The notes beneath the pieces were generated by a model. That model was not told the origin of the DNA and did no database searches. It worked only from the letters and a program-made list of their open reading frames with translations. From NCBI RefSeq assembly GCF_005144885.1, contig NZ_CP039690.1, forward strand, positions 4,043,001 through 4,107,000: a stretch of 64,000 nt of DNA, given 5' to 3'. A program made the position numbers and the translations under genes. This stretch comes from Phreatobacter stygius (lineage in GTDB: Bacteria; Pseudomonadota; Alphaproteobacteria; Rhizobiales; Phreatobacteraceae). This document shows positions 1 through 64,000 of this stretch, one piece after another. Each line of letters begins with the position of its first letter. Within the stretch, counting starts at the first letter, position 1.

Positions 1-1105
1 CGCCGCCGCTGCTGCCGCCACCGCTGCTGCCGCCACCGCTGCTGCTGCCGCCACCGCTGCTGCCGCCGCCGCTGCTGCCGCCACCGCTGCTGCCGCCACC
101 GCTGCTGCCGCCACCGCTGCTGCCGCCACCGCTGCTGCCGCCGCCGCTGCTGCCGCCACCGCTGCTGCCGCCACCGCTGCTGCCGCCGCCGCTGCTGCCG
201 CCACCGCTGCTGCCGCCGCCGCTGCTGCCACCGCCGCTGCTGCCGCCACCGCTGCTGCCGCCACCGCTGCCGCCACCGCTGCTGCCACCGCCGCTGCTGC
301 CGCCACCGCTGCTGCCGCCACCGCCGCTGCCACCGCCGCCGCCGCCGCCGCTGCCACCGCCGCCGCTGCCACCGCCGCCGCCGCCGCCGCTGCCACCGCC
401 GCCGCTGCCGCCACCGCCGCTGCCGCCGCCGCCGCTGCCACCGCCGCCGCTGCCGCCACCGCCGCTTCCGCCGCCGCCGCCGCTACCACCGCCGCCGCCG
501 CCGCTACCACCGCCGCCGCTTCCGCCGCCGCCGCTACCACCGCCGCCGCTTCCGCCGCCGCCGCCGCCGCCGCCGCTTCCGCCGCCGCTGCCACCGCCGC
601 CGCCGCTTCCGCCGCCGCCGCTTCCGCCGCCGCCGCTTCCGCCGCCGCCGCTTCCGCCGCCGCTACCACCGCCGCCGCTACCACCGCCGCCGCCGCCGCT
701 ACCACCGCCGCCACTACCGCCGCCGCCGCTACCACCGCCGCCGCCGCTTCCGCCGCCGCCGCTACCACCGCCGCCGCTTCCGCCGCCGCCGCTTCCGCCG
801 CCGCCGCTACCACCGCCGCCGCTACCACCGCCGCCGCTACCGCCGCCGCCGCTACCACCGCCGCCGCTTCCGCCGCCGCCGCCGCTTCCGCCGCCGCCGC
901 TACCACCACCGCCGCCACTACCGCCGCCGCCGCTACCACCGCCGCCACCACCACCGCCGCTGCCACCACCGCCGCTGCCGCCGCCGGCGGCTACGGCATC
1001 TGAGTAGCTGGAGAACAGAAGGCTGGCGCCGACGCTGACACCGACACCGAGCGCCAGAGCAAGCGCGCTGGCGAGTGCGAATGACGTAAGACGAGACTTG
1101 GACAT
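1..1105 (-). CDS. Exported Gly/Ser-repeat protein, 3' end beyond window
   Basis: The frame starts at the ATG complementary to 1103-1105, behind an AGGGAG ribosome site, and stays open to the window edge (368 codons). Residues 1-39 form a signal peptide (MSKSR start, Ala/Leu/Val-rich core, AVAA end). From 985 leftwards every codon is Gly or Ser, 328 residues in a row. Near the N-terminus the unit is mostly GGGGS; towards the edge it becomes GGGSS, a 15-bp DNA unit. All length changes are multiples of three, so the frame is kept, which supports coding. The N-terminus is nearly identical to that of the divergent gene at 1565, so the two are paralogues. Function is unknown; a flexible cell-surface or matrix protein is a guess. 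The missing C-terminus prevents family assignment. Confidence 0.75.
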   Translation of the reverse strand, partial: MSKSRLTSFALASALALALGVGVSVGASLLFSSYSDAVAAGGGSGGGGSGGGGGGGGSGGGGSGGGGGSGGGGSGGGGGSGGGGSGGGGSGGGGSGGGGSGGGGSGGGGSGGGGSGGGGSGGGGGSGGGGSGGGGSGGGGGGSGGGGSGGGSGGGGSGGGGSGGGGSGGGGGSGGGSGGGGGGGGSGGGGSGGGGSGGGGSGGGGGGSGGGGGSGGGGSGGGGSGGGGSGGGGSGGGGSGGGGGGGSGGGGSGGGGGGGSGGGGSSGGGSSGGGSSGGGSGGGSSGGGSSGGGSSGGGSSGGGSSGGGSSGGGSSGGGSSGGGSSGGGSSGGGSSGGGSSGGGSSGGGSSGGGSSSGGGSSGGGSSGG

Positions 1106-1564
1106 GACGAACTCCCTGTCTGGGTTCGGCGACGCCCGGCATTCGTTGCTGGGAGGAAAGGTCAGGCGCCGCTACGGGGCCGTTCGGCTTTCCGTCGCCT
1201 TGAGATTGCTTTGCTGATGCATGTCTGCTTTCACGTTGCTGGCCTCGATAGTTTTACGAAAATCCCATGGAACTGGATGAACCGGCGGCGAATAGCCGGT
1301 GGCTTGCGCGCCACGACGGGGCCGCGCCGCGCCGAAGCTTGCGGCTTGCCGTGTCAGTCCCGTCCTTGCCGGCGCGGCCATCCGCGATACGGCCCCGCCA
1401 TCGCGATCACCGGCTGTCGGGCCAATGCTGAGCCGGCTTCGGTCGCGTGGGGACCGATCTCCCGCTGCCGGCGATGAACCAGTTCCGAGCCAGGAGCGAC
1501 CAATGGTCATGGCCCTGCCCGGCGATCCAGCCCGGTTACGCCTCAATCAGGAAGGGAACACACC
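1106..1564. other. Divergent intergenic region between two Gly-rich genes
   Basis: This 459-bp stretch must hold the promoters of the two divergent exported Gly-rich genes. The overlapping frames in it lack ribosome sites and look like composition artefacts. A locally AT-richer patch lies around 1200-1275. No convincing promoter hexamers, operator or RNA structure could be assigned by eye. Confidence 0.5.
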
Positions 1565-1858
1565 ATGTCGAAGTCTCGTTTCACATCGATGGCCCTGGCC
1601 GGCGCGTTCGCGGTCGGGCTCGGCATCGCTTTTTCCGGCATCGCGCAGGCGCAGAATGGCGGCGGTGGTGGCGGCGGCGCGGGCGGCGGCAGCGGCGGAG
1701 ACGGCAATGCCGGCTTTGTCGTCGATGGCATCAGCGCCGTGTCAAATCAGAACGGTCGTGGTCGCGGTCCCGCGCTGGCGCCAGCCGCCACCGAAATGGC
1801 GTGCCACTACAATGTTCACGGCATTGCCTATCGCTGCGAGCGTGTCGGCCGCCGCTGA
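1565..1858 (+). CDS. Small exported glycine-rich protein with C-terminal Cys pair
   Basis: This 97-residue protein has a GAAGGGA ribosome site and a signal peptide (residues 1-29, ending AQA). A Gly-rich block follows at about 32-47, then the sequence DGNAGF, a Gln/Arg/Pro-rich middle and a C-terminal module with two cysteines ten residues apart, the second in CER. The same order of signal, Gly run, DGNAGF and paired Cys ending in CER occurs in the next gene, at 2157. The signal peptide matches that of the divergent repeat gene almost residue for residue. It is predicted to be periplasmic or secreted, possibly with one disulfide. No known family was recognised. It is monocistronic, since a strong terminator follows. 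Confidence 0.75.
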   Translation: MSKSRFTSMALAGAFAVGLGIAFSGIAQAQNGGGGGGGAGGGSGGDGNAGFVVDGISAVSNQNGRGRGPALAPAATEMACHYNVHGIAYRCERVGRR

Positions 1859-1881
1859 ATGCAGGCAGCCAGACTGAGATG

Positions 1882-1912
1882 GGCGGCGGAGCGATCCGCC
1901 GCCTTTCTTGTT
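1882..1912 (+). terminator. Intrinsic terminator after first small Gly-rich gene
   Basis: A perfect 9-bp stem (GGCGGCGGA at 1882-1890 with TCCGCCGCC at 1895-1903) closes a GCGA tetraloop and is followed by TTTCTTGTT. It lies 23 bp after the stop codon. Confidence 0.85.
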
Positions 1913-2156
1913 GCGGCCTGTGCACGGCCGGCCCCGGTTCGGGCCGCGGCCAGGAGTGCTGGCACACGGCACGCGATCGACGTTGGTTCGCCCCAACCGT
2001 CATCGGCACCTTCCGGTTCGGGCGGCAAGAATTCGTCCGAGAATCGCCAAGGACGAGATTTTTCGGTGAACCCTTTTGCCGGCCACCACCACCCATGTTC
2101 ATCGGACCGCTTCGCCATTCCGCGACGGTGACCGCCCCTGAAACGGAGATACCAAC

Positions 2157-2438
2157 ATGTTGAAATCGCGTTCCAATTCGACTCTCCTCGCCGGCGCGCT
2201 CGCGCTTGCACTCGCCGCCTCCTTCTCCGGCCTGGCCGAAGCTCGCGGCGGCGGTGGCGGCGGTGGTGGCGGCGGTGACGGCAACGCCGGCTTCCTGGCG
2301 CTGGAGCCGACCATCAGCCAGGTCAACATCCCGCCGAGCCGCGCCCGCGGGTCCGGCGTGACGGCTGCCACCGCCGAGGGCTGCGTGGTCTATTATCATC
2401 GCTACTTGGGTCCGATCTGCGAGCGTGGTCAGCGCTGA
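2157..2438 (+). CDS. Small exported glycine-rich protein, paralogue of the gene at 1565
   Basis: This 93-residue protein has a signal peptide (1-29, ending AEA), a run of ten glycines at about 31-40 and then DGNAGF. A short Pro/Arg segment is followed by a C-terminal module with cysteines eleven residues apart, the second again in CER. An ACGGAGA ribosome site precedes the ATG. It matches the preceding gene in architecture but has diverged outside the Gly run, DGNAGF and CER, so the duplication is older than the near-identity of the other two signal peptides suggests for that pair. It has its own promoter region (about 300 bp) and its own terminator. The function is unknown and I do not assign one. 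Confidence 0.75.
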   Translation: MLKSRSNSTLLAGALALALAASFSGLAEARGGGGGGGGGGDGNAGFLALEPTISQVNIPPSRARGSGVTAATAEGCVVYYHRYLGPICERGQR

Positions 2439-2495
2439 CATCTTCGCCGCGGACCGGGTTCCCTCAGGTCCAGGTTCGTTCTGGACCAAGACAAG

Positions 2496-2525
2496 AAGCG
2501 GCGGGGCAACCCGCCGCTTTTCGTT
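2496..2525 (+). terminator. Intrinsic terminator after second small Gly-rich gene
   Basis: AAGCGGCGGG (2496-2505) pairs perfectly with CCCGCCGCTT (2510-2519) around a GCAA tetraloop and runs into TTTTCGTT. Confidence 0.88.
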
Positions 2526-2684
2526 GTGCCCCCCGATATCGACGAACCGCCAAACGCGGCACAAATCGCTCCATCGGGATCGGGCTGAAATATTCGATGG
2601 CGTGTCGAACCTTTTTTGGAGCCACCGCGACCCATGGATAACCGGAGCGGCTGGACGCTCCGCAACCTCTCAAGGAGACCGACC

Positions 2685-2945
2685 ATGACCCGCTTCAAGA
2701 CCCTCGCTCTCGCCGCCGTCGCCGCCGTCACCCTGTCCGTCGCCGCCGCGCCGAAGGCAGAGGCCCGCTACTTCCCCTGGGGCGCCGTCGCCGCCGGTGC
2801 GGTGGTTGGCGGTGCTGCCCTCGCCATTGCCGGATCCCGCGCCTATGCCGCGCCGGTCTACGACTACGGCGACTGCTATACCGCTCGCCGCTGGGTCGAC
2901 ACCCCCTATGGCCCGGCTCTGCGCCGCGTTCGCGTCTGCGACTGA
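2685..2945 (+). CDS. Small exported protein of unknown function
   Basis: The 86-residue protein starts at the ATG preceded by AAGGAG (2672-2677). A signal peptide (1-28, ending in AEA) is followed by a short Ala/Gly/Val hydrophobic stretch (about 33-49) and a C-terminal tail with two cysteines (DCYTARRW ... RVCD). The hydrophobic segment could be a membrane anchor or a glycine-zipper-like stretch. It resembles the small exported proteins common in Hyphomicrobiales but lacks the DGNAGF and CER marks of its neighbours. It is therefore a neighbour in kind, probably not a close paralogue. It ends before a bidirectional terminator shared with lpdA. Confidence 0.7.
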   Translation: MTRFKTLALAAVAAVTLSVAAAPKAEARYFPWGAVAAGAVVGGAALAIAGSRAYAAPVYDYGDCYTARRWVDTPYGPALRRVRVCD

Positions 2946-3033
2946 TCGCAGAACCGGATCGCCCTTCAAACTCCTGATATGCCTGGAACCCTGGCGCGAG
3001 CCGGGGTTCTTGGCGTCCGATGGATCCGCCGAC

Positions 3034-3068
3034 AAAAAAGCCCCGGTCCTGAGACCGGGGCCTTTGCA
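3034..3068. terminator. Bidirectional terminator between convergent genes
   Basis: A perfect 9-bp stem (GCCCCGGTC at 3040-3048 with GACCGGGGC at 3053-3061) has a CTGA loop. Six A residues lie to its left (U-run on the minus strand) and CTTTGCATTTT to its right. It can serve the exported protein gene on the left and the lpdA end of the TCA operon on the right. Confidence 0.85.
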
Positions 3069-3086
3069 TTTTGGGCTCGGCAGCCG

Positions 3087-4484
3087 TCAGGTATGGATGG
3101 CGCGCTTGTCGACGGCGAGAGCCGCCTCCTTGACCGCCTCCGACATGGTCGGATGGGCATGGGTCGAACGCGCGAGGTCTTCGGAAGATCCGCCGAACTC
3201 CATCAGCACGACGGCCTCGTGGATCATCTCGCCGGCACCCGCGCCCAGGATATGGACGCCCAGCACCTTATCGGTCGCGGCATCGGCGAGCACCTTGACG
3301 AAACCATCGGTCGAGCGGTTCGCCCGTGCGCGGCCATTGGCGGTGAACGGGAACTTGCCGACATTGTAGCTGATGCCGGCCGCCTTCAGATCCTCTTCCG
3401 ACTGGCCGACGGTCGCGACCTCCGGCCAAGTGTAGACGACGCCCGGAATGCAGTCATAGTTCACATGGCCGGCCTTGCCGGCGAGGATTTCGGCGACCGC
3501 GATGCCCTCGTCCTCGGCCTTGTGGGCGAGCATGGGGCCACGCACCACGTCGCCGATGGCATAGATGCCCGGCACATTGCTGGCAAAATGGTTGTCGATG
3601 ACGACCCGGCCGCGCTCGAGCGCGACGCCGGCCGCCTCGAGGCCGAGATTTTCGGTGAACGGCCGCCGGCCGATCGCCACCAGCACGACATCGGCCTCGA
3701 TGGTCTGGGCGTTGCCGCCGGCCGCCGGCTCGACGGTGAGCGACACGCCCTTCTTCGAGGCCTTGGCGCCGGTCACCTTGGAGGCGAGCTGGAAGGTGAT
3801 GCCCTGCTTGCCCATCAGGCGCTGGAACTGCTTGGCGACTTCCGCATCGGTGCCGGGCAGCACACGATCGAGATATTCGACGACATGAACCTCGCTGCCG
3901 AGACGCCGCCAGACCGAGCCGAGCTCGAGGCCGATCACGCCCGCGCCGATTACCACCAGCTTGCCCGGTACCTTGTCGAGCTCGAGCGCGCCTTCCGACG
4001 AGACGATCTGCTTTTCGTCGATGGCGACGCCGGGCAGCGGGGTCACTTCGGACCCGGTGGCGATGACGATGTTCTTGGTCTCCAGAACCTGGGTCTTGCC
4101 GTCATCGGCGGTCACCTGAACCTTGCCGGCGCCCAGGATCGTGCCGGTGCCGGTGAAGCTCTCGATCTTGTTCTTCTTGAACAGGAAGGCGACGCCGTTG
4201 ACGTTGGCGTCGACCGTCTCCTGCTTGTGCGTCATCATCTGCTTCAGGTTCAGTTTCGGCTTCGGCACCTCGATGCCGAAGGCCGCGAAACCGTGACCGG
4301 CTTCATTGAACAGTTCCGAGGCATGCAGCAGTGCCTTCGACGGAATGCAGCCGATATTCAGGCAGGTGCCGCCATGGGTCTTGCGCTTCTCGACCACCGC
4401 GACCTTGAGGCCGAGCTGGGCGGCGCGGATGGCGCAGACATAGCCGCCGGGGCCGGTGCCGATGACGATGAGGTCGTAGGACAT
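3087..4484 (-). CDS. lpdA: Dihydrolipoyl dehydrogenase (E3)
   Basis: This 465-residue protein has the usual length for the family. It reoxidises the lipoyl groups of 2-oxo-acid dehydrogenase complexes, passing electrons through FAD and a disulfide to NAD+. The sequence shows the FAD-binding GTGPGG at 9-14 and the redox pair C41/C46 in GGTCLNIGCIPSK. It also shows the NAD-binding GAGVIGLELG in the middle and the C-terminal HAHPTMSE that carries the catalytic His. It is the last gene of the mdh-suc operon and so most likely serves the 2-oxoglutarate dehydrogenase encoded upstream. A copy for pyruvate dehydrogenase would be elsewhere. Confidence 0.97.
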   Translation of the reverse strand: MSYDLIVIGTGPGGYVCAIRAAQLGLKVAVVEKRKTHGGTCLNIGCIPSKALLHASELFNEAGHGFAAFGIEVPKPKLNLKQMMTHKQETVDANVNGVAFLFKKNKIESFTGTGTILGAGKVQVTADDGKTQVLETKNIVIATGSEVTPLPGVAIDEKQIVSSEGALELDKVPGKLVVIGAGVIGLELGSVWRRLGSEVHVVEYLDRVLPGTDAEVAKQFQRLMGKQGITFQLASKVTGAKASKKGVSLTVEPAAGGNAQTIEADVVLVAIGRRPFTENLGLEAAGVALERGRVVIDNHFASNVPGIYAIGDVVRGPMLAHKAEDEGIAVAEILAGKAGHVNYDCIPGVVYTWPEVATVGQSEEDLKAAGISYNVGKFPFTANGRARANRSTDGFVKVLADAATDKVLGVHILGAGAGEMIHEAVVLMEFGGSSEDLARSTHAHPTMSEAVKEAALAVDKRAIHT

Positions 4485-4521
4485 GAATGTCAGTCTCCGG
4501 GTGGGGGGTGAGGCGGCGCCG

Positions 4522-5268
4522 TCAGCGTCCGCCCGACACCGTGATGGTGGTTCCGGTCGTGTAGGAGGCCTCGTCCGACATCAGCCAGAGCACGGCGGCG
4601 GCGACCTCGTCGGCGGAGCCGCCGCGCTTCATCGGGATCAGATCGCGAAACCGCTCGACCCGGTCGGGCACGCCGGCGCTGGCATGGATCTCGGTATCGA
4701 TCAGGCCCGGGCGCACCGCGTTGACGCGGATGCCTTCGGCCGCGACCTCCTTGGCAAGGCCAATGGTGAAGCTGTCGATCGCGCCCTTGGAGGCGGCATA
4801 GTCGACGAATTCATTGGGTGAGCCGAGCACCGAGGCGACCGAGCCCATGTTGACGATGGTGCCGCCCTTGCCGCCATGGGCGGTCGACATCCGGCGTACC
4901 GCCTCGCGGGCGCACAGGATCGAGCCGACCACGTTGATCGCCATCATGCGGGTCAGCCGCGCGGCGGAGAATTGGTCGACCCGCGATTTCTGGTCGACGA
5001 CGCCGGCATTGTTGATCAGGCCGGCCAATGTCCCGAGCTTGTCGGCCGCGGCGAAAATCGCCAGCACGTCCTGTTCGACGGCAACGTCGCCCTTGACCGC
5101 GACAGCCTGCCCGCCGGCACCGGTAATGGCCGCGACCACCTCATCGGCAGCCGCTGCGTTGGACGCATAATTGACCACCACGGCATGGCCGCGCGCGGCC
5201 GCCATGATGGCGCAGGAGCGGCCGATGCCCCTGCCGGCGCCGGTGACGATGACGACTCCCTTGGACAT
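4522..5268 (-). CDS. SDR family NAD(P)-dependent oxidoreductase
   Basis: This is a classical short-chain dehydrogenase of 248 residues. It has the cofactor motif TGAGRGIG (9-16), NNAG near residue 88, and the active-site Tyr and Lys in YAASK near 157. The start MSKGVV is chosen because the frame upstream of it overlaps the next gene and has no SDR sequence. The sequence resembles 3-oxoacyl-ACP reductase (FabG-like) and glucose-dehydrogenase-like SDRs, but the substrate cannot be read. It sits between the lipoprotein gene and lpdA in the TCA operon, all on the same strand with short gaps, so it is probably co-transcribed. Confidence 0.88.
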   Translation of the reverse strand: MSKGVVIVTGAGRGIGRSCAIMAAARGHAVVVNYASNAAAADEVVAAITGAGGQAVAVKGDVAVEQDVLAIFAAADKLGTLAGLINNAGVVDQKSRVDQFSAARLTRMMAINVVGSILCAREAVRRMSTAHGGKGGTIVNMGSVASVLGSPNEFVDYAASKGAIDSFTIGLAKEVAAEGIRVNAVRPGLIDTEIHASAGVPDRVERFRDLIPMKRGGSADEVAAAVLWLMSDEASYTTGTTITVSGGR

Positions 5269-5324
5269 CAGCTGCTCGCTTTCGAAGATCGGGATGAAAA
5301 GAACCAGGGCGTCGCGCCGGGCGT

Positions 5325-5693
5325 CTAGCCACGCACCGAGATGGGCGGATGGACCGGATCGGTGGTGCGGCAATCGCGGGTCACGCGCGGGCGCGGATAG
5401 TCGCGGGCGAGCGCGCAATAATAGCCCTCGCGAATACGCCTGACCGTGATCAGCCGATGCCGGCCCGACACCTCCAGGATTTCGATGTCGTCGGGCCCGC
5501 GCTGGCCGACCGTCAGCCGCTGGGCGCCGGGCAGCCAGGCCAGTTCGAAGCGCGTGCAATTGCGGTCGAACATGAAGCCGGACGAGCCGACCACCAGGCA
5601 GGCGCCTGGTCCGGCGCGGAAATCGTCATAGGGCGGAATGGCGCAGGCCGAGAGACCGGCCATCGCCACGGCGGCAACAACAAGGGCTCTCAC
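5325..5693 (-). CDS. Small lipoprotein of unknown function
   Basis: The 122-residue product starts with a hydrophobic leader and a lipobox LSAC with the lipidated Cys at 17, so it is predicted to be a membrane-anchored periplasmic lipoprotein. The mature part has further cysteines and a basic C-terminal half. I recognise no domain. Its start overlaps the stop of the upstream VOC gene by four bases (ATGA), which indicates translational coupling. Confidence 0.72.
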   Translation of the reverse strand: MRALVVAAVAMAGLSACAIPPYDDFRAGPGACLVVGSSGFMFDRNCTRFELAWLPGAQRLTVGQRGPDDIEILEVSGRHRLITVRRIREGYYCALARDYPRPRVTRDCRTTDPVHPPISVRG

Positions 5694-6133
5694 TCGAACC
5701 GTCCTTCCGTCTTGGACGGCAGCGGCGCGCCGAGCGACCAGGAATGGCCGAACGGATCCTTGAGCCGGCCGTAACGCATGTCCCAGAACGTATCGGAGGC
5801 CGGCATGGTGACGGTCGCGCCGGCACGCGCGGCGCGTGCCATCGCCGCATCGACCTCGGCCGGGCTGTTCAGGTTGACGTGAACCGTGACGGTGGTGCCG
5901 CCGAGCATCGGCGGCGCCGCGACGTCGTTGCCATGTTCCGGGAAGTGATCGGACAGCATGATCTGCGCGCCGAAGACGCTGAGCGTGGCGTGGAGCAGGC
6001 GCTTGCCGTCCTCCGCCATTTGCTGAAACGCCGGGGTCGCGCCAAACGCCTTTTCGTAGAAGGCGATCGCCTCGAGCCCACCCGAAACCGTGAGGTAGAC
6101 CTCGATCGGCGCGAAGGATGGGCTCTCGGCCAT
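5690..6133 (-). CDS. VOC (glyoxalase/PhnB-like) family protein
   Basis: The protein has 147 residues. The pattern EVYLTVSGGLEAIAFYEKAF at the start, a central strand set with IMLSDHFPE, and the ending KDPFGHSWSLG are typical of PhnB-type members of the vicinal oxygen chelate fold. Many of these are of unknown substrate. Despite the PhnB name there is no link to the phosphonate cluster 20 kb away. It lies 25 bp after odhB in the TCA operon. Confidence 0.85.
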   Translation of the reverse strand: MAESPSFAPIEVYLTVSGGLEAIAFYEKAFGATPAFQQMAEDGKRLLHATLSVFGAQIMLSDHFPEHGNDVAAPPMLGGTTVTVHVNLNSPAEVDAAMARAARAGATVTMPASDTFWDMRYGRLKDPFGHSWSLGAPLPSKTEGRFE

Positions 6134-6158
6134 GACGTCGTCTCCGCTGGTTGCCGGC

Positions 6159-7391
6159 TTAGAGATCCATCACCAGGCGCGCCGGATCTTCCAGGCTTTC
6201 CTTGATACGGACGAGGAAGGTCACCGCCTCCTTGCCGTCGACGATACGGTGGTCATAGGACACCGCCAGATACATCATCGGCCGGATCTCGATCTTGCCG
6301 GCGACCACCACCGGCCGTTCCTGGATCTTGTGCATGCCCAGGATGCCGGATTGCGGCGCGTTGAGGATCGGCGTCGACATCAGCGAGCCGTAGACCCCGC
6401 CATTCGAGATGGTGAAGGTGCCGCCCTGCATCTCGTCGATCTTCAACTGGCCGTCGCGGGCCCGCCGGCCGAAATCGGCAATGGTCTTCTCGATCTGGGC
6501 GATGCCCATCTGGTCGGCGTCGCGCACCACCGGAACCACCAGGCCCTTGTCGGTGCCGACGGCCACGCCGATGTGGCAGAAGTTCTTGTAGATGATGTCG
6601 GTGCCGTCGATCTCGGCATTGACCGCCGGGATGTCCTTCAGCGCCTGCACGCAGGCGCGCACGAAGAAGCCCATGAAGCCGAGCTTGGTGCCGTGCTTCT
6701 TCTCGAACAGGTCCTTGTACTGGCTGCGCAGCGCCATCAGCTGCGACATGTCGACCTCGTTGAACGTGGTCAGCATGGCGGCGTTGTTCTGGGCTTCCTT
6801 CAGCCGGCGCGCGATGGTCTGGCGCAGCTTGGTCATGCGCACGCGCTCTTCGCGCGGCGCATCGGCGGCCGGTGAAGCGGGACGCGCGGCGGCCGGCACC
6901 GGGCTGGCCGGGGCGGGCGCCGAGACGCCGGCGGCGATCGCCGCCAGCATGTCGCCCTTGGTCACCCGGCCGTCCTTGCCGGTGGCGGTGGCGGCCGACG
7001 GGCTGACACCGCTTTCGGCGGCGATGCGCGCGACCGCCGGGCCGTTGTCGACGCTGCGGGCCGGATGGGGCGCAGCGGCGGGAGCTGGCGCAGGAGCGGC
7101 GGTGGCGGCCGGGGCAGGGGCGGCGGCCTTGGGCGCGGGCGCCGCCGCCGCGGCACCCTCGGCGATCTGGCCGAGCAGGGCCTGGACGCCGACGGTGGTG
7201 CCGGAATCGGCGACGATTTCGGTCAGAGTGCCCGAGGCCGGCGCATTGACCTCGAGGGTCACCTTGTCGGTTTCCAGCTCGACCAGTGGTTCGTCCTGCT
7301 TCACGGCTTCGCCGGGCTTCTTGAACCACTTGGCGACGGTCGCTTCGGTGACCGATTCGCCGAGCGTTGGAACGCGGATTTCGGTGGCCAT
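6159..7391 (-). CDS. odhB: 2-oxoglutarate dehydrogenase E2, dihydrolipoyl succinyltransferase
   Basis: The 410-residue protein has three parts. An N-terminal lipoyl domain carries the lipoylated K43 in [10 protein letters not shown] linker rich in Ala and Pro (about 78-112) is followed by a peripheral subunit-binding domain (about 118-148). The C-terminal acyltransferase domain has the catalytic [13 protein letters not shown]. It transfers the succinyl group to CoA and forms the core of the complex with SucA and LpdA. The gene follows sucA after 53 bp that contain a small hairpin. Confidence 0.97.
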
Positions 7392-7421
7392 GGAATATCG
7401 TCCTCAACGAGAATGTTCAGA

Positions 7422-7439
7422 CCCGGCCCGATGGCCGGG
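7422..7439. repeat. Intercistronic hairpin between sucA and odhB
   Basis: CCCGGCC (7422-7428) and GGCCGGG (7433-7439) form a 7-bp stem with a CGAT loop, just downstream of the sucA stop on the minus strand. There is no U-tract, so it is more likely an mRNA stability or processing structure than a terminator. Confidence 0.5.
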
Positions 7440-7444
7440 CGGGA

Positions 7445-10411
<2,967 letters not shown>

Positions 10412-10498
10412 GATCGGTTCCTGCAGCGTTCTGGATCGCGGGCGGCGTGGTCGGTCCGCACTTCAATCGAACGCCTTATGGCGTCTTCTTCGGTGGTG

Positions 10499-10525
10499 GA
10501 AATCGGCCGGAAGCTGGCCGATTTC
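10499..10525. repeat. Intercistronic hairpin between sucD and sucA
   Basis: A perfect 10-bp inverted repeat (GAAATCGGCC at 10499-10508, GGCCGATTTC at 10516-10525) has a 7-nt loop. It sits in the 132-bp gap between sucD and sucA. On the transcribed minus strand it is not followed by U residues. A role in RNA processing or partial attenuation is inferred. Confidence 0.6.
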
Positions 10526-10543
10526 TTGTTCGTTCGGAGCGCC

Positions 10544-11434
10544 TCAGCGCTTTTTCTTCAGAAGGTCGACCAGCGTCTTGCCGAGCCTCGCCGGTGACGG
10601 CGAGACGCGGATGCCGGCGGCCTCCATGGCGGCGATCTTGTCGTCGGCGCCGCCCTTGCCGCCCGAGATGATCGCACCGGCATGGCCCATGCGGCGGCCG
10701 GGAGGCGCGGTGCGGCCGGCGATGAAGCCGACCATCGGCTTCTTGCGGCCGCGCTTGGCCTCGTCCCGGATGAACTGGGCGGCATCTTCCTCCGCCGAGC
10801 CGCCGATCTCGCCGATCATCACGATCGACTCGGTCTTCGGATCGGCCAGGAACATTTCCAGCATGTCGATGAATTCGGTGCCCTTGACCGGATCGCCGCC
10901 GATGCCGACCGCGGTGGTCTGGCCGAGGCCTTCCTGGGTGGTCTGGAACACCGCTTCATAGGTCAGCGTGCCCGAGCGCGAGACGATGCCGACATTGCCC
11001 TTCTTGAAGATATTGGCCGGCATGATGCCGATCTTCGATTCGCCGGCGGTGACGACACCCGGGCAGTTCGGGCCGATCAGCCGCGATTTCGAGCCTTCCA
11101 GCGCGCGCTTGACCTTGATCATGTCCTGCACCGGAATGCCCTCGGTGATGCAGATGATCAGCGGGATCTCGGCATCGATCGCCTCGCAGATGGCATCCGC
11201 GGCGCCCGGCGGCGGCACATAGACCACCGAAGCGTCGGCGCCGGTCTTGTCGCGCGCCTCGGCCACCGTATCGAACACCGGCAGATTGAGATGGATCTGG
11301 CCGCCTTTGCCCGGAGCAACGCCGCCGACCATCTTGGTGCCATAGGCGATCGCCTGCTCGGAATGGAACGTGCCATTCTTGCCGGTGAAGCCCTGGGTGA
11401 TGACCTTCGTCTTCTTAGTGATGAGAATGGACAT
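10544..11434 (-). CDS. sucD: Succinate-CoA ligase, alpha subunit
   Basis: This 296-residue subunit binds CoA and is phosphorylated during the reversible conversion of succinyl-CoA to succinate with formation of a nucleoside triphosphate. Visible motifs are [14 protein letters not shown] near the N-terminus, GPNCPGVV at about 121-128, and the phosphohistidine H251 in [13 protein letters not shown]. The gene lies downstream of sucC, but here a small membrane-protein gene separates the two, unlike the usual tight sucCD pair. Confidence 0.97.
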
Positions 11435-11457
11435 TCATTGCTCCTTTGCGGTGACGC

Positions 11458-11838
11458 TCAGCCACGCGCGATGAGATTTTGCAGCCAGGGGCCGACGAAG
11501 AACGCCGCGGCGAACACGACCAGGCCGAGACCGGCGAGCTTGCCGCCGTCGCTGCGGCGGCCGGCTATGGCGCCGCTGACCACGGCGCCGGTGACATCTG
11601 GTCCATCCGGCACCACGTTGCGCACCATCCGGCGCACGATGGCATAGGGTATCGTGTCGATCGCGCCGCTGATGGCAGCCTCGCCGGTCTTGAGCGTCTT
11701 GCTCTGTGTGACCGCCGTATAGGCACTGGTCGCCTGCAGCCTCGTGAAGATTTTGCCGGCAAGGCCGAAAGCCACGAAGATGACGATGCCCCACGCGAAC
11801 AGGGCGAGGCCGGCGAGGGCGAGCAGCGTCGTGATCAT
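11458..11838 (-). CDS. Small membrane protein encoded between sucC and sucD
   Basis: The 126-residue product has a strongly hydrophobic N-terminal segment (about 2-30) and a second one near the C-terminus (about 100-122). Between them lies a polar, basic stretch including [13 protein letters not shown]. It is predicted to be a two-span inner-membrane protein with a loop of about 70 residues. It is spaced 39 bp after sucC and 23 bp before sucD on the same strand, so it must be co-transcribed with them. I do not recognise a family. Confidence 0.72.
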
Positions 11839-11877
11839 GCCAGTCTCCTTCGCCTGCCGGTTCGCGTGGTCATCGCC

Positions 11878-13455
11878 TTACTTCTTGGCTTTGGCGGCCG
11901 ATTTCTTCTTCGGCGACGCGCTGCCCGATTTGGTCGACACGGTCTTGGCCGCGGCAGCGGCTTTCGCCGCGCCCTTGGCCGGGGTGGCACCCTTGACCGC
12001 CGACTTTGTCGAGCTTGCCGGTCCGGCAACCTTCGGGACCACGACGGAGGTCTTGGCGGCCGACTTGCCGGGGCTATTGGCCACCGTCTGCGACCCGCCT
12101 TTCGCCGCGGTTGCCTTGCCGGCGGGCTTGCCGGCCGAAGCCTTCGCGACGGGGGCCTTGGCCGCAGGAGCCTTGGCCACCGGAGCCTTGGCCGCCGGGG
12201 CCTTGGCGGCGGCCTTCTTGCCGGACGCGCCCTTGTCCTTGGCGCCTTGGCCCTTGGCGCCTTGGCCATTCACCGCGGCGACGATCTTCTGGGCGGCGTC
12301 ATCAAGGTCGTCGGCCGGGATGACGTTGAGGCCGGAGGACCGGATGATCTGCTTGCCTTCCTCGACATTGGTGCCTTCGAGCCGCACCACCAGCGGCACT
12401 TCCAGGCCAACCGTCTTCACCGCGGCGATGACGCCGCGCGCGATGACGTCGCATTTCATGATGCCGCCGAAGATATTGACCAGGATGCCCTTCACCTGCG
12501 GATCGGCGGTGATGATCTTGAACGCCGCGGTGACCTTCTCCTCGCTGGCGCCGCCGCCGACATCCAGGAAGTTCGCCGGCTCCTCGCCATAGAGCTTGAT
12601 GATGTCGAGGGTGGCCATGGCCAGACCCGCGCCGTTGACCATGCAGCCGATCGTGCCGTCGAGCGCGATATAGGCCAGGTCATATTTCGACGCCTCGATC
12701 TCCTTGGCGTCCTCTTCCGTCTCGTCGCGCAGCGCGACCACGTCGGGATGCCGGTACAGCGCGTTCGAATCGAACGACACCTTGGCGTCGAGCACCTTGA
12801 TCTTGTTGTCCTTGGTGACGATGAGCGGATTGATCTCCAGCATCGCCATGTCCTTGGCGACGAAGGCCTTGTAGAGGATGGCGGCAACCGCTTCGGCCTG
12901 TTTGGCGAGGTCGCCGGTCAGGCCGAGCGTCTTGGCGATGGTGCGGCCGTGATGCGGCATGAAGCCGGTGGCCGGGTCGACCGAGAAGGTCTTGATCTTT
13001 TCAGGGGTCGCATGCGCGACCTCCTCGATATCCATGCCGCCCTCGGTCGATACGACGAAAGCGGTGCGGCCGGTCTCGCGATCGACCAGCATGGAGAGGT
13101 AGAATTCCTTGGCGATGTCGGAACCGTCCTCGACATAGAGGCGGTTGACCTGCTTGCCGGCCGGGCCGGTCTGGATCGTGACGAGCGTCGAGCCGAGCAT
13201 CTGCTTGGCGAACTCGGCCACCTCGTCGATCGACTTGGCGAGCCTGACGCCGCCCTTTTCACCAGCCGCCTTTTCCTTGAACTTGCCCTTGCCGCGGCCG
13301 CCGGCGTGGATCTGGGACTTCACCACCCAGAGCGGGCCGCCGAGCTTCTTTGCCGCATCCTTGGCTTCCGACGGCTTGAAGATGGCAATGCCGTTGGAGA
13401 CCGGCGCCCCGAACTCCTTCAGAAGCGCTTTCGCCTGGTATTCATGGATGTTCAT
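11878..13455 (-). CDS. sucC: Succinate-CoA ligase beta subunit with histone-H1-like C-terminal tail
   Basis: Residues 1-398 are a complete beta subunit (ATP-grasp fold). They show [12 protein letters not shown] at the start, [27 protein letters not shown] and [15 protein letters not shown]. The known enzyme usually ends at about 388-400 residues. Here the frame continues for 127 residues (codons at 11881-12261) of Ala, Lys, Pro, Ser and Gly. By count it holds 28 Lys and a single acidic residue, with AKAP repeats and a terminal SPKKK. That composition is like the DNA-binding tails of histone H1 and related bacterial proteins. The tail continues in frame with no stop or restart, so it is a true fusion on reading. 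It is the second gene of the mdh operon. Confidence 0.95.
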
Positions 13456-13506
13456 CGCATCTCTCGCTTGGCGGTCTGGCCGCTTCAGGTTTCGAGGGGC
13501 TGGAGA

Positions 13507-13528
13507 CGGCGGCCGTCCGGGGCCGCCG
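13507..13528. repeat. Intercistronic hairpin between mdh and sucC
   Basis: CGGCGGCC (13507-13514) pairs with GGCCGCCG (13521-13528) around a 6-nt loop in the 99-bp gap between mdh and sucC. No U-tract follows on the transcribed strand. Confidence 0.45.
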
Positions 13529-13554
13529 CCTTCGCGCGTTGTTGAGGCCGCCGA

Positions 13555-14909
<1,355 letters not shown>

Positions 14910-15635
14910 TCAGGCGAAGAATTCCACTTCGCCGCTCTTCAGGTCGTAACGGGCCCCGACGACCCGCAGTTTGCCTGTCTTGGCCATGTCGGCGATAAGC
15001 GGCCCGGCGAGCTTCAGCCGGGCGACGGTCCTGCGGACATTCTCGCGGACGGTATTGTCGACGAAATCGCCGTCGCGTCCGCGCGCGGCGATCGCCGCCG
15101 GCACGATCGGCTCGATCATCGGCCCGATGGCGCCGGGGAAGGTGGCATTCTTGGCGACGACGTCACAGGCCGCCGCCACCGCGCCGCAGCGCTCATGGCC
15201 GAGCACCACGATCAAGGGCGATTTCAGCACCGCCGCACCATATTCCAGCGTGCCCATGGCCACCGTATCGACCGTGTTGCCGGCATTGCGGATGACGAAC
15301 AGCTCGCCAAGGCTCAAGCCACCGAAGACCAGTTCGGGCGGCACCCGGCTATCGGCGCAACTGACCAGGGTTGCCCATGGCGCCTGGCCGGCGACCAGCT
15401 CGCGCCGGCGCTTGGCCATGTCGGAGACACAGGCCTGCGGATCGGCGACGAAACGCCGGTTGCCCGCCTTCAGCTGCTCCAGAGCCTGGTCGGGGCCGAG
15501 ATGGGTCGGAGGGGTGTCGGAGGCCGCGGCCGTTCCGATGGCCCCCAGGCCGCCGAGCGTGGCCATGATCCCGAGCGCGCCGTGAACCAACACATGCCGG
15601 CGCGTCCGCCGCATCGTGACGCAGGTCTCGCACAT
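14910..15635 (-). CDS. Beta-class carbonic anhydrase with twin-arginine signal
   Basis: The start at the ATG behind GGGGGGA gives 241 residues. An N-terminal basic stretch MRRTRRHVLVHG and an Ala/Gly/Leu-rich core ending near SDTPP look like a Tat signal, so the enzyme is probably exported folded to the periplasm. The zinc-site residues are visible: Cys and Asp in SCADSRVPPE and His and Cys in GHERCGA. It would interconvert CO2 and bicarbonate. It is a single gene, on the same strand as the TCA operon but 390 bp from it. Confidence 0.9.
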   Translation of the reverse strand: MCETCVTMRRTRRHVLVHGALGIMATLGGLGAIGTAAASDTPPTHLGPDQALEQLKAGNRRFVADPQACVSDMAKRRRELVAGQAPWATLVSCADSRVPPELVFGGLSLGELFVIRNAGNTVDTVAMGTLEYGAAVLKSPLIVVLGHERCGAVAAACDVVAKNATFPGAIGPMIEPIVPAAIAARGRDGDFVDNTVRENVRRTVARLKLAGPLIADMAKTGKLRVVGARYDLKSGEVEFFA

Positions 15636-15766
15636 GACGGTTCCCCCCGATCGTCCGGCACGGCGTGGCAGGGCACGCGACGTCCGGACGTCAGGTGAAC
15701 CTATGGCAGCCAAAATGACATGAATATCGTGGGAATTGCTTAGCAGCCGGCCTCCGCCGGCCGATC

Positions 15767-16405
15767 TCAGACGCCGCCGGAGACCAGCGTGCGGATGACG
15801 ACACGCGCCATCACCGAAAGCCGGGCCTCGACCTGCGCGCGGGTGAGGTCGCGGGTTTCCATCACCAGGGCCGGGTGAATGAAGCGTTGCATGGCGTCGG
15901 CGACGAAGGCGACCGCCTTTTCCTCGTCCCTGATCCGGAACGGGCCCGGTTCCAGCCCTTCGTCGACGATCGCCGAGAGGAACGAGCGCAGCCGCGCGCG
16001 ATGGGCGGTGATGGTGTCGCGCCGACCCTCCCAGAAGGTCGCATAGGCGCCATAGATCGCCGGGTCGCGATCGAGGCCGTCGCGTTGCGCCTTGGCCCAG
16101 GCGGTCAGAAACCGTTCCAGCTTGTCGTCGGCCGGGTCCGGCGCGTTGGCGATGTCGCCGAGCGCCATCTCGACCGAACGGGTCCAGGCGACCACCACCG
16201 CTTCCACCAGGCCGGCCTTGGACGGGAAGAAGCGATAGACATTGGCGTGGCTCATGCCGGCCTCCCGGGCGACCGCCACCACCGTGACGCGCTCCGGCCC
16301 GAAGCGGCGGATATGCTCGGCGGCAATCGCGACGAGGCGCGCCTGGACCCGGTCTTCCAGGGGCGGGGCGGCCGGCGGCCGGTAGGTTTCAGCGCGGCGC
16401 GCCAT
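15767..16405 (-). CDS. TetR/AcrR family transcriptional regulator
   Basis: The protein has 212 residues. The N-terminal helix-turn-helix region runs from ERVTVVAVAREAGMSHANVY to RFFPSKAGL (about 35-70), the usual TetR pattern. The C-terminal ligand-binding domain is helical and family-typical in length. No target gene is adjacent: the neighbours are the carbonic anhydrase on one side and an IS inserted 82 bp upstream of its start on the other. The insertion may have displaced its original divergent partner or promoter. Confidence 0.87.
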   Translation of the reverse strand: MARRAETYRPPAAPPLEDRVQARLVAIAAEHIRRFGPERVTVVAVAREAGMSHANVYRFFPSKAGLVEAVVVAWTRSVEMALGDIANAPDPADDKLERFLTAWAKAQRDGLDRDPAIYGAYATFWEGRRDTITAHRARLRSFLSAIVDEGLEPGPFRIRDEEKAVAFVADAMQRFIHPALVMETRDLTRAQVEARLSVMARVVIRTLVSGGV

Positions 16406-16488
16406 GGACCGCCCTGGAATATCGGATCAATGCGATGACCATCGTCTGGACCTCTGGCAGGCGGTTTGGTGATCAACCGCCGGCAAGA

Positions 16489-17454
16489 CTAGCTGTTTAG
16501 TCCCGGCATTTGATGGAGTGGATCGAGCCTGAATCGTTGAGGCTCTGTTGTCCAGAGTTTGCAGATGAATTCGTAGGGTGTGAGGCCCTTGAGGGTCTTC
16601 AGCCTCCGCCCGAAATTGTAGGCGCTGACGAAGTCGGCGAGATGCGCTTCGAACTGCCGGTGGCTGTCGTAGTGGTAACGCTTGACGGTGGCTTCTTTGA
16701 TGGTGCGGTTCATGCGCTCGACCTGGCCGTTAGTCCAAGGGTGCTTCACCTTGGTGAGGCGGTGCTCGATGCCGTTCTCCTGGCAGCGCATGCCGAACAT
16801 GTGCGTCACGTAGCGCGCCGTCGGACCATCGGCATACCGTGGCGGGAAGGTGAACTGGATGCCGTTGTCGGTGAGAACGGTATGGATCTTGTAGGGGACG
16901 GCCTCGATCAAGGCCGAGAGGAAGGCTGACGCGGAGGTCCGCCCCGTCTTCCTGACGATCTGTACGACGGCGAATTTGCTCGTGCGATCGATGGCGACAT
17001 AGAGGTACAGCTTGCCCTCAGCGGTCTGCACCTCGGCGATATCGATGTGGAAGAAGCCGATCGGATAGGATTTGAACTTCGTCTTCGCCGGCTTCTCGCC
17101 TTCGACCTCGGGCAGGCGGCTGATCCCGTGACGCTGCAGGCAGCGGTGCAGGGATGACCGCGTCAGCGTCGGGATCGTCGGCTGTAGCGCATAGAGGCAG
17201 TCGTCGAGCGGCAGCAAAGTATGCTTCCGGAAGGCGACGATCACGGCCTCTTCCTCAATCGTCAGCACTGTCGAAGTCGGGTTCTTCGGCCCGGTCGGCA
17301 CATCGGTCACCGAGGTCCGCTTCTTCCACTTCGCGACCGTCTTCTGGTTAATCCCGTAGCGCTTAGACAGAGCCCTCAGGCTCTCTTGACTATGTTGTAT
17401 CGCTCGACGGACCGCCTCAGTCGTCGTGGCGCTCCCGTGGAGAACCTGGCCCAT
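16489..17454 (-). CDS. IS481-family transposase
   Basis: This intact 321-residue DDE transposase has an N-terminal helix-turn-helix (about 22-50, with LRALSKRYGINQKTVAKWKK). It has an rve core with D138 (FHIDIAEV), D196 (LTDNGIQF) and E246 (NGQVERMNR). The last Ser codon spans the left tip of the element and the TAG stop lies wholly in the duplicated target (16489-16491). The element therefore carries no in-frame stop of its own here; the target supplied it. The frame shows no damage, so the element may be active. Confidence 0.95.
   Translation of the reverse strand: MGQVLHGSATTTEAVRRAIQHSQESLRALSKRYGINQKTVAKWKKRTSVTDVPTGPKNPTSTVLTIEEEAVIVAFRKHTLLPLDDCLYALQPTIPTLTRSSLHRCLQRHGISRLPEVEGEKPAKTKFKSYPIGFFHIDIAEVQTAEGKLYLYVAIDRTSKFAVVQIVRKTGRTSASAFLSALIEAVPYKIHTVLTDNGIQFTFPPRYADGPTARYVTHMFGMRCQENGIEHRLTKVKHPWTNGQVERMNRTIKEATVKRYHYDSHRQFEAHLADFVSAYNFGRRLKTLKGLTPYEFICKLWTTEPQRFRLDPLHQMPGLNS
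16494..16516 (+). repeat. IS left terminal inverted repeat
   Basis: It reads TGTTTAGTCCCGG, then CA and TTTGATGG. It differs from the other end at four positions (6, 7, 14 and 15). Confidence 0.92.
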
Positions 17455-17487
17455 AGCGCGTCCCTCGATTCCTGCATCGAGATTGCA

Positions 17488-17510
17488 CCATCAAAGCCCG
17501 GGATCAAACA
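17488..17510 (-). repeat. IS right terminal inverted repeat
   Basis: Read inward on the minus strand it is TGTTTGATCCCGG, then GC and TTTGATGG. It is followed on the plus strand by the ACTAGC target copy. Confidence 0.92.
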
Positions 17511-17558
17511 ACTAGCCGGCTTTTCCCGCCGCGTCCGGGGAAGCCGTCGGCCCTGCCG

Positions 17559-18734
17559 TCAGGTCTCCACGATGCCGCCGGTATCGGCGGAGGGCTCGAC
17601 GCGGCGTTCATGCGGCGCGGCCAGATAGTCCTCCGACCGCATCTCGATCAGCCGCGAGGCGGTCCGGTTGAATTCGAAGACTTCGACGCCTTCGTCGGAC
17701 AGATAGAGGCCGGTCGGTTCGGCGCCGGCGCTCGCCACCAGCTTGACGCTGTTGTCGTAGAGCGCGTCGATCAGGGTGATGAAGCGCTTGGCCTCGTTGC
17801 GCATGCCGAGCCCGCGCATCACCGGGATGCGGTCGATCAGCACGGTGTGATAGGCGTGCGCGATCGCCAGATAGTCCGACGCCCCGAGCGGTCTTTCGCA
17901 GAGCTCGGCGAAACTGAAACGGGCGAGGCCGCGGGCCTGGCGCGGCACCGCGACATGGCGGCCCTTGACGATCAGTTCGCTCGGCTCGCCCTCGGCGCCG
18001 CCGGTCAGTCGCGCCCAGGCCTCGTCCATGGCCTGGTCGCCGCCGGCCCCCAGCGGCACGGTCCAGACCGGCCGCCCGGCAAGCTTTTCCAGGCGGAAAT
18101 CGGTGCGTGATTCGAGCTTCACCACCGCCATCCGCTCCTGCAGCAGCTTGATGAAGGGCAGGAACAGGGCCCGGTTGAGACCGTCCTTGTAGAGCTGGTC
18201 GGGCACCACGTTGGAGGTGGCGACCACCACAACGCCTTCCTCGAACAGTTTCGTGAACAGCCGCCCGAGGATCATGGCGTCGGCGATGTCGGTCACCGAG
18301 AACTCGTCGAAACAGAGCAGCCAGGCCTCCTCGGCAAGCTCCATCGCCACCGGCGCGATCGGATCGTCGCCCTTGACCTCGCCGCTCTTCAGCTTCTGGC
18401 GATAGGCGTGGATCCGTTCGTGCACATCGGCCATGAATTCATGGAAATGGGCGCGGCGCTTGCGGCGCACCGGGCTTGCCGCCATGAACAGGTCCATCAG
18501 CATGGTCTTGCCGCGGCCGACCTCGCCCCAGATGTAGAGGCCGGTGACCGGTTCGCGCTTCTCGCCGCGGGAGAACAGCCAGGCCAGCGCCGAGGATTTG
18601 CGCCGGGACAGGCGGAAATCGGCGAGTTCTTCGTTCAGTCGGTTGAGCCGCTTCGCCACCGCTGCCTGCGCTGCGTCGAAGGAAATCTCACCGGCTTCGA
18701 CGAGTGCATGGTAGCGGGACAGCGTATCGGCCAT
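17559..18734 (-). CDS. zapE: Cell division protein ZapE (AFG1-like ATPase)
   Basis: This 391-residue AAA+-type ATPase has Walker A GEVGRGKT (about 68-75), Walker B LLCFDEFSVTDIADAM and a following FEEGVVVVATSNV. In E. coli ZapE acts on the Z ring; mitochondrial AFG1/LACE1 is implicated in respiratory-chain protein turnover. Its position divergent from sdhCDA (193 bp) is common in Alphaproteobacteria and may reflect the latter role, though that is inference. Confidence 0.93.
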   Translation of the reverse strand: MADTLSRYHALVEAGEISFDAAQAAVAKRLNRLNEELADFRLSRRKSSALAWLFSRGEKREPVTGLYIWGEVGRGKTMLMDLFMAASPVRRKRRAHFHEFMADVHERIHAYRQKLKSGEVKGDDPIAPVAMELAEEAWLLCFDEFSVTDIADAMILGRLFTKLFEEGVVVVATSNVVPDQLYKDGLNRALFLPFIKLLQERMAVVKLESRTDFRLEKLAGRPVWTVPLGAGGDQAMDEAWARLTGGAEGEPSELIVKGRHVAVPRQARGLARFSFAELCERPLGASDYLAIAHAYHTVLIDRIPVMRGLGMRNEAKRFITLIDALYDNSVKLVASAGAEPTGLYLSDEGVEVFEFNRTASRLIEMRSEDYLAAPHERRVEPSADTGGIVET

Positions 18735-18927
18735 GGGCCCGAGCCATTAGCGGGCGGCGGAAAAGCCCGCAAGTCATTGTGCCGCAGGGGCGCTTTGACT
18801 AATTGAAAACAGTTCTACCCCCTTCGTCGGACACCGCCTCCGTTGCGTCGGGCCCCGGGGTTTCGTAAACAGACGCGTGATTTCCGGCGGCCGGTCCCAT
18901 CCGGCCAGCCATGAGGACCTGCCGACA

Positions 18928-19335
18928 ATGGCCGATGTGAAGCCGACAACCGTCCGCCCGCTATCCCCGCACCTGCAGATTTACCGGCCGATGCTGACGA
19001 TGATGATGTCCATCGTCCACCGCATTACCGGCGCGGCGCTGTTCTTCGGCACCCTGCTGATGGTCTGGTGGCTGGTGGCGGCGGCTTCCGGCCCGAGCGC
19101 CTATGCCACCTTCCAGTGGTTCGCCGGCTCGTTCATCGGCCGGCTCGTGCTGTTCGGTTATACCTGGGCGCTGTTCCACCACATGCTCGGCGGTATCAGG
19201 CATTTCATCTGGGACACCGGCCGCGGTTTCGGGCCGCAGGAGCGCGAATGGCTGGTGCGCGCCAATGTCATCGGCTCGGTGGCGCTGACGATCCTGACCT
19301 GGATCGTCGCCTATGCCGTGCGCGGCGGGGTCTGA
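18928..19335 (+). CDS. sdhC: Succinate dehydrogenase cytochrome b556 subunit
   Basis: The 135-residue protein has three membrane spans. SPHLQIYRP near the N-terminus and SIVHRITGAALF are the quinone-site signature of the family. The His-rich segment WALFHHMLGGIRHFIWD holds the haem-ligand His. The start MADVKP is chosen because the 17 in-frame residues before it have no family similarity. It anchors SdhA/SdhB to the inner membrane together with SdhD, whose gene starts 9 bp later. Confidence 0.95.
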   Translation: MADVKPTTVRPLSPHLQIYRPMLTMMMSIVHRITGAALFFGTLLMVWWLVAAASGPSAYATFQWFAGSFIGRLVLFGYTWALFHHMLGGIRHFIWDTGRGFGPQEREWLVRANVIGSVALTILTWIVAYAVRGGV

Positions 19336-19344
19336 GGAAACATC

Positions 19345-19740
19345 ATGTCGGAACCGAAATCCTCCATGCGCACCCCGCTCGGCAGCGTCCGCGGCCTTGG
19401 CTCGGCCAGGTCCGGCACCGAGCATTTCTGGATGCAGCGGGTGACCGCCGTCGCCAACATCCCGCTGTCGCTGTTCGTGGTCGGCCTGATCATCTCGACC
19501 GCCGGCAGCAATTATTCGGCGGTCAAGGCGACGCTCGGTTCGCCGATCGTGGCCATTCCGCTGCTGCTCTTCGTCATCTCGGCGACCTATCACATGCGTT
19601 TGGGCATGCAGATGATCATCGAGGACTATGTCCCGGCCGAGGGCACGCGCATCGTGCTCTTGCTGCTCAACACCTTCTTCTCGGTGATCGTGGCGCTCGC
19701 CTCGATCTTCGCGATCCTGAAACTGTCGTTCGGCGTCTGA
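19345..19740 (+). CDS. sdhD: Succinate dehydrogenase hydrophobic anchor subunit
   Basis: The 131-residue protein has three predicted spans. [20 protein letters not shown] at the start and [14 protein letters not shown], which contains the second haem-ligand His and the conserved Asp-Tyr, identify SdhD. It follows sdhC after 9 bp and precedes sdhA by 73 bp. Confidence 0.95.
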
Positions 19741-19813
19741 CGCCCGAGCCGACCCGATCGATATCCGGCGCCTCGACCGCGCCGCGACAGCCGCCTACCA
19801 GGAGCACCGTGCC

Positions 19814-21634
19814 ATGGCTCAAGCCGCCGGACCCGCCGTCAATGGCCGCGCCTACGACATCACCGACCACACCTATGACGTCGTCATCGTCGGCGCCGGC
19901 GGTGCCGGCCTGCGCGCCGTCGTCGGCTGCGCCCAAGCCGGTCTGAAGACCGCCTGCATCTCCAAGGTGTTCCCGACCCGCTCGCACACGGTGGCGGCCC
20001 AGGGCGGCATTTCGGCCTCGCTCGGCAATATGGGCGAGGACGACTGGCGCTGGCACATGTACGATACGGTCAAGGGTTCCGACTGGCTGGGCGACCAGGA
20101 CGCCATCGAATATCTCGTGCGCAATGCGCCGGCGGCGGTCTATGAGCTCGAGCATTGGGGCGTGCCGTTCTCGCGCACCGAGGCCGGCAAGATCTACCAG
20201 CGGCCGTTCGGCGGCATGACCACCCATTACGGCAAGGGCACCGCGCAGCGCACCTGCGCCGCCGCCGACCGCACCGGCCATGCCATCCTGCACACGCTTT
20301 ACGGCCAGGCGTTGCGCAACAATGCCGAGTTCTTCATCGAATATTTCGCCATCGACCTGATGATGTCCGAGGACGGCCGCTGCCTCGGCGTGGTCGCGCT
20401 GAAGATGGATGACGGCACGCTGCATCGCTTCCGCGGCCGCCAGACCATCATGGCGACCGGCGGTTACGGCCGCGCCTATTTCTCGGCGACCTCGGCCCAT
20501 ACCTGCACCGGCGACGGCAATGCCATGGTGCTGCGCGCCGGCCTGCCGCTGCAGGACATGGAATTCGTCCAGTTCCATCCGACCGGCATCTATGGTTCCG
20601 GCTGCCTGATCACCGAGGGGTCGCGCGGCGAGGGCGGCTACCTGACCAATTCCGAGGGCGAGCGCTTCATGGAGCGTTATGCGCCCTCCGCCAAGGACCT
20701 GGCCTCACGCGACGTCGTCTCGCGTTCGATGACCATGGAGATCCGCGAGGGCAGGGGGGTGGGCAAGAACAAGGACCACATCTACCTGCATCTCGACCAT
20801 CTCGACCCGAAGATCCTGCACGAGCGCCTGCCGGGCATTTCGGAAAGCGCCAAGATCTTCGCCGGCGTCGATGTGACCAAGGAGCCGATCCCGGTCATCC
20901 CGACGGTCCACTACAACATGGGCGGCATACCGACGAACTATCACGGCGAGGTCTATACCAAGAAGGGCGGCGACCCGGATGCCATCGTCCCCGGCCTGAT
21001 GGCGATCGGCGAGGCGGCCTGCGTCTCGGTGCACGGCGCCAACCGGCTCGGCTCCAATTCGCTGATCGACCTCGTGGTGTTCGGCCGGGCCGCCGGCCTG
21101 CGCGCCGCCGAGACGGTGGTTGCCGGCGAAAAGCACCAGGATCTGCCGAAGGAAGCCTCCGAGCTTGCCCTGTCGCGGCTCGACAAGTTCCGCAACGCCT
21201 CGGGCGGCACGCCGACCGCCCAGCTGCGCGCCAAGATGCAGGGCATCATGCAGTCGAACTGCGCGGTGTTCCGCACCGGCGAGGTGCTCGAAGAGGGCCA
21301 GAAGCTGATCCACGAGGTCTGGCAGGGGTCGAGCGACATCAAGACGACCGATCGCTCGCTGATCTGGAATTCCGACCTGATCGAGACCCTCGAGTTCGAC
21401 AACCTGATCAGCCAGGCCGTGGTCACCATGGACTCGGCCGCGAACCGCCAGGAAAGCCGGGGCGCGCATGCCCGCGAGGATTTCGCCGAGCGCAACGACA
21501 AGGACTGGATGAAGCACACCCTGGCTTTCGCCGACGACAACGCCAGGTCGGTGACCATCGATTATCGGCCGGTCCACACCTATACGATGACCAACGACAT
21601 CCAATATATCGAGCCCAAAGCCCGGGTGTATTGA
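19814..21634 (+). CDS. sdhA: Succinate dehydrogenase flavoprotein subunit
   Basis: The 606-residue enzyme oxidises succinate to fumarate with covalently bound FAD. The FAD-binding [10 protein letters not shown] lies at about 27-36, and the FAD-attachment His is H58 in [10 protein letters not shown]. The substrate-site sequences [24 protein letters not shown] and [10 protein letters not shown] are all present. The C-terminus [21 protein letters not shown] is complete. sdhB, normally the next gene, is not here nor anywhere in the window. Confidence 0.97.
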
Positions 21635-21761
21635 GCCTTGCGTCTCTCGAGGCCTGCTCGTTGAGCGGATCGCCATTCCGGTTCGCCGCCGTGCGCGAGG
21701 CCGCGGCGGACCGGTGCCCAGCCATGGTCGACGCCTTCGCCGTCGGGAAACGGATTGCCGC

Positions 21762-23462
21762 GTGATCATTCTAGGCTTCTACCAATCGCATGATGCCTGC
21801 GCGGCGCTTTACGACGACTACAAGGTCATCGCTTCGGTCGCGCTGGAACGGGCTACCCGGATCAAGACCGACGGCTACCGTTTTCCGGCCGAGGCCATGG
21901 CGGAATGCCTGGGCCAGGCTGGCCTGACGGCGGAAGCGATCGACGTCGTCTGCTATCCGCGCATGCGTTATCCGGCCGGCGAGGTGCACCGGGCCTTCCA
22001 TCCGTTCGGCGGGCTGCTGCCGCGGCGCAAGGTCGATCCGATCGCGCCCTTGCGTGCCGGCAAGGCGGCGTCGCTCGCCGAAATCGTCGATGTCGAGCGC
22101 TTCAGCCGCAACCATGGCCTGCCGACGGGCGCCACGCCGTTCTTCTACAACCACCACAAGGCCCATGCGCTGGCGACGCTCAGCCACATGCCGGTGGACG
22201 AGGCGCTGATCTATACCTCCGACGGCGGCGGCGACGACATCTTCTATTCGGCGCGGCTGCTGAAGGACGGCAAGCTGGCCGACCTGTTCGGCGGCGAGGC
22301 CGATACCCTGAAAAAGCCGGTGCCGCAGCGGCCGGGCGACAGCCTCGGCAAGCTCTACGCCTATGTCACCGAAGCGCTCGGCTTCAAGGCACTGCGCCAC
22401 GAGGGCAAGGTTCTCGGGCTCGCGGCCTACGGCAAGCCGGTACATGCCGAGCGGCTGACCGCGCTCTACCAGGTCTCCGACGACGGCCAGATTCATTGCC
22501 GCCTGCCGCGCTGGCGAGTGCGCATGCTGGTCAGGTCGCTCGCCGGCAAAGCCTCTCGCGAGGACATGGCGGCAAGCGTCCAGCAGACCCTTGAAACCGT
22601 TTGCCTCGAGGCGCTCGGCAAGCTCCTGAAGCGCCACCCGGTCAGCCACCTCGGACTGTCGGGCGGCGTTTTCGCCAATGTGAAGCTGACCCAGCGGATC
22701 GCCGAGCGTTTCGATCTCGACGAGGTCTTCGTCTATCCGGCCATGTCCGACCAGGGCGAGGCCGATGGCGGCGTGCTGGAATATCTGCTCGCCCGCGACG
22801 GCCTCGAGACCTGGCTGAAGCAGCGCGAACGGCTCACCACGGTCTATCGCGGCCGCGACTATGAAGACGCCGTGGAGGCCTGTTTCACCGGCGGTGGCGC
22901 GACCCGCCGGCCGGTCGTCGATCCGATCGAGGAGGCCGCCGCCCTGATCACCGCCGGCCAGATCGTCGGCACTTATCTCGGCCGCATGGAATATGGGCCG
23001 CGCGCGCTCGGCGCCCGCTCGATCATGGCGAGTGCCGTCGACCGCTCGATCAATGACTGGCTGAACAAGCGGCTCGACCGCACCGACTTCATGCCCTTCG
23101 CGCCGGTGGTTCGGGCCGAACGGGCGCGCGACCTGTTCCTTTTGCCGGAATCGCTCATCCACACCGCCAATTTCATGACGGTGACCTGCGACGTGAAGCC
23201 GGAATGGCGCGACCGCATCCCGGCCTGCGTCCATGTCGACGGCACCGCGCGGCCACAGATCATCCATCGCGAGCAGAACCCGGTCTATTACGACGTGCTG
23301 CACGCCTATGAGCGGATGACCGGCATACCCGCCCTGATCAACACCTCGTTCAATGTCCACGAGGAGCCGATCATCAACCGGCCGGAGGAAGCCTTGCGCG
23401 CGCTGAAAGAGGGGCGTGTCGACCACCTCCTGTCGACCGGCGGGGTCTGGTCTCCAGGCTGA
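21762..23462 (+). CDS. NodU/CmcH-type carbamoyltransferase
   Basis: A GTG start at 21762 behind GGGAAACGG gives 566 residues; an in-frame ATG at 21714 is less likely because the extra residues are basic and unconserved. Family features are an N-terminal ASKHA/Kae1-like domain with LGFYQSHDACAAL, FYNHHKAHALATL and TSDGGGDD. The C-terminal carbamoyltransferase domain shows EYGPRALGARSI and NTSFNVHEEPII. Such enzymes carbamoylate sugars, antibiotics or Nod factors using carbamoyl phosphate and ATP. The acceptor here is unknown: there are no nod or antibiotic genes nearby. It sits where sdhB would be expected. Confidence 0.9.
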   Translation: MIILGFYQSHDACAALYDDYKVIASVALERATRIKTDGYRFPAEAMAECLGQAGLTAEAIDVVCYPRMRYPAGEVHRAFHPFGGLLPRRKVDPIAPLRAGKAASLAEIVDVERFSRNHGLPTGATPFFYNHHKAHALATLSHMPVDEALIYTSDGGGDDIFYSARLLKDGKLADLFGGEADTLKKPVPQRPGDSLGKLYAYVTEALGFKALRHEGKVLGLAAYGKPVHAERLTALYQVSDDGQIHCRLPRWRVRMLVRSLAGKASREDMAASVQQTLETVCLEALGKLLKRHPVSHLGLSGGVFANVKLTQRIAERFDLDEVFVYPAMSDQGEADGGVLEYLLARDGLETWLKQRERLTTVYRGRDYEDAVEACFTGGGATRRPVVDPIEEAAALITAGQIVGTYLGRMEYGPRALGARSIMASAVDRSINDWLNKRLDRTDFMPFAPVVRAERARDLFLLPESLIHTANFMTVTCDVKPEWRDRIPACVHVDGTARPQIIHREQNPVYYDVLHAYERMTGIPALINTSFNVHEEPIINRPEEALRALKEGRVDHLLSTGGVWSPG

Positions 23463-23551
23463 AACAGTCGGCGTGGCCGGACCATTTGCGCGCCGTCGTC
23501 CAGCCACATTGACCATGCGGAATAGTGCGGTCGCCTCGCCGTGGAGCGTTC

Positions 23552-24109
23552 ATGCGCCGCCTTCTCCGCCCGTTCATCGTCATTGCCGCGATCATCATCC
23601 TGGTCGAGACCTGGCTGTGGGAGCGCATCGGCCCGGCGATCCGGCGGGTCATCGCCGCCTTGCCTTTCGCCGCGCTCAAGCAGGCCATTCATGACGGGCT
23701 CACGCGGCTGCCGCCCTATGCGACGCTCGGCGTCTTCGTCATTCCGGTGCTGCTGCTGATCCCGTTCAAGCTGGCCGGCCTGTCGCTGATCGCCCATGGC
23801 CACGTCATTCTCGGCTGCGGCGTCTTCCTGCTCGCCAAGGTGGTCGGCGTCGGCCTCGAGGCCTTCCTGTTCGAGGCCTGCAAGCCGAAGCTCCTGCAGA
23901 TCCCGCTGTTCGTCAGGCTCTACGACACCTGGAACCGCTGGGTGATCTGGGCTCACGGTCATATCGACCCGGTGAAGAGGCGTTTGCAGGCCTATACCCG
24001 GCTGGTTCGCGGCGGCCGTTCCGGCCGCGCCTTCAAGCTGCTCATGCGGTTCCGCCGCATCCAGCGCGAACGCGCCGCCCAGATGGAAGGCGCTGCCGGC
24101 CGCGCCTGA
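23552..24109 (+). CDS. Conserved membrane protein of unknown function
   Basis: The start MRRLLRPF gives 185 residues. Hydrophobic spans are seen at about 8-23, 58-75 and 80-106, followed by a long basic C-terminal half (RRLQAYTRLVRGGRSGRAFK) that should lie in the cytoplasm. I recognise no domain. It begins 89 bp after the carbamoyltransferase on the same strand and could share its transcript. Confidence 0.7.
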   Translation: MRRLLRPFIVIAAIIILVETWLWERIGPAIRRVIAALPFAALKQAIHDGLTRLPPYATLGVFVIPVLLLIPFKLAGLSLIAHGHVILGCGVFLLAKVVGVGLEAFLFEACKPKLLQIPLFVRLYDTWNRWVIWAHGHIDPVKRRLQAYTRLVRGGRSGRAFKLLMRFRRIQRERAAQMEGAAGRA

Positions 24110-24122
24110 GCCTCGGGGGCGA

Positions 24123-25847
24123 TCAGGCGGGCGCTCGGGCGCCGCTGACGGCCGGTACCGGCGGTTTCTCGTCCTGCGCCTTGAGGCGCGAGTCGGAGAG
24201 CTCGCCGGCCGCCTCGAGGATCGGATAGGCGGTCGAGGCCAGGTGTCCGTGAATGCGTTTCAGATCGCGCACCACATCGAGATGGATCGCGCTGGTTTCC
24301 ATCGATTCGAGCCGTCCCGCCCGCAGCCGGGCATAGTGGCTCTTGGTGGCATGGCGCTCGGCCACCCGGATGGCCGATTTCTCGGCGACCAGGCGTCGGG
24401 CCATGTCGACGTCGCGGGTGGCGAAGACGTTCATCGCCAGCGCCATATTGGCCATGACGATGGCGTGCAGCGACAGAAGCTCATCACGCCCTTCCTGCGA
24501 GAAGGCCAGGCCCTTGCGGGCGCGCTTGGCGGCGAGCTCCATCAGGTTCTTGTCGATGATATCGCCGATATGCTCGAGATGGGTGGCGAAGCTGACGATC
24601 TCCATCGCGCGCCGGCCCTCCTCTTCGGTCATCTCGGCGCGCGACGCCTTGACCAGATAGAGTTTCAGGCTCTCGAACAGCCGGTCGGCAATGTCGTCGA
24701 GTTTCTCGATCTCGCGCACCACCCTGACGTCGCTTGCGGTCATCGCCTCCGGGATGCGGCGCACCATGGCACTGACGTGATTGCCGAGTTCGAGCGCCTC
24801 GCGCATGGCGCAGGCCAGCGCCTCCGGCGGCGACATCACCAGGTTCGGATCGAGGTGACGGGCGACCCCCGGGTCGTTATCGGCCGGCGGCTCGGGCAGG
24901 ATGCGTTCGATGAGGCTGGCGACCGGCCCGCACAGCGGCAGGAAAACGCCGGCGACAACAACGTTGAACAGCGTGTGCGCATTGGCCACCAGCCGTGCCG
25001 GGTCGCCGCCGCCGAGCCATTCCGTCAGGGTCGAGAGAGGGCCGAGCCAAGGCAGCACCGCCGCGACCGCCAGGCCGCGCATCAGGAGATTGCCGAGCGG
25101 CACCCGCCGCGCCGCCGCCGGCGATCCCGACAGCGCGAGGAACGGCGCCGCTGCGCCACCCAGGTTGGCGCCGAGCACCAGGGCGAGGGCAAGCGTCGGC
25201 GGCACCGCGCCGGAATGGGCCAGCGACATGGTGAACAGGATCATCGCGAGGCTCGAATGCACCGCCCAGGTGGCCAGCGCCATCACCACGACGGCGAGCG
25301 TCGGGGCACTGGCCAGCGCTTCCAGCGCGCCGCGAAACAGCTCGGAATGCTGCAGCACCGTGGCGGCCGCGCTGATCTCGCGTAGCGACAGCAGCATCAC
25401 GCCGATGCCAAAGGCGATCCGCGCCAGCCCACGCGTCCGGCCGGCGTCGGTTGCCATCGCAAGGCCGACGCCGGTCGCGACCAGGACCGCCCACAGCGCC
25501 TTGACGTCGAAGGCGAGAAGTTGGGCTGCGAGCGTCGATCCGACATCGGCGCCGAGCATCATGGTCAAGGCGAGCGGCAGGGCGACCAGCTTCTGGCCGG
25601 CGAAGGCGCCGACCAGCAGCGCGGTCGCGGTCGCCGACTGCAAGAGCCCGCTGACGAAGCCCCCCATCAGGAAGGCGCGCCAACGGCGGCGCGAGGCTGC
25701 AGCGAGCAAGCGGCGAAGCTCGGTCCCGAAGGCTCCGGTGACGCCGACACGCACCTGCCTGACGCCCCAGAGCAGCAGGGCGACACTGCCGACCAGCGTC
25801 ATCGCCAGTTCGGTTGGACCTGACGCCATGCCGCCGCCTCCTGCCAT
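24123..25847 (-). CDS. Na+/phosphate cotransporter family protein with PhoU-like domain
   Basis: This 574-residue protein has two halves. The N-terminal half (about 10-310) has repeated hydrophobic spans with the Na/Pi-cotransporter signature sequences GFVSGLLQSATATALLVGA and GANLGGAAAPF. The C-terminal half (about 340-560) is a helical PhoU-like domain with LGNHVSAMVRRIPE and FATHLEHIGDIIDKNLMELA. Homologues (YjbB/NptA type) move phosphate with sodium, often outward. Convergent with the membrane-protein gene, it lies next to the phosphonate cluster that would release phosphate. Confidence 0.9.
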   Translation of the reverse strand: MAGGGGMASGPTELAMTLVGSVALLLWGVRQVRVGVTGAFGTELRRLLAAASRRRWRAFLMGGFVSGLLQSATATALLVGAFAGQKLVALPLALTMMLGADVGSTLAAQLLAFDVKALWAVLVATGVGLAMATDAGRTRGLARIAFGIGVMLLSLREISAAATVLQHSELFRGALEALASAPTLAVVVMALATWAVHSSLAMILFTMSLAHSGAVPPTLALALVLGANLGGAAAPFLALSGSPAAARRVPLGNLLMRGLAVAAVLPWLGPLSTLTEWLGGGDPARLVANAHTLFNVVVAGVFLPLCGPVASLIERILPEPPADNDPGVARHLDPNLVMSPPEALACAMREALELGNHVSAMVRRIPEAMTASDVRVVREIEKLDDIADRLFESLKLYLVKASRAEMTEEEGRRAMEIVSFATHLEHIGDIIDKNLMELAAKRARKGLAFSQEGRDELLSLHAIVMANMALAMNVFATRDVDMARRLVAEKSAIRVAERHATKSHYARLRAGRLESMETSAIHLDVVRDLKRIHGHLASTAYPILEAAGELSDSRLKAQDEKPPVPAVSGARAPA

Positions 25848-25938
25848 CTGACGCGTTCCGGTCGCGTCGAGTGCCGAGGCTATGGCTGGCGTTTCATAGC
25901 AACAAGCTGAGCTCCACTATGGCACCTATCGAGATCAT

Positions 25939-26859
25939 CTATGGTTCGCGGGCGATCCGCGGTGGCGGCCGCGGCTCGTCGAGCCAGTGATTATCGGCCG
26001 CGAGCGCCGCGGCGGTATCGAAGAACAGCGAGACCAGCGACAGCGGGCGGCGCTCGATCAGGGTGACCGCATATTCCGCGACATCCAGTCCCGGCCCTTC
26101 GACGAACAGGGCGCGAAACCGCGGATCGACGCCGAACTCGCTCAGGAACACCACGCCTATGCCGAAATTCGACGCGACCGCCTCGCGCACGGCTTCGCGG
26201 GTCTGCACCTCGAACAATGCCTTCGGCCGGACACCGGCCTGGGCCAGCCGTGCCTCGAACACCTCGCGGGTGATCGATCCGCGTTCGCGGACGACGAGAT
26301 CGCTGCCGGCCAGATCCTCGATGGCCAGGACGCCGCGGTCGGCCCAGGGGTGGTCCTTGGGCACGAAGACGACCAGCCGGTCGCGGCGCAACGGGTTTGC
26401 CACCAGGCGCGGATCGGAGACCGGATGAGCGGTGACCGCGACATCGACCTCGAAGCCGAGCAGCAGGTTCAGGACATCGACCGAATTGCCGATGCGCAGC
26501 TGAAAACTCAAACCCCGATGCCGGTCGCGCATGGCGGCCAGAACCGGCATGACGTGATAGGCGCTGTCGGCGGCGACGCGCAGGTGCCCGCGCACCGCCC
26601 ATTTGGTGCCGGCAAGCAGGATACGGGCTTCCTCCTCCAGCACGAAGAGCTGCGCCGTGACGCGGTGCAATGACTGGCCCATGGGCGTCAGCCGCGCGCC
26701 GCGTCCTTTCCGGTCGAACAGGTTGACGCCATAAGCCTGTTCGAGCGCCCGCACCTGGCTCGACAAGGTCGGCTGCGAGACGCCCGCGGTGCGCGCCGCC
26801 AGCGTGAAGCTGCCGGCTGCGGCGACCAGGTGAAAGGCACGAAGCTGCGTCAGGTTCAT
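25939..26859 (-). CDS. LysR-family regulator of the phosphonate cluster
   Basis: The start MNLTQLRAFHLVA gives 306 residues; the earlier in-frame ATG would lie inside the shared promoter region. The winged helix-turn-helix covers about 1-60 (GVSQPTLSSQVRALEQ), and the C-terminal effector-binding domain is full length. It is divergent from phnW with 111 bp between, the usual layout for a LysR activator of its neighbour. The inducer is inferred to be 2-aminoethylphosphonate or a catabolite. Confidence 0.92.
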   Translation of the reverse strand: MNLTQLRAFHLVAAAGSFTLAARTAGVSQPTLSSQVRALEQAYGVNLFDRKGRGARLTPMGQSLHRVTAQLFVLEEEARILLAGTKWAVRGHLRVAADSAYHVMPVLAAMRDRHRGLSFQLRIGNSVDVLNLLLGFEVDVAVTAHPVSDPRLVANPLRRDRLVVFVPKDHPWADRGVLAIEDLAGSDLVVRERGSITREVFEARLAQAGVRPKALFEVQTREAVREAVASNFGIGVVFLSEFGVDPRFRALFVEGPGLDVAEYAVTLIERRPLSLVSLFFDTAAALAADNHWLDEPRPPPRIAREP

Positions 26860-26863
26860 CGTA

Positions 26864-26905
26864 CTATCATAGACAGGATCAATAGTGTCCATTCAAACGA
26901 TAGAC
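26864..26905. promoter_or_regulatory. Candidate LysR operator in the phnW promoter
   Basis: The AT-rich divergent gap contains CTAT-N14-ATAG (26864-26885) and two direct copies of ATAGAC (26869-26874 and 26900-26905) spaced 31 bp, about three helical turns. LysR-type proteins often bind two sites so phased. The assignment is by position and pattern only. Confidence 0.4.
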
Positions 26906-26970
26906 TAGTCAATCGGGCCGCCCCGTCATTACCGTTCTTCGAAATCAAAGCGAAGCGCAGGAGGATGGAA

Positions 26971-28125
26971 ATGCCGGACGAGATGACGGTGGCCAGATCC
27001 GAGACGGGCGACCCGTTGCTGCTGACGCCTGGGCCGCTCACGACGTCGAAGAGCGTCAAGGCCGCCATGGTCCATGACTGGGGCTCCCGCGACGCGGCGT
27101 TCCTCCGGATCAACCGGGAGGTTCTGGAGCGGCTGCCGGCCATCGTCAACGGCGGCGCGGACTATGTCACGGTGCCGGTGCAGGGCTCGGGCACCTTTGC
27201 GGTCGAAGCCATGCTGACGAGTTTCGTGCCGGCCGGCGGCTGCTGCCTGCTCGTCATCAACGGCGCTTATGGCCAGCGTGCGCGGCGCATCCTGGAGATC
27301 GCCAAGCGGCGCACGGTCGTCTGCGAGACGGCCGAGGACACGCCACCGGATCTCGATCGCATCGAACAGGTGCTGAAGGCCGATCCCGGCATCACCCATA
27401 TCTTCGTGGTTCATTGCGAGACCACTTCGGGCATCCTCAACCCGGTGCACGAGATCGGCGCGCTCGCGGCAAAATACGCCAAGGGCTATCTGGTCGATTC
27501 GATGTCGGCCTTCGGAGCCCTGCCGCTCGATGCGCCCGCGGCCCATGCCGATGCCGTCGCGGCCTCCTCCAACAAATGCATCGAGGGCGTGCCGGGGCTG
27601 GGCTTCGTGATCTGCCGCCGGGCCGCGCTGGTGGCGACCGACGGCAATGCGACGACCTTGACGCTCGATCTGCTCGACCAGTCGAGGGTTCTCGAAAAGA
27701 CCGGACAATACCGCTTCACGCCGCCGATCCATGTCATCGTCGCCTTCCACCAGGCGCTGACCGAGTTTTTTGCCGAAGGCGGACAGCCGGGTCGCGGCGG
27801 CCGCTACGCCGGCAACTGTCAGGAACTGATCGACGGCATGCGCGCCATGGGCTTCGAGACCTTGCTGCCCGACGCGCTGCAGGCGCCGATCATCGTCACC
27901 TTCCGGATGCCGGCCGATCGCCGCTTCGTCTTCCAGACCTTCTACGACAAGCTGAAAGACCGCGGTTTCGTGATCTATCCCGGCAAGCTGACGGTGGCCG
28001 ACTCTTTCCGCATCGGCTGCATCGGGCGGCTCGACCGAAGCCATATGCGGCTCGCCCTGGACGCCATTCGCGAGGTTCTGCACGAACTCGGCGTCGCATC
28101 GGTCGCCGCCCACAAGGCCGCGTGA
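26971..28125 (+). CDS. phnW: 2-aminoethylphosphonate-pyruvate transaminase
   Basis: This PLP enzyme converts 2-aminoethylphosphonate and pyruvate to phosphonoacetaldehyde and alanine. AGGAGG at 26959-26964 abuts one ATG (26965) but is ideally spaced from the ATG at 26971, which is chosen (384 residues). LLTPGPLTTS near residue 18 and the PLP lysine K202 in ASSNKCIEGVPG are family hallmarks. It is the first gene of the operon; phnA follows after 10 bp. Confidence 0.95.
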   Translation: MPDEMTVARSETGDPLLLTPGPLTTSKSVKAAMVHDWGSRDAAFLRINREVLERLPAIVNGGADYVTVPVQGSGTFAVEAMLTSFVPAGGCCLLVINGAYGQRARRILEIAKRRTVVCETAEDTPPDLDRIEQVLKADPGITHIFVVHCETTSGILNPVHEIGALAAKYAKGYLVDSMSAFGALPLDAPAAHADAVAASSNKCIEGVPGLGFVICRRAALVATDGNATTLTLDLLDQSRVLEKTGQYRFTPPIHVIVAFHQALTEFFAEGGQPGRGGRYAGNCQELIDGMRAMGFETLLPDALQAPIIVTFRMPADRRFVFQTFYDKLKDRGFVIYPGKLTVADSFRIGCIGRLDRSHMRLALDAIREVLHELGVASVAAHKAA

Positions 28126-28135
28126 GGAGACCGTC

Positions 28136-29386
28136 ATGAACATGCAAACTCCCGTGACCGTCGACTGCAATGGCCGCACCTACCGGTTCCCGCGCACGCC
28201 GACCGTGGTCGTCTGCATCGACGGCTCGGAGCCCGGCTATATCGAGGCGGCGATCGCCGCGGGTCTCGCACCGAATTTCGACCGGCTCATGCGTAACGGT
28301 GCGCACCTCACCGCGAAATCGGTGATCCCGAGCTTCACCAATCCGAACAACATGTCGATCATCACCGGCCGGCCACCGGCGGTGCATGGCATCGCGGGCA
28401 ATTATTTCTACGACCGCGACGCGGGCGTCGAGGTGATGATGAACGAGGCGCGTTTCCTCCGCGCGCCAACCATCATGAAGGCCTTTCACGACGCCGGCGC
28501 CAAGGTCGCCGTCGTCACCGCCAAGGACAAGCTGCGCGCGCTGCTCGCCAAGGATCTCGACATGGCGACCGGCCGGGCCGTCGGTTTCTCCTCGGAGAAG
28601 GCCGACAAGGTGACGCTTGCCGACAACGGCATCACCGATGTCCTCGGGCTGGTCGGCATGCCGGTGCCGGACGTCTATTCGTCCGACCTGTCCGAATTCG
28701 TCATGGCGGCCGGCGTCAAGCTGATGACGAGCTTCCGCCCTGACGTCATGTACCTGTCGACCACCGACTATGTGCAGCACAAGGCCGGTCCCGGCTCGGA
28801 CTTCGCCAATGGCTTCTATGCCATGATGGACCGCTATGTCGGCGCCCTCGATGCCGCCGGCGCGGTCGTCGTGCTGACCGCCGACCACGGCATGAACGAC
28901 AAGCACCTGGCCGACGGCACGCCCGACGTCATCTATCTGCAGGAGCACCTCGATGCCTGGCTCGGCGCCGGGGCCGCGCGGGTCATTCTGCCGATCACCG
29001 ATCCCTATGTCGTCCATCACGGTGCGCTCGGCTCGTTTGCCACGGTCTACATCCACGGCGATGTCGACGTACCGGACCTGATCGGCCGCATCGCCGGTCT
29101 CGCGGGTGTCGATCTCGTGGTTGCCTCTGACGAGGCGTGCCGGACCTTCGAACTGCCGGCCGATCGCATCGGCGACCTCGTGGTGATCTCCGGACGGCAC
29201 AAGGTCATCGGCACCTCGCGCGAGCGGCACGATCTCTCCGGACTGACCGAACCGCTGCGCTCCCATGGCGGCCTGACCGAGCAGACCGTGCCGATGATCG
29301 CCAACCGCAAGGTCGAGCCGTCGGCCGGGTCCACATTGCGCAATTTCGACGTGTTCGACGTCGCGCTCAACCGCGTCACTGCTTGA
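28136..29386 (+). CDS. phnA: Phosphonoacetate hydrolase
   Basis: This 416-residue alkaline-phosphatase-superfamily enzyme hydrolyses phosphonoacetate to acetate and phosphate. Metal-site and nucleophile residues are visible: D29 in VCIDGSEPGY, T68 in PSFTNPNNMSIITGRP, and TADHGMNDKH near 241. This is the phosphonate-specific PhnA, unrelated to the zinc-ribbon protein YjdM that is also called PhnA. GAGGAG overlaps the phnW stop, so translation is probably coupled. Confidence 0.95.
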   Translation: MNMQTPVTVDCNGRTYRFPRTPTVVVCIDGSEPGYIEAAIAAGLAPNFDRLMRNGAHLTAKSVIPSFTNPNNMSIITGRPPAVHGIAGNYFYDRDAGVEVMMNEARFLRAPTIMKAFHDAGAKVAVVTAKDKLRALLAKDLDMATGRAVGFSSEKADKVTLADNGITDVLGLVGMPVPDVYSSDLSEFVMAAGVKLMTSFRPDVMYLSTTDYVQHKAGPGSDFANGFYAMMDRYVGALDAAGAVVVLTADHGMNDKHLADGTPDVIYLQEHLDAWLGAGAARVILPITDPYVVHHGALGSFATVYIHGDVDVPDLIGRIAGLAGVDLVVASDEACRTFELPADRIGDLVVISGRHKVIGTSRERHDLSGLTEPLRSHGGLTEQTVPMIANRKVEPSAGSTLRNFDVFDVALNRVTA

Positions 29387-29395
29387 GAGGCCGTC

Positions 29396-30847
29396 ATGAA
29401 CGCTCCCGTCAAGCTCGAGCCCCGTCACGAGACGATGCGCATCGCCGGCCGGCTGGCCGACACCGGCGAGACCATCGAGGTGCGCAATCCCTATAGCGGC
29501 GAGATCGTCGGCACCGTGCCGGCGGCCCGCCCCGAACACGTGCGTGAAGCCTTCGCCAAGGCCCGGGCTTTCCGTTCCGCACTCTCCCGCTTCGAGCGCC
29601 AGCGCATCCTGCAACGCACGGCCGAGCTGCTGCGCGACCGCAAGGAGGAGTTCGCCCGCCTGATTAGCGCCGAAACCGGCCTGTGCTGGAAGGACGCGCT
29701 TTATGAGGCCTCGCGGGCCTATGACGTGTGGTCCTTCGCCGGCCAGCTCACCATCAAGGACGATGGCGAGGCTTTCGCCTGCGACATCAGTCCGAACGGC
29801 AAGGCGCGACGTATCTTCACCATGCGCACGCCGCTGCTCGGGGTTATCTCGGCGATCACGCCGTTCAATCATCCGCTCAACATGGTGAGCCACAAGCTCG
29901 CCCCGGCGATCGCCACCAACAACCGCCTCGTCCTCAAGCCGACCGAACTGACCCCGCTGACCGCGCTGGCACTGGCCGATGTCCTCTACGAGGCTGGCCT
30001 GCCGCCCGAGATGCTGTCGGTCGTCACCGGCAATCCCTCGACCATGGGCGATGCCATGATCACCGATCCGGACGCCGATCTGATCACTTTCACCGGCTCG
30101 GTGCGCGTCGGCAAATATATTGCCGACAAGGCCGGCTATCGCCGTGTCGTGCTCGAACTCGGCGGCAATGATCCGCTGATCGTCATGGAGGATGCCGACC
30201 TCGACAAGGCGGCCGAGCTCGCCGTCCAGGGGGCGACCAAGAATTCCGGCCAGCGCTGCACCGCGGTGAAACGCATCCTGGTGGTCGAGAGCGTCGCCGA
30301 CGCATTCTCGGCCCTGGTGCTGGACAAGGCGAAGAAGCTGAAATGTGGCAATCCGGCCGATCCCGAGGTCGATGTCGGAACGGTGATCAACGAGCGTTCC
30401 GCCAAACTGTTCGAGGCACGCGTCATCGACGCCGTGGCGAAGGGCGCCAGGCTCTTGCACGGCAATGACCGGCAGGGGGCTTTGTATCCGCCGACCGTGG
30501 TCGACCACGTTCCCTATGATTGCGAGCTCGTCCGCGAGGAGACCTTCGGTCCGGTCATCCCGATGATCCGGTGCCCCGACGACATCGGCGAGGTCATCAG
30601 GATCTCCAATTCGACCGCCTACGGGCTGTCATCCGGCGTCTGCACCAACCGGCTCGACCACATCACGCGTTTCGTCACCGAGCTCGAGGTTGGCACGGTT
30701 AATGTATGGGAAGTTCCAGGCTACCGCACCGAAATGTCGCCCTTCGGCGGCATCAAGGATTCAGGGCTCGGCGAAAAGGAGGGGGTGGTCGAGGCGATGA
30801 AGGGCTTCACCCACGTCCGGACCTATTCACTGCCCTGGCCGGTCTGA
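29396..30847 (+). CDS. phnY: Phosphonoacetaldehyde dehydrogenase
   Basis: The 483-residue aldehyde dehydrogenase would oxidise phosphonoacetaldehyde to phosphonoacetate with NAD+. The general base is E254 (LELGGNDP) and the catalytic Cys is C288 ([11 protein letters not shown]). The assignment of substrate rests on its place between phnA and the transporter genes and on the absence of phnX. It starts 9 bp after phnA with GAGAGG as ribosome site. Confidence 0.93.
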
Positions 30848-30946
30848 CATCTGCCCGTCACATCCCGCTCGAATTGTCACGAGAAGCGGGGGCGGGAAGG
30901 GGACGTGCATGAGCGGCAGAACTTAATTCTCGGGAGGGGAACGTCT

Positions 30947-31978
30947 ATGAAAGCTCTATTGGCGGTGGGCTTCGTGCTCGCCATGGTGTTTGGAACCGCG
31001 GCGCCGGCGGCGGCCCAGAAGACCCGTGTCACCATCTACACCGCGCTCGAGAACGAACAGCTCGCGCCGTTCAAGCAGGCGATCGAGGCGGCGGTGCCGG
31101 GTGTCGACGTCGCCTGGTTGCGCGACTCGACCGGCGTCATCACGGCGCGCTTTCTGGCCGAGCGCGAACGGCCGCAGGCCGACATGGTCATGGGGCTGGC
31201 GGCTTCGAGCCTCTTGATGTTCGAACAGGCCAATCTGCTCGAAGCCTATACGCCGCGCGGCGTCGAGGCCTTGAAGCCGGCGTTCCGCGATCAGGCCGTG
31301 CCGGTCACCTGGACCGGCATGGATGCCTTCCTCGGTGTCATTTGCTTCAACACGGTCGAGGCGCGCAAAGCCAATGTGGCGGTGCCGGCGACCTGGCGCG
31401 ATCTCACCGTGCCCGCCCTGCGCGGCCAGATCGTCATGCCGCATCCGGCCTCGTCCGGCACCGGCTATCTGATGGTCGCCATGTGGCTGCAGCTGATGGG
31501 TGAAGAGGCCGGCTGGCGCTTCATGGACCAGTTGCACGAGAACGTCGCGACCTACACCCATTCCGGCTCGGCGCCCTGTGTCCAGGCGGCGCGTGGCGAG
31601 CGTATCGCCGGCATCTCGCTCGACATGCGCGGCGCGCGTGAACGCACGCAGGGCGCGCCGATCGAGGTCGTGGTTCCCGCCGAAGGCACCGGCTGGGACA
31701 TGGAGGCCGCGGCGATCGTCCGTGGCCGTCCCCAGGCGCAGACGGATGCGGCGCGCCGCATCATGGACTGGGTCGCGACCAAGGGTGCCAATGAGCTCTA
31801 TGCGCGATCTTATGCGGTGGTAGCCTATCCCGGCATCACCAGCGCGCCGGCGAATTATCCGGCCAATGCGGAAGCCCGCATGTTCGCCAATGATTTCGGC
31901 TGGATGGCCTCGAACCGCACGCGCGTCCTCGCCGAGTGGTCGCGCCGTTACGAGGCCAAGGCGGCGGCGCGCAACTGA
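30947..31978 (+). CDS. 2-aminoethylphosphonate ABC transporter, substrate-binding protein
   Basis: The ATG at 30947 follows GGGAGGGGA and gives 343 residues. A cleavable signal peptide (1-24, ending AAAQ) is followed by a type 2 periplasmic binding fold of the iron(III)/aminoethylphosphonate kind (VTIYTALENEQL, PHPASSGTGYLMVA). It would capture aminoethylphosphonate in the periplasm. A hairpin follows before the ATPase gene. Confidence 0.9.
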   Translation: MKALLAVGFVLAMVFGTAAPAAAQKTRVTIYTALENEQLAPFKQAIEAAVPGVDVAWLRDSTGVITARFLAERERPQADMVMGLAASSLLMFEQANLLEAYTPRGVEALKPAFRDQAVPVTWTGMDAFLGVICFNTVEARKANVAVPATWRDLTVPALRGQIVMPHPASSGTGYLMVAMWLQLMGEEAGWRFMDQLHENVATYTHSGSAPCVQAARGERIAGISLDMRGARERTQGAPIEVVVPAEGTGWDMEAAAIVRGRPQAQTDAARRIMDWVATKGANELYARSYAVVAYPGITSAPANYPANAEARMFANDFGWMASNRTRVLAEWSRRYEAKAAARN

Positions 31979-31992
31979 GCAAAGAAGCGGTT

Positions 31993-32019
31993 GGGCGGGC
32001 CGCGCCTCGCGGCTCGTCC
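31993..32019 (+). repeat. Hairpin between binding-protein and ATPase genes
   Basis: GGGCGGGCCGCG (31993-32004) can pair over all 12 positions (two G-U) with CGCGGCTCGTCC (32008-32019) around a 3-nt loop. There is no T-run after it. Hairpins at this place in ABC operons often stabilise the upstream message, giving more binding protein than membrane components. Confidence 0.6.
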
Positions 32020-32051
32020 GTCCGGTGACACGACGAGCGTGAGGTGCGCCT

Positions 32052-33173
32052 ATGCTTCGTGATGATCCCTTGGCAACGTCGACAGCGCCCTTTCTCAGCA
32101 TTCGTGGGCTGGTCAAGCGCTTCGGCAGCTTCACCGCGCTCGACACCGTCGATCTCGACGTTGCGCGCGGCGAGTTCGTCTGTTTTCTCGGGCCCTCCGG
32201 TTGCGGCAAGACGACCCTGCTGCGCGCCATTGCCGGGCTCGAACGGCAGAATGCCGGCTCGATCACTCTGGCGGGCCGCGACGTGTCTGAGGCTCCGCCT
32301 TCGGAGCGCGACTTCGGCATCGTCTTCCAGTCCTATGCGCTGTTTCCCAATCTGACCATTGCCGACAATATCGGCTACGGGCTGGTCAACCGGCGGCAGC
32401 CAAAGGCCCAGATCGCAGCACGGGTCGCCGAACTCCTGGCGCTCGTCGGCCTGCCCGAGCAGGGGCTCAAATATCCGGTGCAGCTCTCCGGCGGCCAGCA
32501 GCAGCGTGTCGCGCTTGCCCGGGCGCTGGCCACCGTGCCGAGCCTGCTCCTGCTCGACGAGCCGCTCTCCGCGCTCGATGCCCGGGTGAGGATGCGCCTG
32601 CGCGACGAGATCCGCGGCATCCAGCGCCAGCTCGGGGTCACCACCATCATGGTGACCCACGACCAGGAGGAGGCGCTGACCATGGCCGACCGCATCGTGG
32701 TGATGAACCAGGGCGTCATCGAGCAGATCGGCACGCCCTTCGAGATCTACAGCCATCCCGCGACCGCTTTCGTCGCCGATTTTGTTGGCCACATGACCTT
32801 CCTCGACGCAATCGTGACGGGGCCGGGCAAGGTCAAGGTCGGCGAGCTCGAACTCGACGTGGCGCACTGCCAGGACTATCGCCCCGGCACGGCGGTGCGC
32901 CTGGCGATGCGCCCCGAGGATGTCCGCACCCGCAGCATCGATGCGGCAACGCCGAACCGGTTCGAGGCAAGGGTCGGACGGCTGGCTTTTCTCGGTGCGT
33001 TCTGCCGCGCCGAACTGGCACCGCTGGCGTCGCCCGGCATTCCGATCTCGGCCGATTTCTCCACCAATGCCATGCGCGATCTCGAGATCGCCGCGGGCCA
33101 GACACGCTTCGTCGCCTTCCCGCCGGAGTCCTTGCGGGTGTTTCCCCGCGAGGACAGGGGAGCTCGGGCATGA
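32052..33173 (+). CDS. phnT: 2-aminoethylphosphonate ABC transporter, ATP-binding protein
   Basis: The 373-residue ATPase has Walker A GPSGCGKTT (about 47-55), the Q-loop FQSYALFP, the signature LSGGQQQR, Walker B LLLLDEP and the switch His in MVTHDQ. A C-terminal regulatory TOBE-like domain runs from about 270. Its stop overlaps the permease start by four bases. PhnT is the best fit from context; spermidine/putrescine-type ATPases look alike. Confidence 0.92.
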   Translation: MLRDDPLATSTAPFLSIRGLVKRFGSFTALDTVDLDVARGEFVCFLGPSGCGKTTLLRAIAGLERQNAGSITLAGRDVSEAPPSERDFGIVFQSYALFPNLTIADNIGYGLVNRRQPKAQIAARVAELLALVGLPEQGLKYPVQLSGGQQQRVALARALATVPSLLLLDEPLSALDARVRMRLRDEIRGIQRQLGVTTIMVTHDQEEALTMADRIVVMNQGVIEQIGTPFEIYSHPATAFVADFVGHMTFLDAIVTGPGKVKVGELELDVAHCQDYRPGTAVRLAMRPEDVRTRSIDAATPNRFEARVGRLAFLGAFCRAELAPLASPGIPISADFSTNAMRDLEIAAGQTRFVAFPPESLRVFPREDRGARA

Positions 33174-34882
33174 GCGCCGCTACCGCGACATTGCGTGCCG
33201 GTGCTCCGGCCCGGCATAGAGCGACACAGGGGCGCGAGAGCCTGGTCGCAACGGTGCTGGTCTGGGGTCTCTGCGCGATCCTGGCGCTCATCATCGCGCT
33301 GCCGTTATGGGCGCTGCTGTCCAAGAGCTTTCAGAACGCCGATGGCGGCTTCATCGGGCTGGCGAATTACCTGCGCTATGTCTCGACGCCGACCCTGTTC
33401 GTTTCGCTGTTGAACAGCGTCATGATCGCCGCGTTGACCACCGTGATCGTCGTGCCGTTGGGGTTTGTCTATGCCTATGCGCTGACCCGCAGCTGCATGC
33501 GGCTGAAGCCGCTGTTCTACGCGCTGGCGCTCCTGCCGATCTTCGCGCCGTCGCTGCTCTCGGCTCTGGCGCTGATCTATGTGTTCGGCAACCAGGGCCT
33601 TTTGAAGGGGTGGCTCGTCGGCGGCTCGATCTACGGACCGATCGGTATCGTCGCCGGCCAGGTGTTCTATTGCCTGCCTTATAGCGTCCTGATCATGGTG
33701 ACCGCCTTGTCGATCGCCGACGGGCGGCTCTATGAGGCCGCCGAGGCACTCGGCACCTCGCGTGCCCGGGTGTTTCGCACGGTGACCTTGCCCGGCGCCC
33801 GCTATGGGCTGATCTCGGCCCTGTTCGTGGTGTTCACCCTCTCGGTCACCGATTTCGGCATCGCCAAGGTGATCGGCGGCAATTTCGCGGTGCTCGCCAC
33901 CGACGCCTACAAGCAGGTCGTCGGCCAGCAGGATTTCGAGATGGGCGCGGTCGTCGGCATGATCCTGCTGATCCCGGCGGTGATCGCCTTTCTGGTCGAG
34001 CGGGCCGCGCAGAAGCGGCAAGTGGCCTTGCTCTCGGCGCGCGCGGTGCCCTTCGAGCCGCGCCGCCGTTTCGGTCGCGACGCCCTGCTGACGCTCTACT
34101 GCCTCGTTGTCGGCGGGCTGGTGCTGGCGCTTTATGGCGTCGCGGTCTGGGCGTCGTTCATCCGCTACTGGCCCTACAACCTGTCGCTCACGACGGCGAA
34201 TTACGACTTCGCCAATTTCGAGCCGACCGGCTGGCAGCCCTATTTCAATTCGGTCGTCATGTCGGCGGCGGTGGCGGTGATCGGCACGGTCCTGGTGTTC
34301 ACCGGCGCCTATGTGGTCGAGAAGCTGAAAGTCGCGCCGATCGGCCGGCAGGTCGCCAGTTTCCTGGCGCTGCTTCCGATGGCGGTTCCCGGCCTGGTCC
34401 TGGGCCTGGGTTATGTGTTCTTTTTCAACGCGTCGTGGAACCCGCTCAACGTGCTCTACGGCACGCTGACGATCCTGGTGATCAACTGCATCGCGCATTT
34501 TTATACGACCGGCCATATCACCGCGACCACGGCCCTGAAGCAGATCGATCCGGAATTCGAGGCGGTGTCGGCGGCGCTGAAGGTGCCGTTCTGGGTGACG
34601 TTCCGGCGCGTCATGGTGCCGATCTCGATGCCGGCGATCCTCGACATCGCGGTCTTCATGTTCGTCAACGCGCTGACCACGGTCTCGGCGGTCATCTTTC
34701 TCTATGGCGGCGACAGCAAGCTCGCCTCCGTTGCGATCGTGCATATGGACGAGGCCGGCGCCATCGCAGCCGCGGCGGCAATGGCGACCTGCATTCTGTT
34801 CACCGCCATCCTGGTGCGCGGGCTGCACATTCTGGTCGAAAGGACGCTGCTTGCGCGCCTTCAGGTCTGGAGGCGACGCTGA
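33170..34882 (+). CDS. 2-aminoethylphosphonate ABC transporter, fused permease
   Basis: This 570-residue integral membrane protein contains two permease units. Each ends in a coupling segment: YEAAEALGTSRARVFRTVTL in the first half and FEAVSAALKVPFWVTFRRVM in the second. It thus does the work of PhnU and PhnV in one chain, as in iron(III)-type transporters. About twelve spans are expected. It overlaps the ATPase gene (ATGA) and the next start (TGATG). Confidence 0.92.
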   Translation: MSAATATLRAGAPARHRATQGRESLVATVLVWGLCAILALIIALPLWALLSKSFQNADGGFIGLANYLRYVSTPTLFVSLLNSVMIAALTTVIVVPLGFVYAYALTRSCMRLKPLFYALALLPIFAPSLLSALALIYVFGNQGLLKGWLVGGSIYGPIGIVAGQVFYCLPYSVLIMVTALSIADGRLYEAAEALGTSRARVFRTVTLPGARYGLISALFVVFTLSVTDFGIAKVIGGNFAVLATDAYKQVVGQQDFEMGAVVGMILLIPAVIAFLVERAAQKRQVALLSARAVPFEPRRRFGRDALLTLYCLVVGGLVLALYGVAVWASFIRYWPYNLSLTTANYDFANFEPTGWQPYFNSVVMSAAVAVIGTVLVFTGAYVVEKLKVAPIGRQVASFLALLPMAVPGLVLGLGYVFFFNASWNPLNVLYGTLTILVINCIAHFYTTGHITATTALKQIDPEFEAVSAALKVPFWVTFRRVMVPISMPAILDIAVFMFVNALTTVSAVIFLYGGDSKLASVAIVHMDEAGAIAAAAAMATCILFTAILVRGLHILVERTLLARLQVWRRR

Positions 34883-36273
34883 TGCTCCCCCGCCACGGTT
34901 CCGGTTCGGCTTCGGTCGCGCAATCGGAAAGCGACACCAATCTGACCGACCGGCGCCGCGCCTGGCAGGCGCGGTCTCTCGATGCTCCGACGCAACGGGT
35001 CCTGGCCGAGGATGCGCGCCATTTCCTGCACCAATCGGTGTCGACCCCGTGCCTGAATGCGATCGCCAAGGCGGAGGGACTGTACATTCAGGACGTCGCC
35101 GGCCGGCGCTACATGGATTTTCACGGCAACAACGTCCATCACATCGGTTATGGCCATCCGCGATTGAAGGCGGCCATCACAAAGCAGATGGACGACCTGC
35201 CCTTCGCGCCGCGGCGCTACGCCTGCGAGCCGGCCGTGCTGCTGGCGGAAAAGCTTGCGGCCATCGCACCCGGCAACCTCTCGAAGGTGCTGTTCACGAC
35301 CGGCGGATCGGATGCCGTCGAGGTTGCCGTCAAGGTGGCGCGCGCCGCCACCGGGCGGTTCAAGACCCTGTCGTTCTGGGATGCCTTCCATGGCGCGGGC
35401 TTCGGGGCGGCGAGCCTGTCGGGCGAGGCGCTGTTCCGGTCCGGTCCGGCGGCGCCGCTCCTCGCCGGTGCGCAGCACGTGGCGCCGTTCGGCTGCTATC
35501 GCTGCCCTTACGGCCATCCCGTCGACGGCGACGGACAGCCTGATCTCGACCGCTGCCACATGGCCTGCGCGACCATGGTGGACTATGTGCTGTCGCGTGA
35601 GGGCGACGTCGCGGCGGTGATCGCCGAGCCGGCGCGCGCGGTGCCCTATCTGCCGCCGCCGGGTTATTGGCGTGCGGTCCGCGAAGCCTGCGACCGGCAC
35701 GGCGTGCTGCTGATCTTCGACGAGATCCCGACCGGCCTCGGCAAGACCGGCCGCATGTTCGCCTGCGAGCACGACGGCGTCGTGCCCGACATCCTGGTGC
35801 TCGGCAAGGGGCTCGGCGGCGGCATCCTGCCGATCGCCGCCGTCATCGCGCGGCCCGAACTCGACGTCGGCGGCGCCTACGCCTTCGGCCATTACACCCA
35901 CGAGAAGAACCCGGTGACGGCGCGCGCCGCGCTCACCACGATCGAGATCATCGAGGAGGAAGGGCTGGTCGAGAACGCCGCCCGTGTCGGAGCGGTCGCC
36001 CTGGCACGCCTGCACGACATGAAGCGGCGTCTGCCGGCCATTGGCGACGTGCGCGGCCGCGGCCTGCTCCTCGGCATTGAACTGGTCAAGAGCCGGACGA
36101 CCAAGGAGCCGGCCTTCGATCTCGCCGAGCAGGTGATGTACCGGGCGCTCGATCGCGGACTGTCGTTCAAGACGACCATGGGCAATGTGCTGACCCTGAC
36201 GCCGCCGCTGATCGTCACCGAGGCCGAGATGCATCGCGCCCTCGATATCCTGGAGGAAGCGATTGCCGGTTAG
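34882..36273 (+). CDS. pbfA: Class III aminotransferase-like enzyme, probable (R)-1-hydroxy-2-aminoethylphosphonate ammonia-lyase
   Basis: The 463-residue PLP-dependent protein starts at the ATG overlapping the permease stop, behind GGAGGCG. Class III features are TTGGSDAVEVAVKVAR, FDEIPTGLGKTGRMFA and the PLP lysine K309 in LGKGLGGGILP. A Cys-rich insert (GCYRCPYGHP ... CHMAC) is also present. Homologues in phnW-phnY-phnA clusters are PbfA, which eliminates ammonia from the (R)-1-hydroxy compound to give phosphonoacetaldehyde. Its operon position here supports that over a transaminase role, but the reaction itself is not provable from sequence. Confidence 0.82.
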   Translation: MLPRHGSGSASVAQSESDTNLTDRRRAWQARSLDAPTQRVLAEDARHFLHQSVSTPCLNAIAKAEGLYIQDVAGRRYMDFHGNNVHHIGYGHPRLKAAITKQMDDLPFAPRRYACEPAVLLAEKLAAIAPGNLSKVLFTTGGSDAVEVAVKVARAATGRFKTLSFWDAFHGAGFGAASLSGEALFRSGPAAPLLAGAQHVAPFGCYRCPYGHPVDGDGQPDLDRCHMACATMVDYVLSREGDVAAVIAEPARAVPYLPPPGYWRAVREACDRHGVLLIFDEIPTGLGKTGRMFACEHDGVVPDILVLGKGLGGGILPIAAVIARPELDVGGAYAFGHYTHEKNPVTARAALTTIEIIEEEGLVENAARVGAVALARLHDMKRRLPAIGDVRGRGLLLGIELVKSRTTKEPAFDLAEQVMYRALDRGLSFKTTMGNVLTLTPPLIVTEAEMHRALDILEEAIAG

Positions 36274-36348
36274 CCCTGAACCGAACCGGCCCTGGTTGAT
36301 GTCCAGCGGCGCCGCAGCGGCGCATGGGCCTTGCCGCGTCCTTGCCCG

Positions 36349-37317
36349 TCACGCCCGCGGGTGGGCGCTCTCATAGACCTTGAGCAGTGCCGCGGTATCG
36401 ACCTCGGTATAGATCTGGGTCGTCGACAGCGAGGCGTGGCCGAGCAGTTCCTGGATCGAGCGCAGGTCGCCGCCCCGGCCGAGCAGGTGGGTGGCGAAGG
36501 AATGGCGCAGCGCATGCGGCGTCGCGCTGTCGGGCAGGCCGAGAGCGCCGCGCAGCCGCTCCATGGTCAGCTGGATGATCCGCGGCGACAGCGGGCCGCC
36601 CTTGACCCCGACGAACAGCGGGTCATCAGCGCCGAGGCTCCACGGACAGATTTTCCGATAGTCCGCGATGGCATCGGCGACCTTGGCGATGACCGGCACC
36701 TGGCGCACCTTCTCGCCCTTGCCGGTGACCGTCACCTGGCCGTTGGCGCCGGGCGGCGGCGCGTCGCCCTGCTTCAGCCCGAGCGCTTCCGAGATGCGCA
36801 GGCCCGAGCCGTAGAGCAGGCCGAGCACGGCAGCGTCGCGTGCGATCACCCAGGGCGCGGCATCGTCATGGTCGCGGGCGGCGGCGGAAGCGACCCGGCG
36901 CGCGGCCGGCATGGCCAGCGGCCGCGGCAGCCGGCGCGCGACCTTGGGCGAGCGGATCGCGGCAAAGGCGGCCATCCGGCCTTCGCCGTCACGCTCCAGG
37001 AAGCGGGTGAACGAGCGGATCGCGGCGAGTGCCCGGCTGATCGAGGCTGGATCGAGCTTGTCGGCGCGGCGTTTCGCCATGAAGGCGCGCACGTCGCGCG
37101 GCGCGATGGCGCCGAGCGCCGTCAGCGACACCGTTTCGCCGAGATGGCCGGACAGGAAGCCCAGGAACACCCTGGCATCGCGGCCATAGGCTTCCAGCGT
37201 CTTCGGCGACAGGCGTTTTTCGGTGCCGAGATAACGCAGCCAGCGCCCGACCGCCGCGACCGTATCGGCCGCGGCGCCGGGCATCAAAAGATCAGCGGGC
37301 GCATCGAAGTCGGACAT
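36349..37317 (-). CDS. xerC: Tyrosine recombinase XerC
   Basis: The 322-residue recombinase has all six catalytic residues: R174 (SGLRISEAL), K200 (GKGEK), H268 and R271 (HALRHSFATHLL), H294 (LGHASLSTTQIYT) and Y303. The N-terminal SAM-like DNA-binding domain covers about 15-115. It would resolve chromosome dimers at dif with XerD. XerC rather than a phage integrase is indicated by its length and housekeeping surroundings, with no att sites or phage genes. Confidence 0.92.
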   Translation of the reverse strand: MSDFDAPADLLMPGAAADTVAAVGRWLRYLGTEKRLSPKTLEAYGRDARVFLGFLSGHLGETVSLTALGAIAPRDVRAFMAKRRADKLDPASISRALAAIRSFTRFLERDGEGRMAAFAAIRSPKVARRLPRPLAMPAARRVASAAARDHDDAAPWVIARDAAVLGLLYGSGLRISEALGLKQGDAPPPGANGQVTVTGKGEKVRQVPVIAKVADAIADYRKICPWSLGADDPLFVGVKGGPLSPRIIQLTMERLRGALGLPDSATPHALRHSFATHLLGRGGDLRSIQELLGHASLSTTQIYTEVDTAALLKVYESAHPRA

Positions 37318-37365
37318 GCGTTGACCATGCCACGGACCGGTTCATGCCCGGTGAACGCCGGCCGA

Positions 37366-37845
37366 TCAGTGATCGAGTTCGCCGATATGTTTCTGGGCAT
37401 AGAGCTGGATGCCGACCGTCTTGATCACGTCGAGCTGGGTCTCCAGGAAGTCGATATGGCCTTCCTCATCGGTCATCAGCGCGATGAACAGGTCGCGCGA
37501 AGGGTAGTCCTTGACCGTCTCGCAATAGGCGGCGGCCTCCTGGTAGAGCTTGCGGGCACCGATCTCGGCCTTCAGGTCGCAGCCGATGACCTCCTTGATG
37601 TCCTGGCCGATCTCCAGCGGATCGAGCACCTGCAGGTTCGGATGGCCCTCGAGAAACAGGATCCGGTCGATGAACTTGTCGGCATGGACCATCTCCTCGA
37701 TGGATTCCTTGCGCCAGGTCTTGGCCAGCTCCTTGAAGCCCCAATTGTCGAGCATGCGGTAGTGCAGCCAGTACTGACTGACGGCGGTCAGCTCGCTGCG
37801 CAGGCCCTTGTTCAGATATTCGATGACCTTCTTGTCGCCCTTCAT
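37366..37845 (-). CDS. bfr: Bacterioferritin
   Basis: The 159-residue four-helix protein stores iron and forms a 24-mer with haem. Every ferroxidase ligand is present (E18, E51, H54, E94, E127, H130), as is the haem ligand M52. The start MKGDKKVIEYLNKGL is the invariant family N-terminus. It lies downstream of bfd on the same strand with 187 bp between, and an Irr-like box stands 51 bp upstream of its start. Confidence 0.97.
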   Translation of the reverse strand: MKGDKKVIEYLNKGLRSELTAVSQYWLHYRMLDNWGFKELAKTWRKESIEEMVHADKFIDRILFLEGHPNLQVLDPLEIGQDIKEVIGCDLKAEIGARKLYQEAAAYCETVKDYPSRDLFIALMTDEEGHIDFLETQLDVIKTVGIQLYAQKHIGELDH

Positions 37846-37896
37846 GAGCCTCGTCCTTGTGCTGATTGCGCCAGCCATGCCTGATTGCCGAGCCAG

Positions 37897-37913
37897 TTTA
37901 TAATTATTCCAGA
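37897..37913. promoter_or_regulatory. Irr/ICE-like iron-control box upstream of bfr
   Basis: TTTATAATTATTCCAGA matches the remembered ICE consensus TTTRGAAYNRTTCYAAA at 15 of 17 positions and is AT-rich in GC-rich DNA. Irr is known to control bfr in several Rhizobiales. The consensus was recalled, not looked up. Confidence 0.6.
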
Positions 37914-38032
37914 CAAGAGCGCAAGACTGAGCACGGCCGCTGACGCGTGTCAGCGCATCGCCGACGACGGCACAGGCGTGGCCCGAAGCGGAGCGGGTAG
38001 GTGGACCGTCAGGAGGTTCGGAGGGAAAGGGC

Positions 38033-38278
38033 CTATTCGGCCGCGACGAGGTGCGGCGCCTCGTGATGCGCGCATTGGCCGACCGGGCAGGTCGTGCAGC
38101 CCTGGTCGACACCGGCTTCGCGCATGATCGCCAGGATGGTGCGCGCGCAACGCCCGCAATTCGGGCTGCAGCCGAGGCAGCTATAGACCTCGCCCACCGC
38201 ACGCGGACATTCCGGGCCGTCACCGAGACACGCTCTCACGTCGTGGTCGCTGAACACATTGCAATGGCAAACGATCAC
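38033..38278 (-). CDS. bfd: Bacterioferritin-associated ferredoxin
   Basis: A GTG start at 38278, 6 nt after GGGGCGGAGA, gives 81 residues; the longer frame from 38332 has a basic N-terminus without similarity. C4 and C6 (VCHC) plus the CxxC pair at 41/44 (NCGRCA) supply the [2Fe-2S] cluster of a BFD-like domain. C34 and C37 (SCLGC) are additional. Bfd donates electrons to mobilise iron from bacterioferritin, whose gene follows. A Cys- and His-rich C-terminal tail (CTTCPVGQCAHH) extends beyond the E. coli form. Confidence 0.92.
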   Translation of the reverse strand: MIVCHCNVFSDHDVRACLGDGPECPRAVGEVYSCLGCSPNCGRCARTILAIMREAGVDQGCTTCPVGQCAHHEAPHLVAAE

Positions 38279-38379
38279 TGCGTGTCTCCGCCCCTGCCTC
38301 GCGCGAGAAATGCCGCGGAGCGTCGAGGGCACCCATTGTCTAGCGTGAAAACCTCATGATTTCAACGACTTGATATGAA

Positions 38380-38396
38380 TTTAGAGGCGTTCGAAA
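38380..38396. promoter_or_regulatory. Irr/ICE-like box upstream of bfd
   Basis: TTTAGAGGCGTTCGAAA fits the same recalled consensus at 14 of 17 positions. The half-sites are TTTAGAG and, on the other strand, TTTCGAA. It lies 101 bp upstream of the bfd start in the divergent bfd-priA gap, which otherwise shows no clear feature. Confidence 0.45.
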
Positions 38397-38541
38397 GAGT
38401 CCCGCAAGTGGCAGAAGTGCTGACGTTTTTCGCCAAGTAGCGAATCATTCCAAACTGGAAACGCTGGTTCCGGGCAGCAGCCATTCGCTCGCGCGGCGGC
38501 GCGGGATAGCCCGTGCGCGGAATCCGGGCTAGGCCTTTGCC

Positions 38542-40719
38542 ATGTCCGCGCCGCGCTATGCCGATGTCCTGATTCCCGTCGCCGTCGATCGCCCCTACAG
38601 CTACCGCATCCCCGCGGATCTTGCAGTCGGGCCCGGCGATCTCGTGGCCGTGCCGCTCGGCAACCGCACGGCGGTCGGCGCGGTCTGGCGTCTGCGCGAC
38701 GAGCCCGGCGGGGTATCGCACAACCGGCTGAAGGACATCGCGGCCCGCCATGACGTTCCGCCGGTGCCGCATGAGATCCGTCGCCTGGTCGACTGGATCG
38801 CCGACTATACGCTCGCGCCGCGCGGCATGGTGCTGCGCATGGCGATGCGCGATCCCGACGCCCTTGCGCCGCCCCGGCCGCGCATCGGCGTGCGCGCCAC
38901 CGGCCAGCCGGCGAGCCGGCCGACGCCGTCGCGCGCCAAGGTCCTGGCCCTGATGGCCGATGGGCTGGCGCGGGGCAAAAGCGAGGCGGCGCGCGAGGCC
39001 GGCGTCTCGGTCGGCGTCATCGATGGCCTGGTCGACGACGGCGCGCTGGAAGCGATCACGCTCGCCCCCGAGGCTGTCGCCCTGCCGCTCGATCCGGCCT
39101 ATGCGGTGGCCAGCCTCAACACCGCCCAGAAAGACGCGGCGCTGGCCATCGAGGACGCCGTGGCGGCCGGCGGTTTCCAGGTCTTCCTGCTCGACGGCGT
39201 CACCGGCTCGGGCAAGACCGAGGTCTATTTCGAGGCGGTGGCCGAGGCGCTCAGGCAGGACAAGCAGACGCTCATCCTGGTGCCGGAAATCGCGCTCACC
39301 ACCCAGTTTCTCGACCGTTTCGCCCAGCGCTTCGGCCACCGGCCGGCGGCCTGGCATTCCGGTATCGGTGCGACCAGGCGCGCCCGGGTCTGGACCGGGG
39401 TCGCGGCCGGCGAGGTCAAGGTGGTCATCGGCGCGCGCTCGGCGCTGTTCCTGCCGTTCAAGGCGCTTGGCCTGGTCGTCGTCGATGAGGAACACGAGCA
39501 GGCCTACAAGCAGGATGACGGCGTCCACTACCATGCCCGCGACATGGCGGTGGTGCGTGCCCGCTTGCACGATGCGCCGGTGGTGCTCGCCTCGGCAACG
39601 CCTTCGGTCGAATCCAGGGTCAATGCCGACAAGGGTCGCTATCGGCGGCTGATCCTGCCCGAACGTTTCGGCGGGCGCGAAATGCCCAAGATCGCGACCG
39701 TCGACCTGAAGACCAGAGGTGCGCCGCATGGACGCTGGATCTCGCCGGCGCTCGAGCTGGCGGTCCGCGACACCCTTGCCGCCAAGGAACAGTCGCTTCT
39801 CTTCCTCAACCGGCGCGGCTATGCGCCGCTGACGCTTTGCCGGGCCTGCGGCGAGCGTGTGCAATGCCCGAACTGCACCGCCTGGCTGGTCGACCATCGC
39901 TTCCGCCGGCGGCTGGTCTGCCACCATTGCGGTTTCTCCATGCCGCCGCTGGAGCATTGCCCCAAATGCGAGGCGGTCGACAGTTTTGTTGCCTGCGGGC
40001 CCGGCGTCGAACGGCTGGCGGAAGAATGCGCCACGCTGTTCCCGGAAGCCCGCCTTCTGGTGCTCTCCTCCGACATGGCCGGCGGCATCGAGCGGATCCG
40101 CCAGGAGATCGAGGCCGTCGCCAAGGGCGAGGCCGACATCGTCATCGGCACGCAACTGGTCGCCAAGGGCCACAATTTCCCGCATCTGGCTTTGGTCGGC
40201 GTCATCGATGCCGATCTTGGCCTGTCCAATGGCGACCCGCGGGCCGGCGAGCGGACGTTCCAACTGTTGCAGCAGGTGGTCGGCCGGGCCGGCCGGGCCA
40301 AGGACGGTTCGCGCGCGCTGATCCAGACCCACCAGCCGGCCCATCCGATCATCGACGCCATCGTCAAGGGCGACCGCGAGGCCTTCTACGCCGCCGAGAT
40401 CGCCATGCGCGAAGAGGCGCAACTGCCGCCCTATGGCCGGCTGGCGGCGCTGGTCGTCTCGGCCGAGGCCCAGGCCGACGCCTTCGGTTATGCCCGCACC
40501 ATCATGCGGGCGGCGCCTGTCGGCACGGATGTACGGCTCCTGGGCCCGGCCGAGGCGCCTCTCGCCCTGGTGCGTGGTCGCCACCGCGTCCGCCTGCTGG
40601 CGCGTTCAGCACGGGCCTTCGACATGTCCGGCTGGCTGCGCGCCTGGCTCTCCTCGGTCGAGGCGCCGCGCGGCAATGTCCGGCTCGAAATCGATGTCGA
40701 CCCGCAGAGCTTCTTGTAG
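38542..40719 (+). CDS. priA: Primosomal protein N', replication restart helicase
   Basis: This 725-residue protein has the N-terminal 3'-DNA-binding domain (YADVLIPVAVDRPYSYRIP). It has helicase motifs with Walker A DGVTGSGKTE (about 217) and DEEHEQAYKQDD. The zinc-binding insert holds paired cysteines (CRACGERVQCPNC, CHHCGF, CPKCEAVDSFVACGPG), and the C-terminal helicase and S10-like domains follow. It reloads the replisome at stalled forks. It is a lone gene, divergent from bfd. Confidence 0.97.
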   Translation: MSAPRYADVLIPVAVDRPYSYRIPADLAVGPGDLVAVPLGNRTAVGAVWRLRDEPGGVSHNRLKDIAARHDVPPVPHEIRRLVDWIADYTLAPRGMVLRMAMRDPDALAPPRPRIGVRATGQPASRPTPSRAKVLALMADGLARGKSEAAREAGVSVGVIDGLVDDGALEAITLAPEAVALPLDPAYAVASLNTAQKDAALAIEDAVAAGGFQVFLLDGVTGSGKTEVYFEAVAEALRQDKQTLILVPEIALTTQFLDRFAQRFGHRPAAWHSGIGATRRARVWTGVAAGEVKVVIGARSALFLPFKALGLVVVDEEHEQAYKQDDGVHYHARDMAVVRARLHDAPVVLASATPSVESRVNADKGRYRRLILPERFGGREMPKIATVDLKTRGAPHGRWISPALELAVRDTLAAKEQSLLFLNRRGYAPLTLCRACGERVQCPNCTAWLVDHRFRRRLVCHHCGFSMPPLEHCPKCEAVDSFVACGPGVERLAEECATLFPEARLLVLSSDMAGGIERIRQEIEAVAKGEADIVIGTQLVAKGHNFPHLALVGVIDADLGLSNGDPRAGERTFQLLQQVVGRAGRAKDGSRALIQTHQPAHPIIDAIVKGDREAFYAAEIAMREEAQLPPYGRLAALVVSAEAQADAFGYARTIMRAAPVGTDVRLLGPAEAPLALVRGRHRVRLLARSARAFDMSGWLRAWLSSVEAPRGNVRLEIDVDPQSFL

Positions 40720-40722
40720 ATC

Positions 40723-41586
40723 TTAGGCCAGTGCCGTCTCGCCCGGCCAGGCGAAGCGCGCCCAGTCCGGCTTGACCGGGGTCAGCACGATGCCGCCGGC
40801 GGTGATGGCCAGGCCCGCGGCAAGCGCATCCTCGATTCGGTCGAGCCGCAGCTTGGCGAGGCCGCGGCCTTCGGTTGCCGAGCCCATATGGCCGATCAGC
40901 TTGTCGCCGGCGGTCACCTCGAGGCCGGCCTCGGGTGCGGGCCCGTCGAACCTGACCGGCACGACACGGGTGCGCGCGGTGCCGCGATGCTGCATGCGGC
41001 TGACCACCTCCTGGCCGATGAAACAGCCCTTGTCGAAGGCGACGCCCGACAACTGGTCCATGTCGACCTCATGCGGGAAGGCGTCGCCATAAGCGAAATC
41101 CTTGCCGCCTTCGGGAATGCCGAGCGCGATGCGATGGGCGTGATAGGCTGCGGCATTGGCTTCGCCGCCGGACGGCCAGGGCCCGATGACCCGCCAGCCG
41201 AGCTTGGGGTGGCGCGGATCGCGGGCGGCGAGCGTGCCGTCGCCGGGCGCCACATCGGTCCCCCAGACGGCGGTGACATCGAGGCTGTCGGACCGGTCTT
41301 CGATCGTCACCTTGGCGCGCAGCTTGTAGAAATTGAGCTTCTTGACCAGGTCGCCGGTCAGCGCCCGCGGCGCGTCGAGGATCAGTCCGCCGGCCGCGGC
41401 CGCCGGCGCCCTGATGATGAAGAAGTCGGCGACGATCTTGCCTTGCGGCGTCAAAAGGGCGCCGAAGCCGGCGCTGCCCTCGCCGACCGTGTCGACGTCG
41501 CAGGTCACCAATCCTTGCAGCAGTTTCACGGCGTCGTCGCCGGTCAGCTTCACCACGCCCCGGTCGGGCAGAAAGGCCGAATGCAT
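40723..41586 (-). CDS. ygfZ: Folate-binding YgfZ/IBA57-family protein
   Basis: The start MHSAFLPDRGVVKLTG gives 287 residues. The family signature KGCFIGQEVVSRMQHRG with its reactive Cys lies near residue 195. YgfZ-type proteins use a folate and help make or repair certain Fe-S enzymes. The gene is convergent with priA, with only 3 bp between the stops, and divergent from the dihydroorotase gene. Confidence 0.92.
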   Translation of the reverse strand: MHSAFLPDRGVVKLTGDDAVKLLQGLVTCDVDTVGEGSAGFGALLTPQGKIVADFFIIRAPAAAAGGLILDAPRALTGDLVKKLNFYKLRAKVTIEDRSDSLDVTAVWGTDVAPGDGTLAARDPRHPKLGWRVIGPWPSGGEANAAAYHAHRIALGIPEGGKDFAYGDAFPHEVDMDQLSGVAFDKGCFIGQEVVSRMQHRGTARTRVVPVRFDGPAPEAGLEVTAGDKLIGHMGSATEGRGLAKLRLDRIEDALAAGLAITAGGIVLTPVKPDWARFAWPGETALA

Positions 41587-41717
41587 TCCTGAGGCTCCCG
41601 CACGGCCAGTTGCGCGCGAGCGTTTCGCACGACTTGGCACCTTGTTCGATCTCCGACATAAGCGTGTCGGCACGCCGCTCCAAGGGTGCCGTCGTCACCA
41701 TGCCGGAGATAGCAGCC

Positions 41718-43055
41718 ATGTCCCAGACCTTCGACGTGATCTACCGCAGCGGCACGGTGGTCAATCAGGATGGCCGCGGTGAGCGCGATATCGGCGTGAC
41801 CGGCGGCCGGATCGCCGCGATCGGCGACCTGTCGCGGGCCTCTGCCGGCGAGCTGGTCGACTGCACCGGCCTGCATATCCTGCCCGGCGTCATCGACAGC
41901 CAAGTGCATTTCCGTGAACCGGGACCGAGCCACAAGGAAGACCTCGAGACCGGTTCGCGCGCCGCCGTCATGGGCGGCGTCACCGCGGTATTCGAAATGC
42001 CCAATACCGATCCGCAGACCACCACCGAAGCGGCGCTCGCCGACAAGGTCGCGCGCGCGGCCCAGCGGATGCATTGCGATTTCGCCTTCTGGGTCGGTGC
42101 CACCCATGGCAATGCCGGCGAGGTGGCCGAGCTGGAGCGCCTGCCGGGGGCCGCCGGCATCAAGGTGTTCATGGGATCGTCCACCGGCTCGCTGCTGGTC
42201 GAGGACGACGAGGGTGTCGCCTCGATCCTCCAGCACACCCGCCGGCGCGCCGCCTTCCATTCCGAGGATGAATACCGGCTGCGCGACCGCAAGGACCTGC
42301 GCATCGAGGGCGACGCGCGCTCCCATCCGGTCTGGCGCGACGAGATCGCGGCGCTGACCTGCACCGAACGGCTGGTCGGCATCGCCAAGCGCTTCAACGC
42401 CAAGATCCACGTGCTGCATATTTCGACGGCCGAGGAAATCGACTTTCTCCGGGGCCACAAGGATGTCGCGACCTGCGAGGCGACACCCCATCACCTGACC
42501 CTGGTGGCGCCCGACTGCTACGAGCGGCTCGGTACGCTCGCCCAGATGAACCCGCCGGTGCGCGAAGCCCGCCACCGCGACCGTATCTGGCATGGCATCG
42601 GCCAGGGCATTGTCGACGTGCTCGGCTCCGACCATGCGCCGCACACGCTGGAAGAGAAGGCCAAGACCTATCCGGCTTCGCCTTCCGGCATGACCGGCGT
42701 GCAGACCCTGGTGCCGATCATGCTCGACCACGTGAATGCCGGGCGGCTGACGCTGGAACGGTTTGTCGATCTGTCGAGCCACGGCCCGTCGCGCATCTTC
42801 GCGATCGCCGGCAAGGGCCGGATCGCCGCCGGTTATGATGCCGACCTGACCATTGTCGATCTGAAGCGGAAGGCCAGGATCGGCAATTCCTGGATCGCCT
42901 CGAAGAGCCAGTGGACGCCTTATGACGGCCTTGAGGTCACCGGCTGGCCGGTCGGCACGGTCATTCGCGGCCGGCGGGTGATGTGGGAGGGCGACCTGGT
43001 GACGCCGTCAGGTGGCGAGGCCGTGCGGTTCCAGGACGCCGGCGGGCCGCGGTGA
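41718..43055 (+). CDS. pyrC: Dihydroorotase (class I)
   Basis: The ATG at 41718 with GGAG upstream gives 445 residues. Metal ligands are seen in DSQVHFREPG and SDHAPHTLEEK, with further His in HVLHIST and ATPHHLTL. It would cyclise carbamoyl aspartate to dihydroorotate in pyrimidine synthesis. Allantoinase and hydantoinase are close relatives. No other pyr gene is adjacent, so the role is family-based. The next gene starts within its stop (GTGA). Confidence 0.88.
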   Translation: MSQTFDVIYRSGTVVNQDGRGERDIGVTGGRIAAIGDLSRASAGELVDCTGLHILPGVIDSQVHFREPGPSHKEDLETGSRAAVMGGVTAVFEMPNTDPQTTTEAALADKVARAAQRMHCDFAFWVGATHGNAGEVAELERLPGAAGIKVFMGSSTGSLLVEDDEGVASILQHTRRRAAFHSEDEYRLRDRKDLRIEGDARSHPVWRDEIAALTCTERLVGIAKRFNAKIHVLHISTAEEIDFLRGHKDVATCEATPHHLTLVAPDCYERLGTLAQMNPPVREARHRDRIWHGIGQGIVDVLGSDHAPHTLEEKAKTYPASPSGMTGVQTLVPIMLDHVNAGRLTLERFVDLSSHGPSRIFAIAGKGRIAAGYDADLTIVDLKRKARIGNSWIASKSQWTPYDGLEVTGWPVGTVIRGRRVMWEGDLVTPSGGEAVRFQDAGGPR

Positions 43056-43663
43056 GCGGCCAGCGGCGCTCGACCGATGGTTATGCCGAGAACGCGGCGG
43101 CGCTGACCGCGCAATATGAGAGCATTACCTTCGACCAGGTGCATCACGACATTCTGCATCTTCTCCCCGCCGAGCCCGTCCGTGCCATCGATATCGGGGC
43201 TGGGACCGGCCGCGACGCGGCGGCGCTGGCGGCGCGCGGCCACCGGGTGCTGGCGGTCGAACCGACAGCCGAACTCCTTGCCGAGGCCCGCAGGCTGCAC
43301 CCGGATCCCAGGATCGAATGGCTGGACGACGGCTTGCCCGAGCTTGCCCGTGTCCGGGCGCGGGCCGAGCGCTACGACCTCGCCTTCCTGACCGCGGTGT
43401 GGATGCATCTCGATGCGGCCGAACGGGAGGCCGCGATGGCGGCGCTGGCAAGCGTGATGGCGCCGCACGGTCTGGTGTTCATGACGCTGCGCCACGGGCC
43501 GGTGCCACCGGGCCGGCGCATGTTCGACGTTTCGGCGGATGAGACCGCGGCGCTTGCCGTCGCGAATCGGCTCACCGATATCCATCGCGGCAGCCGCGGC
43601 GACATGCTCAGCCGCCGCGCCGTGACGTGGAGCGTCCTGGCGTTCCGGCGGACTGGCGCCTGA
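43052..43663 (+). CDS. Class I SAM-dependent methyltransferase
   Basis: A GTG start overlaps the dihydroorotase stop by four bases and gives 203 residues. The SAM-binding motif I is AIDIGAGTGRDAAALAARGH, followed by VLAVEPTAELL and LTAVWMHLD. No substrate-specific domain is visible, so the substrate is unknown. Translational coupling to pyrC is expected. Confidence 0.85.
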   Translation: MSGQRRSTDGYAENAAALTAQYESITFDQVHHDILHLLPAEPVRAIDIGAGTGRDAAALAARGHRVLAVEPTAELLAEARRLHPDPRIEWLDDGLPELARVRARAERYDLAFLTAVWMHLDAAEREAAMAALASVMAPHGLVFMTLRHGPVPPGRRMFDVSADETAALAVANRLTDIHRGSRGDMLSRRAVTWSVLAFRRTGA

Positions 43664-43690
43664 GCGGCCGAGGCCGCCCGGCGCCGACCA

Positions 43691-44023
43691 TCAGGTCTTG
43701 TCGTCGAGCGTCGCCTTCGGCGCGTTGGCCTTCACGCTGTCGATCCCTGCATCGCGGGCGGCGACCGAGGAATAGGTTTCACTGGTGCCGATCACCTGGC
43801 TGTTGGCAGCCTTCAGGTTGAACATCGGCTGGCCGCTCTTGGCGTCCTTGCGCTCATAGCGCGCGTCCAGGGGAGCGTTGGTCCTGACCGAGGCGATGCC
43901 GTTCTCGGCGGCGGCCTTGGTGGTATAGTGCTCACTGCTCAGAATGGTCTGACCATTGCCGGCCTTGAGCACGAAGTGGAACTGACCACTTGCTCCCTTC
44001 GACAATACGAACGTCCCAGCCAT
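43691..44023 (-). CDS. YegP family (DUF1508) protein with two tandem repeats
   Basis: AGGGAGG is ideally spaced (6 nt) from the ATG at 44023, giving 110 residues rather than the ATG at 44029. Two copies of the DUF1508 repeat are visible, FVLKAGNGQTILSSEHYTTK and FNLKAANSQVIGTSETYSS, each ending in a segment like IASVRTNAP or IDSVKANAP. Members are small and of unknown function. Confidence 0.92.
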   Translation of the reverse strand: MAGTFVLSKGASGQFHFVLKAGNGQTILSSEHYTTKAAAENGIASVRTNAPLDARYERKDAKSGQPMFNLKAANSQVIGTSETYSSVAARDAGIDSVKANAPKATLDDKT

Positions 44024-44120
44024 CGGCATCCTCCCTCGTTTGCGCGCGAATCGAGCGTCGGCAAAGTCTAAGGGGCGGGGTGATGGGTTCAAGCCAGGGG
44101 GTCGGCACAGGCCGGCCCGA

Positions 44121-44855
44121 TCACTCCCCGGCCAGGAAATAGTGCAGCGTGCCATCAGGGCCGATGCCGAGCCGCCAGAACACCCAGGCGTTCAGCACCC
44201 GCATATCGCGCACGTCCTGGGCCGTCATCAGCCGGTAGAGGTCGACCGATTGTTGCGGCGTCAGCCGGTCAAGCGGCACATGGGCAAGATAGGGCCAGAC
44301 CGTCATTTCCTGCGGCGTGCCCTTGTTGATCACCGCCGCCGGCAGATCGAGAATGTTCAGCAGGATGGCCAGGATCTCGTGGCCTTCGCCATCGCCCGAG
44401 GCCTGTTTCCAGAAGGCGACCGGGTCGCGTTCGCTGCCGCGGCTGAACACCGGCGTGGTTTCGTTCATCTGGAATACCACCGCCAGGCGTTCGATATTGC
44501 CGGAGCGGGCCGCGAGGATGAGCTTCTCGCGGGTATGGCCGACGCGTTCGCGCAGATCTTCATTGTCGGGCAGCAATTCGACGGAAACCGGTGGCGGCGT
44601 GCGGCGCTGCGCCGGCGGCGCGGGCGCCGGCGTGGCGGTCGTGGCCGGAGCAGGTGTCCGGGGTTCAGGATCGCCGGCACGCGGCGTCACATCGCGAATC
44701 GTCGATCTGAGCGGCGTGCTGGTGCTGGACAGTCGCGGCTGCTGGACCTCGGCCGGCAGGCGCGCCCGGTCGGTCGGCATGATCTGGCCGACCGCGACGC
44801 CGAGCACGGTGATCGAAACGACGGCACCAAGGATTGCGACAGTCCGTGGGTTCAA
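44121..44855 (-). CDS. Membrane-anchored protein of unknown function
   Basis: I place the start at a TTG (44855) after a GGGGG stretch, because the frame upstream encodes an Arg-rich shadow of the preceding gene. This gives 244 residues: one N-terminal membrane span (about 4-22), a Pro/Ala/Thr-rich linker (about 45-90) and a soluble domain with LLPDNEDLRERVGHTREKL and LHYFLAGE. It follows the 86-residue gene by 29 bp. A CTG start one codon earlier is possible. No family was recognised. Confidence 0.65.
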   Translation of the reverse strand: MNPRTVAILGAVVSITVLGVAVGQIMPTDRARLPAEVQQPRLSSTSTPLRSTIRDVTPRAGDPEPRTPAPATTATPAPAPPAQRRTPPPVSVELLPDNEDLRERVGHTREKLILAARSGNIERLAVVFQMNETTPVFSRGSERDPVAFWKQASGDGEGHEILAILLNILDLPAAVINKGTPQEMTVWPYLAHVPLDRLTPQQSVDLYRLMTAQDVRDMRVLNAWVFWRLGIGPDGTLHYFLAGE

Positions 44856-44884
44856 CAGGCCAGCCCCCGCAGCCGCTTGACCGG

Positions 44885-45145
44885 TCAGTGCGCTGAGCGG
44901 TCCACCGTGAACTCGCCGGCGCGCACGCGCTCGGCCAATCGCTCGGCGAAGACGGCGGCAGCTTCTTCGCCATAGGTCGCCACCATCTCGACGAAAGAGG
45001 CGAAGACGGCGGCCTGTGCGATGCAGTCGACGTCGAGACCGTCGAGCCGTGCCTCGGCGAAGGCCTCCGACACATAGCTCATCGCCGCCTGCCGCTGGTC
45101 TTCGGCTTCGGCTGCACGTGCGGATATCGCGGGAGCAAACTGCAT
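44885..45145 (-). CDS. Small acidic protein of unknown function
   Basis: AGGA is better spaced from the ATG at 45145 than from the one at 45151, giving 86 residues. The sequence is Ala/Glu-rich and probably all helical (SYVSEAFAEARLDGLD, VEMVATYGEEAAAVFAERLA). No signal peptide or domain is visible. It is probably co-transcribed with the membrane-anchored gene downstream. Confidence 0.62.
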   Translation of the reverse strand: MQFAPAISARAAEAEDQRQAAMSYVSEAFAEARLDGLDVDCIAQAAVFASFVEMVATYGEEAAAVFAERLAERVRAGEFTVDRSAH

Positions 45146-45295
45146 CGTCATGTCCTGATGGGGGACCGGCGGGCCTGATTTGCCCCATGACGGGACACTA
45201 GCATGGGCTGTCGCCAAGGGCAGCCAATTCTCACCGGAAGGTTAACATCCGTGAATTAATCTTCTGTGATCCCAAAATGACACGCAGCACCGCAT

Positions 45296-45341
45296 GTTTC
45301 CCGCTCAACTTCGACCGTTTTGTCCAAGTCGAGCGGGAAAC
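45296..45341. repeat. Long inverted repeat, possible interspersed Rhizobiales element
   Basis: GTTTCCCGCTC (45296-45306) and GAGCGGGAAAC (45331-45341) match perfectly, with an inner ACTT/AAGT pair, around a loop containing CGACCGTTTTGTCC. It sits 4 bp after the stop of the next gene on the minus strand but has no U-tract on that strand. The sequence resembles short palindromic intergenic elements of this order. Confidence 0.55.
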
Positions 45342-45344
45342 ACT

Positions 45345-45764
45345 CTAATTCACGAACCTGCTGGTGATATCGGCGACGATGCGCTGACCCTCGTCCAGAT
45401 AACGCCTGGTCGCGACCTGGGCCGCCGGTGTGCAACTGCGATGGGTCTGCTCGAACCCGGCATAACCGCGGTTGAATCGGAGCGTCAGCCGTTCGCGCCG
45501 CTCGCCGCTGCCGGCCTCGGCGTCGAGCAAGGCCTGCATCTCGCGGCGCCAGGCGCCGGTATCCGGCGCGGTGCAAAGGGTGCGCAGGTAGTGCAGCGCC
45601 CCCATGATCTCGGCCAGCCGCAGCAATTGCGGCTCATAGGGCGCCTGGAGCAACGCCTCGGGCACGGCCGGAGGCGGCGGCGGTGGCGTTGCCGCGCGCT
45701 GCGCCGCAGCCGCCGTCGGCAAGGCGAGACCGAGCATCAGGGCGAAAAGCGCGCGGCGGATCAT
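45345..45764 (-). CDS. TIGR02301-like small exported protein
   Basis: The start MIRRALFALMLG gives 139 residues with a signal peptide (1-21, ending AAAAQ). A Pro-rich segment follows, then a helical domain with LRLAEIMGALHYLRTLC and RFNRGYAGFEQTHRSC. Paired Cys could form a disulfide. Proteins of this form are annotated TIGR02301 in Alphaproteobacteria and are of unknown function. It is predicted to be periplasmic. Confidence 0.75.
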   Translation of the reverse strand: MIRRALFALMLGLALPTAAAAQRAATPPPPPPAVPEALLQAPYEPQLLRLAEIMGALHYLRTLCTAPDTGAWRREMQALLDAEAGSGERRERLTLRFNRGYAGFEQTHRSCTPAAQVATRRYLDEGQRIVADITSRFVN

Positions 45765-45825
45765 CTTGAAGATATGCGCCAGCCGGGCAGGCACCGCAAC
45801 ATCGGGCGCGCGACAGGGTTGACGG

Positions 45826-46287
45826 TCAGGCCGGCGCGGCGAGGCCGCCGGCGGCGGCGAGCGCAAAGGCCGCGCGCGCCACATCCGCGAGCCCGTCGGT
45901 GGTGGCCAGGCGGCCGATCTCGGCAAGGCTGACCCAGCGGATGTCGGACGCTTCGGGCGAAGGCTCGCCTTCACCGGAGAGCCAGCGTGCGGCGTAGCTG
46001 ACCACGACGAAGTGCCGTTCCACCCGGCCGTCGGCATCGCGCGTGATGATGTCGCGGGCGCTGCACAGGCCGACCGGCGCGGCCAGCACCGAGACCTCCT
46101 CCATCAATTCGCGGGCGGCCGCTTCGGCCAGCGTCTCGCCGATTTCGACCAGGCCGCCGGGCAGGCTGTAGAGCCCGCGTCCCGGCGGGTTGGCGCGCTG
46201 CGCGACCAGCATCCGGTCGCCGCGAATCACCGCCGTCGAGACGGCCAGGATGGGGCGGGGCGGATAGGAGCGATCGGTCATGGCCAT
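45826..46287 (-). CDS. Nudix hydrolase
   Basis: The 153-residue protein carries a complete Nudix box, GLVEIGETLAEAAARELMEE, which binds Mg2+ and cleaves nucleoside diphosphate-linked compounds. The C-terminal part has the EASDIRWVSLAEI strand typical of ADP-ribose/NADH-type members. The substrate is unknown. The start could also be the ATG at 46281; no clear ribosome site decides. Confidence 0.92.
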   Translation of the reverse strand: MAMTDRSYPPRPILAVSTAVIRGDRMLVAQRANPPGRGLYSLPGGLVEIGETLAEAAARELMEEVSVLAAPVGLCSARDIITRDADGRVERHFVVVSYAARWLSGEGEPSPEASDIRWVSLAEIGRLATTDGLADVARAAFALAAAGGLAAPA

Positions 46288-46314
46288 CCGAAGGAGTTGG
46301 GCGGCCGGACGCTA

Positions 46315-46827
46315 TCAGCGCGTCATCAGGGCGTCGATGGCATCCTGGGCCGAGGCCGGCGCCATCTGGTCCTCATCCTCGTCGACGACGGCGTTCATCA
46401 CGCCCACCGCGCGCGCGGCGAGCGGCTTCAGGATGAAGCCCGCCTCCTCGGCGATGATCGCGGCGGCGGGGCCGGCGCCGACGGCCTTCAGACTGTCGAT
46501 GGCCGCCGTCATCAACTGGTCCATCTGGTCGATGACGGCGTGGAAGCGGCGGAGCACGGCGGCCGGCGCGTGCTGATAGACCTGCAGCACCAGCTCCTTG
46601 TCGCGATAGCTCGACTGCAGGAAATGCTGTTCGTAGGTCAGTGGCGTCCAGCCGATCACGTCGTCCATGCAGTCGGGCATGGACGGGATCAGCTCGAGCA
46701 GCATGATCGCTTCGTTGAAATGGTTCAGGTAGTCGGTTGCCAGCTTCGTCTCGGGGTGGATATTGGCCGCGCGCAGACGCTCGGGCGTCGGCATGAGGTG
46801 CGCGTCCTGGAGATCGGCTGCAAGCAT
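46315..46827 (-). CDS. Conserved helical protein of unknown function
   Basis: The 170-residue soluble protein is rich in Ala, Met and Leu with no signal peptide. Stretches such as TDYLNHFNEAIMLLELIPSM and VLRRFHAVIDQMDQLMTAAI predict a helical bundle. The acidic patch VVDEDEDQ lies near the C-terminus. I recognise no domain. It is 27 bp upstream of the Nudix gene on the same strand, so the two probably form a transcript. Confidence 0.7.
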   Translation of the reverse strand: MLAADLQDAHLMPTPERLRAANIHPETKLATDYLNHFNEAIMLLELIPSMPDCMDDVIGWTPLTYEQHFLQSSYRDKELVLQVYQHAPAAVLRRFHAVIDQMDQLMTAAIDSLKAVGAGPAAAIIAEEAGFILKPLAARAVGVMNAVVDEDEDQMAPASAQDAIDALMTR

Positions 46828-46998
46828 CGGCTAATGTGTGTCCTTCTGGGCTCCTCTATCAGCCACGACCATGGTGAAGGAAGGTTTAAGCCGATGCCTG
46901 GGGCGAAGCTCTCGAACGCCAAAATCGTCAGCAATGCCAGCGGAACCGGCGAGCGTCGTGCGCGGCGGGCGCGCCTGGCCGTCGGATCGGCCTGAGCC

Positions 46999-47754
46999 AT
47001 GTGCGGCCGCTTCGCCATTACCACCATGCCGGAATTGCTCAGGGAGCAGTTCGGTTATGTCGACCAGCCGAATTTCCCGCCGCGCTTCAATATCGCGCCG
47101 ACCCAGCCGGTGCCGGTGGTCACCATCATCGAGGGACGCCGGCGTTTCGTGCTGATGCGCTGGGGTTTTCTGCCGGGCTGGGTCAAGGAACCCAACGAAT
47201 TTCCGCTGGTCATCAATATCCGCGCCGAGACCGCGCGCGAAAAACCGTCGTTCCGCGCCGCCTTCCAGCGCCGGCGCGGGCTGATGCCGGTCGATGGCTT
47301 CTACGAATGGCGCCGCGACGGCCGGGTTTCGACGCCCTATCTGATCCGCCGGGCCGACGGCGCCCCCTTTGCCTTTCCGGCCCTGTGGGAAACCTGGGCT
47401 TCGCCCGACGGGTCGGAGATCGATACCGCGGCGCTGATGACCACCGAGGCGAGCGGGTCCTTGCAGACGATCCATCCGCGCCAGCCGATCATCCTCGATC
47501 CGACGTCGTGGGACGAGTGGCTCGACCCGGCAACCTCGCCGGACCGGGCCGAGGCGCTGCTGAAAGCACCCTTGCAAGGCGAGCTGGAGCTTCGCCGCAT
47601 CGGCACGGCGGTCAACAAGGTGACCAATGACGGGCCAGAGGTCCAGGACGAGGCGGGTGACGAGGACGCCGCCCCGCGACCGGCGAAGGCGCCGAAGCCC
47701 GCCGCCAAGCCTAAGGCGCCGCCTGGGGATGAAGGGCAGGGCAGCCTGTTCTAG
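46999..47754 (+). CDS. SRAP (YedK/HMCES) abasic-site shielding protein with clamp-like C-terminus
   Basis: The 251-residue protein has the catalytic C2 (MCGRFA), which in this family crosslinks to abasic sites in single-stranded DNA. NIRAETAREKPSF, PVDGFYEWRR and the His in TIHPRQP complete the active site. Residues 1-208 or so form the usual SRAP domain. They are followed by an acidic then Lys/Ala/Pro-rich linker (APKPAAKPKAPP) and the extreme C-terminus QGSLF. That pentapeptide fits the bacterial beta-clamp-binding motif QL(S/D)LF at four of five positions. Confidence 0.93.
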   Translation: MCGRFAITTMPELLREQFGYVDQPNFPPRFNIAPTQPVPVVTIIEGRRRFVLMRWGFLPGWVKEPNEFPLVINIRAETAREKPSFRAAFQRRRGLMPVDGFYEWRRDGRVSTPYLIRRADGAPFAFPALWETWASPDGSEIDTAALMTTEASGSLQTIHPRQPIILDPTSWDEWLDPATSPDRAEALLKAPLQGELELRRIGTAVNKVTNDGPEVQDEAGDEDAAPRPAKAPKPAAKPKAPPGDEGQGSLF

Positions 47755-48173
47755 TCCCGCTGCACAGTGATTATGGCTCTTTGACCGGATCGGAGCGGCG
47801 ACGCTTTTCGCGGGTTCTGTGTAAGCAATTGGGCTGAAGTCGTGGGTGGCCGGGACAAGCCCGGCCAGGACGGGGAGAGCGGGGCGATGGCGGCCTGGCA
47901 CCACGTCGTCGTGCTCGCGCCACTTCGTCTTGCCCGGGCTTGTCCCGGGCATCCACGCATTCATCCGGTCGCGATAATCAAGTCGTGGATGGCCGGGACA
48001 AGTCCGGCCAGGACGAGGGTTGCTCCCTGGAGATGGGCGCAGGACCCGCGCCGTGGCCCAGCTCACCGTGAGGTCGACACATCATCCTCTCCGGGCTTGT
48101 CCCTGATATCCACGACGTGTTTGCACCAAGATCAACCGGTCATGATCACGGCGCGGCGGTCCCAGACCTCCGC
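47755..48173. other. Intergenic region carrying a REP-like palindrome cluster
   Basis: This 419-bp gap has no supported gene. Short frames here translate to DARDKPGQDE-type peptides, which come from the palindromes rather than from real genes. The palindromes are listed separately. Confidence 0.8.
47848..48107. repeat. REP/BIME-like cluster of four palindromes
   Basis: Four copies of a 19-bp palindrome alternate in orientation. They are GGCCGGGACAAGCCCGGCC (47848-47866), the inverted GCCCGGGCTTGTCCCGGGC (47932-47950), GGCCGGGACAAGTCCGGCC (47991-48009) and a decayed inverted copy near 48090-48107. Each is followed or preceded by GTGGATG-like flanks. The layout is that of bacterial interspersed mosaic elements. 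Confidence 0.85.
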
Positions 48174-49616
48174 CTACAACACCTTGCCCGGGTTCAGGAT
48201 GCCGTTCGGATCGAGCAGGGCCTTCAGGCTGCGCATCAGCTCCAGCTCCACCGGATCCTTCACACCGGGCAGCAGGTAGCGCTTCATCCGGCCAATGCCG
48301 TGCTCGGCCGAGATCGAGCCGCCGAATTGAGCGACGATGCCGTGCACGAGTTTGTTCACGGCCTCCCACTGGCCGAGGAACGCCGCTTTGTCGGCACCGA
48401 CGGGCTGGCTGATGTTAAAGTGAATATTGCCGTCGCCGAGATGGCCGAAAGGCACCACGCGGCAGCCGGGGATCAGTTTCTCGCAGGCTGCCGTCGCCTC
48501 CGCGATGAAGGCCGGCGCCGATGCCACCGGCACCGAAACGTCGTGCTTGATCGAGCCGCCTTCCGGCTTCTGCATCTCGCTCATGCCCTCGCGCCAGCGC
48601 CAGAATGAATTGCGCTGGTCGACGCTTTCGGCGATCGCCGCATCCTCGACGAGGCCGTCCTCGTAGCCGGCCGCCAGCACGTCCTCCAGCGTGTCGCGCA
48701 GGCCCGCGGCGGCGGCCGAAGACAGCTCGACCAGGCAGTACCAGGGCGCGGGGGCGGCCAAGGGATCGCGTGTGCCCGGCATATGTTTCAGCACGAATTC
48801 GAACAGGTTGCGTGGCATCAGCTCGAAGCCGCTGACCGCCGGCCCGGCGCGCTCCTGGGCTCGCGTCAGCAGTTCGAGCGCAGCCGTGGGTGACGCGACG
48901 CCGACCCAGGCGGCCTCGATCGCGCGCGGCGCGGGCGACAGTTTCAGCGCCGCCGCCGTGATGATGCCGAGCGTGCCTTCCGCGCCGACGAACAGGTGTT
49001 TCAGGTCGTAGCCGGTATTGTCTTTCTTCAGCGTGCGCAGGCCATGCCAGATCCGCCCGTCGGCGAGCACGACTTCGAGACCGAGCACCAGGTCGCGGGC
49101 CAGCCCATAGGCGACGGCTTGAGTGCCGCCGGCATTGGTCGCCAGATTGCCGCCGATCGTGCAGGAGCCCTTCGAGCCGATATTGAGCGGGAACAGGCGG
49201 TTGACGGCTGCGGCTGCGTCCTGCGCTTCCTGCAGCGTCACGCCCGCCTCGACGATCAGCGTATTGCCGGCCGGGTCGACCGCGCGGATCGCCTTCATCC
49301 GGTTGAGCGAGACGATGATCTCGCCGCCGTCCTCATAGGGCAGGTGGCCGCCGACGAGGCCGGTGCCGCCGCCTTGCGGCACAAGCCTGGTGCCGGTCTC
49401 ATTGGCAAGTTTCAGGATCGCCGAGACCTCGTCGGTCGAGCCGGGCCTGAGCACCAGCGGCGTGCGCGCGACATAAAGCTCGCGCCAGTCCTTCAGATAG
49501 GGCGCCTGATCGTCCGGATCGGTCACGGCATAACGCTGGCCGACGATCCCGGCGAAGCGTTCGATCAAGGCCGGCGGGAGCGGCGGGGCGGCGGCGAAGG
49601 GCTCGGGAAGCGGCAT
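48174..49616 (-). CDS. FAD-binding oxidoreductase, D-2-hydroxyglutarate dehydrogenase-like
   Basis: The start MPLPEP gives 480 residues. The N-terminal FAD-binding domain has RPGSTDEVSAILKLANETG, QGGGTGLVGGH and NIGSKGSCTIGGNLATNAGG. The C-terminal FAD-oxidase domain shows GHLGDGNIHFNI and AEHGIGRMK, the metal- and substrate-binding signatures shared by D-lactate, glycolate (GlcD) and D-2-hydroxyglutarate dehydrogenases. The last fits best. It would oxidise a D-2-hydroxyacid and pass electrons to an acceptor such as an electron-transfer flavoprotein. Confidence 0.9.
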   Translation of the reverse strand: MPLPEPFAAAPPLPPALIERFAGIVGQRYAVTDPDDQAPYLKDWRELYVARTPLVLRPGSTDEVSAILKLANETGTRLVPQGGGTGLVGGHLPYEDGGEIIVSLNRMKAIRAVDPAGNTLIVEAGVTLQEAQDAAAAVNRLFPLNIGSKGSCTIGGNLATNAGGTQAVAYGLARDLVLGLEVVLADGRIWHGLRTLKKDNTGYDLKHLFVGAEGTLGIITAAALKLSPAPRAIEAAWVGVASPTAALELLTRAQERAGPAVSGFELMPRNLFEFVLKHMPGTRDPLAAPAPWYCLVELSSAAAAGLRDTLEDVLAAGYEDGLVEDAAIAESVDQRNSFWRWREGMSEMQKPEGGSIKHDVSVPVASAPAFIAEATAACEKLIPGCRVVPFGHLGDGNIHFNISQPVGADKAAFLGQWEAVNKLVHGIVAQFGGSISAEHGIGRMKRYLLPGVKDPVELELMRSLKALLDPNGILNPGKVL

Positions 49617-49798
49617 GGCTGTTTCGGTCTGGCGAGTTCGGCTCGGCTGCGGGACGTGGCTGGCTTTTACTAGGGCCGGGCTTTGCCGCGCGGTCAACAG
49701 ACGGGGCGGGATGGCAGTGCTGAATAGCGCCTCAAGGCCCTTCCGCTTCACGCCGCGAGCGCCTATCTTCGTGACAGAGCTGCGACGCCCGTCAGGAC

Positions 49799-49943
49799 CA
49801 CAATTCCCCGGGGCCTTATCGATCTCAACGGGAGCTGTCCCTGACCCGGTCCCTGGACTGGGATATATGGCGCCCACCTACTTAGGTAGGTTCCCGGGAT
49901 CGAGCGTTCAACGGCGAAGCGGCTCTACTTGTTCTCTTGGATC
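49799..49943 (+). ncRNA. ssrS: 6S RNA
   Basis: The stretch matches alphaproteobacterial 6S RNA as I remember it. Landmarks are CGGGAGCTGTCCCTGACC, GGTCCCTGGACTGGGATATA, the apical ACCTACTTAGGT hairpin, TTCCCGGGATCGAGCG and CTACTTGTTCTCTTGGATCC at the 3' end. It lies directly upstream of fau, as in many proteobacteria. 6S RNA mimics an open promoter and sequesters the housekeeping RNA polymerase holoenzyme. Ends are approximate by about 10 nt. Confidence 0.88.
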
Positions 49944-49959
49944 CTCGCGTCGCGGGCCG

Positions 49960-50529
49960 ATGCTGCATTTGTCCAAATCCGCCTTGCGCGAGGCGGCGCT
50001 CGGCCGCCGCGACGCTCTCTCTCCCGAGGCGCGCATCGAGGCGGCGCTGGCGATCGCGGAGCTTTTCCCGCTCGACCGGATTGCCGTTGCCGGCAAAATT
50101 GTTTCGGGCTTCCTGCCGATCCAGTCGGAAATCGACGTCAGGCCGCTGATGGACCGGCTTCGCATTGCCGGCGCGCGGCTTGCCCTGCCGGCCTTCGACA
50201 ACAGGACCGCGCCGATGACCTTCCGGGTGCTGGAGCGCGGCGCCCCCCTTGTGCCGATGGGTTTCGGCACCTATGGCCCGGGCCTGGACGCGCCGGAGGT
50301 CGAACCCGACATCCTGCTGACGCCGCTTTCCGCCTTCGATCGCGCCTTTCACCGTATCGGTTATGGCAAGGGCCATTACGACAAGGCGCTGGCGCGGCTC
50401 GACGAGACCGGCCGCCGGCTGGCCATCGGGGTTGCATTTTCCATCCAGGAAGTCGAAGTGGTGCCAGCCGAGCCGCATGATCGCGGGCTCGACGCCATTT
50501 TGACCGAGACCGGATTCAGGGCCCCGTGA
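49960..50529 (+). CDS. fau: 5-formyltetrahydrofolate cyclo-ligase
   Basis: The 189-residue enzyme (YgfA) converts 5-formyltetrahydrofolate to methenyltetrahydrofolate with ATP. The start MLHLSKSALREAALGRRDAL and the nucleotide-binding GYGKGHYDKAL (about 134-144) are typical. The start lies about 16 nt after the 6S RNA, so fau is probably read through from ssrS. Its stop overlaps the ymdB start (TGATG). Confidence 0.95.
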   Translation: MLHLSKSALREAALGRRDALSPEARIEAALAIAELFPLDRIAVAGKIVSGFLPIQSEIDVRPLMDRLRIAGARLALPAFDNRTAPMTFRVLERGAPLVPMGFGTYGPGLDAPEVEPDILLTPLSAFDRAFHRIGYGKGHYDKALARLDETGRRLAIGVAFSIQEVEVVPAEPHDRGLDAILTETGFRAP

Positions 50530-51338
50530 TGCGCCTCTTGTTCCTCGGCGACGTTGTCGGCAAGTCGGGCCGGGTCGTCGTCACCGAAAAGCTGCCCGGC
50601 CTCGTCGCCGATCTGAAGATCGACTGCGTCGTCATCAATGGCGAGAACGCCGCCCACGGCTTCGGCATCACCGAGGCGATCTACCAGGAACTGCTGGACG
50701 CCGGCGGCGACTGCGTGACGCTCGGCAATCATTCCTGGGACCAGCGCGAGGCGCTGGTCTTCATCGACCGGGCGCCGCGGCTGGTGCGACCGGTCAACTA
50801 TCCCGCCGGCACGCCGGGGCGCGGCGCCGCCCTGATCGAAACCCGCAAGGGCGCGCATGTGCTCGTCGTCAATGCCATGGGCCGGGTGTTCATGGATGCC
50901 ATGGACGACCCCTTCGCGGCGGTCGAGCGCGAGATCGAGGCAGCCCCTCTCGGCCGGGTCGCCGATGCCGTCGTCATCGATATTCACGCCGAGGCGACCA
51001 GCGAGAAACAGGCCTTCGGCCACATCTTCGACGGCCGCGCCTCGCTGGTCGTCGGCACCCATACCCATGTGCCGACCGCCGACCACCGGGTCCTGCCGGG
51101 CGGCACCGCCTTCATGACCGATGTCGGCATGTGCGGCGACTACGATTCGGTGATCGGCATGGACAAGGCCGAGCCGTTGCGCCGCATGCGTGAGAAGACC
51201 CCGGGCGGCAAGTTCGAGCCGGCCAGCGGCCCTGCCACCTTGTCGGGCATCCTGGTCGATCTCGGCGCCAACGGCCTGGCGACCAGGGTCGCGCCGCTGA
51301 GGGTCGGCGGCCGGCTGGAGACCACCATTCCCGTCTGA
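50529..51338 (+). CDS. YmdB/TIGR00282-family metallophosphoesterase
   Basis: The 269-residue protein has the di-metal ligand motifs LGDVVGKSGR, NGENAAHG, GNHSWDQ and THTHVPTADH. The Bacillus homologue YmdB is a cyclic-nucleotide phosphodiesterase affecting biofilm and sporulation; the role in Alphaproteobacteria is not established. The ATG at 50529 is used; a GTG one codon earlier is possible. It is translationally coupled to fau. Confidence 0.93.
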   Translation: MRLLFLGDVVGKSGRVVVTEKLPGLVADLKIDCVVINGENAAHGFGITEAIYQELLDAGGDCVTLGNHSWDQREALVFIDRAPRLVRPVNYPAGTPGRGAALIETRKGAHVLVVNAMGRVFMDAMDDPFAAVEREIEAAPLGRVADAVVIDIHAEATSEKQAFGHIFDGRASLVVGTHTHVPTADHRVLPGGTAFMTDVGMCGDYDSVIGMDKAEPLRRMREKTPGGKFEPASGPATLSGILVDLGANGLATRVAPLRVGGRLETTIPV

Positions 51339-51428
51339 TTCTCGTTCAGCCGGCGCTTTCAGCTCGGCTTGGCATCGGACCGCCGCTTCGGTGTACATTG
51401 GGCCACGTCTCAAACGAAGGAGGTGGTC

Positions 51429-51875
51429 ATGAAGCTGTTTGTCCATGCCTTGTGCCTGTCGTTCGCCCTGGCCGGAGGGGCCGCCGGCGCCGGGCCCGCC
51501 GAGGAGGCCAATGCGGTGATCGACCGGTGGGTGGCGACCTACAGCGCCAATGATCGTGACGCGCTGGTGGGTCTCTATGCTCCGGATGCCATTCTCCTTG
51601 GCACGACAAGTCCGATGATCTCGGAGGGAACGGAGGAGATCCGGACGTATTTCCAGGATCTTCCGGGCAGCGGCCGCAAGAACGCAATTGTCGAAAGGCG
51701 CACCATAGTTCTGGGCGAGGACGCGGTCCTGGGCACGGGCTTCTATAATTTTGCGCGAGCGGCGGAAAAAGACGTTCCGCGCCCGTCGCGCTTCACCATG
51801 CTCATCGTCAGGCGTGATGGCCGATGGATGATCGGGCATCACCATTCGTCACCGCGTTCCGCATCGCGGCAATAG
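51429..51875 (+). CDS. Exported NTF2-like (SgcJ/DUF4440-type) protein
   Basis: The ATG follows AAGGAGG and gives 148 residues with a signal peptide (1-22). The domain pattern VIDRWVATYSANDRDALVGL, LYAPDAILLG and FTMLIVRRDGRWMIGHHHSS is the small cone-shaped NTF2/SnoaL fold of the SgcJ/EcaC kind. Function is unknown; members bind diverse ligands. It stands alone between ymdB and aroC. Confidence 0.85.
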   Translation: MKLFVHALCLSFALAGGAAGAGPAEEANAVIDRWVATYSANDRDALVGLYAPDAILLGTTSPMISEGTEEIRTYFQDLPGSGRKNAIVERRTIVLGEDAVLGTGFYNFARAAEKDVPRPSRFTMLIVRRDGRWMIGHHHSSPRSASRQ

Positions 51876-52042
51876 GACAGAGCCGCCGGGCGTGGGCTGC
51901 GAACTCGGTCGCGCGGCCGTCGGCGCTGGCCCCAGGTGCCGGAAGCGGAGGTGCCAGGATCGCCGGTCGATATGAAGCCCGATGCCGCGTCCCGCTTGAC
52001 CCGGCACTTGACCCTGTCTGGGCTTGCGCCTAACCAACCGCC

Positions 52043-53128
52043 ATGTCGCACAACACTTTCGGCCACCTGTTCCGCGTCACCACCTTCGGCGAGAGCCACG
52101 GGGTGGCGCTTGGCTGCGTGGTCGATGGCTGCCCGCCGCGGATCCCGATCACGGCGGAGGACATCCAGGCCGATCTCGATCGTCGCCGGCCGGGCCAGTC
52201 GCGCTTCACCACCCAGCGCCGCGAGCCCGACGAGGTCAAGATCCTGTCCGGCGTGATGATCGATGACGACGGTGTCCAGGTGACCACCGGCACGCCGATC
52301 GCGCTGTTGATCGAGAACACCGACCAGCGCTCGAAGGACTATTCCGAGATCAAGGACAAGTTCCGTCCGGGTCATGCCGATTTCACCTATGAAATGAAAT
52401 ACGGCATCCGCGACTATCGCGGCGGCGGTCGCTCGTCGGCCCGCGAAACCGCGGCGCGGGTTGCCGCCGGCGCCATTGCGCGCAAGATCGTGCCCGGCCT
52501 CGACGTCCGTGGCGCGCTGGTCCAGATGGGGCCGCATGCCATCGACCGGGACAAGTGGGACTGGGACGAGATCGGCAACAACCCGTTCTTCTGCCCGGAC
52601 AAGGACAAGGCGGCCTTTTACGAGAGCTATCTCGACGGCATCCGCAAATCCGGTTCGTCGATCGGCGCCGTGCTGGAAATCGTCGCCGAAGGCGTGCCGG
52701 CAGGCCTGGGCGCGCCGATCTATGCCAAGCTCGATGCCGAGATCGCCGCGGCCCTGATGGGCATCAATGCCGTGAAGGGCGTCGAGATCGGCGCGGGTTT
52801 CGCCGCCGCCTCGCTCTCGGGTGAAGAAAACGCCGACGAGATGCGCATGGGCAATGACGGCAAGCCGCTGTTCCTCGCCAACAATGCCGGCGGCATCCTG
52901 GGCGGCATTTCGACCGGCCAGCCGATCGTCGCGCGCTTCGCGGTCAAGCCGACCTCGTCGATCCTCAATCCCCGCCTGACCATCGACAAACATGGCGCCG
53001 AGGCCGACATCCTGACCAAGGGCCGCCATGACCCCTGTGTCGGCATTCGCGCCGTGCCGGTCGGCGAGGCGATGGTTGCCTGCGTCATCGCCGACCACTA
53101 TCTGCGCCATCGCGGCCAGAACGGGTGA
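52043..53128 (+). CDS. aroC: Chorismate synthase
   Basis: The 361-residue enzyme makes chorismate from 5-enolpyruvylshikimate-3-phosphate and needs reduced FMN. Family signatures are [38 protein letters not shown] and FAVKPTSSI. It is followed 81 bp later by ribB, whose pathway makes the flavin that aroC needs; the pairing is common in this class. Confidence 0.97.
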
Positions 53129-53167
53129 TATTCACCCTCGCTGAAATGCAGGTCTGGTATTTTTGAT

Positions 53168-53184
53168 TTTCAGTTTGACTGAAA
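53168..53184. promoter_or_regulatory. Perfect palindrome upstream of HTH-ribB
   Basis: TTTCAGT-TTG-ACTGAAA is a perfect 7+7 inverted repeat, AT-rich, 25 bp before the ribB start in an 81-bp gap. It has the form of a dimeric helix-turn-helix operator. Binding by the helix-turn-helix domain of the RibB protein itself is a hypothesis. Confidence 0.5.
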
Positions 53185-53209
53185 GTCCTGCGACGCCCAT
53201 CTTCTCCTC

Positions 53210-54535
53210 ATGAAGCTCGACATCTGGCTCACCCGTGCCGGCATCACCCGGCTTGCTTTCGCGAAAAGCCTCGGCGTCTCGCCGGGCACGATCACCGCGC
53301 TGTGCAATGGCGAGGCGCCCTGGATGTCGCGCGACACGGCCGAGCGCATTGCCGGACTGACCGGCGGCGCCGTCACCCCCAATGATTTCATTGGCCTGAA
53401 AGGGCCACGCGATGAGGAAAGAGCCATGCTGGAAGCCACCGAGCGCGTGAAGGCGGCCCTTGATGCCTTCGCCAAGGGCCAGATCGTCGTGGTCACCGAT
53501 GACGACGACCGCGAGAACGAAGGCGACCTGATCGTCGCGGCGTCGCTCTGCACGCCGGAGCAGATGGCCTTCATCGTCCGCCACACCTCGGGCATCGTCT
53601 GCACGCCCTTGTCGGTCGAGGAGGCACGCCGTCTCCGGCTCGATCCGATGGTGTCGTCGAACGACAGCCCGCACGGCACCGCTTTCACCGTGTCGGTCGA
53701 CTATCGTCACGGCACCACAACCGGCATTTCCGCCGACGACCGCACCGCAACGGTGCGCGGGCTGGCCAATCCCAATGCCGGCGCGGTCGATTTCGTCCGC
53801 CCCGGCCACATCTTCCCGCTGATCGCCAAGGATGGCGGAGTGCTGATGCGCTCCGGCCATACCGAGGCGGCGGTGGATCTCTGCAAGCTCGCCGGCTTGC
53901 CGCCGGTCGGCGTCATCTGTGAACTGGTCAATGACGACGGCACGGTCACCCGCGGACCGCAGGTGGCGGCCTTCGCCGAGAAGCACGGCCTCGTGACCGT
54001 CTCGGTCGCCGACCTGATCAAATACCGCCAGGCGCGCGACCGGCTGGTCGAGCGGGCCGGCGAATTCCCGATCGAGACGCCTTACGGGCCGGCGCGGGGC
54101 ATCGCCTATCGCACGCCTTACGACAAGGTCGAGCACCTCGCCATCGTGTTCGGCGAGGTCGAGGACAATGGTCCGACGCTGGTCCGCCTGCACCGCGAGA
54201 CCGTGCTGCGCGACGTCTTCGGCAAGAACCCGGTGATCGATTGCGCGGTGAAGCGGCTTGCCGAAAAAGGCGGCGTGCTGATCTACCTGCGCGACGGTAC
54301 GGCCGGCGTGCCCAGTCAGTCGCTGGCGGCTTCCGCGCCGCAGCCCGATGTTCACGAGAGCCACGGCTCGGCCAAGATGCGCGACGAACAGTGGCGCGAG
54401 ATCGGTCTCGGCGCCCAGATCCTGCGCGACCTCGGGGTCCACACGATCTCGCTGCTCGCCTTCAGGAACCGTCACTATGTCGGTCTCGGCGGCTTCGGCA
54501 TCGAGATCAAGTCGACCGAGATGCTCGACGCCTGA
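53210..54535 (+). CDS. ribB: 3,4-dihydroxy-2-butanone 4-phosphate synthase with N-terminal HTH and degenerate RibA domain
   Basis: The 441-residue protein has three parts. Residues 1-62 look like a Cro/C1-type helix-turn-helix (RLAFAKSLGVSPGTITALCN). Residues 73-280 or so are the RibB domain, with DDDDRENEGDLIVAA and MRSGHTEAAVDL, which makes the riboflavin precursor from ribulose 5-phosphate. The rest resembles GTP cyclohydrolase II but lacks the zinc ligands: where the active enzyme has CLTGD and RCDC, this has TVLRD and VIDC. It is thus probably inactive as RibA. An internal ATG (53426) behind GAGGAAAG could give a 369-residue form without the helix-turn-helix. Confidence 0.92.
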   Translation: MKLDIWLTRAGITRLAFAKSLGVSPGTITALCNGEAPWMSRDTAERIAGLTGGAVTPNDFIGLKGPRDEERAMLEATERVKAALDAFAKGQIVVVTDDDDRENEGDLIVAASLCTPEQMAFIVRHTSGIVCTPLSVEEARRLRLDPMVSSNDSPHGTAFTVSVDYRHGTTTGISADDRTATVRGLANPNAGAVDFVRPGHIFPLIAKDGGVLMRSGHTEAAVDLCKLAGLPPVGVICELVNDDGTVTRGPQVAAFAEKHGLVTVSVADLIKYRQARDRLVERAGEFPIETPYGPARGIAYRTPYDKVEHLAIVFGEVEDNGPTLVRLHRETVLRDVFGKNPVIDCAVKRLAEKGGVLIYLRDGTAGVPSQSLAASAPQPDVHESHGSAKMRDEQWREIGLGAQILRDLGVHTISLLAFRNRHYVGLGGFGIEIKSTEMLDA

Positions 54536-54554
54536 GGGCGATGTTCCGCCCGTC

Positions 54555-54959
54555 TCAGTGGGCCGGATCGAGGAACGGCGTTCCAGGGTCGCCGACATAA
54601 AAGACAACCAACCGCAGCGGCTCGGTCGCGCTGCGGTTATGGCCGGTCATCTTGACATGCGGTGGCTCCACGAAGGACTGGCCGGCCCGGACGACTATGG
54701 TCGGCCGGCCCTCCAGTTCCAGGGTGAAATTGCCCTCCATGATATAGACGGTGACCGGAAAGCGGTGGGTGTGGAACACCGTGCTCTGGCCGGGCAGGAA
54801 GTGCGCCGTCATGACGTGGACCTCCTGCTTCTCGCCGCGCGGCATCCCCTCGATGATCTCACGCAGGACCGGATTGGGGCGGGCGAGGTCCTGGGCAAGG
54901 GCCGGCGGAACCAGCGCCATCGCCGCGGCCAGGACGATGCTTGTCACAGTCTTGCTCAT
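54555..54959 (-). CDS. Exported cupin-domain protein
   Basis: The 134-residue protein has a signal peptide (1-22, ending ALAQ). It then has a single cupin barrel with metal-binding motifs PGQSTVFHTHRFPVTVYIMEG and VEPPHVKMTGHN. Several His ligands are present, so it could bind Fe, Mn or Zn. Substrate and reaction are unknown. It is convergent with ribB, 19 bp from its stop. Confidence 0.87.
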   Translation of the reverse strand: MSKTVTSIVLAAAMALVPPALAQDLARPNPVLREIIEGMPRGEKQEVHVMTAHFLPGQSTVFHTHRFPVTVYIMEGNFTLELEGRPTIVVRAGQSFVEPPHVKMTGHNRSATEPLRLVVFYVGDPGTPFLDPAH

Positions 54960-55028
54960 GACGCGTTCCTCCGTCGGGATCCGCCGGCCATGACGGTCCC
55001 GAACGCGCCACTTGTAAAGGCGCCGGCG

Positions 55029-55919
55029 TCAGGGATTGGCGGGTTTCGCCGTCAAGGGGCCGTAGCTGGCACTCGCCGGCGGCTTGATCGCCTCCGGCAC
55101 GAAGAAGTCGGGGGCCAGCGACTGGCTCGGGTCGACACGGTAATGATCGAAATCTGTGACGCCTTCGCCGGCGAGGAAGGTGTCGTCGATCAGGAAGTGG
55201 CCGGTGAAATTGGCCGGCTTGTTGAAGATGACATGGGCCGCGTCGGCGAGAATCTCCGGCGAGCGGCTCATGCTCATCAGGTTGTCGCCGCCGAGCAGGT
55301 TCTTGACCGCCGACGTCGCGATGGTGGTGCGCGGCCACAGCGCGTTGACGCCGACCTCGCCCTTCAATTCGCCCGACAGGCCGAGGATGACCAGGCTCAT
55401 GCCGAACTTGGCCATCGAATAGCCGGTCGATCCGGCGAACCATTTGACGTTCATGTCGAGCGGCGGCGACAGCGCCAGGATATGCGGGTTGCGGCCGGCT
55501 GCCGCGCTCGTCTTCAAATGCGGAATGGCGTATTTCGAGACGAGATAGGTGCCGCGGGCATTGACCTGGTGCATCAGGTCAAAGCGCTTCATGTCGAGCT
55601 TTTCGACCGGCGCGAGATTGATCGCGGAGGCATTGTTGACGACGATGTCGAGGCCGCCGAAACGCTCGACGGTCTTGGCCATGGCGCTCGCGACGCTCTC
55701 CTCGTCGCGGACATCGACCACCAGGGGCAGCGCATCGCCGCCGGCGGCCTCGAGCTCTTCCGCAGCTGAATAGATCGTGCCCGGCAGTTTCGGATGGGCC
55801 GTCTCGGTCTTGGCGGCGACCACGATATTGGCGCCGTCCCGCGCTGCCCGCAACGCGATGGCGAGGCCGATGCCGCGCGACGCGCCGGTGATGAAAAGCG
55901 TCTTGCCCTTGAGGGTCAT
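55029..55919 (-). CDS. SDR family oxidoreductase, HSDL2-like
   Basis: The 296-residue protein has TGASRGIGLAIALRAARDG (about 11-29), the segment AAKTETAHPKLPGTIYSAAE that marks the hydroxysteroid-dehydrogenase-like 2 group, NNASAINLAP, and YSMAKFGMS. HSDL2-type enzymes are associated with fatty-acid metabolism in peroxisomes. Here it lies 64 bp downstream of an enoyl-CoA hydratase gene, which fits a role on lipid intermediates. The substrate is not known. Confidence 0.88.
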   Translation of the reverse strand: MTLKGKTLFITGASRGIGLAIALRAARDGANIVVAAKTETAHPKLPGTIYSAAEELEAAGGDALPLVVDVRDEESVASAMAKTVERFGGLDIVVNNASAINLAPVEKLDMKRFDLMHQVNARGTYLVSKYAIPHLKTSAAAGRNPHILALSPPLDMNVKWFAGSTGYSMAKFGMSLVILGLSGELKGEVGVNALWPRTTIATSAVKNLLGGDNLMSMSRSPEILADAAHVIFNKPANFTGHFLIDDTFLAGEGVTDFDHYRVDPSQSLAPDFFVPEAIKPPASASYGPLTAKPANP

Positions 55920-55983
55920 GATGTCCTCCCTTGCTGACGAAAGTTTCTAACGCGCGCCGCGGCCCGGTCTTGCGCCTATTGGC

Positions 55984-56730
55984 TCATTTGCGGGTCATGA
56001 AGGCCATGAACGCCTGCTTGGCCTCGTCCGAGGCCAATTGCTGGCTGAACAGCCGGCCCTCCTCGTCCATGCGCTCGCGCAGCGCCGCGGCACCTCCGCG
56101 CAGCAGGCGGCGGGTATGGGCCAGCGCCTGGGGCGGCTTGGAGGCGAGCTTGGTTGCAGCCTCCAGCGCCTTGGCCTCGACGTCTGCTTCGGGCAGCTCG
56201 GCGTTGATCATGCCGATGCGCACGGCTTCCGCCGCGCCGAAGCCTTCGCCGAGCATCAGGTATTCGGTCGCCTTCTTCAGGCCGGCAAGCTGCGGCAGCA
56301 GCAGCGACGAGGCGGCCTCCGGCACCAGGCCGAGATCGACGAAGGGCATGCGGAACAGCGCTCGCGGGCTCGCATAGGCCAGGTCCATATGCAGCACCAT
56401 GGTGGTGCCGACCCCAACCGCGATGCCATCGATCGCCGCGATCATCGGCACTTCGACGGTCGCCAGGGCCTTGATGAACTGGAAGGCCGGCGACGCATCC
56501 GAGCCGCCGCCCGAACGGGCGATGAAATCGCCGATGTCATTGCCCGAGGTGAAGACGCCCGGTCCGCCGGCGAACACCACCGCGCGGGTGCCCTGGGCGG
56601 CAGCGTTCTCGATCACCTCACGCATCGTGTCGTACATGTCGCCGGTCAGCGCGTTCTTCTTGTCGAGCCGGTTCATGCGAACCAGCACGACACCCTTGTC
56701 ATGCCTGGTGATGCTGATGTGGTCGGTCAT
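55984..56730 (-). CDS. Enoyl-CoA hydratase/isomerase family protein
   Basis: The 248-residue crotonase-fold protein has the oxyanion-hole segments VVFAGGPGVFTSGNDIGDF and AIDGIAVGVGTTMVLHMDLA, followed by ARALFRMPFVDLGLVPE-like sequence. The Ser-Gly-Asn-Asp in place of the Ala-Gly-Ala/Asp of standard hydratases, and the Val-Pro-Glu loop, suggest the isomerase-like (Eci-type) branch. It is in one group with acyl-CoA dehydrogenase and an SDR. Confidence 0.88.
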   Translation of the reverse strand: MTDHISITRHDKGVVLVRMNRLDKKNALTGDMYDTMREVIENAAAQGTRAVVFAGGPGVFTSGNDIGDFIARSGGGSDASPAFQFIKALATVEVPMIAAIDGIAVGVGTTMVLHMDLAYASPRALFRMPFVDLGLVPEAASSLLLPQLAGLKKATEYLMLGEGFGAAEAVRIGMINAELPEADVEAKALEAATKLASKPPQALAHTRRLLRGGAAALRERMDEEGRLFSQQLASDEAKQAFMAFMTRK

Positions 56731-56801
56731 TTCAAACGGTCCTTCGCGCGATCCTTGGGGCAGGCACTGCGGCGGGTTCGGCCGCGCTTCGTCTTGATCG
56801 G

Positions 56802-58586
56802 TCAGCCGGCGAGCTGCAGCTGAATTGCATTGATGCTGTCGGCGCCGGAGGTGACGCTGACCTCCAGGCCGGGCGCTGCGGTCGCCAGGTTCTCGGCGAA
56901 GAACCGGGCGGTGCCGGTGGCCTCGGCGCCAAGCGCTTCCGCGGCGCCATTGTCGCGCTGGGCCAGCGCCTTTTCGGCGAGCGCCGTGCCGCCGAGCGCC
57001 AGCCCGAACAGCCGTGCATAGGGTGTGGCGCCGGCCAGCGCATCGGCCGGATTGGATTTCAGCGCCGCCAGCAGATGGCCGGTTGCCCGCTCCAGGCTGT
57101 CGATCGCCTCGGTCAGCCTTGCCGCCGTACGGCCGAAATCGGCCGAATTGGTGCCGGCCACCTTGGCGGCCACCACACGCATCCGGCTGATTTCGCCGGC
57201 GACCAGAGCGCCGCCTTCGAGCGCGACCTTGCGGGTGACCAGGTCGATCGCCTGGATGCCGTTGGTGCCCTCGTAGATCGCGAAGATGCGCGCGTCGCGC
57301 ATGTGCTGGGCAGCGCCGGTCTCCTCGACGAAGCCCATGCCGCCATGGACCTGCACGCCGAGGGATGCCACCTCGTTGCCGATATCGGTCGAAAACGCCT
57401 TGGCGATCGGGGTCAGCAGCGAGGCGCGGGCCTGGCCGGCCTGGCGTTCGGCCTCGGTCTTGCCGAGATGAGCCCGGTCGATCTCGGCCGCCAGCATGTA
57501 GCAGATGGCGCGTGCGCCCTGGGTATAGCCGCGCATGGTCAAGAGCATGCGCTTGACATCCGGGTGCAGGATGATCGGGCTCATGCCCTCGCCGGCATAA
57601 CCGGGCGCGCGGCCTTGGCGCCGTTCGGCGGCATAGGCCATGGCCTGCTGGGTCGCCCGCTCGGCGATCGCCACGCCCTGCAGGGCGACCGCGAGCCGGG
57701 CATTGTTCATCATGGTGAACATCGCCGCGAGGCCGCGATTCTCCTCGCCGACCAGATAGCCGATGGCGCCGCCGTCATCGCCATAGACCATGGTGCAGGT
57801 CGGCGAACCGTGGACGCCGAGCTTGTGCTCGATCGAATGGCAGCGCACGTCGTTGCGTTGGCCGATCGAACCGTCGGCATTGACCAGGAATTTCGGCACG
57901 ATGAACAGCGAGATGCCCTTGGTGCCGGCGGGCGCATCGGGCAGCCGCGCCAGCACGAGATGCACGATGTTTTCGGTCAGGTCGTGCTCGCCATAGGTAA
58001 TGAAGATCTTGTTGCCGGTGATCCGGTAGGTGCCGTCGCCGGCCCGTTCGGCCTTGGTGCGCAGCGCCGCCAGGTCCGAACCCGCCGAGGGTTCGGTCAG
58101 GTTCATCGTGCCGGTCCATTCGCCCGAGATCATCTTCGGCAGATAGATGGTCTTGAGCTGATCGGAAGCATGTGCCGCGATCGCCTCGATGGCGCCTTGC
58201 GTCAAGAGCGGGCCGAGGCCGAAGGAACTGCAGGCGGCGTTCCACATTTCCAGGCAAGCGGCATTGATGACGCAGGGCAGGGCCTGGCCGCCGAATTCGG
58301 CATCGGCCATTAGGCCGTTCCAGCCGGCCGCCGCCCAGTCGGAATAAGTCTCTTTCCAGCCCGGCGGCATGGTCACCTTGCCGTCCTTGAACGGCGTGCC
58401 GAGCTTGTCGCCGACGGTGTTGAGCGGCGCGATCCGCTCGGCGGCGAATTTGCCGGCCTCTTCCAGCACCGCGTCGACCAGATCCGCGGTCAGTTCGCCA
58501 TAGAGGCCATCGGCCAGGGCCTGGTCCAGGCCGGCGACATGTTTCAGCGTGCTGGCGATATCGGTGACGGGCGCGCGATAAGTCAT
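56802..58586 (-). CDS. Acyl-CoA dehydrogenase (long, DmdC/FadE-like)
   Basis: The start MTYRAPVTDIASTLKHVAG gives 594 residues, the length of the C-terminally extended acyl-CoA dehydrogenases. The signatures GTMNLTEPSAGSDLAALRTK, ITGNKIFITYGEHD and QVHGGMGFVEETGAAQHMRD, the last near the usual position of the catalytic Glu, support a flavin-dependent alpha,beta-desaturase. The N-terminal extension is shared with DmdC (methylmercaptopropionyl-CoA dehydrogenase) and long-chain enzymes. Chain length cannot be read. The gene is upstream of the hydratase by 71 bp. Confidence 0.92.
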   Translation of the reverse strand: MTYRAPVTDIASTLKHVAGLDQALADGLYGELTADLVDAVLEEAGKFAAERIAPLNTVGDKLGTPFKDGKVTMPPGWKETYSDWAAAGWNGLMADAEFGGQALPCVINAACLEMWNAACSSFGLGPLLTQGAIEAIAAHASDQLKTIYLPKMISGEWTGTMNLTEPSAGSDLAALRTKAERAGDGTYRITGNKIFITYGEHDLTENIVHLVLARLPDAPAGTKGISLFIVPKFLVNADGSIGQRNDVRCHSIEHKLGVHGSPTCTMVYGDDGGAIGYLVGEENRGLAAMFTMMNNARLAVALQGVAIAERATQQAMAYAAERRQGRAPGYAGEGMSPIILHPDVKRMLLTMRGYTQGARAICYMLAAEIDRAHLGKTEAERQAGQARASLLTPIAKAFSTDIGNEVASLGVQVHGGMGFVEETGAAQHMRDARIFAIYEGTNGIQAIDLVTRKVALEGGALVAGEISRMRVVAAKVAGTNSADFGRTAARLTEAIDSLERATGHLLAALKSNPADALAGATPYARLFGLALGGTALAEKALAQRDNGAAEALGAEATGTARFFAENLATAAPGLEVSVTSGADSINAIQLQLAG

Positions 58587-58808
58587 GGTGCTCCTCCGCA
58601 CGGCCGATCCAAGGTCCAGACGCCTCCGGCCGAGAGAATGCCCGCACCATGGCGGAGCACCCACGGTCGTGCAACGGCACGATGGCGAGGCTGGCCGAAC
58701 GAGGGATAGGAGTGTCTGACGTTTACGTCAACGGAATGCATCCACCGGACGAGAGAATCCGATTGCGGCATTTTGGTCTTGGCCGCGGGTCGTGCTAAGC
58801 GCCGCGCC

Positions 58809-59771
58809 ATGATCGCTCGCCCGACCCGCCGTCTCAGCCCCGATGCCACCGGCCTTGCCGAAGCTGGCCGGCTGTTGCGCGCCGGCGGCCTCGTCGCCTT
58901 CCCGACCGAGACGGTCTATGGCCTCGGTGCCGATGCAACCGACGGCCGCGCGGTCGCCGGCATCTACGAAGCCAAGGGCCGACCGAGCTTCAATCCGCTG
59001 ATTGCGCATGTTGCCGAAATTGCCGATGCCCTGGCGCTCGGCCGTTTCGACCAGCACGCCGAAGACCTCGCCAGGGCATTCTGGCCGGGACCTTTGACAC
59101 TGGTCGTGCCGGTCGCGGCCGGCTGTCCGATTTCCGACCTGGCGCGCGCCGGCCTCGATACGGTGGGGCTTCGGGTGCCCGACCATCCGGTGGCTCATGC
59201 GCTGCTCCAGGCCGCCGGCCGGCCGATTGCCGGTCCTTCGGCCAACCTGTCAGGCCATGTCAGCCCGACCGACGCCGATCATGTGCTGGCCGATCTCGAC
59301 GGCCGGATCGATGCGGTGGTCGATGCCGGTCCGACCGAGGTGGGGGTGGAATCGACCATTGTCGCCTGTCTCGACGGTGTCACCGTCCTGCTCCGTCCGG
59401 GCGGTGTGTCGCGCGCTGCGATCGAGGCCGTCATCGGTCGGCCGCTGGCGGTCCACCGTCAAGAAAAGACCATCGCGCCGGGCATGCTCGCGTCGCATTA
59501 CGCGCCGAAGGCCGGCGTCAGGCTCGACGCTCAGGTGGTCGAGCCGGGCGAAGCCTTGCTCGCCTTCGGCGCCCGGGTTCCCGATGGTGCGACCGTCATG
59601 CTGAACCTGTCGCCGTCAGGCGATCTCGCCGAGGCGGCCGCCAATCTCTTCGGTCATCTGCGCCAGCTCGACAGCGCCGGCGCCGGCCGCATCGCGGTCA
59701 TGCCGATCCCGCACGAGGGCCTCGGCGAGGCCATTCGCGACCGGCTGGTTCGTGCCGCTGCGCCGCGCTGA
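58809..59771 (+). CDS. sua5: L-threonylcarbamoyladenylate synthase (Sua5 type)
   Basis: The 320-residue protein makes threonylcarbamoyl-AMP for the t6A modification of tRNA. The catalytic region has FPTETVYGLGADA (about 31-43), KGRPSFNPLIAH and GPSANLSGHVSPT. A C-terminal Sua5 domain (about 215-320, after GMLASHYAPKAG) separates it from the shorter TsaC. It stands alone, divergent from the acyl-CoA dehydrogenase gene and convergent with a LysR gene. Confidence 0.95.
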   Translation: MIARPTRRLSPDATGLAEAGRLLRAGGLVAFPTETVYGLGADATDGRAVAGIYEAKGRPSFNPLIAHVAEIADALALGRFDQHAEDLARAFWPGPLTLVVPVAAGCPISDLARAGLDTVGLRVPDHPVAHALLQAAGRPIAGPSANLSGHVSPTDADHVLADLDGRIDAVVDAGPTEVGVESTIVACLDGVTVLLRPGGVSRAAIEAVIGRPLAVHRQEKTIAPGMLASHYAPKAGVRLDAQVVEPGEALLAFGARVPDGATVMLNLSPSGDLAEAAANLFGHLRQLDSAGAGRIAVMPIPHEGLGEAIRDRLVRAAAPR

Positions 59772-59780
59772 TCCATCGGC

Positions 59781-60686
59781 CTAAATGCCGCCCGACCCGT
59801 CCGGCTTTTGTGCCTCGCGCAACAGCCAGTTGCTGAAGGCCGCGACCACAGGCCGATTGGCGACCTCGGGCAAGCTGACGATGTAATAGGCGAACTGGGT
59901 CGGCCAGGACCGGTCGAGCGCCAGGACGAGACGGCCCGCGGCGATTTCGTCATGGGCATAGATGTCGCGGACCAGCGCCAGGCCCTGTCCGGCCTCGGCG
60001 GCGCGGATCAGCAGGAAATCATCGTCGAAGCTCGGGCCGCGCTCGGCCCTCGGATCGCCTTCGACACCGAGCGCTTTCAGCCACAGCGGCCAGTCGGCGC
60101 GATCGCGGTCCTGCAATAGCGGATAGGCCAGGCAATCCACCGGGTCATGGATCGGCGGCCCGCCGGCGAGCAGGCGCGCACTGCCGACCGGGACCAGCTC
60201 AGGCGCCATCAGCGGTATCGCGTTGAGGCCGGGATAATGGCCGAGTCCGTGCCGGATCGCGACATCGACCCGGCCGTCGCGGAGGTTGACCAGTTGGTTG
60301 GTCGCCTCGACACGAACTTCGAATTCCGGGTGCTCGTCGCTGAACCGGCCGAGCCGCGGCACCAGCCAAGACGCGGCAAAGGACGGAGCCGTGGTGACGG
60401 TCAGCGTCTGGCGAGCCTTGATGGTCTCGAGCGCGCCAAGCGTCAGGGCGATCTGATCGAAGGCCCTCAGCAATGGCGGGTGGATCTTGGCTCCGGCCTC
60501 GGTGAGCAGCATGCCGTAACGCGTCCGGCTGAACAGCGCGACGCCGACGCGTTCCTCCAACTGGCGGATCTGCTGGCTGACCGCGCCCGATGTGACGCCC
60601 ATCGCGTCGGCGGCGAGCTTGATGCTGCCGTGCCGGCCGGTTTCGGCAAAGGCGCGGAGCGCCAGCAATGGCAGGACGGAGCCCAT
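59781..60686 (-). CDS. LysR-family regulator (GcvA-like)
   Basis: The 301-residue protein has LPLLALRAFAETGRHGSIKL and GVTSGAVSQQIRQLEE for the helix-turn-helix (about 5-50) and a full effector domain. The N-terminus resembles GcvA/AmpR-type LysR proteins. It is divergent from the MFS-GST pair with 121 bp between and so probably controls it. Confidence 0.92.
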   Translation of the reverse strand: MGSVLPLLALRAFAETGRHGSIKLAADAMGVTSGAVSQQIRQLEERVGVALFSRTRYGMLLTEAGAKIHPPLLRAFDQIALTLGALETIKARQTLTVTTAPSFAASWLVPRLGRFSDEHPEFEVRVEATNQLVNLRDGRVDVAIRHGLGHYPGLNAIPLMAPELVPVGSARLLAGGPPIHDPVDCLAYPLLQDRDRADWPLWLKALGVEGDPRAERGPSFDDDFLLIRAAEAGQGLALVRDIYAHDEIAAGRLVLALDRSWPTQFAYYIVSLPEVANRPVVAAFSNWLLREAQKPDGSGGI

Positions 60687-60691
60687 AAGAA

Positions 60692-60777
60692 TTTAGCCTG
60701 CCTATACTTTGAAAGCAGAATGGATCGTTTATCGCAGCGGAGCTAAAGCGCTATTCATGCGCCGGAGAGAGTTTAGC
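60692..60777. promoter_or_regulatory. Candidate LysR sites between lysR and MFS genes
   Basis: TTTAGC occurs at 60692-60697 and 60772-60777, and its inverse GCTAAA at 60742-60747, spaced 50 and 30 bp apart. The arrangement could serve a LysR tetramer, but a hexamer repeated three times is weak evidence. Confidence 0.25.
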
Positions 60778-60807
60778 AATTCTCCTGCAAGATAGCGAGA
60801 CGGATCA

Positions 60808-62094
60808 ATGCAGCCAAGTCCAAACTCAAGCTCTCGCCCGATCCCTCGGGGTGAATCGACGGTCGCGGGTCCCTGGCTTCTGGTGGTTGTCGGTTTCGCC
60901 GCCCTGGCCGTTTCGTTTTCCGTGCGGGCGGTGCTCGGGCTGGCGATGCCGGTGATCGAAACCGAGCTCGGCTGGTCGCGCTCGCTGCTGTCGGGTGTTG
61001 GCGCACTGGCCTTGCTGGTCATGGCCTGCGCGGCGCCTTTTGCCGGCAGGATCATCGACCAGAGCGGCCCGCGCCTGCTCGTGTCGGGCGGGCTTGTCGC
61101 CATTGCCATTGGCGCCGGCCTGGTCTCGCTGACGTCATCGCTTGCGATCTTCGCGATCGGCTTCGGCCTGTTTGCCGCGGCCGGCTTCACCGCGGTCGGC
61201 ACCAATATCGTCGCGGCAGCCATCGCCAAGAGCTTCGAGGCCGGCCGTGGGCTGGCGACCGGCATCGGCACGTCGGGCGCGACAGCCGGGCAGTTGCTCG
61301 TCGTGCCGGCGGTTGCGATCCTGATGCAGACGGCAAGCTGGCGCTACGGCTTCGGCGCACTCGCCGTCCTCGCGCTGGTTCTGGCGGCCTGTGCCCTCAT
61401 CCTGTTGCCGAGACCGCGCCCGTCGTCCGCGCCCGGCGCGCCTTCGCAGCCGGACGGCTCCCTGCTCGACGGTATTGCCGCGCTCTTGCGGGTGCCAGCC
61501 TTCCACGTGCTGTTCTGGAGCTTTCTGATCTGCGGCTTCACCACCACGGGGGTGATCGAGACGCATCTCTTGCCCTATGCCGCGTTCTGCGGCTTTCCGC
61601 CGCTGCCGAGCGCCACCGCCTATGGCGTGCTCTCCGCGGTCAACCTGGGCGGCATGGTGCTCGCCGGCTTCCTGTCCGATCGCCTGCACCGGCCGACGCT
61701 GCTTGCCGCGATCTATCTGGCGCGCGCCGCGAGCTTCATCCTGCTCGCCTATGTCGCCCCGGACATCCGGCTGCTCTATGTCTTTGCCGTGCTGTTCGGC
61801 CTGGTCGATTATTCGACCATACCGGTCACGGTCGGCCTGGCGGCGAGCCATTTCGGCGTCAGGCGGCTCGGTCTCGCCATGGGCCTCATTTCGAGTGGCC
61901 ATGCGCTTGGCGGCGCGCTGGCCGGCGGGCTGTTGTTCGACGCCGGCGGATCTTATGGCTGGCTCTGGATCGGTGCCTTCAGCCTGTCGATGCTGGCCGG
62001 ACTGCTCGTCTTCACGCTGAGCGACCAGCCCTCCGAACCGGTCGAACCCGGCGAACCGGCGCTCGCCACGCGCACCAGCGAGGCGATGTCATGA
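60808..62094 (+). CDS. MFS transporter
   Basis: The 428-residue protein has twelve predicted spans in two halves joined by a polar loop (about 205-225). The first half shows GRIIDQSGPRLLV, a variant of the MFS cytoplasmic-loop motif, and the second GFLSDRLHRPTLL, a clearer copy. It resembles monocarboxylate/oxalate-type exporters or importers, but the substrate is unknown. The GST gene starts within its stop (ATGA), so the two are coupled. Confidence 0.9.
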   Translation: MQPSPNSSSRPIPRGESTVAGPWLLVVVGFAALAVSFSVRAVLGLAMPVIETELGWSRSLLSGVGALALLVMACAAPFAGRIIDQSGPRLLVSGGLVAIAIGAGLVSLTSSLAIFAIGFGLFAAAGFTAVGTNIVAAAIAKSFEAGRGLATGIGTSGATAGQLLVVPAVAILMQTASWRYGFGALAVLALVLAACALILLPRPRPSSAPGAPSQPDGSLLDGIAALLRVPAFHVLFWSFLICGFTTTGVIETHLLPYAAFCGFPPLPSATAYGVLSAVNLGGMVLAGFLSDRLHRPTLLAAIYLARAASFILLAYVAPDIRLLYVFAVLFGLVDYSTIPVTVGLAASHFGVRRLGLAMGLISSGHALGGALAGGLLFDAGGSYGWLWIGAFSLSMLAGLLVFTLSDQPSEPVEPGEPALATRTSEAMS

Positions 62095-62714
62095 TCCAGC
62101 TCTATACCGACACTTCGCCCAACGGTTTCAAGGCAACCATCGCGCTCGAGGAACTGGGCCTAGCTTACACGATTCATCACGTCAGGATCGACGCGGGCGA
62201 CCATCGCCAGCCCGCTTTCCTGGCGCTCAACCCCCATGGCCGCATCCCCGTCATCACCGACCCGGACACCGGCATCACGCTGTTTGAATCCGCGGCGATC
62301 CTGCTCTACCTCGCCGACAAGACCGGGCGGCTGCTGCCAGCCGGGAAGAAGGTCCGCTGGGAGGCGATCCAATGGCTGCAGTTCCATGCCGCAAGCGTCG
62401 GGCCGATCCTTGGCCAGCGTGTGCATTTCGAGCTGTTCGAGAAGACGCCGATGCCCATAGCGATCGCGCGCTACCGCCGGCTGACCGCTGAAGCCTTCGC
62501 AACGCTCGACGCGCGGCTCTCGGACCGGCGCTATCTCGCCGGCGACGACTATTCGATCGCCGATATCGCCACCTTCGGCTGGACCCATATCGCCGACATC
62601 TGCGGCTTCCGCTTCGACGAATATGGAAACCTCGCCCGTTGGCATGCCGACATCGCCGGACGCCCCGCCGTGCAGCGCGGCATCGCGCTTCCCGCCCCGG
62701 CGACCGGGCCTTAA
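62091..62714 (+). CDS. Glutathione S-transferase family protein
   Basis: The 207-residue protein has a thioredoxin-like N-terminal domain (IQLYTDTSPNGFKATIALEE) with Ser/Asn at the usual catalytic turn. HGRIPVITDPDTGITLFESAAILLYLADK is the glutathione-binding part, read in two adjacent pieces, and the C-terminal helical domain includes YSIADIATFGW. It resembles YfcG/Ure2-type GSTs. Coupling to the transporter suggests uptake and conjugation or reduction of one compound. It ends on TTAA, which also supplies the stop of the convergent rlmD-like gene. Confidence 0.9.
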   Translation: MIQLYTDTSPNGFKATIALEELGLAYTIHHVRIDAGDHRQPAFLALNPHGRIPVITDPDTGITLFESAAILLYLADKTGRLLPAGKKVRWEAIQWLQFHAASVGPILGQRVHFELFEKTPMPIAIARYRRLTAEAFATLDARLSDRRYLAGDDYSIADIATFGWTHIADICGFRFDEYGNLARWHADIAGRPAVQRGIALPAPATGP

Positions 62715-63928
62715 CGCGAAAAGGTCGCGACCAGCTCGACATGGGCCGACCAGCGGAACTGGTCGACCGGCGTGACGGTCTCGAGTTTCCAGCCGCCGGC
62801 GATCAGGGTCGCCGCATCGCGCGCGAAAGTGGCGGGATTGCAGGAGACCGCGACGATGCGGCCGATATCGGCCTTGGCCAGGATCTTCGCCTGGGTCTCG
62901 GCGCCGGCGCGCGGCGGATCGAACACCACCGCGTCCAGGCCCTTCAGGTCGGCGGCCATCATCGGCCGGCGGAACAGGTCACGTGTCTCGGCGACGATCG
63001 GTTTCAGGCCTGAAGCGCCGCGCACCGCCGCGGCGAGCGCCGCGATCGCTTGCCCGTCGGCGTCGACGGCATGGACGCGGGTCTGGGTCGCCAGCCGGAG
63101 TGCGAAGGGGCCGACACCGCAGAACAGGTCGGCGGCCTTCTTGGCCTTGCCGACGCCGTCGAGCACCAGGCGCGACAGCACCTCTTCGCCCTTGGTGGTC
63201 GCCTGGAGGAAGACGCCTGGCGGCAATTGCACCCGGATCGCGTCGATCTGGATCGACGGTGGCTCGCGCTGCATCACCAGGTCGCCGTGATTGGTCAGGC
63301 GTGCCAGGCCCTGGGCATTGCCGGCGGCCAGGAGTTCGAGGCGCTGGCGCTCGCTGAGCTTGCCGGCGCCGCGCAGTTCCATGTCGAGGCCACTGTCGGT
63401 GGCGGTGATCTGGATGTCGAGCGGTTTGGTGGCGGATTCGAGCACCCGGGCCACGGCGCGGGCGGCGGCGAGAGCGCGGTCGAGCTTCGGGTCGAGGATC
63501 GGGCAGGCGTCGATCGCGATGAGCGCGTGGCTGCGCGCCGCGGCAAAGCCGACGACGAGGTTCGTTCCCTGGCCGCGCCGGGCGTGAAAGGTCACCCGTC
63601 GGCGGCCCGCGCCATGGGCGTCGATGGTCTCGGCGATATCGGCCTGCAGCCCGTGCGGGCGCAGCGCCGCCGCCACCAGGTCGCGCTTCCAGGCGAGATA
63701 GGAGGCAGGCGCCCAATGTTGCAGCGCGCAGCCGCCGCAGCTGCCGAAATAGCGGCATTCCGGCTGGATCCGCTCGGCGCTCGGCACCAGGATGGCCGAG
63801 GGCAGGGCGCGTTCATCACGACCTTCGACTTCCACCACTTCGCCGGCCAGCGTGAACGGCACGAACCGGTGGCCGGCAACGCCATCGCCACGGTGGCCGA
63901 CATGCGAAATGGTCAGCCGCTCGGTCAT
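62711..63928 (-). CDS. RNA m5U methyltransferase, TrmA/RlmD family
   Basis: The 405-residue protein has an N-terminal TRAM-like region and the Fe-S cysteines ECRYFGSCGGCALQHW (about 57-72). The SAM site is in DLFCGVGPFAL, and the catalytic Cys is in VSCNPATFARD. The family methylates a uracil C5 in 23S rRNA (U1939 for RlmD) or tRNA. RlmD is a likely but not certain target. Its start overlaps the tlyA stop by four bases. Confidence 0.92.
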   Translation of the reverse strand: MTERLTISHVGHRGDGVAGHRFVPFTLAGEVVEVEGRDERALPSAILVPSAERIQPECRYFGSCGGCALQHWAPASYLAWKRDLVAAALRPHGLQADIAETIDAHGAGRRRVTFHARRGQGTNLVVGFAAARSHALIAIDACPILDPKLDRALAAARAVARVLESATKPLDIQITATDSGLDMELRGAGKLSERQRLELLAAGNAQGLARLTNHGDLVMQREPPSIQIDAIRVQLPPGVFLQATTKGEEVLSRLVLDGVGKAKKAADLFCGVGPFALRLATQTRVHAVDADGQAIAALAAAVRGASGLKPIVAETRDLFRRPMMAADLKGLDAVVFDPPRAGAETQAKILAKADIGRIVAVSCNPATFARDAATLIAGGWKLETVTPVDQFRWSAHVELVATFSR

Positions 63929-64000
63929 GGCCTTGAGCCCCGCAACGCATGCATGAGGAATTCCCGGTTGCCTTCGCCGCCGGCGATCGGGCTGTCGATC
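63925..64000 (-). CDS. tlyA: TlyA family rRNA methyltransferase, 3' end only
   Basis: The last 24 codons and stop are visible, running in from the window edge. They encode DSPIAGGEGNREFLMHALRG, the typical C-terminus of TlyA (16S/23S rRNA cytidine 2'-O-methyltransferase, also called haemolysin A). Coupling of tlyA to the next RNA methyltransferase by ATGA supports both calls. The bulk of the gene lies beyond position 64000. Confidence 0.8.
   Translation of the reverse strand, partial: IDSPIAGGEGNREFLMHALRGSRP

Follow-up and report, generated by a model that had tools for sequence, protein, structure and literature searches.

A riboflavin enzyme that probably represses its own gene: helix-turn-helix RibBX proteins and a co-conserved promoter palindrome in bacteria related to rhizobia

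In this study, we examined a ribBX gene with an added helix-turn-helix (HTH) domain in a 64,000-nucleotide stretch of Phreatobacter stygius DNA (the whole stretch is called the window below), together with its counterparts across the order. Judged by comparison between genomes, the HTH-RibBX protein is very probably bifunctional, an enzyme that doubles as an autorepressor with a single target and from whose gene a second, repressor-less isoform would also be made. An autoregulated enzyme-repressor had been suggested by an earlier reading of the letters and their open reading frames (the sequence-only reading); the idea now has comparative support, as an operator-like site in the gene's own promoter is conserved with the HTH. 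The features concerned, in window coordinates, are these:

52043..53128, + strand: aroC-like (chorismate synthase) ORF, the upstream neighbour, identified by eye from the ORF list
53130..53146, no strand assigned: putative distal, degenerate operator copy ATTCACC-CTC-GCTGAAA, 38 bp upstream of the main operator
53168..53184, no strand assigned: candidate main operator TTTCAGT-TTG-ACTGAAA, 25 nt before the ATG at 53210
53175..53180, + strand: predicted -35 element TTGACT, inside the operator, from a promoter logo of 60 loci
53198..53203, + strand: predicted -10 element CATCTT (logo TAnnnT), 17 bp after the -35
53210..53212, + strand: first start codon and predicted transcription start, with no Shine-Dalgarno (SD) sequence; C stands at -1 in 54 of 60 loci
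53210..54535, + strand: HTH-RibBX ORF, 441 aa
53210..53389, + strand: Cro/CI-type HTH domain, aa 1-60 (Pfam, profile, AlphaFold, Foldseek)
53282..53305, + strand: predicted recognition helix, aa 25-32, PGTITALC; helix placed from models, residue 30 covarying with operator base 3
53414..53421, + strand: putative internal SD sequence GAGGAAAG, duplex -6.3 kcal/mol
53426..53428, + strand: internal start codon ATG (codon 73), which would give an HTH-less RibBX
53453..54025, + strand: RibB domain, residues 82-272 (profile matches)
54053..54514, + strand: X domain, a degenerate RibA (GTP cyclohydrolase II), residues 282-435 (profiles, alignment)

The architecture of this ORF is the known RibBX make-up plus an N-terminal HTH. 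Pfam Cro/CI HTH models match aa 2-51; with the N-terminal fragment HTH_31 reaches E = 2.2e-5, and its score in the window's protein lies below the gathering cut-off (25.1 vs 27 bits). HTH_26 matches 12 of 13 family members scanned (best E 1.3e-6), and a 7-row HTH profile recovers proteins of Cro and HigA type with solved structures (E down to 5e-4). The AlphaFold model of the HTH is helical, with a block pLDDT of 92-96 over the first 30 residues and a model mean of 85.6; the full-length model, with a mediocre mean pLDDT of 67.7, was used for the HTH helices only. Foldseek gave no match at E 0.001: HppE was the top match, cyanase was also listed, and Cro-like matches lay above E 0.05. The HTH region appears to be coding, as its reading frame is open and its protein sequence conserved at 74 loci from 28 genera, with a conserved promoter directed at its ATG. 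In several relatives, ribBX likewise lies just downstream of an aroC-like end (by eye).

The RibB part scores above its equivalog cut-off (TIGR00506, 247.5 vs 177.45 bits) and looks active from its residues; it is the only RibB copy found in the genome, a single 7.35-Mb contig. The RibA part is below its cut-off (TIGR00505, 35.7 vs 205.85 bits), and the X domain lacks the Cys residues found at the corresponding positions of RibBA 4i14 in the alignment, which we take to be zinc ligands. Both the fusion of a Cro-like HTH to a riboflavin enzyme and the degeneracy of the RibA domain are thus as first read. A separate RibA is encoded elsewhere (C1:1083457, 169.2 bits) and carries the CLTGDLFGSLKCDCG Cys stretch. 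The genome's third PF00925 protein (locus L038, G000 C1:1914676) is GTP cyclohydrolase II-like, has 417 aa, lies beside a second long ORF and by eye resembles the uracil-catabolism type.

The perfect TTTCAGT-N3-ACTGAAA palindrome that had been noted 25 bp upstream of the gene is indeed present (53168-53184). It is the sole match in the window at up to 3 mismatches, where shuffled windows hold 0.29 on average and at least one in 26 of 100 shuffles; genome-wide, no other site lies within 1 mismatch, and three more have 2 mismatches. By itself the palindrome is modestly unlikely, and the case for it rests on conservation. All 12 genomes of the genus examined, its own included, have HTH-RibBX and the palindrome at -42, exact in 10 and with 1-2 mismatches in 2. 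Across a 90-bp alignment of the genus, 15 of the 17 columns in the site are invariant, against 18 of 73 outside it.

Beyond the genus, HTH-RibB fusions were found in at least 74 of 397 sampled genomes of the order, spanning at least 28 genera and 9 families. The number first scored was 75, one of which (L086) proved to be HTH-less; 73 of the 74 were analysed, the search pattern having missed the RibB motif of L060. A search for the palindrome in relatives, proposed with the original reading, came out in its favour: TTTCAGT-N3-ACTGAAA at up to 3 mismatches precedes 59 of the 60 HTH-ribBX loci with the window's HTH type and 0 of 47 HTH-less orthologues, whose best score is 4 mismatches; raw counts such as these overstate independence, given the kinship among loci. 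The motif is exact in 26 of the 59. This HTH type spans 20 genera, in 19 of which every locus has the motif; the one miss, L090, carries ATTTAGT-TGT-GCTAAAT. The spacer varies among loci and is fixed as TTG in the window's genus, where TTG belongs to the -35. Mononucleotide shuffles reached 3 mismatches or fewer in 58 of 14,600 cases. The 47 controls are HTH-less loci whose RibB motif and start were recognised by the search pattern, with starts chosen by rule as the nearest Met; loci without the RibB motif (for example L031, L110, L111, L130, L134 and L135) were left out. Their upstream regions are often aroC-like coding sequence, so that their base make-up differs from that of the HTH-bearing set.

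Kinship was taken into account by placing 84 RibBX proteins, 41 of them with the HTH, on a quick maximum-likelihood tree. The HTH requires 10 changes on this tree, at least 7 of them on starred branches, and HTH and motif agree in 82 of 84 rows; the exceptions are L015, which has a palindrome of its own, and L026, an HTH-less row that the looser label counts as motif-like. Over 7 independent contrasts, the mean number in which the motif follows the HTH is 5.9, and 0.0 show the reverse (p between 0.031 and 0.063, median 0.031), with motif labels that were set after the data had been seen. Under a 'perfect palindrome' label the figure is 4.1 of 7 and not significant (median p 0.125), perfect 7-3-7 palindromes being present in only 23 of the 41 HTH-bearing rows. 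Two close relatives form a natural before-and-after pair for HTH and operator: Microvirga aerophila (L157) has neither HTH nor motif, its RibBX beginning shortly after the aroC-like end, and Microvirga sp. Mcv34 (L151) has both.

Where the predicted recognition helix differs, the site differs too. Among the 12 loci with a GR(V/I)SQ helix, 10, from 4 of 6 genera, carry TATTAGC-N3-GCTAATA at up to 2 mismatches, and each of the remaining two has a different perfect 7-3-7 palindrome, at about that position in L091 and further upstream, at -57, in L094. Microvirga sp. Mcv34 combines the helix TPGAITQM with TTTTAGT-TTT-ACTAAAA, and family f94 of the same class combines SPAAVTQL with TTTAAGT-TTG-ACTTAAA. 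Imperfect sites only were found in the Hyphomicrobiales MAG locus L155 (helix SPGAVTLI, ATTGAGC-GAG-ACTCAAG) and in L154. With base 3 left free in the search, Ala30 pairs with C at that base in 108 of 108 half-sites (54 loci). For Gln30 the covariation is not strict: its 8 loci give C 7, T 7, A 1 and G 1, a tally that scores L017 at a spurious site (the real one has T) and omits Gln30 loci with a generic-site score below 7/8, nine of them of the TATTAGC family. Residue 30 is not the whole code, since Gln30 loci in g99 and g129 retain C at base 3. Overall, operator and recognition helix appear to change together. At L015 (G039, family f29) a different HTH is fused to RibBX, and a perfect GTTGCCA-AAA-TGGCAAC lies over the -35 position; a different HTH with its own palindrome suggests a second, independent fusion and possibly an independent invention of the same circuit, as seen in this one genome. 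The one other genome of that family compared matches from aa 85 on and so is without the HTH.

A shared promoter places the site. In the logo of 60 loci, T, T and G stand at -35 to -33 in 53, 50 and 45 loci, T, A and T at -12, -11 and -7 in 34, 45 and 43, and C at -1 in 54; the -10 in the window's genome matches the logo weakly. This promoter spacing puts +1 on the first base of the start codon, from which we infer that the ribBX mRNA is leaderless and begins on the first ATG. The first ATG has no SD sequence (duplex +0.7 kcal/mol), and an SD of -5 kcal/mol or better, which 20% of random positions have, precedes the first start in only 5 of 73 loci. The GTG start of L080 is awkward for a leaderless message. 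Such a message would not be odd in itself, because about 6% of Sinorhizobium meliloti genes are reported as leaderless (PMC5756330).

The operator of the window's genus runs from -42 to -26 and covers the -35, and the TATTAGC-type operator overlaps the -10. Of the 60 loci, 34 have their best match at a distal position (-58 to -78) and 26 at a proximal one that falls on the -35 (-39 to -42), the proximal signal being partly the -35 itself. Many loci have a second copy; in the window's genus the best second site is at -80 in 12 of 12 genomes, with 2 to 6 mismatches. At up to 5 mismatches per site, the spacing between the two sites is 27-29 bp for 30 loci and 38-39 bp for another 11, nine of which belong to the window's genus. 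These spacing classes lie about one helical turn apart, which suggests that a second, often weaker copy supports paired binding on one face of the DNA.

The number of sites per genome points to a single target. At up to 1 mismatch, 14 of 16 HTH-bearing genomes have a match, in 14 of 14 one lies at ribBX, and 10 have no other; 17 genomes were searched, the last being G072, absent from the HTH-bearing listing. The two HTH-bearing genomes lacking such a site, G377 and G114, have 2-mismatch sites instead. For the TATTAGC type there is exactly one site, at ribBX, in 9 of 9 genomes. A wider regulon was considered and rejected: the site at up to 1 mismatch is unique in the window's own genome, and the three inspected of five extra sites, from four other genomes, lie by eye in a phage-like capsid region, at an rsmB-like gene and at an ilvC-like gene, none of them at rib genes. 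Twenty control genomes, 18 without the HTH and 2 with the TATTAGC type, contain no exact CAG site, and 1-mismatch matches occur in 7 of 20, against 10 of 20 for the reversed pattern. As a side observation, genome G327 has an exact extra operator copy (L145, C8:567212) in a region that is phage capsid-like by eye, besides its copy at ribBX and a third exact copy at C14:760407.

How these parts may work together can be outlined as follows. RibB is a homodimer; this fits a two-fold site, as a dimer offers two HTH heads. A full-length dimer would place its two heads on the 17-bp palindrome over the -35 of its own promoter, with a second operator copy 27-29 or 38-39 bp away allowing paired binding. 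When enzyme is plentiful, the bound dimer would block RNA polymerase, and the enzyme level would feed back on its own synthesis. Substrate occupancy or the X domain, which was first read as a possible sensor, might modulate the binding. The message would begin on the first ATG, and the internal SD sequence and the start at codon 73 would yield HTH-less RibBX from the same message. A bolder version, to which we give somewhat less than an even chance, sees one gene with two forms, a leaderless repressor-enzyme and an SD-initiated plain enzyme, as a self-titrating homeostat gained and lost repeatedly in Alphaproteobacteria. In such a homeostat, mixing of the two forms would give dimers with a single HTH or none, whose hold on the palindrome would be poor; the threshold for repression would be set by how much initiation is leaderless and how much SD-led, with no need for a dedicated ligand, and operator and recognition helix would change in step.

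The sequence-only reading had also claimed a better ribosome site at the internal 53426 start than at the first ATG (-6.3 vs +0.7 kcal/mol), and this feature proved to be conserved. An in-frame start led by an SD of -5 kcal/mol or better is found at the HTH/RibB junction in 68 of 73 loci and 23 of 27 genera, compared with a mean of 31 and a maximum of 43 in 300 synonymous shuffles, or 40 and 54 in 300 shuffles with start codons fixed; in the window's genus an ATG with such an SD is there in 12 of 12 genomes. As their junction codon, 46 loci use ATG, 26 use GTG and 1 uses TTG. We infer selection for a second, HTH-less enzyme. The main rival, which we regard as unlikely though deserving real weight, is that the internal start is an unused relic, the codon at which RibBX began until it acquired the HTH. 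It sits about where HTH-less RibBX proteins begin, five loci have no good signal (L040, L045, L085, L087 and L097), and counting ATG alone leaves 45 of 73, all of which would suit a relic. Against this, the SD is kept well beyond synonymous expectation although the linkers vary in length and sequence, and a relic should decay over such divergence unless HTH gains were recent and frequent.

Rivals to autorepression itself concern the site and what binds it. That palindrome and HTH are a chance pairing in this one genome is hardly credible: 7-3-7 palindromes are not rare in single upstream regions (among the 47 HTH-less ones the best score is 7/7 in 1 and 6/7 in 12), but the motif recurs in 19 of the 20 genera with this kind of HTH and has a changed counterpart in a further family of the class. 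The palindrome might belong to a separate regulator, with the HTH of RibBX serving as a structural or oligomerisation module, and the fold matches to HppE and cyanase lend this some colour. To our knowledge, HTH-like heads also occur in enzymes without a known repressor role. We nevertheless consider it very improbable, as the presence of the palindrome tracks that of the HTH over the tree, its sequence changes with the recognition helix, and it usually occurs once per genome, at ribBX. An activating HTH, or one that activates at low and represses at high concentration, has somewhat better prospects and is still improbable. On this reading, a strong distal site near -61 from the predicted start would help polymerase and the proximal site would block it. 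Classical activators bind at positions centred near -61, where many loci have their strong distal site, and the 34-to-26 excess of distal over proximal best sites agrees with this. The strong site nevertheless lies on the -35 in the window's genus and over the -10 in the TATTAGC type, positions typical of repressors, which argues for repression.

The lack of an FMN riboswitch, claimed at the outset, was borne out as far as searched: RF00050 has 0 matches within the window and 0 in the genome, where 150 of 239 first-look candidates were scored by a search that was positive in 7 of 14 control genomes. The window does contain a 6S RNA (RF00013, 84.5 bits) at 49774-49929 on the + strand; it looks ordinary and is flanked by two ORFs identified by eye, an FAD-oxidase-like one on the opposite strand and one that resembles 5-formyl-THF cyclo-ligase.

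The RibBX family has reportedly been described in J Bacteriol in 2013 (Gralnick group) and in 2021 by Nouwen in Bradyrhizobium ORS285. Its members join RibB to a degenerate RibA without zinc and ring-opening residues, and HTH-RibBX has the same make-up. According to PMC10012899, the X domain of Shewanella lacks cyclohydrolase activity and nonetheless regulates the activity of RibB through a mechanism that is unknown; the paper makes no mention of an HTH, so that relative to it HTH, operator and internal start are additions here. Among the open-access matches listed, titles and abstract starts held no description of HTH-RibB or its operator, nor any riboflavin-control mechanism in kin of the window organism, and texts with both 'butanone 4-phosphate synthase' and 'helix-turn-helix' showed unrelated uses in the portions available. 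What we offer is a specific proposed mechanism of riboflavin control for at least 28 genera of bacteria related to rhizobia, in which two isoforms may arise from one gene through the pairing of a leaderless start with a Shine-Dalgarno start. It comes with comparative material, namely sister lineages with and without the HTH and several operator types on one fold.

A close likeness is RbkR, an archaeal HTH-riboflavin kinase listed as 'bifunctional as gene regulator and enzyme' in a table of PMC8305020, which also notes a homologue without the N-terminal HTH; here, too, a flavin-synthesis enzyme doubles as regulator. RbkR differs in being another enzyme from another domain of life. It is said to control a multi-gene regulon. 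BirA, PutA and NadR are metabolic enzymes that repress pathway genes, control other operons and respond to known ligands, whereas the site found for HTH-RibBX is in the enzyme's own promoter. BzdR shares an XRE-type HTH N-terminal to an enzyme domain, and in PMC3602430 the synthetic chimera Q1 is a bifunctional regulator and proposed evolutionary intermediate. In its natural form BzdR is no longer enzymatically active and serves as a sensor of benzoyl-CoA, whereas the RibB of HTH-RibBX looks intact and no other copy was found; HTH-RibBX may be a natural, still enzyme-like counterpart of the synthetic enzyme-to-regulator intermediate. RibBX and an archaeal bifunctional flavin enzyme-regulator are known; judged by the open-access matches listed, HTH-RibB with its own candidate operator and putative internal start appears to be new.
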